DNA from: Hyphococcus sp.
GTDB lineage: Bacteria; Pseudomonadota; Alphaproteobacteria; Caulobacterales; Parvularculaceae
Direction: 5' to 3'
Length of the DNA: 39,885 bases
Assembly (NCBI GenBank): GCA_013002535.1
Contig: JABDJK010000041.1
Span: forward strand, 1 to 39,885
The notes below the pieces were generated by a model. The model saw only the letters and a program-made list of their open reading frames with translations, was not told the DNA's origin and ran no database searches. Of this stretch, positions 1-39,885 are shown in pieces (positions within the stretch are counted from its first letter, which is position 1; every line of letters begins with the position of its first letter). The position numbers and the translations under genes are program-made.

Positions 1-161
1 GCGTCGCTATCTATGCCTTTCTGAGTTTCGTGTGGACCCCATTCCACTATATCCATGCGATGTTCGTAACCCTGATTTGTTCAGTGCTCTTTTCGCTCAT
101 TTCAAACCGGCTTGCCTTCAATAAAACCGAGGAATTAGCGATCCGCCTCGGCGCAGTATAA
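1..161 (+). CDS. C-terminal end of a membrane protein (partial), possibly a sodium:solute symporter
   Basis: The frame is open from the window edge (codons in phase with position 3) to a TAA at 159-161 and encodes about 52 residues. It reads as one hydrophobic segment rich in F, L, I and V, preceded by W-T-P-F-H-Y-I-H and followed by a short polar tail ending in RLGAV. A final membrane helix plus a short cytoplasmic tail is what the sequence shows directly. The segment resembles the last helix of sodium/solute symporters, but this is a weak impression from a short piece, and another polytopic transporter would fit equally well. The N-terminal part lies outside the window. Confidence 0.45.
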   Translation, partial: VAIYAFLSFVWTPFHYIHAMFVTLICSVLFSLISNRLAFNKTEELAIRLGAV

Positions 162-591
162 TTTTCAACATATCGGCCACGTCATGTCTGTAAACGGGCC
201 TCGGTGCAATAGGAAAGAACGTAATAGGCATCAATTCGCCGAATAATTCTTGCCGGATGCGAATATGCTAATTTTCGTTAGGATTTACATTGAAAAAAGC
301 TAAGGCTGTTTTGTTCCGATTGTTGTGACCAGGCGATGCTTTTACAATACCGAACGCTTGCACTTTTCTCTCGGGTATCGCCCCCCCGCGCCAGAAGCCG
401 TCTTGCCTATAAAGACGTCCTTGCTTTACACTGAAAGCGTGGCCGGGCTCTAACTCTTAAGCTGGACCACGCAATGAACCTCGGTCAAAATCCTCAAATC
501 GTCTCGGAATAGTAAGCGTTCAGGCCATTTCGCCGGGCTCGCGCTGGCGGCTGAAGTGGATTAATCTACGCTGGGCTGAGAGGGATGACGC
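162..591. other. Intergenic stretch without a recognised gene
   Basis: About 430 bases separate the truncated membrane protein from the first TIR gene. No open frame with a plausible start and coding character is visible. There is a small hairpin with CGTCTT/AAGACG arms and a 7-base loop near 400-420, and weak GCGTGG/CCACGC arms near 438-474. Neither has a clear T-run. It probably holds the promoter of the gene starting at 592, but I could not pick a convincing -35/-10 pair. Confidence 0.4.
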
Positions 592-2553
592 GTGACGCAA
601 GAAACGCCATCGAAACTAGATGAAACTGACGGAGGCGGTCGCAGGACGACCGTGTTTTTCAGCTATGCCCACGCTAATCGCGAGCGCGCGATTGAGATCA
701 TTCAGGCGCTCGAGAAGGCCGGTTACGCAGTCTGGTGGGACGGCGTCCTCGAAGGCGGCGTTAAATATTCTGAAAATATTGAACAGGCGCTGGAAAGCGC
801 CAATGCCGTTGTCGTTTTATGGTCAGAAGATTCGATCAAATCCCATTGGGTTCGTGACGAAGCCTCGCGCGGCGTCGATCGCAACTGCCTTGTCCCCCTT
901 ACCATCGACGGCGTGAAGCCGCCGCTTGGATTTCGCCAGTTTCAGATCATTAACATGACAAACTGGCAAGGCGAGGCAGGCGCCATCGAAGCTATTCAAA
1001 TGGTGCGCGCGGTGGCTGCATTTCACGGTGATGCTCAGTCGGCGCCGGCTCTGCCAACTGGTGCGACGACGGCCATTCAATCCATCAAACGGCGTCGATT
1101 GCTCATAGGCGGCGGCGCAGCGGCGGCGGCGTTTGCAATTGGGATCGCGATGTGGCGACCCGACTTTGGCGGGAGTAAGTTGCTGGCGGAAAACGGCATC
1201 GTGGTATTGCCTTTTGACAATGTCAGCGGCGATCCGCAGCAAAACTTTATGTCGGCGGGTCTGGCGGCGGAGTTGCGCGCGGCGCTTGCCCGGAATCACG
1301 CGTTGCGAGTAATCGCTGGGTCGTCATCGGAAGCGCTGAAAAACCGAAAGCTTGATGCGGTATCAATCGCGCGTGAATTGGGCGTCGCTTATGTGCTGGA
1401 AGGTTCGATCCGCGTTGCCGGCGAGGCGATCCGCGTTTCATCGGAATTAATAGATGGCAAGTCCGGCTTCAGTCGATGGTCCGATATTTTTGAGCAGACT
1501 TTGAATGATTCTCTGAACGTTCAACAAAATATCGCCAACGCTGTCTCGTCTGCGCTTTCCGTAGAATTGCCCACAGCACAAGCAGGTGTTGCGATTGGCG
1601 CGCCGACAAATTCAGCTGCATATATAGAATACTTAAAAGGCATCGATCTTTATAAGTCCGCCGTCAGTACAGAAACCGATCTGCGATCGCTTTCACACCT
1701 TGACTCGGCTACTCAACTTGATCCGAATTTCGCCGCGGCCCACGCCGCGCGGGCGCGCACGCTAACGGTTCTCGGCAATACTAGCGATAATGTTCGGCGA
1801 GCAAAACTATATTATGCGACAGCGCTTGAGGCGGCGCAAAAAGCAGCGAGTCTTGGCCCTGAACTGGACGACGCGCATTCGACCCTCGGATTTGTCCTGT
1901 TTCAAACGCAGCTAAAAGTAAAGGAAGCGCGCGAGCCATATGAACGCTCGCGCGAGCTCGGCGAAGGCTCGGCAACAGTGCTCGCGCGTTATTCGACGTA
2001 CGCAGCGCTGACAGGACAAGACAAAGCGGCGATGGACGCCGCAACCCGCGCTGTTTCCCTCGACCCCTTAAATCCTGTCATTCATCGCGCACTCGGCCTT
2101 TCCCATTACGCAGCGGAACGCTATCGCGAAGCTATCGACGCTGTGGAAGACGCCCTGGCGCTAAACCCAAAACTTGGCGACGCCCACGCAATGATAGGCG
2201 CCGCGCTTCTCCAAATGGACAATCTGGATGACGCGATTGCCGCTTGCGAAAAAGAGACATTTCGGCTGACTCGCCACGCCTGCCTTGCTATCGCCCATTG
2301 GCAAAACGGCGATGAAGCGGCGGCAAAAACATCATTTGACGAATTAATCGATGAATATAGCGACGCTGGCCTCTATCAACAAGCGCAGGTTCTGGCCCAA
2401 TGGCAACGACCCGATGACGCCATGGCCACGCTCAATGCGGCCTTTAACGCGGGTGATTCCGGGCTCGTCTATCTAAAAACAGACCCAATGCTGACGCAAT
2501 TGCGGGAGCGCGCCGATTTTATCTCGTTGCAATCCACCCTCGGATTTGCGTAG
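592..2553 (+). CDS. TIR domain / TolB-N-like / TPR repeat membrane protein
   Basis: 653 aa with a GTG start placed by a GAGAGGGA ribosome binding site at 578-585. Residues 19-130 form a TIR_2-type domain beginning VFFSYAHANRE. It contains WVRDE at 86-90, which lines up with the WVxxE segment carrying the catalytic glutamate of NAD-cleaving TIR domains such as SARM1, so E90 is the candidate catalytic residue. A positively charged KRRR stretch and one hydrophobic segment (about 169-187) follow, consistent with a single membrane pass. Residues 200-325 resemble the TolB-N/FlgO-like region common in TPR proteins annotated as adenylate-cyclase-like (VLPFDNVSGD, then VLEGSIR). From about 345 to 640 are degenerate TPR helices (DPNFAAAHAARA, DPLNPVIHRALG). 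No cyclase domain is present. NAD hydrolysis is an inference; a scaffold or signalling role is also possible. Confidence 0.85.
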   Translation: MTQETPSKLDETDGGGRRTTVFFSYAHANRERAIEIIQALEKAGYAVWWDGVLEGGVKYSENIEQALESANAVVVLWSEDSIKSHWVRDEASRGVDRNCLVPLTIDGVKPPLGFRQFQIINMTNWQGEAGAIEAIQMVRAVAAFHGDAQSAPALPTGATTAIQSIKRRRLLIGGGAAAAAFAIGIAMWRPDFGGSKLLAENGIVVLPFDNVSGDPQQNFMSAGLAAELRAALARNHALRVIAGSSSEALKNRKLDAVSIARELGVAYVLEGSIRVAGEAIRVSSELIDGKSGFSRWSDIFEQTLNDSLNVQQNIANAVSSALSVELPTAQAGVAIGAPTNSAAYIEYLKGIDLYKSAVSTETDLRSLSHLDSATQLDPNFAAAHAARARTLTVLGNTSDNVRRAKLYYATALEAAQKAASLGPELDDAHSTLGFVLFQTQLKVKEAREPYERSRELGEGSATVLARYSTYAALTGQDKAAMDAATRAVSLDPLNPVIHRALGLSHYAAERYREAIDAVEDALALNPKLGDAHAMIGAALLQMDNLDDAIAACEKETFRLTRHACLAIAHWQNGDEAAAKTSFDELIDEYSDAGLYQQAQVLAQWQRPDDAMATLNAAFNAGDSGLVYLKTDPMLTQLRERADFISLQSTLGFA

Positions 2554-2573
2554 AGTGATTTGAAATGAAAAAC

Positions 2574-2580
2574 GGGAGGG
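2574..2580 (+). promoter_or_regulatory. Ribosome binding site deciding the start at 2586
   Basis: GGGAGGG lies 5 bases before the ATG at 2586. This favours that start over the in-frame ATG at 2565. Confidence 0.7.
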
Positions 2581-2585
2581 ACCCC

Positions 2586-2906
2586 ATGTCATTGAAAGAA
2601 ATTTTAGCTTTAACTGCTGCGTTCTCATTAACCGCGGCTTGCTCGCAAGCGCCTGAAGAAGAAGCGGCTGACGACGCCGAAGCGGCAGTCGAAGAAGTCG
2701 AAGAGGCTGCAAGCGACGCTGCCGACGCCGTTGAGGAGGCTGCGGGCGACGCCGCAGCGGCAACGGAAGAGGCTGTTGATGAAGCTGGCGAAGCTGCAGG
2801 CGACGCGGCTGAAGAAGTCGAGGACGCCATGGACGGCGACGCCGATTCGACTGCCGAAGACGAAGACGACGAGCCCCAAGGCGGCGGCCCGCGCGTCGAC
2901 GAATAA
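2586..2906 (+). CDS. Small Ala/Glu/Asp-rich candidate lipoprotein
   Basis: 106 aa from the ATG at 2586. The first 18 residues are a short hydrophobic signal followed by L-T-A-A-C with Cys19, a slightly atypical lipobox (Thr at -3). The mature part is almost entirely A, E, D and V in a recurring pattern of the type EEAxxDAA/AVEEAA, which predicts a long amphipathic or charged helix. Only two basic residues are evident (K4 and an Arg near the C-terminus). It follows the TIR-TPR gene by 32 bases on the same strand, so they may share a transcript. Its stop is 8 bases from the stop of the convergent protease gene. Similar low-complexity acidic lipoproteins occur in many proteobacteria without known function, and I do not assign one. 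Confidence 0.65.
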   Translation: MSLKEILALTAAFSLTAACSQAPEEEAADDAEAAVEEVEEAASDAADAVEEAAGDAAAATEEAVDEAGEAAGDAAEEVEDAMDGDADSTAEDEDDEPQGGGPRVDE

Positions 2907-2914
2907 TTTCCTGA

Positions 2915-5467
2915 TTACGGTGTATCGCTAACCCCTAGCGATACATCGTTTTCGCCTATTTCAGCATCTATCCAGTCAGCGTATTCGGAAACCCGGGTGT
3001 AAACGCCCGGGCGCCCGTCGCTTTCACATTGTTTTTTGCCCCAGCTGACAATGCCGACCAGCGTGTTATTGTGCACGACCGGTCCGCCGCTATCGCCCTT
3101 ACAAGTTTTCTGAACCGGATCGCTGGCGCAAAAAACGCCGTCATGCACTTTTTCCGGTCCAAAGCCCGGCAAGCCCATGCATTCTTCCTGACTGAGAACG
3201 GTGAGATCGACCGTGAGCAACGATCCGAAAGGTTCATAGCCTTCGACGTTGCGTGTTTTGCCCCAGCCAAAAATATCGACCGTTGCGCCGGCGGACAGAA
3301 CATAATCCGTAGGCGCATAATCGATATAAGCGACAAGCACTGGCTCGGTTTGATCAATATTTTTCGGATCAAACAGCGGCGCATCCGGCGGCGTGCGTTT
3401 GTGATCGAACAGCATCAATTGCTCAGCAGTCTTCGCGTCCCAAAGCCGCGCCGCGCCATCAACGCTCCAGGTCAGGAGTTGCTTTCCCCCTTTTACAAAC
3501 GATGCGCCTTTGACAGCGCCGCTGTGATAAAACCGCTCTCGCTCAATGCCCGTATCGGTGTCCCAAAACCGTGCGGAACCGTCCTGACTCCAGGTCACCA
3601 GAATTTTTTCATCCGGCGAAAGTTCAGCGCCATTCGCCGCCAAATTATGATCGAACCGCGCTATCTCACGGCTTTCCGTCATATCCCAAAGAACGCCGCC
3701 AGCCCCGTCCGTACCCAGCACGCGAGCGCCGTTATCAAAGCTATAGACTTCGCCCATCAAGACTTTCTGATTGACCGACGCAAGTCGCTCGCCTGTCTGC
3801 AGATCCCAGATTTTCAAAATGCCGTAGCGCGAACGGGTCAAAAGGCGCGCATCATTGGCGATAAGCTTCGCCCACTCGACACGATCGCCGAGATGATCGT
3901 CGGAATGATCGATTTGCCGCAGGCGTTCGCCGTTTTGCGTATCAAAGACAAAAATCTCACCGCCGCCATATGCGTCCGTCCATCCAACTACGCGGCTATC
4001 ATCGCTATTGAAGATTGCGCCTGTAAAGCGTCCGCCGCCGAGCACCTCTTCCTTTTCCATAAGCGCGCCAGGCATTCCTGTTTCGATATCCCATAGTTGC
4101 AGGATGTTCTCGCCGAGGCTTATGACGCTATTCCCGCGCGTTGAAAGCGATGCGCCGAAACTCATCGCTTTCGCATCAATGCGCACCAATTCTTCAAAAT
4201 TTTCGCCGTCCCAGACCTGGATTAACCCGTGTCGGTCCTCGTCGCGCATGTCTCCGCTGACCGTCAAGATTTTCCTGTCGCCAGAAAAAACCGAACCACC
4301 ACGTACGTATCCTTCAACGGACAGATTTGCGAGCACTTGGTTCGTTTCCATATCGGCGATGATTGCTTTGCTTTGATCCCAGAACAAGGCGTGTCTTTTT
4401 TCTTTGTACGGACTGAATCCAGCATAGTGGCGATTGAAATAAAGGTCGTCCTGACCGTCAGACAGAATGACATAGGGGTCATGTTCATCAGGCTCGCCGG
4501 CATCGCCCCCGAATACGATCTTCAGGACGTCTCCGCGCCATACATATCTGAGCCACTCGGTAAATGCCGGCGCGCCGTCGCCGAAAATCGACGCCCCGTC
4601 GGCAAATCGGGTCAGATATTCAAAGCCCCGGTATAGCTCGCGGCCGGTTGCAATTTCCCAAACGCGCTGCGTGCCGTCCCCGCTCCAGGTCATGATCCGA
4701 TCGCCGCCGGCAATGGTTCTTGCGTCGAGGATCGGCGCGCCGGTGCCGGATTCCAGTTTGTTCCGATATTCGTTGAGCGCAGTTTCAGTAACCGCGTTCC
4801 CTTTGATCGCGTATCGAACGAGGGCGATATCGTCCTTGTATCCCGGCTTGCCAGGCGCCGGGTCGTATCCGGGGTGGACGACAACTTTTTCAATTTTGAA
4901 TAACGGCGCTGAGTCTTGTGAAAGCTCGGCAACCCCTAGCCGAACGCCGAAACCCTCTTCGACCATTTTTTCATCAACGCAATGGGCGGCAGTTACGACC
5001 CAGCCAGGAGCGATAAGCGCGCCGCCGCAATAATGGCGCAATTCCCAGAGTGCTTTGCCCTTCCGAAAATCATCAGGCCAGGGATAATCGGCCGGGGCGG
5101 CAATTTGCGCTTGAAAAGGCGCCGCTTCAAAACTAATAGGCACGGCCGCGGTCGGTCGAATATTACATCTGCGTTTTAGAAACTCCTCCATCGCCAACCC
5201 GGGCGGGCACTTTGTCAGATAACTTTCCTCGTCAGCGATATAATATGCAAAATTTTGTTCTTCACTATACCGATAATTCAATGTTTCCGGCGCAGTATCC
5301 TCAACGCCAGCCAGCGCAATCGGCGCATCTTGCGCTGCTGGAACGCGCGCGCCTTGCGCGATGTCGTCGTGCGCCGGCGGCGCAAACCCTATATATTTGT
5401 TAAGGGTATAATACCCCGCGGCGGCCGTCGCTGTAACGGCCAATAATACCACAAGAACCCTGCCCAT
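2915..5467 (-). CDS. Membrane-anchored trypsin-like serine protease with a WD40-like propeller inserted between its two half-barrels
   Basis: 850 aa from ATG 5467, preceded by GAGGG at 5 bases; a GTG at 5479 would add 4 residues. Numbering below is from the GTG. Residues 7-27 are a hydrophobic signal or anchor. The first half of an S1 protease fold spans about 115-250: CGGALI (151-156), TAAHC with catalytic H166, and DDIAL with catalytic D217. Residues about 250-695 are not protease but repeated WD40-like blades, with motifs such as TWSGDGTQRVWE, ILQLWDIETG, ILKIWDLQTGE, SQDGSARFWD and SVDGAARLWD. The second half-barrel follows at about 710-840, with FGWGKT, GDSGGP (catalytic S797), IVSWG and PGVYTRVSEY. 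Cysteines 151/167, 767/784 and 793/818 match the standard S1 disulfides, which supports export. The residue six before S797, equivalent to trypsin Asp189, is Lys, so Arg/Lys specificity is not expected. Substrate unknown. Confidence 0.85.
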   Translation of the reverse strand: MGRVLVVLLAVTATAAAGYYTLNKYIGFAPPAHDDIAQGARVPAAQDAPIALAGVEDTAPETLNYRYSEEQNFAYYIADEESYLTKCPPGLAMEEFLKRRCNIRPTAAVPISFEAAPFQAQIAAPADYPWPDDFRKGKALWELRHYCGGALIAPGWVVTAAHCVDEKMVEEGFGVRLGVAELSQDSAPLFKIEKVVVHPGYDPAPGKPGYKDDIALVRYAIKGNAVTETALNEYRNKLESGTGAPILDARTIAGGDRIMTWSGDGTQRVWEIATGRELYRGFEYLTRFADGASIFGDGAPAFTEWLRYVWRGDVLKIVFGGDAGEPDEHDPYVILSDGQDDLYFNRHYAGFSPYKEKRHALFWDQSKAIIADMETNQVLANLSVEGYVRGGSVFSGDRKILTVSGDMRDEDRHGLIQVWDGENFEELVRIDAKAMSFGASLSTRGNSVISLGENILQLWDIETGMPGALMEKEEVLGGGRFTGAIFNSDDSRVVGWTDAYGGGEIFVFDTQNGERLRQIDHSDDHLGDRVEWAKLIANDARLLTRSRYGILKIWDLQTGERLASVNQKVLMGEVYSFDNGARVLGTDGAGGVLWDMTESREIARFDHNLAANGAELSPDEKILVTWSQDGSARFWDTDTGIERERFYHSGAVKGASFVKGGKQLLTWSVDGAARLWDAKTAEQLMLFDHKRTPPDAPLFDPKNIDQTEPVLVAYIDYAPTDYVLSAGATVDIFGWGKTRNVEGYEPFGSLLTVDLTVLSQEECMGLPGFGPEKVHDGVFCASDPVQKTCKGDSGGPVVHNNTLVGIVSWGKKQCESDGRPGVYTRVSEYADWIDAEIGENDVSLGVSDTP
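2921..2952 (+). terminator. Rho-independent terminator for the acidic lipoprotein gene
   Basis: Perfect 10-bp inverted repeat TGTATCGCTA / TAGCGATACA around a 5-base ACCCC loop (2921-2945), followed on the plus strand by TCGTTTTCG. It starts 14 bases after the stop of the lipoprotein gene and lies inside the last codons of the convergent protease gene. There is no T-run on the minus side. Confidence 0.6.
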
Positions 5468-5472
5468 ATGCG

Positions 5473-5477
5473 CCCTC
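5473..5477 (-). promoter_or_regulatory. Ribosome binding site deciding the protease start
   Basis: GAGGG on the minus strand, 5 bases before ATG 5467. It supports this codon over the GTG at 5479, which has no comparable site. Confidence 0.6.
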
Positions 5478-5486
5478 ACCCGATTA

Positions 5487-5505
5487 CCGCGCCATTATTG
5501 CGCGG
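5487..5505. repeat. Hairpin between the monooxygenase and protease genes
   Basis: 6-bp GC arms CCGCGC / GCGCGG with a 7-base loop sit in the short spacer between the monooxygenase stop (5519) and the protease start. No T-run follows on the minus strand, so it is not a typical terminator. It could be a transcript stability element in the operon. Confidence 0.35.
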
Positions 5506-5518
5506 CGGCGCCGGGAAG

Positions 5519-7012
5519 TCACGTTGCAGGTGCGATGACCTCTTTGGTCTCGAAATCATCGAGGACAATATCGCTTTGCTGCTTTTCAAACGTCCGCGCA
5601 TTAAACGGATATAGCGTTGAAATGCGTCCGTCCGGGAGTTGATACCACGCCTTGCACCCACCCGCGGCCCACACCGTTTCTGCGAGCGCCGCTTGAATTT
5701 CGCGGTTGTATTTATCCTGTGCTTCGCGTCTGACCGAGACCAGGCGACTTCTGGACGCTTTAATCATCGGAACAATCAGCTTCATTTGTTGTTCAAGCAT
5801 GTAAACAACTGACGTAGTGCCGACGCCTGTGTTCGGCCCCGTCGCCAGATAATAGTTGGGATAACCGGCGACACAGGCGCCTTTGTAGGCCTCCGGCATA
5901 TCCGCCCATTCTTCTGATAATCTGCGCCCGCGCTCTCCAACCACATCAATCGAAATCATATGAGAGTGGAAGTCGTAACCCGTTGCACAAACAACGATAT
6001 CGAAATCGCGCGTTACGCCGTCCGCCGCGAGGAGACCGTCTTTTGTAAAGGCGTCAACAGCGCACGGGATCAGCTCAACATTTTTGCGGTTGAGCGTTTG
6101 GTAGAAATCATCGGAAACAAGAACGCGCTTACAGCCGAGATCGTAGGCGGGGATCAAACGCTCTTGCAGCGCCGGATCATCGACAACATCGCGCATATGC
6201 CTGATAATTTGTTTGGTCAAAAACGCACCGCGCGAGGAGCCCTTCTTAATCGCTGGGTAAATCATCAGCTCGAGGCGCATGAAAATGAACCAGCGATAAA
6301 GTTTCGCAAGTGCTGGAACAGCGGCGAATAAGTTCTTGGTGAAATTCGAATAAGCCCGGTCGCCTCGCTGAACGATATAATTTGGCGTTCGTTGAAAAAT
6401 CGTGAGGTTATCCGCTTTCTTCGCAAGCTCAGGCGCAATCTGGATGGCGCTGGCGGCGCTGCCGATAATGGCAACGCGTTTGCCGGTGAAGTCTACATCG
6501 TGATCCCACCGCGCAGTGTGCATAATGATGCCGGGAAATTTCTCGCGACCTTTTAAGTCCGGCATGTTTGGTTCATGCAGCCCGCCGGAACAATTTATGA
6601 TGTGGCGCGCGGAGAGGATTGCGCCGTCGTCAAAATGCACCCGCCACAGTCCAGACGCCTCATCAAGCCGCAATTCGTTGATGCGCCGGCCATTTTCAAT
6701 AAACGGCCTTACGCCGTATTTATCCGCACAATGTTCAATATAGGTGCGGATTTCGGCTTGCGGCGAATAGACCCGCGACCAGTTCGGGTTCGGCTCAAAC
6801 GAAAAGCAATAAAGATGTGAGGGAACGTCACAGACAGCGCCAGGATATGTATTGTCGTACCAGGTGCCGCCGACTCCCATGGACTTTTCAAAAATTCTGA
6901 AATTTTCAATTCCCGCTTCGCGTAGTTTGATAGCCGCGCAAACTCCGGCAAAGCCCGCGCCAATAATCAGGACATCGAGCGGGGTTTCATTTGGCGAACC
7001 GGCGTCAGGCAT
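5519..7012 (-). CDS. Flavin-dependent Baeyer-Villiger-type monooxygenase
   Basis: 497 aa from ATG 7012, 2 bases after the preceding gene's TGA; a TTG at 7018 overlapping that stop would add 2 residues. Numbering is from the TTG. GAGFAG at 20-25 begins the FAD-binding Rossmann motif, followed by EKS-GVGGTWYDNTYPG. GSAASA at 186-191 is the NADPH-binding motif. Between them, F-P-G-I-I-M-H-T-A-R-W-D at 161-172 fits the type I Baeyer-Villiger fingerprint FxGxxxHxxxW(P/D). Such enzymes use NADPH and O2 to convert ketones to esters or lactones; heteroatom oxidation is also possible. Length is normal for the family. The gene directly follows an acyl-CoA dehydrogenase gene and an alpha/beta hydrolase gene, which suggests a shared catabolic role. 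The actual ketone is not deducible. Confidence 0.85.
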   Translation of the reverse strand: MPDAGSPNETPLDVLIIGAGFAGVCAAIKLREAGIENFRIFEKSMGVGGTWYDNTYPGAVCDVPSHLYCFSFEPNPNWSRVYSPQAEIRTYIEHCADKYGVRPFIENGRRINELRLDEASGLWRVHFDDGAILSARHIINCSGGLHEPNMPDLKGREKFPGIIMHTARWDHDVDFTGKRVAIIGSAASAIQIAPELAKKADNLTIFQRTPNYIVQRGDRAYSNFTKNLFAAVPALAKLYRWFIFMRLELMIYPAIKKGSSRGAFLTKQIIRHMRDVVDDPALQERLIPAYDLGCKRVLVSDDFYQTLNRKNVELIPCAVDAFTKDGLLAADGVTRDFDIVVCATGYDFHSHMISIDVVGERGRRLSEEWADMPEAYKGACVAGYPNYYLATGPNTGVGTTSVVYMLEQQMKLIVPMIKASRSRLVSVRREAQDKYNREIQAALAETVWAAGGCKAWYQLPDGRISTLYPFNARTFEKQQSDIVLDDFETKEVIAPAT

Positions 7013-7014
7013 TT

Positions 7015-8157
7015 TCAAAGCCCCATCTGGCGTACGGCAAGATCGCGCATGATTTCTTCGGAGCCGCCGCCAATGGCGTTCACTTTGACTTCGCGATAAA
7101 TCCGCTCAACCGGATTACCGCGCAAATAGGCCGCCCCGCCCCAAATTTGCATTGCTTCGGACGCACAAAACTCCAGCGCTTTTGACGCTGAAAATTTTCC
7201 CTTGCAGATTTCTGCGACGGGCATTTCGCCCTCATTCGCCTGATGGCAAATCTGATTGAGATAGGCCTCGACCATATCGATTCGCGCGGACATATCAGCG
7301 ATCTTGTGTCGTATAACCTGCGACTTAATCAATAGTCTGCCGAAGGTTTCGCGTTCTTTCGCATAGTCAATAGAAGCATCGAGGCAAACTTTCATCATGC
7401 CGACCATACCGGCGATCATCGCGAGGCGTTCATAATTGAAGTTGTGCATGATCTGAATGAAGCCGAGGTTTTCATCACCCAGCATATTCTCCGCTGGGAC
7501 GCGCACATCATCAAAATAAAGTGTCGCTGTATCCGACGCCCACCATCCCATCTTTCGTTCAATCTCTGTGCGCGAAAATCCGGGCGCATCCGCTTCAACG
7601 AAAAACAATGAAATTCCGGCAAGTCCTTCGTCGCCAGTGCGTGCGCCAACAACGAAATAGTCAGATTTCATACCACCGGTAATAAACGTCTTCGATCCGT
7701 TGATGACGTAGTGATTGCCGTCTTTCTTTGCGGTCGTTTTGAGCCGCGCAACGTCAGATCCGCCGGAGGGCTCAGTAATCGCAAGGCTCGAGCCTTTCGT
7801 GCCGGAAACTATGTCTTTCAGGCAGAGATCTTTGATGTCTTCCGACGCAAGTTTTTCAATCGGCCCGATGGAAATGCCGCGTCCGCCAAGCGCAGCGGGG
7901 ACGCCGGTTGCGCCGCATTTTGCAAACTCCTCAGAAAACGCCGCACGCATGAAACAATCGTCAAAACCAAGCCCGCCATATTTTTCCGAAACGCCAAACC
8001 CGAAAGCGCCGAGGGCGCCGGCCTGTTCATGAATTTCCCAGGGCACGTCGCCCGCCTCATCCCAGGCGTCAGCGTTAGGCGTAATCTTATCCGCGACCCA
8101 GCGGCGCACAGTTTCGCGGAAGGCGGCGCGCTCCTCTGTTTCATATGGATTTTTCAT
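7015..8157 (-). CDS. Acyl-CoA dehydrogenase
   Basis: 380 aa with ATG start. The family signature ITEPSGGSD lies at 127-135 and the C-terminal helix segment VKVNAIGGGSEEIMRD at 357-372. Where medium-chain dehydrogenases carry the catalytic glutamate (YEGT), this protein has AIGGG. The alternative catalytic base used by isovaleryl- and long-chain acyl-CoA dehydrogenases, in an ERL motif of helix G, is present as NYERLAM, so E243 is the predicted base. It catalyses FAD-dependent alpha,beta-desaturation of an acyl-CoA and passes electrons to electron transfer flavoprotein. The sequence resembles the broad FadE/AtuD-like group acting on branched or terpenoid acids, but the substrate is uncertain. 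Five bases separate it from the hydrolase gene and its stop nearly abuts the monooxygenase start, so all three are probably co-translated. Confidence 0.9.
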   Translation of the reverse strand: MKNPYETEERAAFRETVRRWVADKITPNADAWDEAGDVPWEIHEQAGALGAFGFGVSEKYGGLGFDDCFMRAAFSEEFAKCGATGVPAALGGRGISIGPIEKLASEDIKDLCLKDIVSGTKGSSLAITEPSGGSDVARLKTTAKKDGNHYVINGSKTFITGGMKSDYFVVGARTGDEGLAGISLFFVEADAPGFSRTEIERKMGWWASDTATLYFDDVRVPAENMLGDENLGFIQIMHNFNYERLAMIAGMVGMMKVCLDASIDYAKERETFGRLLIKSQVIRHKIADMSARIDMVEAYLNQICHQANEGEMPVAEICKGKFSASKALEFCASEAMQIWGGAAYLRGNPVERIYREVKVNAIGGGSEEIMRDLAVRQMGL

Positions 8158-8162
8158 GGCGG

Positions 8163-9044
8163 TTATGATCCTTGTTCAAGGAAACTCGTCAGCCCAACAA
8201 TGAATTCATCAAACTTGTCATGATGCAGCCAGTGGCCGGCGTCTATAATTTCCGTTGTCTTAGCATTTTGAAAAATTTCAGCGCGGCCGTCTTTTTCAGG
8301 ATTGGACGCCCAGCTAGTCTCGCCATAGACGAGCCATATCGGGCAAGTGATGTTGGATAGAAGTTTTTGAAAATGCTTGTAGCGAATATCCGATGGCGAG
8401 CGTCCCATGGCCGCCGGATCATATGCCCAAGATATTTTTCCGCGCTCCAGTTTTTTAACGCCGGTTTCAGTAAGATGCCGCAATTGATCCTCGCGCAGAT
8501 GGCCGTGGGCGGCGCGCATGCGCCCATAAGCTTCGTCCATATCCGCCATCAAACGCGGGCTTCGATCAGATTTTTTTCGCCGGTCTTTGATCCATTGTTG
8601 CAGGCGTTCTTCGACTGGCATTGCGGTGCGCTCGGCCAGCATTTTCGGCGACGGCCCCATGCCTTCGATGGCGACGAGTTTTTTAACGCGCGCCGGAAAC
8701 AACCCGGCGTACCGCAAGGCAATATTGCCGCCAAGGGAGTGGCCAACGAGCGTAACGGTCTCTGCATCCAGATGATCAACCAGCGAAGCGAGATCATAAA
8801 CATGGTCCATGACGCCATAATCGCCATCGCTAGTCCATTCGCTCATGCCGTGTCCGCGCAAATCCGGGGCAACAACATAATAGCGATCTGCAAACTTTTC
8901 CGCTGTCCAGTCCCAAGAGCGTTTCTGGTCAAGCCCGCCATGCACGAGGATCAAGGTTGGGTTCGCCGGGTCGCCCCATGCCGCATAGGAAATTGTTAAT
9001 CGCGAGGACTGAAATAGGTGTAGGGCTGGCGCATCATTTGGCAT
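8163..9044 (-). CDS. Alpha/beta hydrolase (esterase/lipase-like)
   Basis: 293 aa with ATG start. It has the alpha/beta hydrolase fold landmarks in order: oxyanion-hole HGG at 35-37, DLRGHGMS at 61-68, nucleophile elbow GHSLGG with Ser103, candidate acid in VYGETS near residue 242, and catalytic His271 in DAGHWLHHDK. No signal peptide is seen, so it is cytoplasmic. It is the first gene of the tight hydrolase-dehydrogenase-monooxygenase group. An esterase paired with a Baeyer-Villiger monooxygenase is a recurring arrangement that cleaves the ester formed from a ketone. That role here is inferred from context, and the sequence alone gives only the fold. Confidence 0.85.
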   Translation of the reverse strand: MPNDAPALHLFQSSRLTISYAAWGDPANPTLILVHGGLDQKRSWDWTAEKFADRYYVVAPDLRGHGMSEWTSDGDYGVMDHVYDLASLVDHLDAETVTLVGHSLGGNIALRYAGLFPARVKKLVAIEGMGPSPKMLAERTAMPVEERLQQWIKDRRKKSDRSPRLMADMDEAYGRMRAAHGHLREDQLRHLTETGVKKLERGKISWAYDPAAMGRSPSDIRYKHFQKLLSNITCPIWLVYGETSWASNPEKDGRAEIFQNAKTTEIIDAGHWLHHDKFDEFIVGLTSFLEQGS

Positions 9045-9104
9045 GGCGAATTGTTTATCGGCATCGCACTGCGCGCGCGAGAAAATATTGCAGTTGGCGG
9101 CAGA

Positions 9105-11720
9105 TCAAGCCTTACGACCATTGTCGCCATTTATGGGCGAAAGCTTCAACAAGGCTGGCAGCACAATTAGCATACAAACAAGCGTTGCGCCAATGGCAAT
9201 CGTCAAAAGCGCCCCGAGGCTGGAAAGCCCGCGATGGGAAAGAATAATGAGACTACCGAAAGACGCGACCGTCGTTAATGCGGAGAATAAAACCGCCCGC
9301 GACGTGGAAGTGCCATAAACGTCTTCACCCGCCGCAACCTGGCGTTGCCGCAGAACCAGATGGATGCCGCTGTCAACGCCAATCCCGATCAGGAGCGGCA
9401 AAACGATAACGTTGGCGAAATTTAGCGGCACGTTGAGATATGCGCCGACCGAAAGGGTCAGGATCATCGCAATGATGAGCGGGAACATGATAAAGAATAC
9501 AAGCTTTGTTTGCCGGATCAGAATGAAGAGGACGACCAGAACAACGACAAGGGCGAGACCGGTTGCCTGATACATTGCACGCTGCACCTCGGCGCCGGCT
9601 TTCTTCGACTGAACGAGCCCGCCCGCAATATCCGGAAAAGCCGTTTCAACGTCGGCAATGAATTTATCTATGGCTTCATCGCTGCGAAGATCGTCAGCGG
9701 GCAACAAATCAACGCGGTAAAATCCGTTATTCGAGCGATATTTTTCGACAAGGACCTCTGGCAGGGCGCCGTCCTCAATATAATCGGCATTAAAGCTGGC
9801 GTCGATCCGACTGACAAAATCAGGCCAGTAGCGGAAAATAGCGCGATCAACGTCGCTAAGCGAAGGCGCGCGCGATGACAACAATGTTTTCAGCGCCGCA
9901 CGCAACCGCACGCGCGTCGCATTGTCTTCGCCAGTTTCTAACTGCATCAAGAATGCTTTTGCCGCAGCAGCAGTGTCGCCGGGCGTCAATACAGGCGACC
10001 GATGGGCCTCAAGCGCAAACAATAATGGCGCCGCTGCAAAATCGATGAGTTCGAGTTTTTCATCCTGATTGTTAGGAATCAATTTTGGAAGCGAGCGCAC
10101 TTCGCCGACGACTTCTAATCCTGATGCAACATCGGCCGTTTTCGTCGCCGCATCGCGGTTGGAGACAAGACGGGTCAACACGTATGGCGCACCGTCTTCT
10201 GACTCAAAAAGGAGATTATATCCGCGCACAGAAGGACTGCCCGGGTCGCGCAATGCCATTGGGTGTCCATCCAGCCGGATTTCCGGGATGGCGCGCAGCG
10301 AATAAACGGCGAGCCCTATCGCCAAAATAGCAACAGGCACAGAAACAAAATCGATGACGCGGAAGGCCCGACGAACATTGCCGCTCGGGCCTCGAGCTTT
10401 CAAACCTGGAAAAGTCTGAATTGCCGCCGGCAAAAATGTGATGGACACAAAAAATGCGATGATGACCCCGCCGCCGGCAATGAGCCCGAGATCAGCGATG
10501 CCACTAAAACTCGTCGGCAGGAAGGAGAAAAATGCGAGCGCCGTCGTGGGCGCCGCAATGGCAAGGGCCGGCCCTACCTCATGCACAGACCCGTTAAGGG
10601 CTATGCGCGCAGATTGGCCAGCGGCGAGGCGTTCCTCCACATGAAGCAGGAGATGGATCGCGAAATCGAGAGCCAGTCCGACCAGTAGCACCGTAAACGC
10701 GATAGATATCAGGTTTAGCTCGCCTACGGCAAATGCCGCGAAAGCCGATGTGAAGACGATTGTAATCCCGAGACTGGCTAAACTGAGCAGCGTCAAAAAC
10801 ACAGAGCGAAAAGCGAAGTATAAAAGCGCAGAAACAAAAAAAATGGACAGCACCAGTGAGAGTCCAACGCCGCGAATAACCGATCGTGTCTCCTCGCCGC
10901 GAAGCGCCGGCCCGCCTGTGATGTACCCGTCAACACGATTCTCAAACTGCGCATTCAATTCCGCAATCGACTCTCTGATTTCCGCAATGGCGCTTTCGGC
11001 CGGGTCAACTTTACCGTCCTCTAACACAGGCAGGACTTCGACAAACCGAAGATATGATGAACGCCCCTCTGTGCCATCGTCCTCAACAATACGTTCCCAT
11101 GAGAATGGGCGGAACTGATTGTTGTTTTCGGCTTCAATAACCGCGGCAAGTTCTGCGTAAACAGTCTGCAGCGTGTCAGCGCCCAATTCGGACTGCCGGA
11201 CAGGCTCATCAAACTCCGTCAGTTTTTTAAACAGCGTTTCCGCTGTCGGCGCAGCGGCAAGCGCTTCAATCAATCCTGTAGCTTTGGAAAGCTTAGCAAG
11301 CCGCGCTTCAAGCGTTGCTTGATCAAGATAAAGCAGCGCATTTTCTGAAATAAATTTGTCGCTTGTGGGAGAAAACACTCGTTGAAAATGATCTTTATCA
11401 GGCTCGAGTTTTTCCGCGAGCTGACGGGCAAACGCCCCCGCCTCATCTGCTACGCTCGCTTGAACAATGACCGTCAGACCAAATTTGGCATCCGGAAATG
11501 CATCGTTCAGCGCATCGGCCCGTTCCTGAAATTCCAGCTTCGCATCAAGCATGTCGGCGGTATCGGTATTGATGGTCAGGGTAGAGAAGGCGTAGCCCCA
11601 GGCGACATAAGCGCCAGCGAAAAAAGCGATCACTGCAAGCCATGAGCACCGGCGCGCGGCGCCCATCCACAATTGCAGGAATTTTTCTAAAAACGCCAAC
11701 GTCTGTACTCGGCACCACAC
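9105..11720 (-). CDS. hpnN: HpnN-like hopanoid-associated RND/MMPL transporter
   Basis: 871 aa with a GTG start and no good ribosome binding site, so the start is uncertain; TTG at codon 8 is another option. The RND/MMPL layout is clear: helix 1 (about 26-46), a large periplasmic loop starting NTDTADML, a five-helix block (about 284-435), a second loop, then a second five-helix block (about 716-858). Conserved Asp residues occur in the fourth-helix motifs: D352 in GLALDFAIH and D783 in GIGVDSGIH, the usual proton-relay positions. This family moves hopanoids from the inner to the outer membrane in alphaproteobacteria. No other hopanoid gene is in the window, so the symbol rests on family resemblance. 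It lies downstream of gyrB and 60 bases before the hydrolase. Confidence 0.75.
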   Translation of the reverse strand: MWCRVQTLAFLEKFLQLWMGAARRCSWLAVIAFFAGAYVAWGYAFSTLTINTDTADMLDAKLEFQERADALNDAFPDAKFGLTVIVQASVADEAGAFARQLAEKLEPDKDHFQRVFSPTSDKFISENALLYLDQATLEARLAKLSKATGLIEALAAAPTAETLFKKLTEFDEPVRQSELGADTLQTVYAELAAVIEAENNNQFRPFSWERIVEDDGTEGRSSYLRFVEVLPVLEDGKVDPAESAIAEIRESIAELNAQFENRVDGYITGGPALRGEETRSVIRGVGLSLVLSIFFVSALLYFAFRSVFLTLLSLASLGITIVFTSAFAAFAVGELNLISIAFTVLLVGLALDFAIHLLLHVEERLAAGQSARIALNGSVHEVGPALAIAAPTTALAFFSFLPTSFSGIADLGLIAGGGVIIAFFVSITFLPAAIQTFPGLKARGPSGNVRRAFRVIDFVSVPVAILAIGLAVYSLRAIPEIRLDGHPMALRDPGSPSVRGYNLLFESEDGAPYVLTRLVSNRDAATKTADVASGLEVVGEVRSLPKLIPNNQDEKLELIDFAAAPLLFALEAHRSPVLTPGDTAAAAKAFLMQLETGEDNATRVRLRAALKTLLSSRAPSLSDVDRAIFRYWPDFVSRIDASFNADYIEDGALPEVLVEKYRSNNGFYRVDLLPADDLRSDEAIDKFIADVETAFPDIAGGLVQSKKAGAEVQRAMYQATGLALVVVLVVLFILIRQTKLVFFIMFPLIIAMILTLSVGAYLNVPLNFANVIVLPLLIGIGVDSGIHLVLRQRQVAAGEDVYGTSTSRAVLFSALTTVASFGSLIILSHRGLSSLGALLTIAIGATLVCMLIVLPALLKLSPINGDNGRKA

Positions 11721-11834
11721 AGGGAAAACCGCCGAGCCAATACGCCCCCGGACAATTTTCAGTTACCCCAAACCCCTTGGGTTCGCCATTATTGGCCTGT
11801 AGCGTCCGAGGTCAAGCGAATGGCGATGCCGCCC

Positions 11835-15483
<3,649 letters not shown>

Positions 15484-15546
15484 CAGTTTAAGACCTTTTC
15501 ATCAAGTCCAGCTTCATCAAACTCAGTTTCATCGGGCCGAGAATTG

Positions 15547-16665
15547 TCAAACCCTGAGCGGCATCAACACGTAAAGCGCGCGCGTGTCTTCGTCATCGAC
15601 AATTACCGTCGGTGATGACGGGTCGGCGAGATGAAACGTCGCCGTATCGCCGTCGACCTGTTGCGCGACGTCAAGAAGGTAACGCGCGTTGAAACCGATC
15701 TCGATTGGATCGCCGCCATAATCGACGCTTAGCTCTTCAAGCGCGGAACCGGCTTCCGGATTGTTCACCGCAAGGCGCAAATTATCGGATTCCAGCGCCA
15801 GCTTGACTGAGCGCGTACGATCAGCGGAAACCGTAGAAACGCGATCAACCGCTTGCGCGAATTCTTTTGTCTCGACGCGCAAAGTGTTTTTATTACCCTT
15901 CGGGATCACCCGTTCATAATCGGGGAAAGTCCCATCTATCAGTTTTGATGTCAGACGCCCTGGCCCAAACCCGAACCGGATCTTTGACGTCGACACGCCA
16001 ATTTCAACATTGTCTTCTGCGTCCTCCAGAAGGCGTGACAGCTCGGCGATGGCTTTGCGCGGCACGATAACGCCCGGCATATTTCCGGCGCCGTCAGGCA
16101 GCGGCGCATCAAGACGCGCTAGCCGGTGCCCGTCGGTCGCTGCAGCGCGCAGGAGGGGCGTGTCTTCTTCGGGGCAGGCGTGAAAATATACGCCGTTCAG
16201 ATAATAACGCGTCTCTTCCTGCGACATGGCGAAACGCGTCTTTTGTAGCAGCCGGCGAAGGTCCGATGTCGCCATCGTAAACTTGGTGTCGAGGTCGTCG
16301 TGAGACAGGCTCGGGAAATCATCATCCGGCAACACCGCTAACGAGAACTCCGACCGGCCCGCGGAAACTTGAAGCCGCCCCTCTTCGCGCGACAAATCGA
16401 GACGAACCTGCGCGCCGTCCGGCAGGCGCTTCACGATTTCAAAGAGCGTCAGCGCCGAGACTGTCGTCGCGCCATCCTGCGCAACATCAGCAGGCGCCTC
16501 TTCCGAGATTTCAATATCGAGGTCTGTCGCTGTTAAAACCAGCGAGTGCTTTTGCGCCTGAATCAAAACATTCGACAATATCGGAATTGTATTGCGGCGT
16601 TCGACAACACTTTGGACGTGCCCCAGCGCTTTTGACAGGGCTGAACGTTCGATCGTGACCTTCAT
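15547..16665 (-). CDS. dnaN: DNA polymerase III subunit beta (sliding clamp)
   Basis: 372 aa from ATG 16665, matching the family start MKVTIERSAL. An upstream in-frame extension to 16713 is not supported. It contains the recognisable clamp segments VVERRNTIPILSNVLI, GTFPDYERVIP and the C-terminal hydrophobic end ALYVLMPLRV, and has the normal length for the three-domain clamp. The protein forms a ring around DNA and tethers polymerase III. It is separated from dnaA by 243 bases containing a strong hairpin, and is followed by recF. Confidence 0.97.
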   Translation of the reverse strand: MKVTIERSALSKALGHVQSVVERRNTIPILSNVLIQAQKHSLVLTATDLDIEISEEAPADVAQDGATTVSALTLFEIVKRLPDGAQVRLDLSREEGRLQVSAGRSEFSLAVLPDDDFPSLSHDDLDTKFTMATSDLRRLLQKTRFAMSQEETRYYLNGVYFHACPEEDTPLLRAAATDGHRLARLDAPLPDGAGNMPGVIVPRKAIAELSRLLEDAEDNVEIGVSTSKIRFGFGPGRLTSKLIDGTFPDYERVIPKGNKNTLRVETKEFAQAVDRVSTVSADRTRSVKLALESDNLRLAVNNPEAGSALEELSVDYGGDPIEIGFNARYLLDVAQQVDGDTATFHLADPSSPTVIVDDEDTRALYVLMPLRV

Positions 16666-16820
16666 TTTTGTCTTGCTCTCTCGGAAAATTAAGACTGCGG
16701 AATTGCGGCGCACCCCTAAAAATCAAGCCGCTGGCGCCCTCAAAATGACACCGCCAGCGGCGGAGAATCGCCTGGCTGAAATTAGGTGTTTATTATAGCC
16801 GAAAAGCGCCCCGAAAAGCT

Positions 16821-16852
16821 AGCGCCGCAGCCCGTTTTCAGGGTGCGGCGCT
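16821..16852 (-). terminator. Strong hairpin between dnaA and dnaN
   Basis: Arms AGCGCCGCA(G)CCC and GGGTGCGGCGCT pair over 12 bp with one bulged base and a 7-base loop. Read on the minus strand it follows dnaA by about 55 bases and is trailed by AGCTTTTCGGGG, a short T-run. It could end most dnaA transcripts or act as a partial attenuator before dnaN. Confidence 0.5.
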
Positions 16853-16908
16853 GACCTTTAATCGGCTGTTTTCAAGCGTCTTTTTGAGGGCTTTTTCAGG
16901 CCGGAAAA

Positions 16909-18330
16909 TTAATCCTCAAGGGCTTCGCGAATTCGCGCGACAGCGGCTTGAAAGACCTTGTCGCGCTCAAGCAATGCCTGCGCCCGGCGATAGCTGGACA
17001 TGACCGTTGTATGGTCGCGTTTCAGCGCCTTACCGATGCGCGGAAAGGATTCTTTCAGGACCTCTCTTGCGCAGAATACAACGGCATGGCGCGCCCTCGC
17101 GATGCGCTGAGGCTGGGCCCGGCCGGTAATGTCGGCAAGCGTCAGGCCAAAGGCCTCAGCGCCAGCGGCAATCGCGTCGTCAATCGTGACGATCTTTTTG
17201 CGATCTTCCATGCGAGACTTCAGGATCGCTTTGGCTTCATCCAGCGTTACCGTCTTCTCCTCACCGCCATACATCAAGAAGAGCTGGTTAAGGGCGCCAA
17301 TGGTTTCACGGGTGCTTTGGGTGAAAGTCCGAGCAATAAACTCAAGAACGTCATCTTCGATGAGGCAATGGGCGGCGCTGCGTCGAACGCGCTTTTTCAG
17401 AATCTCCAGACGAAGCGTTTCATCAGCTTCGTGGATCGGCACGCAAAGACCGCCAGCAAGCCGATCGGTCAGGCGTTTTTTAATGCCAGCTTCAGCGAGT
17501 TTTGCGGGCGGCAAATCGCCGGCGATGACAACTTGCTTTCCCCGATCAAGCGCTGCGTCAATGACCACGAGCAATTCCTCCTGTGTTCGTTCCTTGCCTT
17601 CCAAAAAATGAATATCATCCAAGATGATGAGATCGTAACCGAGAAGCATTTCATGAAAGCGCTGTGTGTCCCCCGATAAGACGGCGTTGACACAGGCGTT
17701 GATGAGATTTCGGTAAGTGATGTAAGCGACGTCGCTGTTTTCAAATTTAGCGCGCCATTCGTGCCCAACAGCTTGACCAAGGTGCGTCTTGCCCGATCCT
17801 GAAGGCCCGTAAAAATAGACAATATCGCGCGGTTTTTCAGCATCTAGCGCCTGGCGCGCGGCCGCCCAGGCAATCTGATTGGAGTGTCCGACGGCATATG
17901 TGTCAAACGTCCGGCGCGGATCGAGCGGCGCTGAAATTTCCGTTATCGACGCTGTGCGGAACGGGTTTTTTGCTGCGCCTGTTTCAATGGCGCCAACCTT
18001 CGCCGACGATTTCAGAAGGTTCTTGCGCACGGTAAGCCGGACTTTATCAACCGGCGCGACGGCATTGCTCCAGACTGCCGTTAATACTGGAAGATAACGA
18101 TTATCAAGCATATCGCATTTCGCCTGCGAACCTGTTGAAAATGTCACAGAGCGATCACCACGCTCTGCAAGCCCCAGATCAAGAAACCACGATTTGTATT
18201 TCGCCTCGCCAACCTTTGATCGCAACGCGCTTTGGAAGCGCGCAAACGCCGCAGCGTTGTCCTTGTTTTGATCTCCCCCCTTGCCCGAAAATTCAGCTTC
18301 GCCGTCTTTGGCAAATAGTTTGTTTTGCAT
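16909..18330 (-). CDS. dnaA: Chromosomal replication initiator protein DnaA
   Basis: 473 aa with ATG start. It has domain I near 25-100, a linker, then the AAA+ domain with GHSNQIAWAAA (148-158), Walker A GPSGSGKT (175-182) and Walker B LIILDDIHFL. The C-terminal DNA-binding domain carries the DnaA signature FPRIGKALKRDHTTV with the recognition helix. Length is within the family range. It binds DnaA boxes and melts the origin. It is first of the dnaA-dnaN-recF-gyrB series and lies 606 bases downstream of rpsT. No consensus DnaA box was seen next to it, so this does not mark the origin by itself. Confidence 0.96.
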   Translation of the reverse strand: MQNKLFAKDGEAEFSGKGGDQNKDNAAAFARFQSALRSKVGEAKYKSWFLDLGLAERGDRSVTFSTGSQAKCDMLDNRYLPVLTAVWSNAVAPVDKVRLTVRKNLLKSSAKVGAIETGAAKNPFRTASITEISAPLDPRRTFDTYAVGHSNQIAWAAARQALDAEKPRDIVYFYGPSGSGKTHLGQAVGHEWRAKFENSDVAYITYRNLINACVNAVLSGDTQRFHEMLLGYDLIILDDIHFLEGKERTQEELLVVIDAALDRGKQVVIAGDLPPAKLAEAGIKKRLTDRLAGGLCVPIHEADETLRLEILKKRVRRSAAHCLIEDDVLEFIARTFTQSTRETIGALNQLFLMYGGEEKTVTLDEAKAILKSRMEDRKKIVTIDDAIAAGAEAFGLTLADITGRAQPQRIARARHAVVFCAREVLKESFPRIGKALKRDHTTVMSSYRRAQALLERDKVFQAAVARIREALED

Positions 18331-18536
18331 CCCGCAAACTTCCCGAAGTTCTAGTCGCTGCTGTCACAGCGAAAGCGTCCCACTACGCGCGGCGAAAACC
18401 CACGCGACCCATTCTTCAATTTTGTACTTGACCGGACTTCGCCGGAATTTGATTTACGCGTTGAGTTAGAGAAGCAAGACAATCGTCTCGCCGGCGTCAA
18501 TGAGGAATCGCTTGGAGGAACTTAAATTATCATCAA

Positions 18537-18553
18537 CGATAAAAATTTTATCG
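18537..18553. repeat. Perfect AT-rich palindrome upstream of dnaA
   Basis: CGATAAAA-A-TTTTATCG, 8-bp arms around one base, about 210 bases before the dnaA start. It has the symmetry of a dimeric repressor operator or a small cruciform. No regulator can be named. Confidence 0.45.
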
Positions 18554-18830
18554 AACATTCCTCTGATCACCGCGTTATCCTCGCCATCTCTGAATTTAAA
18601 CAAAGTAATAGTGTGGCCGCAAATCGGTTTCTCGATAAACGACCGCCCCGATACTCATACTGGACTTGATTTTACGGAATTAATCCGTGCCCGTCATATT
18701 GACAATAAGAGTTTAGTTAAAATGAACGTCGATCGTCAATAGTGATTCGAAAAATGATGTGAGATTTTGACACTTTTTTTTCGCTTCGAAGCAAAAACAA
18801 AAACTTAAGAGCAACAAACTTTAAAAATAA

Positions 18831-18870
18831 AAAACGCGCAATAAATGCCAGGGCATTGATTGCGCGTTTT
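18831..18870 (-). terminator. Rho-independent terminator downstream of rpsT
   Basis: Arms AAAACGCGCAAT and ATTGCGCGTTTT, extended by AATGCC/GGCATT with one A/G mismatch and a 2-base loop, give an 18-bp stem. On the minus strand it is followed by a TTTTTTATTTTT tail, 66 bases after the rpsT stop. The plus-strand side has a weaker TTTT. Confidence 0.85.
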
Positions 18871-18936
18871 ATAATTCAAGAAACGAAATTTTGCGAGAAA
18901 AACTTTTTGGTATTACGCAAATATACTTGAAGAAAC

Positions 18937-19203
18937 TTATGCGGACAGCGCTTTAATGCGCGTCGTTAAACGTGAAAGTTTTCGCGATGCCGTTTTCTTG
19001 TGAAAAACACCTTTTGAAACAGCGCGGTGCAACTCCGGTTGTGCATTTTTAAATGCTGTATCCGCCGCCGCTTTATCACCAGATGCAATCGCTTCTTCAA
19101 CTTTGCGCAAGAATGTTCTAACGCGCGAACGACGAGCTGTATTTACGGCCGTGCGGCGCTCGATTTTGCGCACCATTTTTTTTGCTGAAGATGTATTCGC
19201 CAT
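18937..19203 (-). CDS. rpsT: 30S ribosomal protein S20
   Basis: 88 aa with ATG start, highly basic. It begins [21 protein letters not shown] and has the S20 helical-bundle pattern including [16 protein letters not shown] and [26 protein letters not shown]20 binds 16S rRNA and is needed for 30S assembly. Position next to dnaA and mutM is the usual alphaproteobacterial arrangement. It has its own sigma-70-like promoter about 75 bases upstream and a strong terminator downstream, so it is probably monocistronic. Confidence 0.97.
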
Positions 19204-19276
19204 GGCTTCTATTCACTCAAAAAGATTAAAGTTGTTCAACTGGTTGCGCTCGACCAAGCGCCGACGCGAGCGCGGG

Positions 19277-19305
19277 TATATAGCCGTGGGGAATGAGCCC
19301 GTCAA
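19277..19305 (-). promoter_or_regulatory. Sigma-70-type promoter for rpsT
   Basis: On the minus strand TTGACG (19300-19305) and TATATA (19277-19282) are separated by exactly 17 bases. The -10 lies about 73 bases before the rpsT ATG, leaving a leader of roughly 65 bases. Confidence 0.65.
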
Positions 19306-19372
19306 CAACATGAAACCGCTTATTTACAAGGCGTATTCGCGCGATTGCAAAGAGCCCGAAGCACAACCGTCA

Positions 19373-20215
19373 TTAACGCTGGCAGCGCCTGCAAAAGAAC
19401 GTCGATCGCCCACTTTGAACGATCCTCTCGATAGTAGCGCCGCATTGGCCACAAGGCTCTCCTTCTCGGCCATAGACAGCAAAATGATGCTGAAAATAGC
19501 CCAATTCACCCGAAGTATTGGCGAAATCTTTTAACGACGATCCGCCGGCTTCGATCGCATCCCGCAAGACATCGACGATCGCGCGGTGAAGGCGGTCTGA
19601 TCTTTTGCCCACCGTGGTCCCTGCTTTTCGCCGCGGAGACACGCCGGCGCGATAAAGCGCCTCGCAAACATAAATGTTGCCGAGACCGGCGACCACGCGC
19701 TGATCGAGGAGCGCCGCCTTTATCGGCGCTGTCTTTCCACGCAACGCTTCAGCGAAGACCGGCGCCGAAAATAGGTTTGACATGGGCTCAGGCCCCATGC
19801 CCTTGAAATGGCGGCTCGATTCCAGAGCGTCTTGCTCTGCGAGGTCCATAAAGCCAAACCGGCGTGCATCATTGTATATGATCTTTACGCGATCCCCGTT
19901 TGCCCCCTGGTTCATTTCGAACATTACATGGTCGTGCTTTTCAGAGGCAACATCGGTTTGGCCGCTATGAATGGTGAAACGCCCAGACATGCCGAGATGC
20001 ATGATGAGATGCTCACCGGTATCAAGGGCGCAAATCATATATTTGCCACGCCGATCAAGGCGTTCGAGCATTGCGCCCTCGAGCCGCGCGCGAAACCGCG
20101 CCGGCAGGGGAAAACGCAAATCCTTCCGCCGCGTTGTCACCCGCGCGAAACGCCAGCCCTCCATAACCGGCGCCAGCCCGCGGCGAACCGTTTCAACTTC
20201 TGGCAATTCCGGCAA
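19373..20215 (-). CDS. mutM: Formamidopyrimidine-DNA glycosylase
   Basis: 280 aa starting at TTG 20215, so the mature protein begins P-E-L-P-E-V-E-T with the obligatory catalytic N-terminal proline. An open frame extends upstream to 20374, but any start there would bury that proline and destroy activity. GAGGA lies 4 bases before the TTG. The catalytic Glu3, the helix-two-turn-helix region ([23 protein letters not shown]) and a C-terminal zinc finger CGQC...CRRC are all present. The enzyme removes 8-oxoguanine and formamidopyrimidines and nicks by beta,delta-elimination. It lies 169 bases upstream of rpsT and diverges from the second TIR gene. Confidence 0.95.
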
Positions 20216-20219
20216 TTTA

Positions 20220-20224
20220 TCCTC
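20220..20224 (-). promoter_or_regulatory. Ribosome binding site for the TTG start of mutM
   Basis: GAGGA on the minus strand, 4 bases before TTG 20215. It supports initiation at the codon that exposes the catalytic proline. Confidence 0.55.
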
Positions 20225-20302
20225 ATTTCCGCGAAAAACTACGGTCCGCTGCATTAGCGCCCACGCGGCCGATATAGTATATAGTCGGGTCGGGGAAGAA
20301 CC

Positions 20303-22411
20303 ATGGTCGAAAACCGATACCGTGCGTTTATCAGCTATTCCCATCGCGATCGCGAATGGGCGGACTGGCTGCACCGCCGTCTGGAAAGCTATCGCGTGCC
20401 GAAAAAGCTGGTTGGCGCATTAACCCTCGAAGGATCGGTGCCACGCCGGTTGACGCCAATTTTTCGCGACCGTGAGGATTTGCCCACATCCGGCGATTTG
20501 ACAACAACGGTAGAGCGCGCGCTGCGCAACAGCCATTTCCTGATTGTCATCTGTTCGCCCGCCGCAGCACAGTCAGAATGGGTTTCCGAGGAAATCCGCC
20601 GTTTCAAGGCGCTCCACGGCGAGACCCGAATTCTTGGCCTTATCGTCGACGGCGTACCGTTCGCCAGCGAAGACGGAAACGATAGCGACCCGGCGCTTGA
20701 ATGTTTCCCCCTCGCCTTTCGCCGCCATATCGGATCCGACGGCGCCCTTACCGAGAACAAAGCCGAACCCCTTGCCGCTGATCTGCGTGACGAGGCCGAC
20801 GGGCGCGACAACGCTGCCCTCAAAATTGTCGCGGGGCTTATCGGCGTCAATCTTGACGATCTCATTCAACGCGAGGCGCACAAACGCACAACCCGGCTGG
20901 CGATTACGGCCGGCGTCTTTGGCGGGATCGCGATTGCGATGGGAGCGCTCGCCCTCTTCGCCTTTGACGCGCGCAAAGACGCGGAGCGTCAGCGCGCTGA
21001 CGCTGAGGACGTGATCGAATTCATGCTGACAGACCTCAAAGGTCGCCTGGAAGCCGTCGGCCGCCTCGACGTCATGGACGCCGTTGGCCAGAAAGCGCTC
21101 GACTATTACGCCTCTAAATCCGCCGACGATATGGACGCCGACAGCCTCGGCCGCCGCGCCCGGGCGCAACTCTTGCTGGGTGAAGTCGAAAACCTAAAAG
21201 GCGATCTCGATGCGGCACTTGCGGCCTATACCGAGGCTGCCGCAACGACGGAAGAACAGCTCCGCCGCGACCCGAATAATGAACAACGTATCTTCGACCA
21301 CGCGCAGTCAGTATTTTGGGTCGGGTATTATGCTTGGCAGAAAGGCGATCATGTTCAGGCGGAAGAACAACTTACTAAATATCTGCGTCATGCCCAACGA
21401 CTTGTAGAAATTGATCCCGATAATCCGGACTGGCAAGCCGAGTTAGGTTATGGATATTCGAATATTGGTACATTGTTGATTGACGAAGAAAAATGGCAAG
21501 CCGCCGCTGATAATTTCAGAAAAGCGATTCAGGTCGCCAAGAACTCGATGGTTGGCTCCCCCAATGATGCCAGCAGACTTTTCGACTTAGGGCAGTTGCA
21601 CTCGTGGCTCGCCCGGGCCGAGCGCGAGAGCGGTAACTACCGCCAGGCGGCGAACTCACTCAATAATGAATTTGATATTTATTTGGAGATCCTAAGTTTT
21701 GATCCGCTCAATATGGAAACGAAACGCGCATTGGCAACGGCCTACGGCGCACGTGCGCGGATTGCGTTATCATTAGGCGAGTTGGCGGCGGCGGATAAAG
21801 ATTATCGAAAGGCCACGGATACAATCTCAAGCGTCCTTGATAGTGAACCGACCGACACATTTTCAAGATATGTCTCGGTATCTCAAAATCTTCACGCGAC
21901 GCGATATTTTCTTTTCATCGACGATTTGCCATCAGCAAACCTTGCTTTTAACAATGGAAAGTCCTCTCTGGATTACCTAGCCGAACGCGACATAAACGCC
22001 AGCCGAGCAACTACTTTCCTTACTTCATATGACGCTTTGGCTGCCGAAATGCAGTACCGTGCCTATGGGAGCGGTGCGGCAACATACATTTCTGCACTGC
22101 TTGATAAGCATAGTGAAACAATGGTTGTTGCGACCGACAATTCAGGCTGGGAATACGATCTAGCTACGATCAATTATTTTGCCGGCCTAGCAGCCCTAGA
22201 TAACGGTATTAGCCTAGACGCGACTAAATATTTCACCCGAGGGCTTCAGTTATTGTCTGGGCAAGAAACGCAAAATTTCGACCGATTACTTCTGAAGGCG
22301 AAAATTTTTATAGAAGACAATCAGAGCGTGCAATTTGAAAAGGTGCTGAAACAACTGGAAGAATTGAACCCACAACATCCCGCACTAATGCGCATGCAGA
22401 GAAAAAATTGA
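20303..22411 (+). CDS. TIR domain / TPR repeat membrane protein
   Basis: 702 aa with ATG start and GGGGAAG at 6 bases. The TIR domain spans about 5-125: [21 protein letters not shown], a long insertion with [15 protein letters not shown], then [19 protein letters not shown]97 of WVSEE aligns with the catalytic glutamate of NAD-cleaving TIR domains. After a linker there is one membrane helix (about 199-221), then [21 protein letters not shown], a segment typical of TIR/TPR and kinase/TPR proteins of proteobacteria, then TPR-like repeats to the end. The TIR side is likely cytoplasmic and the TPR side periplasmic. It differs from the TIR protein at 592 in lacking the TolB-N-like part and in insertion pattern, so the two are not recent duplicates. 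The 3' half is visibly richer in A and T than the 5' half. NADase activity is inferred. Confidence 0.85.
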
Positions 22412-22479
22412 GCAAATACGCTTTATGCTCCATTTCCGAAGTTCATGTATTAGCATATCATTTTTCGGAAGCAGTAGGT

Positions 22480-22484
22480 GGAGG
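22480..22484 (+). promoter_or_regulatory. Ribosome binding site deciding the start at 22490
   Basis: GGAGG, 5 bases before GTG 22490. It overlaps the alternative in-frame GTG at 22478, so initiation at 22490 is much more likely. Confidence 0.75.
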
Positions 22485-22489
22485 AATTT

Positions 22490-23068
22490 GTGACAACAAA
22501 CGTACCGATAACGGTGACGGCCATTCCGGGAGCTGATCCGAAAATAAAAGCAGATTATTTGTTTGAATTTTCGGGACCAAATAATCTAGTTGATATTGCC
22601 GGAAATATTACTTTGGATAGAATTCCGAGAGATGACGCAAGAATAACATTTCGTGCAGCGCTAGATCAAAGTGCGCCGCAAGGTTCTAAAATCAAATTCG
22701 TTAGCCCGGCCAAGAGTGCAATTTCTGTCGGCGATACAAAATGCCCAAAATCCTTCAGCAATATGTGCGACTCAAATGGACAAAATTGTCAATTTGAAGA
22801 CCCTAGTCTTTCGAACAATAAGAAGCGGTTGACGATAAAGGACTTAAATACAGACTCAGGAGAATATTTATACGCGCTGCATTTTAAAGTGACGTTTAGC
22901 GACAACACTTCAATTACGCCAACAGCCGATCCAATGATTAAGAATGGCGGCGGCAATAGCGGTGTTCCGCCAAAAGGTTTTTGGGAATCGGGTGAAGCAA
23001 TCGTCTGTAAGACCGAAACCGGCAAAAAGATTACGATCAAGATACCAATCAAAATCACGATAGAATAG
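22490..23068 (+). CDS. Unrecognised 192-aa protein following the TIR-TPR gene
   Basis: 192 aa from GTG 22490. No known family is recognised. There is no signal peptide or membrane helix. The sequence alternates hydrophobic and polar residues in short runs (ITVTAIPG, DYLFEFSG, ARITFRAAL, LHFKVTFSD, ITIKIPIKITIE), suggesting an all-beta sandwich. The cysteines sit in CPKSFSNMCDSNGQNC and a later AIVCKTE. A Gly/Asn-rich segment DPMIKNGGGNSG precedes the last strands. It starts 78 bases after the TIR-TPR stop on the same strand and is followed by a terminator, so the two are probably a two-gene unit. Base composition matches the AT-rich 3' half of the TIR gene rather than the housekeeping genes. 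It could be a partner or ligand of the TIR-TPR protein, but that is only context. Confidence 0.65.
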   Translation: MTTNVPITVTAIPGADPKIKADYLFEFSGPNNLVDIAGNITLDRIPRDDARITFRAALDQSAPQGSKIKFVSPAKSAISVGDTKCPKSFSNMCDSNGQNCQFEDPSLSNNKKRLTIKDLNTDSGEYLYALHFKVTFSDNTSITPTADPMIKNGGGNSGVPPKGFWESGEAIVCKTETGKKITIKIPIKITIE

Positions 23069-23097
23069 TTGAAGCCGAACTTCGTACCGAATTTGAA

Positions 23098-23130
23098 ACC
23101 CGGCGCACCATTAGCGCCGGGTGTTTCTTT
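23098..23130 (+). terminator. Rho-independent terminator of the TIR-TPR unit
   Basis: 9-bp perfect arms ACCCGGCGC / GCGCCGGGT, a 7-base loop, then GTTTCTTT, starting 30 bases after the stop of the 192-aa gene. Confidence 0.8.
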
Positions 23131-23284
23131 GCGCGAAATTCCAGTTGAATTAACTACTTTCGATTCAACCCCCAGATGGTAATTTTTCTTGAAACCCGCA
23201 TTTGGTGGATAGTTATCCTCACGCCTCGTGGAGGCCTTAAAGTGGTCTCCATGAAAAATTATAGAATCGAAAACAACGAATTCT

Positions 23285-23381
23285 GTCATTCCGGCGGACG
23301 CCGGAATCCATGGCGGCAAAATGCGGCCATTGCGATGTTATTAATGCCTGGCCATGGATCCCGAATTAAATCCGGGATGAC
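23285..23381. repeat. Paired palindromic intergenic repeat (REP/BIME-like)
   Basis: Left arm 23285-23313 (GTCATTCCGG...CCATGG type) and right arm 23352-23381 are inverted copies: the right arm read backwards gives GTCATCCCGG...ATCCATGG. Each arm is itself an imperfect palindrome (CCGGCG/CGCCGG and CCCG/CGGG cores). The GTCATCCCGG half is a widespread proteobacterial intergenic motif. About 38 bases lie between the arms. No coding capacity. Confidence 0.75.
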
Positions 23382-23415
23382 GAAGGTAAGCGCTTCGCAT
23401 CAATCTGGCCGCCCC

Positions 23416-23462
23416 GCGGTGCAATCGCAGGGCCCATCACCTGCCTCATTAAACTGCACCGC
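23416..23462. repeat. Inverted repeat in the spacer
   Basis: Arms GCGGTGCA (23416-23423) and TGCACCGC (23455-23462), with inner CAGG/CCTG pairing. No T-run follows. It may be a second degenerate intergenic element or a small structured RNA. Confidence 0.4.
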
Positions 23463-23711
23463 GTTTGCGGGAGATAGATCGCGACTTTCGTCGGGAAGAC
23501 GGAATTTGATTTCGCGATGACACACCAGACCACAAAATGGAATGATCACCGACGTGAACGTCACCCCAGCTAACACCATCCCAACGCCTCAATGTTTCCG
23601 CCATTCTCCTCCCGAGAACCAGACCAGATTCGCCGGAAACCAAGACAGAGCAAGGGGTGAAACGGATTTAAAAGTCGCGATAAGCGTCACATCGATTTGC
23701 GCCACCGTCCC

Positions 23712-23744
23712 GCAAAAAGAAAACCCCCGGCGCGCGGCCGGGGG
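23712..23744 (-). terminator. Rho-independent terminator downstream of rpsA
   Basis: Arms CCCCCGGC / GCCGGGGG around a 5-base GC loop. On the minus strand it is followed by TTTTCTTTTTG, about 28 bases after the rpsA stop. Confidence 0.85.
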
Positions 23745-23772
23745 CTCCTTCGAGAAAACGAATAGTTTCGGT

Positions 23773-25479
23773 CTAGTCGTCTTCTTTTTCTTTCAGCGCG
23801 GCGCCGAGAATGTCGCCGAGCGATGCGCCGCTATCGGCCGAACCAAACTGTTCGACCGCTTCTTTTTCTTCAGCGACTTCGCGCGCCTTGATCGAGACAT
23901 TGATGCGCCGCGTTTTTGTATCGATCGTTGTGACACGTGCGTCGATTTTGTCGCCGACAGCGAAACGCTCCGGGCGCTGTTCCGAGCGCTCTTTGGAGAG
24001 GTCGGATTTGCGAATGAAGGCTTTGGGGCCGTCATCGCCGGAAAGCTGGACTTCAATACCGCCGGTTTCAATCGCTGTGACCGTACAGGTAACGTCGTCG
24101 CCGCGTTTCAATTCGCCAATGGCTTCGATTGGATCAGAACCGACCTGTTTGACGCCAAGAGAAATGCGTTCCTTCTCCGGATCGACATCTAGGATTTTCG
24201 CTTTGACCATCTGGCCTTTTTCATAATCCTTGATCGCTTCTTCGCCGGAACGATTCCAGTCGAGGTCGGACAAGTGGACCATGCCGTCCATCTCTTCATT
24301 GAGACCGACAAACAAACCAAACTCGGTGATGTTTTTGATTTCGCCTTCAATGACAGAGCCAATTGGGAATTCTTCTGAGAAGCGCTCCCACGGATTATCG
24401 AGGCACTGTTTCAGGCCAAGAGAAATCCGGCGTTTGGTCTCGTCAACTTCGAGCACCATCACATCGACTTCCTGAGAGGTCGAAACGATTTTGCCCGGAT
24501 GGACGTTTTTCTTGACCCAGCTCATTTCGGAAACATGGACGAGGCCTTCGATGCCGTCTTCTAGCTCAACAAATGCGCCGTAATCGGTGATGTTGGTAAC
24601 CTTGCCGCGGAAACGCCCATCGATCGGATATTTCGCTGCAACGCCTTCCCAGGGATCAGGCTGAAGCTGTTTGATGCCGAGAGAAATACGGTGAGTTTCC
24701 GGATTGATCTTGATGATCTTGACGCGAACTGTGTCGTTGACACCCAGGACTTCCGACGGATGATTGACGCGGCTCCAGGACATATCGGTGACGTGCAAGA
24801 GGCCATCAACGCCCGGCGCCAATTCGACGAACGCGCCGTAATCGGTGATGTTTTTAACAACGCCTTCGCGTTCATCGCCCTCGTTCAGTTCCTTGACGAC
24901 TTCCTGGCGATGTTCCGCGCGATCTTCTTCCAGAATGGCGCGGCGCGAGACAACGATATTACCGCGGCGCTTGTCCATCTTCAGTATACGGAAAGGTTGC
25001 GCGATATTCATCAACGGACCGGCGTCACGCACCGGGCGGATATCAACCTGGCTGCCCGGCAGGAATGCGACAGCGCCGCCGAGGTCAACGGTAAATCCGC
25101 CTTTGACGCGGTTGAAGATTTCGCCGTCGACGCGCTCGCTGTCGGCATAAACTTTTTCAAGGCGATCCCACGCCTCTTCGCGGCGCGCTTTTTCACGGCT
25201 GATTACTGCTTCGCCGAGCGCGTTTTCGACGCGCTCAACATAGACCTCGACTTCGTCGCCGACCGTCAGGTCAGCGGGTTTTCCAGCGAGGGCGAATTCT
25301 TTTAAGGGAACCCGGCCTTCAGTTTTGAGGCCGACATCAATCACTGCGACGTCTTTTTCGATGGCGGTGACTTTGCCTTTGACGACCGTTTCTTCAAAAT
25401 CCTGACGGTCAACTAGTGAGGCTTCGAGCATTTCCGCGAAATCGTCGCGGGACGGGTTAAGGGTTTCAGTTGCAGACAC
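23773..25479 (-). CDS. rpsA: 30S ribosomal protein S1
   Basis: 568 aa with GTG start, beginning MSATETLNPSRDDFAEML as usual for alphaproteobacteria. Six S1 RNA-binding domains are visible at about 30-96, 115-181, 202-270, 287-357, 374-444 and 461-530. The central ones show the repeated ITDYGAFVEL / GLLHVTDMSW / RISLGIKQ pattern, and domain 5 has ITEFGLFVGL. S1 brings mRNA to the 30S subunit. It is third in the conserved aroA-cmk-rpsA order, 213 bases after cmk, so it may have its own promoter there. It ends with a strong terminator. Confidence 0.97.
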   Translation of the reverse strand: MSATETLNPSRDDFAEMLEASLVDRQDFEETVVKGKVTAIEKDVAVIDVGLKTEGRVPLKEFALAGKPADLTVGDEVEVYVERVENALGEAVISREKARREEAWDRLEKVYADSERVDGEIFNRVKGGFTVDLGGAVAFLPGSQVDIRPVRDAGPLMNIAQPFRILKMDKRRGNIVVSRRAILEEDRAEHRQEVVKELNEGDEREGVVKNITDYGAFVELAPGVDGLLHVTDMSWSRVNHPSEVLGVNDTVRVKIIKINPETHRISLGIKQLQPDPWEGVAAKYPIDGRFRGKVTNITDYGAFVELEDGIEGLVHVSEMSWVKKNVHPGKIVSTSQEVDVMVLEVDETKRRISLGLKQCLDNPWERFSEEFPIGSVIEGEIKNITEFGLFVGLNEEMDGMVHLSDLDWNRSGEEAIKDYEKGQMVKAKILDVDPEKERISLGVKQVGSDPIEAIGELKRGDDVTCTVTAIETGGIEVQLSGDDGPKAFIRKSDLSKERSEQRPERFAVGDKIDARVTTIDTKTRRINVSIKAREVAEEKEAVEQFGSADSGASLGDILGAALKEKEDD

Positions 25480-25692
25480 CTGTCTTACAATCTCCAGTTT
25501 GGATCAGCGAAATGCCAGCCCGTTTTTCGAGCGGTCTTTCCGGGCGATTGGCGAACTTATGTTTTGCGCCGCGCCGGACCGTTGAACCTGGTTTTCAATT
25601 TAGCGGCGCTACAAGCGATTTGGCGGACACACAAAAACCGCAACCCGAGGCTAGTTTATTTATTCGCCTTCGCATGTGCGCGGGCAAATATC

Positions 25693-26349
25693 CTAACTGC
25701 AACGCCGGGTTACGCCGTCAATCACGCGGCGCGCCGCCGCGAAGGCCGCGTCTATAGACAAATGAGTCGTATCAAGCAACTCCGCGTCGTCGGCCCTTGT
25801 CATCGGCGCGTCATCGCGGGCGGCGTCCCGCGCGTCCCTTTCGACCAAGTCCTTGTAAACAGTCGCTTCTTCAAGGGTTGGCCGCGACGGCGACAGCTCC
25901 AGCCAGCGACGGCGGGCGCGCACATCCGCACTCGCCGTTACAAAGAATTTCACCGTGGCGTCGGGACAGACAACCGTGCCAATATCCCGTCCGTCAAGAA
26001 CTGCGCCCTTCAGGCCTGGCTTTGGCTCATTGGCGAAGCGCCGCTGAAATTCAAGAAGCGCCGCGCGAACGTCGGCGTTAGCCGCTACGACGCTCGCTGC
26101 CGCGCCAACTTTACGGGTGCGGATGTCTGCGTTTTCAATTTTCTCGATGTCGAAATTCTTCGCCGCTTTAGCGGCAAGCGCCGCGTCGTTCGGATCATTC
26201 CCGTCTTCGAGAAGGAGCCAGGCAACGCCGCGATAAAGTACGCCGGTGTCGAGATAGGCGAGCGCATATTGATCAGCGATCAATCGCGCCAGCGTTCCCT
26301 TCCCCGATGCGGCCGGGCCGTCAAGAGCAATGACAATCGGCTTTTCCAT
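25693..26349 (-). CDS. cmk: Cytidylate kinase
   Basis: 218 aa with ATG start. P-loop GPAASGKGT at 11-19, then YLDTGVLYRGVA (substrate binding), LDGRDIGTVV and DATVKFFVTAS in the expected order, followed by the LID region with RARRRWLE and YKDLVERDARDAARD. It phosphorylates CMP and dCMP to the diphosphates using ATP. It lies 44 bases downstream of aroA and upstream of rpsA, the standard alphaproteobacterial order. Confidence 0.96.
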   Translation of the reverse strand: MEKPIVIALDGPAASGKGTLARLIADQYALAYLDTGVLYRGVAWLLLEDGNDPNDAALAAKAAKNFDIEKIENADIRTRKVGAAASVVAANADVRAALLEFQRRFANEPKPGLKGAVLDGRDIGTVVCPDATVKFFVTASADVRARRRWLELSPSRPTLEEATVYKDLVERDARDAARDDAPMTRADDAELLDTTHLSIDAAFAAARRVIDGVTRRCS

Positions 26350-26393
26350 CGGGACGCCACTATGGGCGCCGTCACTCGGAAGGCAAGTTCAAA

Positions 26394-27710
26394 TTATATG
26401 CTTTGGCGAATATTGCCGCCGAGCATTGCGATTGTTTCCGCGAAATCCGGAAAACTGGTCGCAATCATGCGCGTATCATCAACCGTAACTGGTTCTTTTG
26501 TGGCGAGACCCATTGTCAGAAAACTCATGGCGATGCGGTGGTCGTTATGCGTCGCGACACATGCGCCGCCGCGGGGCGCACCGCCGGTTACGCGCATCCA
26601 ATCGTCGCCTGTTTCAACGTTAACGCCGCACGCCCTCAGCCCTGTTTCCATCGACGCCAGGCGATCACTTTCTTTTACACGCAACTCGCCAACCCCGGCG
26701 AATCTCGTCTCCCCCTTTGCAAACGAAGCAACAACACTGAGAATTGGGTATTCGTCGATCATCGACGCTGCTCGCTCTGGCGGCACATTGACGCCATTCA
26801 GTTTTGAATGACGCACCCGGACATCGGCGATCGGCTCACCGCCGGATACGCGCTCGTTCTCAAACGTGACGTCAGCGCCCATGTCTTCGAGGGTATTGTA
26901 GAAGCCGGTTCGATGCGGGTTTACCAGAACGTTCTCAATGGTGATATCGGAGCCCGGCATGATCAACGCCGCAGCGGCGAGAAACGCGGCGGAAGATGGA
27001 TCGCCTGGTACGATTATTTCTGTCGCCGAAAGTCGCTGTCCGCCTTTAAACGTAACGACCCGGCCGCCGCCGGTAGCGTCTGACACATCAATCGAGGCGC
27101 CAAACGCCGCTAACATGCGTTCTGTATGATCGCGCGTCGGCGTGGGCTCGTGGAAGGTCGTCACTCCCGAAGCAAAAAGACCCGCAATTAAAACCGCCGA
27201 CTTGACTTGCGCCGATGCTACCGGCGACCGGTACTCAATGCCCTTCAATTGACCATTCGGCACAATCGAAACCGGCAGCCGCCCATCTTGGGAAATCGCT
27301 GATGCGCCCATCATTTCAAGCGGCTCCAGGACCCGGCCCATAGGCCGGCTTCGCAGCGAAAGATCGCCATCCAATGATGCGGCCAATCCGCCGCCAGCCA
27401 GCAAACCCATGATAAGGCGCGCCCCAGTGCCCGAATTTCCAAGATAAAGAGGCTTTTCCGGGGCTGACAGTTTTCCGCCAGCAACTCGCCAAACTTCTTT
27501 TTCGCGCTCGATTTCGACGCCCAGAGCCCGCAATGCGCCGGCGGTTCGCAAAACGTCCTCGCCCTCCAAGAGGCCTCGTATTTTCGTTTCACCTTCGGCC
27601 AACGCGCCAAAAATCAAGGCCCGATGAGAAATTGATTTGTCGCCCGGCGCCGTCACTTTGCCGGTCAATGCGGACATTGATACATCTTTTTGCGCTTTCT
27701 CGACCGCCAT
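26394..27710 (-). CDS. aroA: 3-phosphoshikimate 1-carboxyvinyltransferase (EPSP synthase)
   Basis: 438 aa with ATG start after GGGACGGG. It carries GDKSISHRAL (23-32), GNSGTGARL (91-99), RPMGRVLEPL (122-131), DEYPILSV, GELRVKESDRL and DHRIAMSF, the pattern of class II enzymes similar to the CP4 type. It makes EPSP from shikimate-3-phosphate and PEP in the aromatic amino acid pathway. The residue matching the special Ala100 of CP4 is Gly94 here, so this residue does not predict glyphosate tolerance. It is first gene of aroA-cmk-rpsA and diverges from the FYDLN-type gene across 107 bases. Confidence 0.96.
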   Translation of the reverse strand: MAVEKAQKDVSMSALTGKVTAPGDKSISHRALIFGALAEGETKIRGLLEGEDVLRTAGALRALGVEIEREKEVWRVAGGKLSAPEKPLYLGNSGTGARLIMGLLAGGGLAASLDGDLSLRSRPMGRVLEPLEMMGASAISQDGRLPVSIVPNGQLKGIEYRSPVASAQVKSAVLIAGLFASGVTTFHEPTPTRDHTERMLAAFGASIDVSDATGGGRVVTFKGGQRLSATEIIVPGDPSSAAFLAAAALIMPGSDITIENVLVNPHRTGFYNTLEDMGADVTFENERVSGGEPIADVRVRHSKLNGVNVPPERAASMIDEYPILSVVASFAKGETRFAGVGELRVKESDRLASMETGLRACGVNVETGDDWMRVTGGAPRGGACVATHNDHRIAMSFLTMGLATKEPVTVDDTRMIATSFPDFAETIAMLGGNIRQSI

Positions 27711-27817
27711 TTCCCGTCCCTAAAAATCCCGCTTTGTAAGCCTTATTCCTTTTGACAGCGCCTCGTCATCGTGGCAACAGAACCGCCGATCAAGGGTCCA
27801 CTCCAAGCGGTAGAAAT

Positions 27818-28252
27818 ATGAGCAAACCAGAATTAGGCGAAAAACGCGATTGCCCGGAATGCGGCGCACGCTTTTACGATCTCACAAAATCACCAGCGCA
27901 TTGCCCGAAATGCCACCATGAATTTGTCCCCGAGCCATTGCTTAAACCGCGCAAAACTGCGCGCGACGACGAGGCCGCCAAGGACGCCGACACAACCGAA
28001 AAGAAACCAGAAGCTGAAGCTTCACTTGAAGATGCTGACAAAGAGAAAAAAGCGCCCAAATCAAATAAGCGTCCGGCGCTCGACGACGATAGTGACGATG
28101 ATGATGACGACGAAGATGATGAATTAAGTGATATCGACGACATTGATGTCGATTTGGATGATGACGACGACGAAGACGATGACAGCTTGCTTGAAGACGA
28201 CGATGACAGTGATGTCTCTTCGATCATCAAGCCTGCGAAAGACGATGATTAG
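27818..28252 (+). CDS. FYDLN-type acidic zinc-ribbon protein (TIGR02300 family)
   Basis: 144 aa from ATG 27818, giving the family start MSKPELGEKRDCPECG; an in-frame ATG at 27752 is not supported. Four cysteines in C12-x2-C15 and C29-x2-C32 form a zinc ribbon around the signature, which here reads FYDLT instead of FYDLN. The rest is low complexity: a Lys/Glu/Ala section, then long Asp-rich runs interrupted by ELSDIDDIDVDLD. The family is restricted to alphaproteobacteria and has no established function. Divergence from aroA and a following tRNA-Ala are its usual surroundings. Confidence 0.9.
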   Translation: MSKPELGEKRDCPECGARFYDLTKSPAHCPKCHHEFVPEPLLKPRKTARDDEAAKDADTTEKKPEAEASLEDADKEKKAPKSNKRPALDDDSDDDDDDEDDELSDIDDIDVDLDDDDDEDDDSLLEDDDDSDVSSIIKPAKDDD

Positions 28253-28371
28253 TAAGGCCGCGCTTGGGTGATATTTGAACTACATTGTGCGCGGTGAGTA
28301 TTGAATAACCTATTTTGCCTTAGCGTTAATTTTGCGAATAATTGCAAATTGACGAATTGGAAAAAAAGAAT

Positions 28372-28447
<76 letters not shown>

Positions 28448-28560
28448 TTCTTTGATTGTTATTTGATTATAAAATTCACTCTCTATTGAACGCAAAAAAT
28501 GCTATTAAGCTGACCAGGCGGCGGCGCAGCGTGCAACGACTTTTGGGCGGAGACAGCAAG

Positions 28561-29613
28561 ATGAAACTGATTGTGACAGGAGGCGCTGGTTTCATAGGCT
28601 CGGCTGTTGTTAGACAAGCTATCGCTGCCGGACACATTGTTCACAACGTCGATAAGCTGACTTACGCCGCAAATTTGGCAAACTTGGCCAATGTTGATGA
28701 CCATGAAAACTACCATTTTCATCGACATGATATCTGCGACCAAGCGGCACTAACAGAAATATTTGAATCTGCACAGCCCGACGCCCTCATGCATCTTGCC
28801 GCGGAAACTCATGTCGACAGGTCGATCGACGGCCCTCGTGATTTTATTGAAACAAATATAGTAGGCACTTATTCACTCCTTGAAGCCGCACGCTGTTACA
28901 TTGCGAACACAAGCGCAGAGAATTTCAGATTTCATCATGTTTCGACCGACGAGGTTTATGGCTCGCTCGGTCCAACTGGTGAGTTTACGGAGACATCCCC
29001 TTACCAGCCAAATTCTCCCTATTCGGCCGCCAAAGCATCATCCGACATGTTGGTGCGCGCTTGGGGCGAAACATTCGGATTGCCAGTCGTCATTACTAAT
29101 TGCTCAAACAACTACGGTCCGTATCAATTCCCGGAAAAACTCATCCCTGTGGTAATCCTAAACGCACTCGCTGGTAAAAAAATACCGGTTTACGGCAAAG
29201 GCGAAAATGTTCGAGATTGGCTCTACGTAGAAGACCATGCCGCCGCGTTGCTGCTCGTTTCTGAAAAAGGAAAAATCGGCGAACTCTACAATATTGGCGG
29301 GCGCGCTGAAGAATCGAATATCAATCTTGTGAAAACAATCTGCCGGATTTTGGATGAAGAACTCGCGGATTCTCCGCACAGACCGCATGAGAATTTGATC
29401 GAATTCGTTTCGGACCGGCCGGGCCACGACCTTCGCTATGCGATCAATTGCGATAAGATCGAAAAAGATCTTGGCTGGTCACCCAATACGAATATTGATA
29501 ACGGCCTTCGACACACCGTTCGGTGGTATCTTCAAAACGAACAGTGGTGGCGCGATATTCAAAACCGGGGTTTCGACGCAGGCAAGCGAATTGGCCTGGC
29601 AAACCGCAAATAA
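28561..29613 (+). CDS. rfbB: dTDP-glucose 4,6-dehydratase
   Basis: 350 aa from ATG 28561, with GGAG 8 bases upstream; an in-frame ATG at 28456 would add 35 non-homologous residues. NAD-binding GGAGFIG at 7-13. Active-site T129-D130-E131 in STDEVYG and Y154-SAA-K158 match the extended SDR dehydratase. It converts dTDP-glucose to dTDP-4-keto-6-deoxyglucose for rhamnose and related sugars. Ten bases precede rfbD. The partner genes rfbA and rfbC are not in the window. Confidence 0.95.
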
Positions 29614-29623
29614 GCGATAACCC

Positions 29624-30478
29624 ATGCGCTATTTGATTTTTGGGAAGAATGGCCAGGTCGCACGCGCGCTGCGGGCGGTCCTTTACGACAACAAAAATGC
29701 GCGGTTCCTTGGAAGTGCAGATTGCAATTTGTTAAACGCCAGCGCTGCTGCCGCGGCAATTCAAAATTACATGCCGGATTGCGTGATCAATGCTGCGGCC
29801 TTTACGGCGGTCGACAAAGCTGAAACCGACCGCGATGCGGCTTTCCAGTTGAATGCAACTGCACCTGCAGAAATGGCGGACACAGCACGAGATGTTGGCG
29901 CGAAATTTATTCACATATCTACTGACTATGTTTTCGATGGCGAAAGCGAAACGCCATATTCGGAGGAAACGCCAACAAATCCCATAAACACCTATGGCGC
30001 ATCGAAACTGCGCGGCGAAGAATTGCTCCTCAAGGCAAATCCAGCTTCTATAATACTGCGAACGTCTTGGGTATTTTCAGCTACCGGAACAAATTTTGTA
30101 AAAACCATGCTGCGAATGGCGGCGAGCAACGAAACCGTGACAGTCGTTGATGACCAATTTGGCGGCCCCACTAGCGCTGCCGACATTACCAATACAATCC
30201 TCGATATAGCTTATGCTAAACCAGGACCCGCCGGAATATTTCATTACCAGGGTTCGCCAGGCGTTTGCTGGGCGGACTTTGCGCGTGAAATATTTTCTGC
30301 CTCAGGAAACCGCACAGAAGTCATTGGAATTTCGACCTCCGAATTTGAAACGTCGGCGCAACGACCGCTCAACTCGCTGCTCGATTGTTCAAAATTACAT
30401 AAAGTTTTTGGAATTAGCCAACCGGATTGGCGCAAATCATTGCGTAAAACCATCAAGGAATTGGGCGCGCCGATTTAG
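29624..30478 (+). CDS. rfbD: dTDP-4-dehydrorhamnose reductase
   Basis: 284 aa with ATG start. N-terminal GKNGQVA nucleotide-binding motif (7-13), NAAAFTAVDKAE, ISTDYVFDG (98-106) and catalytic Y124-GAS-K128, as in RfbD/RmlD. It reduces dTDP-4-keto-L-rhamnose to dTDP-L-rhamnose. It is coupled to rfbB by a 10-base gap and ends 30 bases before the 3' end of the convergent tRNA-Ser. It likely feeds surface polysaccharide synthesis. Confidence 0.94.
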   Translation: MRYLIFGKNGQVARALRAVLYDNKNARFLGSADCNLLNASAAAAAIQNYMPDCVINAAAFTAVDKAETDRDAAFQLNATAPAEMADTARDVGAKFIHISTDYVFDGESETPYSEETPTNPINTYGASKLRGEELLLKANPASIILRTSWVFSATGTNFVKTMLRMAASNETVTVVDDQFGGPTSAADITNTILDIAYAKPGPAGIFHYQGSPGVCWADFAREIFSASGNRTEVIGISTSEFETSAQRPLNSLLDCSKLHKVFGISQPDWRKSLRKTIKELGAPI

Positions 30479-30508
30479 AACAAACACTTACAAAGATTTA
30501 AAAAAAAC

Positions 30509-30598
30509 TGGCGGAGAGAGAGGGATTCGAACCCTCGGTACAGTTGCCTGCACAACGGTTTTCGAGACCGCCCCGTTCGACCACTCCGGCACCTCTCC
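30509..30598 (-). tRNA. tRNA-Ser (anticodon CGA)
   Basis: 90 bases on the minus strand including encoded CCA. Acceptor GGAGAGG pairs with TCTCTCC. Anticodon stem CGGT/ACCG encloses loop CTCGAAA, giving CGA for UCG codons. A long variable arm typical of class II serine tRNAs precedes the T arm GAGGGTTCGAATCCCTC. Confidence 0.95.
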
Positions 30599-30810
30599 AT
30601 GGGGCAGAGCGTCTAGCGCGTAGCTGCCTTTTACGCAATATCACCGGCTCAATGATTCTCGCAAAGAAAAACGCAGCCACACCCTCTGGCGTCTCATTTC
30701 ATTACTGCATCGCGCGATGGCGCAGTACGATGCGCCTTATTCTCGAACACCATAAAAATTTAGAAAGTCAATTGCGCCGCAGGAAACGCCGATAATTTCT
30801 GAGAGAATTC

Positions 30811-31281
30811 CTATTTCAGTATGCCGCGGAATGAAACTTCACCTGCTTGAGATGGCTTCAACGCGCTTGCAAGAGTCCATTTTATATGCGTGATCTCATC
30901 GCCTTTAGCGGCGCGTGGGCGCCCATCTTCGACCACTGTTAAACGGCCGCGCGCTACAAATGTTTCGCCGCCATCCGCGGAGAATAAGATATTCAAGTTT
31001 TCACCTGTTGCGGAACCTTCGACATAGGTAATTTCATCCGGCACCGGAATCACCAATACGACAGCTTCTGCTGCATCAGCTGCTTTATTCGAATAGCTAA
31101 GCGAGTAAATAACCTCTTCACCAGGTTGCACGGTGTCCGCCGCCACGCGTGCAAGTCTTACTTCCCCGTTTGGGCCTTTTTCCACGATCTCTTTTTCGAT
31201 CCGTTGTTCCGCTGAAATTTCCGCCCATGCTGGCGCAGCAGCGAGCAAGGCGCACATTGCAATCATTAGTCGCGGCGTCAT
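30811..31281 (-). CDS. Small secreted DUF11-like protein
   Basis: 156 aa with ATG start and AGGAG 7 bases upstream. Residues 1-20 are a signal peptide ending AWA. The mature part begins EISAEQRIEKEIVEK and forms a single DUF11-like beta domain (PGEEVIYSLSYSNKAADAAEAVVLVIPVP, then YVEGSATGENL). It is therefore a periplasmic or surface-exposed single-domain relative of the two larger proteins encoded divergently at 31524 and 32754. The shared 242-base divergent region suggests co-regulation. Function is unknown; an accessory or structural subunit is a reasonable guess. Confidence 0.8.
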   Translation of the reverse strand: MTPRLMIAMCALLAAAPAWAEISAEQRIEKEIVEKGPNGEVRLARVAADTVQPGEEVIYSLSYSNKAADAAEAVVLVIPVPDEITYVEGSATGENLNILFSADGGETFVARGRLTVVEDGRPRAAKGDEITHIKWTLASALKPSQAGEVSFRGILK

Positions 31282-31382
31282 TACTGAACTCCTATAAAAA
31301 ATATTTCCGACAAATTCGTCTGTTAGGGTAAATCTTCAGTTAAGCTTTTGCATGCGCCGGCAATTAATCTAACGCTCGCAGG

Positions 31383-31415
31383 CCAATCTGTTTCATACCG
31401 AAACAAGAAGATTGG
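31383..31415 (+). promoter_or_regulatory. Leader stem-loop 1 before the DUF11 surface genes
   Basis: CCAATCT/AGATTGG outer stem and GTTTC/GAAAC inner stem with a 4-base AAGA bulge on the 3' side and a 5-base loop. It lies about 110 bases before the ATG at 31524, in the probable divergent promoter/leader. Confidence 0.4.
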
Positions 31416-31420
31416 GTTTC

Positions 31421-31476
31421 CGCAAATTTCGCGACGCATACATACTTACTAATTCAGTGAAATTTGCGCTTTTTTT
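31421..31476 (+). promoter_or_regulatory. Leader inverted repeat followed by a T-run (possible attenuator)
   Basis: Perfect 10-bp arms CGCAAATTTC (31421-31430) and GAAATTTGCG (31459-31468) separated by 28 bases, then C and seven T (31470-31476). No plus-strand gene precedes it, so it would act within the leader of the gene at 31524. The repeat could equally be an operator. Confidence 0.45.
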
Positions 31477-31523
31477 ACCCGCTAATGGGATGTTTCCTGC
31501 GCTTTAGGTGAAGGGAAGCAGAA

Positions 31524-32660
31524 ATGAAGTCTCTATTAACTCGCGCGCGTATCGCGGCGGTGGCGGCTGGCGTATTTATCAGCCTGCCAGTCATGTCCGC
31601 CAATGCGCAAAATAATTACACCGATGCCGGTGAAGTAGTCTCGAATACATTCACGCTCGACTACCAAGTCGGCACTGTGCCTCAAACGACAATTACGAAT
31701 GACGGTGTTGGCGGAAACCCGCCGCCGACGACGTTCACTGTCGACCGAAAGGTTGATGTTTTTGTAGAAAGTCTCGGCGACGTCTCCGTTGTTCCGGGCG
31801 CTACCGGCCAAGATCTTGTGTTCCGCGTCCGCAACGACGGTAACGATACTCAAGCGTATTCGTTTGCATTGGAAGATCTTGCAGGCGATGATTTCGACAC
31901 CACAGTTACGATGCGATATTACGTCGATGCAGGCGGCGACGACGCATATGTTGACGGCGTCGATAATGTCGGCGGCGCCGCATACACGGCAGGTTCCGGC
32001 GCAGCCTCTTCCGACCTCGCACCAGACGCGACCCTTTGGGTTGTTATTTCGGGCGATATTGCAGGTACAGTAACTAACGGCCAGGCAGACGGCCACATAT
32101 TATATGCGGACAGCCTTGACCCTACAGCTTGGATAAACTCGGCATCTGCGACGCCAGGCAACGAAACGCTGGGTGAAGCTGGCGCTAATAATGAAGACGG
32201 CGCTGCGCAAAACGTTCTTGCAGATGGCCAAGGCACGGCCGCAGCAGACGCCGCGACACCGGATGGCGGTCACTCTGATACGGCAAGCTTTACCGTTTCG
32301 GCCGCGAACCTCTCGGCTAGCAAAACTGTTGCGATTATTGCAACCGATTCAACAGCGATCGATTGTTCGGTCGATCCGGCTGTCGCAGGCAATCAATTCT
32401 ATATTCCAGGCGCATGCCTAGAGTATTTGATTTCCGTATCGAACGGCGCCGGCGCAGCCACGGCGACTGATATCGATATAGCTGACGTATTGCCTGACGA
32501 AGTCAGCTATGTCGGCGCCACTCAATCCGGCTTCTCGACGGCGGGAACAATAACGCCGCCTGGCGGCGGTTGCACGACGTCATGTTCAGTTGCCCTCGAC
32601 AACGCCGAACTTGCAGCGGGCGCCACCGGTGAACTCCGTATCCGAGCGACAGTACGGTAA
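31524..32660 (+). CDS. Secreted DUF11 domain protein
   Basis: 378 aa with ATG start and AAGGGAAG just upstream. Signal peptide about 1-28 (ANA, cleavage before Q29). The mature protein is poor in Lys and Cys and rich in Ala, Gly, Asp, Thr and Val, as in surface beta proteins. Two parts are visible: an N-terminal domain with DVSVVPGATGQDLVFRVRNDGND (about 90-115), and a C-terminal DUF11-like domain (about 265-375) with LSASKTVAI, CLEYLISVSNGAGA and DVLPDEVSYVGA. It is followed after 93 bases by the giant barrel protein and probably shares its transcript, with a hairpin at 32688-32717 between them. A surface-layer, adhesin or fibre role is inferred. Confidence 0.8.
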   Translation: MKSLLTRARIAAVAAGVFISLPVMSANAQNNYTDAGEVVSNTFTLDYQVGTVPQTTITNDGVGGNPPPTTFTVDRKVDVFVESLGDVSVVPGATGQDLVFRVRNDGNDTQAYSFALEDLAGDDFDTTVTMRYYVDAGGDDAYVDGVDNVGGAAYTAGSGAASSDLAPDATLWVVISGDIAGTVTNGQADGHILYADSLDPTAWINSASATPGNETLGEAGANNEDGAAQNVLADGQGTAAADAATPDGGHSDTASFTVSAANLSASKTVAIIATDSTAIDCSVDPAVAGNQFYIPGACLEYLISVSNGAGAATATDIDIADVLPDEVSYVGATQSGFSTAGTITPPGGGCTTSCSVALDNAELAAGATGELRIRATVR

Positions 32661-32687
32661 GCCGAGAGACTTCCCTAGCCATGGAAC

Positions 32688-32717
32688 GCCGCTGCGCTGA
32701 CATTTCAGCGCGGCGGC
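32688..32717 (+). terminator. Intercistronic hairpin between the two DUF11 genes
   Basis: GCCGCTGCGCTGA pairs with TCAGCGCGGCGGC over 13 bp (one G-U) around a 4-base CATT loop, followed only by ATTTCC. The weak tail suggests partial termination or 3'-end protection, which would give more of the 378-aa protein than of the giant one. Confidence 0.5.
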
Positions 32718-32753
32718 ATTTCCACAATTAAGGGCGGTTTTTATCGGGCCGAT

Positions 32754-35700
32754 TTGAAAGTAAACGGTGTGAGTTGCGTAAGTAAAAGCTTCAGCATTTG
32801 GGCAAGAATTGCCCTGTTATTCCCGGTTATTTTGGGAATGCTGATCGCTAATGCAAATTCCGCTACGCTCGGCGAAACCGTTACCAATATCGCAACCGTT
32901 TCCTTTGGCCCAACCGCGTCACGGGTGCAAATTCAGTCGCCGCCCGCTGCGTTTGTGGTTGAGGCTGCACGAACGCCTTCTACGGTCGAGTTTTTTAGAC
33001 ATTCGCCGAACGCACCCGACGGAATTCTAACCGACATCAATGGCAGCGATTACGTATCCGGATTTAATCCGGACGGATCGCCGATATTTCAATCCGTCGG
33101 TCCACCAGTGAACGCCGGCGGCAATGTGCTCGATTTCTCCAGCGCCACAATGCTGGCAACCGCTGAAAACTACTTTGCTGGTGAGCTCATCATCATATCC
33201 GTTACTGACTTAGGTCAAAACGGCGATCCCTCTCGAATTGAAACTGTCGTTGTTACGTTAGATGCTGATGGCGTCGATCAAATGACACTGCGTTTATACG
33301 AGACCGGTGTAAACACTGGTGTCTTCGCTGGTTACGTGTCGAGCGTCCAGGACCCGGCGGACGATTCTGATGTGACCGTTCTGCTCGGCGCAAGTTCGGT
33401 GCTGACGACGACATATCAGGATCCATTTGATGGCGACGAAGTGTCAACCGACATCGCCGGTGTTGATCCCTACGGGCGTTTGTTTGACAGCGCCACTGGC
33501 GATCTTGTCGATGGCGCGGTTGTTACAATCATTGATGTTGCGACGGGCGCACCAGCGCAAGTATTCGGCATCGACGGCGTATCAGCCTACCCTTCAACGG
33601 TCACAACTGGCGGATCGGTCACAGACGCCGGTGGTTTCTTTTATGACCTTGGGTCGGGAGAATTTTTATTCCCAATTATGTTTCCAGGGGAATACCGCCT
33701 CGAAATCGAAGCACCTGACGGATATTCAGCCCCGTCGGCAGCAACGTCGGAAGATATTGCAACACTGCCCGGCGGCCCGTTCACAATTATCGATGCATCG
33801 TTTTTGGGCAGTTTTGTCCTGGACGGCACCGGCGACGTCAGCTTCGATGTGCCCCTCGATCCATCATCAGAATTGGTTGTAACGAAATCGACTGCAATGC
33901 AAACTGCATCGATCGGTGACTTCATTCGATATGAGGTCACGGTTGAAAACACCGGCGCCAATGCAGTTTTGTTGCCAATTCTCGATATTCTCCCGCAAGG
34001 ATTTCGATACCAAGCAGGCTCGGCGCGCCGGGGCGGGGCTCCAATTGATGACCCGGAAATAAGCAACGACGGCCAGGAAATACTTTTCAATGGCGGCGCG
34101 CTAGCTGCTGGAGCAACTGCTTCTTTCACATACGTGGCCGAGGTAAGTTCCGGCGCGCAAATGGGCGACGCTGTAAACACAGTGTCCGTCATCAATAGCG
34201 CTGGCGACAACGTTTCGAACTTCGCTCGCGCTAATGTGTACATCAAAGAAGACTTGCTTCGGAGTAATCTGACCATCATCGGCCGAGTCGCCGCTAATGC
34301 ATGCACGCCTGATGACAAGTGGCCGCGAGAGAATATACGCGGCGACGGCGTTGAAGGTATCCGCCTTTATATGGAAACCGGCGCCTATGTTTCGACTGAC
34401 GAAGATGGACTGTACCATTTCGAAGATGTCGAAGCTGGCGTTCATGTCGTGCAAATCGATACGACGACGATCCCGGATGGATATGAAATTGTCGCCTGTG
34501 AAGAGAACACTCGATACGCCGGTAGCGCAATTTCTAAGTTTGTCGATGCGCAAGGCGGTTCAATTTGGCGCGCGAACTTTTACTTGAAGGGCGAAAACGA
34601 AAACAAATCAACGCATAGTGACAATCAGTTCGCACAAAGCGATGCAAAGGAATATACCCAGTACGATATTGCTTGGCTTGATGGACAGTCCCCAGACCCG
34701 GCCTGGGCATATCCGACGCTTGGTTCGAACCCGACATCGCGCTCAATTAATCTCGGAATAAAGCATCCTGCGGGTCAGCGAGTCGCGCTTTTGCTGAATG
34801 GTTCCAAAGCGCCCGCATTGAATTTTGCTGGACGTGAAGTCAATAAAGCGCGATCTGCCGCCATCTCCAGGTGGCGAGGGCTAGATCTCGTTGATGGCGA
34901 AAATCACCTCATCGCAATCATTCAAACCATGGATGGAACCGAAATCTCTCGTCTGGAACGCACCTTTGTTTTTGTATCTGACGCGGCGCAAGCGACGCTC
35001 GCCCCGGCGCAATCAAATCTCGTTGCGGACGGAACGACATCACCAGTTATAGCCGTACGCATGACTGACGGAGCGGGCCGCGTCGTAAAGGCCGGTCAAA
35101 TCTTTGATGTTGAAATTGCACCGCCTTATCGAGCAAAAGATTTAAATAAGCTCGAAGACACCATTCCACTTACCGAACCGTTGACCACGAAATCATCATT
35201 CGCGGTCGGGCGCGATGGCATTCTCGCTGTTGAGTTGGAGCCAACGCTGCAAACCGGAAACGCGCGAATTACGGTTTATCTGGATGAACAACGCAGCGAG
35301 ACCTTTGTCGCATATCTAAAGCCACAATTGCGGGAATGGATTATTATCGGGCTTGCAGAAGGAAGCGCGCAGCACCAAAAAAATAAACCAGGAAGCGCTG
35401 GCTCTACTGCTCGGAAAATGATGGAGCGCGGCCGCGTTGCGGTATTCGCCAAAGGAACTGTAAAAGGCGGATGGCTTGTTACTGCTGCGGTAGATACAGA
35501 CAAGGGACGTGGCGACGAAGACGACGCACTCTTTGATGATATTGATCCTGATGCGCGATATTCGGTTTATGGTGACCGTTCGATACAACAATTTGAGGCC
35601 CAAAGCAGGTACCCAGTCTATTTCAAAGCGGAGAAGAGCGGGTTTCAAGCGCTTTTTGGAGACTACGATACCGGGCTCAGTGAAACGAAGCTTGGCAGAT

Positions 35701-37820
35701 ATTCGCGGCGCCTGTCTGGCTTCCAATCAACGTATGAGGGCGAAAGATTTCGTTTTACGGGGTTCGCCGCCGAAACAAATCAAGTTTTCATGCGCGACGA
35801 AATCGCCGCCGACGGAACATCTGGTCCGTTTAACTTAACGACGGCGCCGCTGGTCCGAAACTCCGAAACAATCTACGTTGAAACCCGCAACCGATTCCGA
35901 CCTGATGAAGTTGTCGCAACCGCAAAGTTTGTTCGATATTTTGATTATGACATTGATTTTCGAACCGGCGAAGTAATATTTCGCTTGCCTGTTCCGGCAG
36001 CGACGGATCCCGAACATTTCAATGTCATCGTCGCGGAATATGAGACGTCTGCGCCTGTGCATCGCAATGCGGTCGGTGGCGGTCGCGGCGCCATCTTGTT
36101 TGCTGACGGTCGTATTGAAACCGGCGTAACACTCATTCACGAAGACGGCGCGCCAGGCGTGGTTGAATCAACGAACCAGCTCGCAGCAATTGATCTTCGT
36201 GCAGACGTAACAGACACAACACGATTGCGCTTGGAATATGGCGTTTCCAAGAGCCGGATTGATGGCGATAGCGAATCCTTCGACGCAATTTCAGCGGAGA
36301 TTAAACATGTAAGTGAAGGCATTTCAGCTCGCGCTTATTATGATGATGTCAAATCGGGATTTGGGTTGAGCCAACAATCATCCGGCGTCAGTGGCGTGAG
36401 GCGATATGGCATAGAAGCAAACGTCCGGCTGGATCAATTCAATAGCGCGGCCAGTGGCGCGCGGGGCGAACGCTATCTTGATGCAGCAGTTTACCGTGAG
36501 GAAAATCTTCGCACCGGCGCAAATCGATCTGTATCCGAAATCGCCATACGGCAAGAAGCAGAAGCCGCTTCTGGCAAAGCCGGTTTTCGGCGGGTTGTCG
36601 AAAATACTTTCGGCGGCGAGCGTCGTAAATCGCTTCTGGCGACTGCCGAAGTTCGCAAAACCTTCAAGAAAATCGGCCTGACACTACGCGCCGCGAGAGA
36701 TCAGGCTATCGATGGCCGCAACGATTCATCACTTTTTCCGCAACGAACGGTATTTGGATTTGATCAGAAACTTTCAAACCGCGTAACGCTAAGCGCCAGC
36801 CATGAAATTCAAAATGGCGACGACACAAAAGCGTCGAGTACAATTGTTGGTGTCGCCGCGGAGCCATGGACTGGCGCGCGCATAACCGCGTCTGCTGACA
36901 AGCTAACACAAGATTCCGGACGACGCCTCGGTGCAACGTTTGGTCTCGATCAACAAGTACAGCTCAATGACAAATGGTCGGCGTCTTTCGGTGTTAGTCG
37001 CCGCGAAGAGCTAGCCAATGACGGTTCAGTGACCCCTTTGGAAGACATTGTATCTGACGACCCGCTCTCACCGTTGGAAAACAATGCTGACTTCACATCC
37101 GGTTATATCGGCGCTGGTTATCGTTCTGAGAAATCACAAGGTTCAGCGCGTGTGGAAATGAAAAAATCTGCGCTTTCCGATCGATATACAATTGCTGCGG
37201 CGGCGGCGCGTGAAGTGAGCGAGAAATTATCGTTTGCTGGCGCTGCACGCATCGAAGAAACAGACAATCAAGATCAACCCGATGAACATCGGATCGACGC
37301 GCGGGTCGGATTTGCCCTACGCCCCCGTGACGATGACTTGGTCATATTCAATCGCTTCGATATAAAACAACACAAAATAGACGGTGAGTTGTATAATTGG
37401 AAAGCGATAAACAATTTAGCCGTAAACGCGATGTTGAATGAGCGCTGGCAATTATCAATCAATCACGGACTAAAATACTCATTCCTCGAAACTGACGGCG
37501 CCGAGTTCAGCGGGTATACGCAGCTCTTCGGCCTGGAGACACGTTTCGACGTAACCAAGAAGATTGATTTCGGATTTCGCGGCACGATGCTGTATTCACA
37601 TAATGCGGGAACAATCGATTATTCCTACGGCCCGAGTCTCGGCGTCAATCCGGCTGATAATGTATGGCTTGGCGCCGGTTGGAATTTTGCAGGTTTTGTG
37701 GACGATGATTTTATCGGCGCCGAATACACGCGCAATGGTCCATTCATCCAGTTGCGTATCAAGTTTGATCAAAACACCGCTGCGGGATTGTTGAACTCAA
37801 TTTCGCCATCAGCAAACTAA
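32754..37820 (+). CDS. Giant outer-membrane beta-barrel protein with DUF11, SdrD-B-like and Ig-like domains
   Basis: 1688 aa from TTG 32754; a GTG at 32769 is an equally weak alternative start. Signal peptide to about residue 36 (NANSA). Next come an N-terminal beta region, an SdrD-B/carboxypeptidase-regulatory-like domain (about 238-330: SATGDLVDGAVVTII, then PGEYRLEIEAPDGY), a DUF11 domain (about 372-495: VVTKSTAMQTASIGDFIRY), and a second SdrD-B-like domain (about 505-610: TDEDGLYHFEDVEAGVHVV). An Ig/Big-like region follows (LVADGTTSPVIAVRMTDGAG). From about 870 to the end is a long beta-barrel-like region with YSVYGDRS, FGDYDTGLSETKLGRYSR, GTSGPFNLTTAPLVRNSE and alternating amphipathic strands, ending FIQLRIKFD. 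This fits an outer-membrane anchored surface protein presenting extracellular or periplasmic domains. Function unknown. Confidence 0.8.
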   Translation: MKVNGVSCVSKSFSIWARIALLFPVILGMLIANANSATLGETVTNIATVSFGPTASRVQIQSPPAAFVVEAARTPSTVEFFRHSPNAPDGILTDINGSDYVSGFNPDGSPIFQSVGPPVNAGGNVLDFSSATMLATAENYFAGELIIISVTDLGQNGDPSRIETVVVTLDADGVDQMTLRLYETGVNTGVFAGYVSSVQDPADDSDVTVLLGASSVLTTTYQDPFDGDEVSTDIAGVDPYGRLFDSATGDLVDGAVVTIIDVATGAPAQVFGIDGVSAYPSTVTTGGSVTDAGGFFYDLGSGEFLFPIMFPGEYRLEIEAPDGYSAPSAATSEDIATLPGGPFTIIDASFLGSFVLDGTGDVSFDVPLDPSSELVVTKSTAMQTASIGDFIRYEVTVENTGANAVLLPILDILPQGFRYQAGSARRGGAPIDDPEISNDGQEILFNGGALAAGATASFTYVAEVSSGAQMGDAVNTVSVINSAGDNVSNFARANVYIKEDLLRSNLTIIGRVAANACTPDDKWPRENIRGDGVEGIRLYMETGAYVSTDEDGLYHFEDVEAGVHVVQIDTTTIPDGYEIVACEENTRYAGSAISKFVDAQGGSIWRANFYLKGENENKSTHSDNQFAQSDAKEYTQYDIAWLDGQSPDPAWAYPTLGSNPTSRSINLGIKHPAGQRVALLLNGSKAPALNFAGREVNKARSAAISRWRGLDLVDGENHLIAIIQTMDGTEISRLERTFVFVSDAAQATLAPAQSNLVADGTTSPVIAVRMTDGAGRVVKAGQIFDVEIAPPYRAKDLNKLEDTIPLTEPLTTKSSFAVGRDGILAVELEPTLQTGNARITVYLDEQRSETFVAYLKPQLREWIIIGLAEGSAQHQKNKPGSAGSTARKMMERGRVAVFAKGTVKGGWLVTAAVDTDKGRGDEDDALFDDIDPDARYSVYGDRSIQQFEAQSRYPVYFKAEKSGFQALFGDYDTGLSETKLGRYSRRLSGFQSTYEGERFRFTGFAAETNQVFMRDEIAADGTSGPFNLTTAPLVRNSETIYVETRNRFRPDEVVATAKFVRYFDYDIDFRTGEVIFRLPVPAATDPEHFNVIVAEYETSAPVHRNAVGGGRGAILFADGRIETGVTLIHEDGAPGVVESTNQLAAIDLRADVTDTTRLRLEYGVSKSRIDGDSESFDAISAEIKHVSEGISARAYYDDVKSGFGLSQQSSGVSGVRRYGIEANVRLDQFNSAASGARGERYLDAAVYREENLRTGANRSVSEIAIRQEAEAASGKAGFRRVVENTFGGERRKSLLATAEVRKTFKKIGLTLRAARDQAIDGRNDSSLFPQRTVFGFDQKLSNRVTLSASHEIQNGDDTKASSTIVGVAAEPWTGARITASADKLTQDSGRRLGATFGLDQQVQLNDKWSASFGVSRREELANDGSVTPLEDIVSDDPLSPLENNADFTSGYIGAGYRSEKSQGSARVEMKKSALSDRYTIAAAAAREVSEKLSFAGAARIEETDNQDQPDEHRIDARVGFALRPRDDDLVIFNRFDIKQHKIDGELYNWKAINNLAVNAMLNERWQLSINHGLKYSFLETDGAEFSGYTQLFGLETRFDVTKKIDFGFRGTMLYSHNAGTIDYSYGPSLGVNPADNVWLGAGWNFAGFVDDDFIGAEYTRNGPFIQLRIKFDQNTAAGLLNSISPSAN

Positions 37821-37839
37821 AAACTCGTTTTCGTAGCGC

Positions 37840-38418
37840 CTAACGACCAAATGCATCATAGAAATGTTTGCGGCATAATGCTGTGTATCGGTCATTGCCG
37901 CCAATTTCGATTTTGTCGCCGTGTGTGACGGCATTCCCATGCTGATCAATCCGCAAATTCATGGTCGCTTTGCGGCCGCAACGACAAATTGTCTTGAGCT
38001 CTCGAATCTCGTCAGCAAGCGCCAATAGCCGCGCGCTGCCCTCAAATAGTTCACCGCGAAAATCTGTTCTCAGCCCATAGCAGATTACGGGGACTTCATA
38101 TTCATCAACTATCCTAACGAGCTGATCCACCTGATTAGCTGTCAAAAACTGCGCCTCGTCGACAAAGATACAATTTATCTTCGCATTTTCGTTCGCCGTT
38201 TGCACAACTTTCAAAAGATCCGTTTCCGCCCCAAACATGTGCGCGCTACTTTTCAAACCAATTCTCGACTGGATACTCCCTCTTTCATCTCGGTCGTCTA
38301 TCTCGGCAGTAAACAAAAACGTGTTCATGCCGGTTTCGCGATAATTAAAACTCGCTTGCAGAAGCGTTGTAGATTTCCCGGCATTCATCGCTGCATAATT
38401 GAAAAAAAGCTTCGCCAT
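37840..38418 (-). CDS. tdk: Thymidine kinase
   Basis: 192 aa with ATG start. P-loop MNAGKST at 11-17, DEAQFL Walker-B-like motif carrying the catalytic Glu, the lasso-region zinc cysteines (ICRCGRK and ALCRKH), and the thymidine-binding stretch near the C-terminus. This is a type II (bacterial TK1-like) enzyme salvaging thymidine to dTMP. Its ATG overlaps the dapF stop by one base (TAATG), so it is translationally coupled to dapF. It faces the giant surface-protein gene, with 19 bases between the two stops. Confidence 0.95.
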   Translation of the reverse strand: MAKLFFNYAAMNAGKSTTLLQASFNYRETGMNTFLFTAEIDDRDERGSIQSRIGLKSSAHMFGAETDLLKVVQTANENAKINCIFVDEAQFLTANQVDQLVRIVDEYEVPVICYGLRTDFRGELFEGSARLLALADEIRELKTICRCGRKATMNLRIDQHGNAVTHGDKIEIGGNDRYTALCRKHFYDAFGR

Positions 38419-39281
38419 TATTCAAGTTCCGGCAGGACGCCGTCTCCATCGTAAGAATATTCACCAGTCATGGTAATATGATTGTCCTCACGCCACTCGA
38501 TCGCCAAATCGCCGCCATCCAGCGTTACCGTCGCTTTTCTGGCTGCGAGGCGCCTGCGATGCGCCGAAACAAGCGCCGCGCACGCTGCCGTCCCGCAAGC
38601 TTTGGTGACGCCGACGCCGCGTTCCCAAACTCGCACGCGAATTGAGTGTTTGCTGTTCACTTCGGCGATGGAAACATTGGCGCGCTCAGGGAAAAGCGGG
38701 TGGTTCTCTACCAACGGTCCAAATTTATCGATTGCGTGATCATCAACATTCGCAACAAAAAATACGCAATGAGGGTTCCCAACATTTACGGCTGAGGGCC
38801 CCCACAATACCGGATTGTCGATTGGTCCCAATTTAATATCAATGAACCTTGTGTCGTCCATTTGTTCGGCAAGCGGTATTTTTCGCCAGGATAATTCCGG
38901 CTCTCCCATATCAATGCATATTCTGCGTTCGCCGACAGCAGACGCCGTCAAAACATTGGACAAGGTATTGAACGTTGCGTTCTCTTCGCCGGTCTCTTGC
39001 ATCAAAATTGATGCAACGCATCGCGCCGCATTTCCACACGCAGCAACTTCTGCGCCGTCAGCATTCCAGATTCCCATAAAAACGCCGCCAAAACCTGACC
39101 GGTGCTCAATGGTTATGACTTGATCGCATCCCGGTCCGATATTTGGATCAGCAATTTGACGGGCCGTTTCTGGGCTCATGCATTTTTCAGAATTCCGCAG
39201 ATCGAAGATCGCGAATTTATTGCCAAGACCATTCATCAGTTTATAGGGCGCGCCCGAGAATTCATTCATTGGCGAGTGCAC
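38418..39281 (-). CDS. dapF: Diaminopimelate epimerase
   Basis: 287 aa from GTG 39281; ATG 39269 would give 283 aa and is about equally likely. Numbering is from the GTG. The two catalytic cysteines are in ACGNAARC (C82) and KACGTAACA (C229), the proton donor/acceptor pair that interconverts LL- and meso-diaminopimelate. NGLGNKFAIFD at 17-27 and VNVGNPHCV complete the substrate site. It supplies lysine and peptidoglycan precursors. It is coupled to tdk by a 1-base overlap and preceded by a broken glycosyltransferase gene 29-41 bases upstream. Confidence 0.95.
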   Translation of the reverse strand: MHSPMNEFSGAPYKLMNGLGNKFAIFDLRNSEKCMSPETARQIADPNIGPGCDQVITIEHRSGFGGVFMGIWNADGAEVAACGNAARCVASILMQETGEENATFNTLSNVLTASAVGERRICIDMGEPELSWRKIPLAEQMDDTRFIDIKLGPIDNPVLWGPSAVNVGNPHCVFFVANVDDHAIDKFGPLVENHPLFPERANVSIAEVNSKHSIRVRVWERGVGVTKACGTAACAALVSAHRRRLAARKATVTLDGGDLAIEWREDNHITMTGEYSYDGDGVLPELE

Positions 39282-39310
39282 TCCAAATCGTCTCTACGAG
39301 GAATGGAGTA

Positions 39311-39885
39311 TCACTCAGCCGCAGAAAGCTGAAGCGCCAATTTTCGATTTTCTTTAGCTTTCGCGCTTATCATGTGATGGGTCTTTTCCCAGTAAAACGG
39401 AAGGGTTATTAGTTGGAAAAGCGCTGTGTACGACGCTACGGATGCTAATAACCAGTAGATTGGCGCAGTAACGCCAAAAAAGGATATTCCGAATTTTTAC
39501 GTTTCAGCGGCGCAATAATCGCCAGCGATATAAAAAATAGATTGCCCACATCCATGGCAAACACATTCATACACCGCGGATATCATTGTCGATTGCGTTG
39601 CAACCCCGAGCGCAAGCACACTCGACAAAACCGGAAACAATAGGGCGCTAACGCCATTTCCCAATATGAAAAGCTGGACTGATAGAAAGCCCATATAGCC
39701 AGAATTTTCGATTATTATTCCGGGTTCCCGCATGTGAACCAACCACGTTTGCATGTAGCCTTTCATCCACCGCGAACAACGGCGAATCCAATTCTTTCGA
39801 TCGCAATTTGCATTTTCAAAAGTCGTTGAGTCTAAGCTGCCAACTCGAAAACCGAGCTTTGAGAGCCTGATCCCGAGATCCGCAT
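39311..39885 (-). pseudogene. Family 2 membrane glycosyltransferase, 3' part, with two compensating frameshifts
   Basis: The gene runs off the right edge. From 39885 the frame encodes ADLGIRLSKLGFRVGSLDSTT, then RCSRWMKGYMQTWLVHMREP, the (Q/R)xxRW region of GT2 enzymes, then hydrophobic helices. That frame reaches TAA at 39497-39499. Within it, from about 39570, the homologous-looking sequence is in the +1 frame (MNVFAMDVGNLFFISLAIIAPLKRK). At a T6 run (39476-39481) it returns to the first frame and continues GVTAPIYWLL, LITLPFYWEKTHH to a TGA at 39311. So one extra base near 39571 and one missing base near 39481 separate a roughly 30-codon segment. This is either a decayed gene or sequence error. 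It lies upstream of dapF on the same strand. Confidence 0.65.

Follow-up and report, generated by a model that had tools for sequence, protein, structure and literature searches.

Three adjoining genes lie in the window, by which we mean the whole stretch of 39,885 nucleotides that was analysed, and whose genome is designated G000. The receptor gene (592..2553, +) encodes a protein of 653 residues in which Pfam and hydrophobicity delineate a TIR domain, a transmembrane-like (TM) segment at residues 170-188 and a C-terminal TPR region. On the same strand, between it and the protease gene, is a gene for a small, acidic lipoprotein (2565..2906, +; likely Met at 2586), whose product has a lipobox-like site, a linker rich in Ala, Glu and Asp, and the tail EDDEPQGGGPRVDE. 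Convergent with the receptor gene is the gene for a trypsin-type (S1) protease interrupted by a propeller (2915..5479, -), an uninterrupted open reading frame of 854 codons with a GTG start; the in-frame ATG at 5467, where the initial annotation had placed the end of the gene, is codon 5. Further along the window, at 11835-18330 on the reverse strand, are gyrB, a recF-like SMC_N gene, dnaN and dnaA, and the gene set may therefore lie close to a replication origin.

The protease is probably exported, judging from a hydrophobic segment at residues 5-29 (5393..5467, -) that is a putative export signal or anchor, with a Kyte-Doolittle peak of 1.89 close to the N-terminus and a helix at residues 2-29 in the AlphaFold model. 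By eye, a Cys follows the hydrophobic stretch in the homologous proteases of loci L072, L073, L162, L163 and L164, making these possible lipoproteins. The Trypsin model PF00089 matches the window protease in two stretches (whole-protein E 1.2e-44; 153.2 bits against a cut-off of 20.6) that are separated by an insert, which means that the S1 catalytic domain is not contiguous. The N-terminal half-barrel, residues 111-227 (4799..5149, -), is delimited by the split PF00089 match, an alignment with S1 structures in the PDB and pLDDT, and it carries His166 (codon 4982-4984, -) and Asp217 (4829-4831, -). The C-terminal half-barrel, residues 712-844 (2948..3346, -), is delimited by pLDDT and by positions 104-220 of the PF00089 profile, to which residues 716-837 give the best match, and it carries Lys791 (3107-3109, -) and Ser797 (3089-3091, -). 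Both parts align in order to one S1 chain in three PDB alignments, that of kallikrein-5 first. His166, Asp217 and Ser797 are the equivalents of His57, Asp102 and Ser195, with the GDSGGP motif present, and the triad is kept in all five homologues described below; the residue assignments and the Asp-Ser distance of 580 given in the initial annotation are thus borne out. Its claim that disulfide cysteines are retained on both sides also stands, C151, C167, C767, C784, C793 and C818 being invariant in a six-row alignment. So does its placing of a Lys in the S1 pocket: counted back from Ser797, residue 189 in chymotrypsin numbering is Lys791. Lys189 is common to the six interrupted proteases and their insert-free homologue, and its conservation in the six means that it is no oddity of the window gene. 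Inspection of the six-row alignment by eye gave no activation site of the Ile16-Val-Gly-Gly type before the conserved FQAQI segment. Taken on its residues, the window protein would be an active protease.

The insert follows the strand bearing the Asp102 equivalent and spans residues 233 to 710 approximately. Within it, profiles, AlphaFold and Foldseek place a WD40-type beta-propeller at residues ~253-695 (3395..4723, -), of which 261-410 are weakly modelled. The initial annotation had put about 450 residues of WD40-like blades between the S1 halves; the nested position holds, but the length is nearer 480 residues. Matches to WD40 and beta-propeller profiles fall at ~418-707, between the two Trypsin stretches, and in the window protease they stay under their curated cut-offs, PF00400 at 21.0 versus 27 bits and the other propeller models listed likewise. 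The AlphaFold2 model of the window protease, built from 42 rows, has a mean pLDDT of 73.5 and a pTM of only 0.59. Block means of pLDDT are 82-97 (residues 111-220) and 77-96 (721-840) in the S1 parts, 76-95 (421-690) and 26-76 (261-410) in the propeller, which is bordered by low-confidence linkers at 228-258 and 696-712. The model of a Hyphomonas homologue of 701 residues, built from 34 rows, has a mean pLDDT of 73.3 and a pTM of 0.67, and here too the S1 parts are modelled with confidence. Among the 50 Foldseek matches listed for each, the window model gave WD40 propellers at a target TM of at most 0.65, and the Hyphomonas homologue gave a top target TM of 0.75 to 6g6o_A, the designed protein Ika8, an eight-bladed propeller, with seven-bladed designs at 0.66-0.70. 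Counted by eye, there are eight repeats in the Hyphomonas homologue and eight or nine in the window protein. The listed matches were propellers only for both models, and the pairing of the S1 halves lies outside what they show; the strand order in the window model fits, in our reading, two half-barrels plus a C-terminal helix around the propeller, and from model confidence and homology the half-barrels would pack as one protease. We also considered, and rejected, an origin of the propeller from a TIR-TM-WD40 protein of the same genome, as the two share only 27% identity over 234 residues.

The same S1-WD40-S1 order, sought in other genomes, was found in five further proteins, at loci L072 (from a metagenome-assembled genome, MAG, of Hyphomonas sp. 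BRH_c22), L073 (from an alphaproteobacterial MAG), L162, L163 and L164. The first two came from a profile scan of contigs, in which the window protein alone found no relative and a two-row alignment found 476, the best 80 of which were kept. When 105 genomes from the Hyphomonas sp. BRH_c22 family were searched, five proved to encode the architecture, with three further genes in G466, G470 and G471. L072 and L073 are 94.5% identical and L162 and L163 81.7% identical, so the five homologues amount to three lineages; they are 32-34% identical to the window protein. A relative of particular value is an insert-free S1 protease of 371 residues (L015:6406-7521) in a genome of the same genus, G027; BLASTP gives 40% and 46% identity between it and the respective S1 parts of the window protein. 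In a FastTree phylogeny of 211 S1 columns, midpoint-rooted and of modest support, the six interrupted proteins form one clade (0.856), the G027 protein is its sister (0.769), and all seven belong to a larger group of 13 S1 proteases (0.901) that are encoded next to TIR-TPR genes. The propeller was thus probably inserted once. This homologue, the six-member clade and the AlphaFold models together sustain the view of the initial annotation that a WD40-type propeller sits inside a single S1 domain with both parts intact. GC content is similar along the protease gene (0.53-0.56), with third-position GC of 0.605 in the propeller part versus 0.53-0.56 in the rest, and this similarity, the insert-free homologue and the five loci of the same order argue against chance or chimerism. 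An assembly chimera or a fusion of neighbouring genes is very unlikely, since the insert-free homologue aligns to both parts and five loci share the order. With some 480 residues between its catalytic Asp and Ser, and a sister protein of the same genus that lacks them, the protease offers a natural case for studying the effects of a large insertion.

How widespread is this architecture? Within the window's own family it occurs in at least one of 62 genomes among the matches listed. In the wider samples the thresholds were strict and few candidates were scored per genome (two for the S1-propeller-S1 protein and the six-row profile), making the following counts lower bounds: the S1-propeller-S1 protein at E<=1e-25 in one of 385 genomes of the class, the window's own; the insert-free S1 at E 1e-12 in three of the 385 (the window's own, G206 and G427); and a six-row profile at E 1e-30 in two of 398 genomes of the phylum, the window's own and G574, the latter with an S1 that lacks the insert. 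The window DNA had no match in a plasmid collection.

The receptor gene is the constant companion of the interrupted proteases. Its TIR domain is matched by PF13676 (E 3e-21), TPR models are matched as well, and the hydrophobic peak at residue 170 points to a membrane topology with TIR and TPR parts on opposite sides of the TM-like segment. Glu90 of the TIR domain, which we take to be the catalytic position, is invariant in receptor alignment A7 (19 rows, one without a TIR), and the output could be an NADase activity or a signal. A TIR-TM-TPR gene adjoins all six S1-propeller-S1 genes (window, L072, L073, L162-L164) and the insert-free L015 gene; where compared, these receptor orthologues are 48-55% identical. 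Neither this linkage nor the lipoprotein gene figured in the initial annotation. At E<=1e-90 a TIR-TPR orthologue is present in the same five of the 105 Hyphomonas-family genomes as the protease (Fisher p 1e-8; 6e-6 with the five collapsed to three lineages). In the window's own family it occurs in three of 62 genomes (G000, G027 and G002), two of them with an adjoining S1 gene; G002 has none within ~8 kb, and there the TIR part differs and a run of N lies inside the gene. At 1e-50, with at most three candidates scored per genome, the class sample gave TIR-TPR genes in the window's own genome and G206 only, of 385, and that of G206 adjoins an S1 gene without a propeller. In a Novosphingobium record, which only the receptor brought up, no S1 lies less than 5 kb from the TIR-TPR gene. 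It follows from G002 and Novosphingobium that the protease is not obligatory. Overall, an S1 gene lies beside 8 of 10 TIR-TPR orthologues versus none of 15 paralogues (p 4e-5; 6 of 8 and p 3e-4 with near pairs collapsed), a comparison in which the two sides were scanned unequally: the paralogues were searched for an S1 motif within flanks of at most 1.5 kb, some loci being truncated by the end of the contig (L064 is 3167 bases long), and the L072 protease, 1.37 kb from its receptor gene, came from a longer stretch.

The pairing, mostly convergent, extends to more remote S1 relatives from Alpha- and Gammaproteobacteria. Among the best 80 of the 476 relatives, a receptor-like TPR gene adjoins the S1 gene at 12 of the 12 first-listed loci and at 3 of the 68 others; the phylum sample added G574, where a receptor-like TPR gene likewise adjoins. 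At L082 a nucleotidyl cyclase (PF00211) takes the place of the TIR domain, which suggests that the TPR part is the partner of the protease. At L097 the TPR gene has no recognised N-terminal domain, and the L097 protease lies outside the TIR-linked group in the S1 tree. S1 genes outside that group in G427, G013 and G038 had no receptor-like TPR gene in stretches of 7.9-12 kb. Protease and receptor genes are convergent in 20 of the 22 pairs counted, those of L164 and L015 being co-directional; this arrangement is unusual for an operon and counts against reading the genes as one set.

For the lipoprotein gene, a home-made lipobox pattern was found downstream of 17 of 21 receptor genes of such sets (19 of 23 with L178 and L179 included) versus none of 15 paralogues (p 7e-7; 2e-6 with near pairs collapsed), a control from which L016, a repeat of L069, and L056, the G002 orthologue, were left out; downstream of that G002 orthologue the pattern was not found either. 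The pattern fails in L080, L081, L082 and L112. By eye there is a candidate lipoprotein in L082, in L112 and, flanked by the two S1 genes of that locus, in L081; in L080 no signal peptide is visible either. In L164 the receptor gene separates the lipoprotein gene from the protease gene. None of eight lipoproteins scanned scored above Pfam or NCBIfam cut-offs. The tails across the sets are of several types: QGGG(E/P), QGK(S/G)R, SGGDKV, Arg-containing D/N-rich repeats and others (L083, L097, L143). Where the S1 has Lys189 the tail is of the GGG or QGK type at 10 of 11 loci (L083 differs), and where it has Asp189 the tail is an Arg-containing D/N-rich one at 5 of 5 (L079, L080, L081, L082, L172; the L080 and L082 reading frames were chosen by eye). 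This may be a hint of a relation between protease and tail, but shared ancestry would explain it equally well.

Several loci show further features. In L072, transposase-like ORFs identified by eye (L072:6145-7132) separate the S1-propeller-S1 gene from the lipoprotein and TIR-TPR genes, whereas in the near-identical L073 the interval is no more than 318 bases; a caspase-like protein (PF00656, signal-like N-terminus) and a second, insert-free S1 adjoin the L072 set (L072:21-2132 and 2197-3753). A second S1 gene is also present at L015:7518-8630, L079:4784-5737 and L081:5415-6497. Upstream of the TIR-TPR gene of Novosphingobium sp. RL4 are genes for a CHAT-protease-like lipoprotein and a 662-residue protein (L178:1332-2855 and 2852-4840, both -), the latter resembling, by eye, the G206 neighbour L172:2534-4498. 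Elsewhere in the window's own genome a TIR-TPR paralogue (L016:340-2328, +) is convergent with a TIR-TM-WD40 gene (L016:2331-4547, -), and in G034:C44 TIR-TPR and WD40 matches lie ~1.1 kb apart on opposite strands; possibly this is another receptor pair.

What, then, might the gene set do? The sequence architecture, the conserved catalytic residues, the single clade and the gene linkage are observed; export and topology (from hydrophobicity), proteolytic activity, the substrate, the direction of regulation, the TIR output and the biological role are our inferences. From set to set the receptor TPR part and the lipoprotein are found again, in most cases beside an exported S1 protease, and the output domain can vary (L082); this speaks for an action of the protease outside the cytoplasm, on either the receptor or the lipoprotein. 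On this view the propeller, acquired once, would serve recognition or gating. The initial annotation had proposed that it could be a sensor that draws the two half-barrels together. We tentatively favour, with somewhat less than even confidence, a module for surveillance of the envelope: an exported protease, with its propeller as gate or scaffold, would act on the outer part of the receptor or on the lipoprotein and so control a TIR output. In such a module the propeller would bind a partner (the lipoprotein tail, the receptor TPRs, or a ligand from the envelope or an invader) and would position or gate the protease. Cleavage of the lipoprotein tail, or of the outer part of the receptor, would switch the TIR domain, which would then consume NAD+ or make a signal. 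Against this reading are the two of ten receptor orthologues without an S1 (G002 and Novosphingobium), the mostly convergent gene order, the low pTM of both models, the missing Ile16-Val-Gly-Gly-type start, the four loci at which the lipobox pattern fails, and the chance that the linkage reflects co-transfer.

Might the same parts serve envelope stress or quality control, and not defence? The protease and lipoprotein would then report envelope damage to the receptor, whose TIR or cyclase would make a second messenger, in a circuit of the DegS/RseA or RcsF/IgaA kind. We regard this as rather unlikely, although it would accommodate the exchange of TIR for cyclase in L082, the lack of any PADLOC model matching the window protease (the receptor is matched in its TIR part only), and the absence of the window protease from the plasmid collection (E 1e-20) and of the insert-free S1 from a phage collection (E 1e-15). 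However, the patchy occurrence (5 of 105 genomes; at least 1 of 62 among the matches listed) and the flanking genes, which differ at most loci (those of L162 and L163 are alike), are more in keeping with an accessory system, and PADLOC models for LmuA (4.3e-6) and RT-Protease_XI match the insert-free S1 weakly and in part, perhaps through nothing more than the common trypsin fold.

Still less probable, in our estimation, is a secreted protease that works on its own and is linked to the other genes through co-transfer only. The receptors of G002 and Novosphingobium that lack an S1, and the convergent gene order, are what would be expected of such an enzyme, but the linkage persists in Alpha- and Gammaproteobacteria amid different surroundings, and protease and receptor occur in the same 5 of 105 genomes. 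As to the propeller itself, could it be a folding or tethering insert with no regulatory role, the protease working like its insert-free homologue? That this homologue belongs to the same gene set, and that low-confidence linkers (228-258, 696-712) flank the propeller in the model, would suit a passive insert, but the propeller has been retained in all six proteins despite identities of only 32-34% to the window protein, and we think such passivity improbable.

Against known systems, PADLOC gave no system-protein match over most of the length of the window protease or receptor, and weak partial matches to LmuA for the L072 S1 (0.0039) and the L015 S1 (4.3e-6). In immune-type systems trypsin-like proteases serve as effectors or partners, both in the trypsin-linked conflict systems of bacteria (PMC7159879, PMC8195603) and where a nuclease is paired with a protease (PMC12799240). 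In the accessible parts of these three papers, the partners are mainly of NTPase, EAD, death-like or nuclease type, and neither a propeller nested in an S1 domain nor a TIR-TM-TPR and lipoprotein partnership appears. Nor was the gene set found described in the open-access literature searched, including the accessible part of PMC8567305, and it may still be published. With ordinary S1 proteases (PF00089; the solved structures at the head of the list are kallikrein-5, uPA and factor D) the window protease has in common the triad, GDSGGP, six half-barrel cysteines and both half-barrels; unlike them it has an interruption of ~480 residues, Lys at 189, no visible start of the Ile16-Val-Gly-Gly type and a gene linked to TIR-TM-TPR.

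Signalling pathways offer further parallels. DegS/RseA has a gated periplasmic trypsin-fold protease, and in RcsF/IgaA a lipoprotein with a flexible linker signals to an inner-membrane protein. The gene set shares with them a trypsin-fold protease with an extra domain and a lipoprotein with a linker, but no PDZ is among the 25 Pfam matches listed for the window protease and the output is a TIR or a cyclase. In the Toll pathway of insects, an extracellular S1 protease, a small extracellular protein and a transmembrane receptor with a TIR domain act together, and these are the same three kinds of parts; we claim homology for the TIR and S1 domains only, and the ligand activation of Toll has no evident counterpart in the window set. 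In a bacterial analogue of Toll, an exported trypsin-type protease, in one lineage with a nested propeller for recognition or gating, would cleave a small lipid-anchored protein whose tail switches a membrane receptor with a cytoplasmic TIR or cyclase domain, converting attack on or damage to the envelope into a cell-death or signalling output. We consider so full a correspondence unlikely. The TIR receptor and the lipoprotein, linked as they are to the protease, offer a testable route by which bacteria could convey proteolysis outside the cytoplasm to a TIR output.
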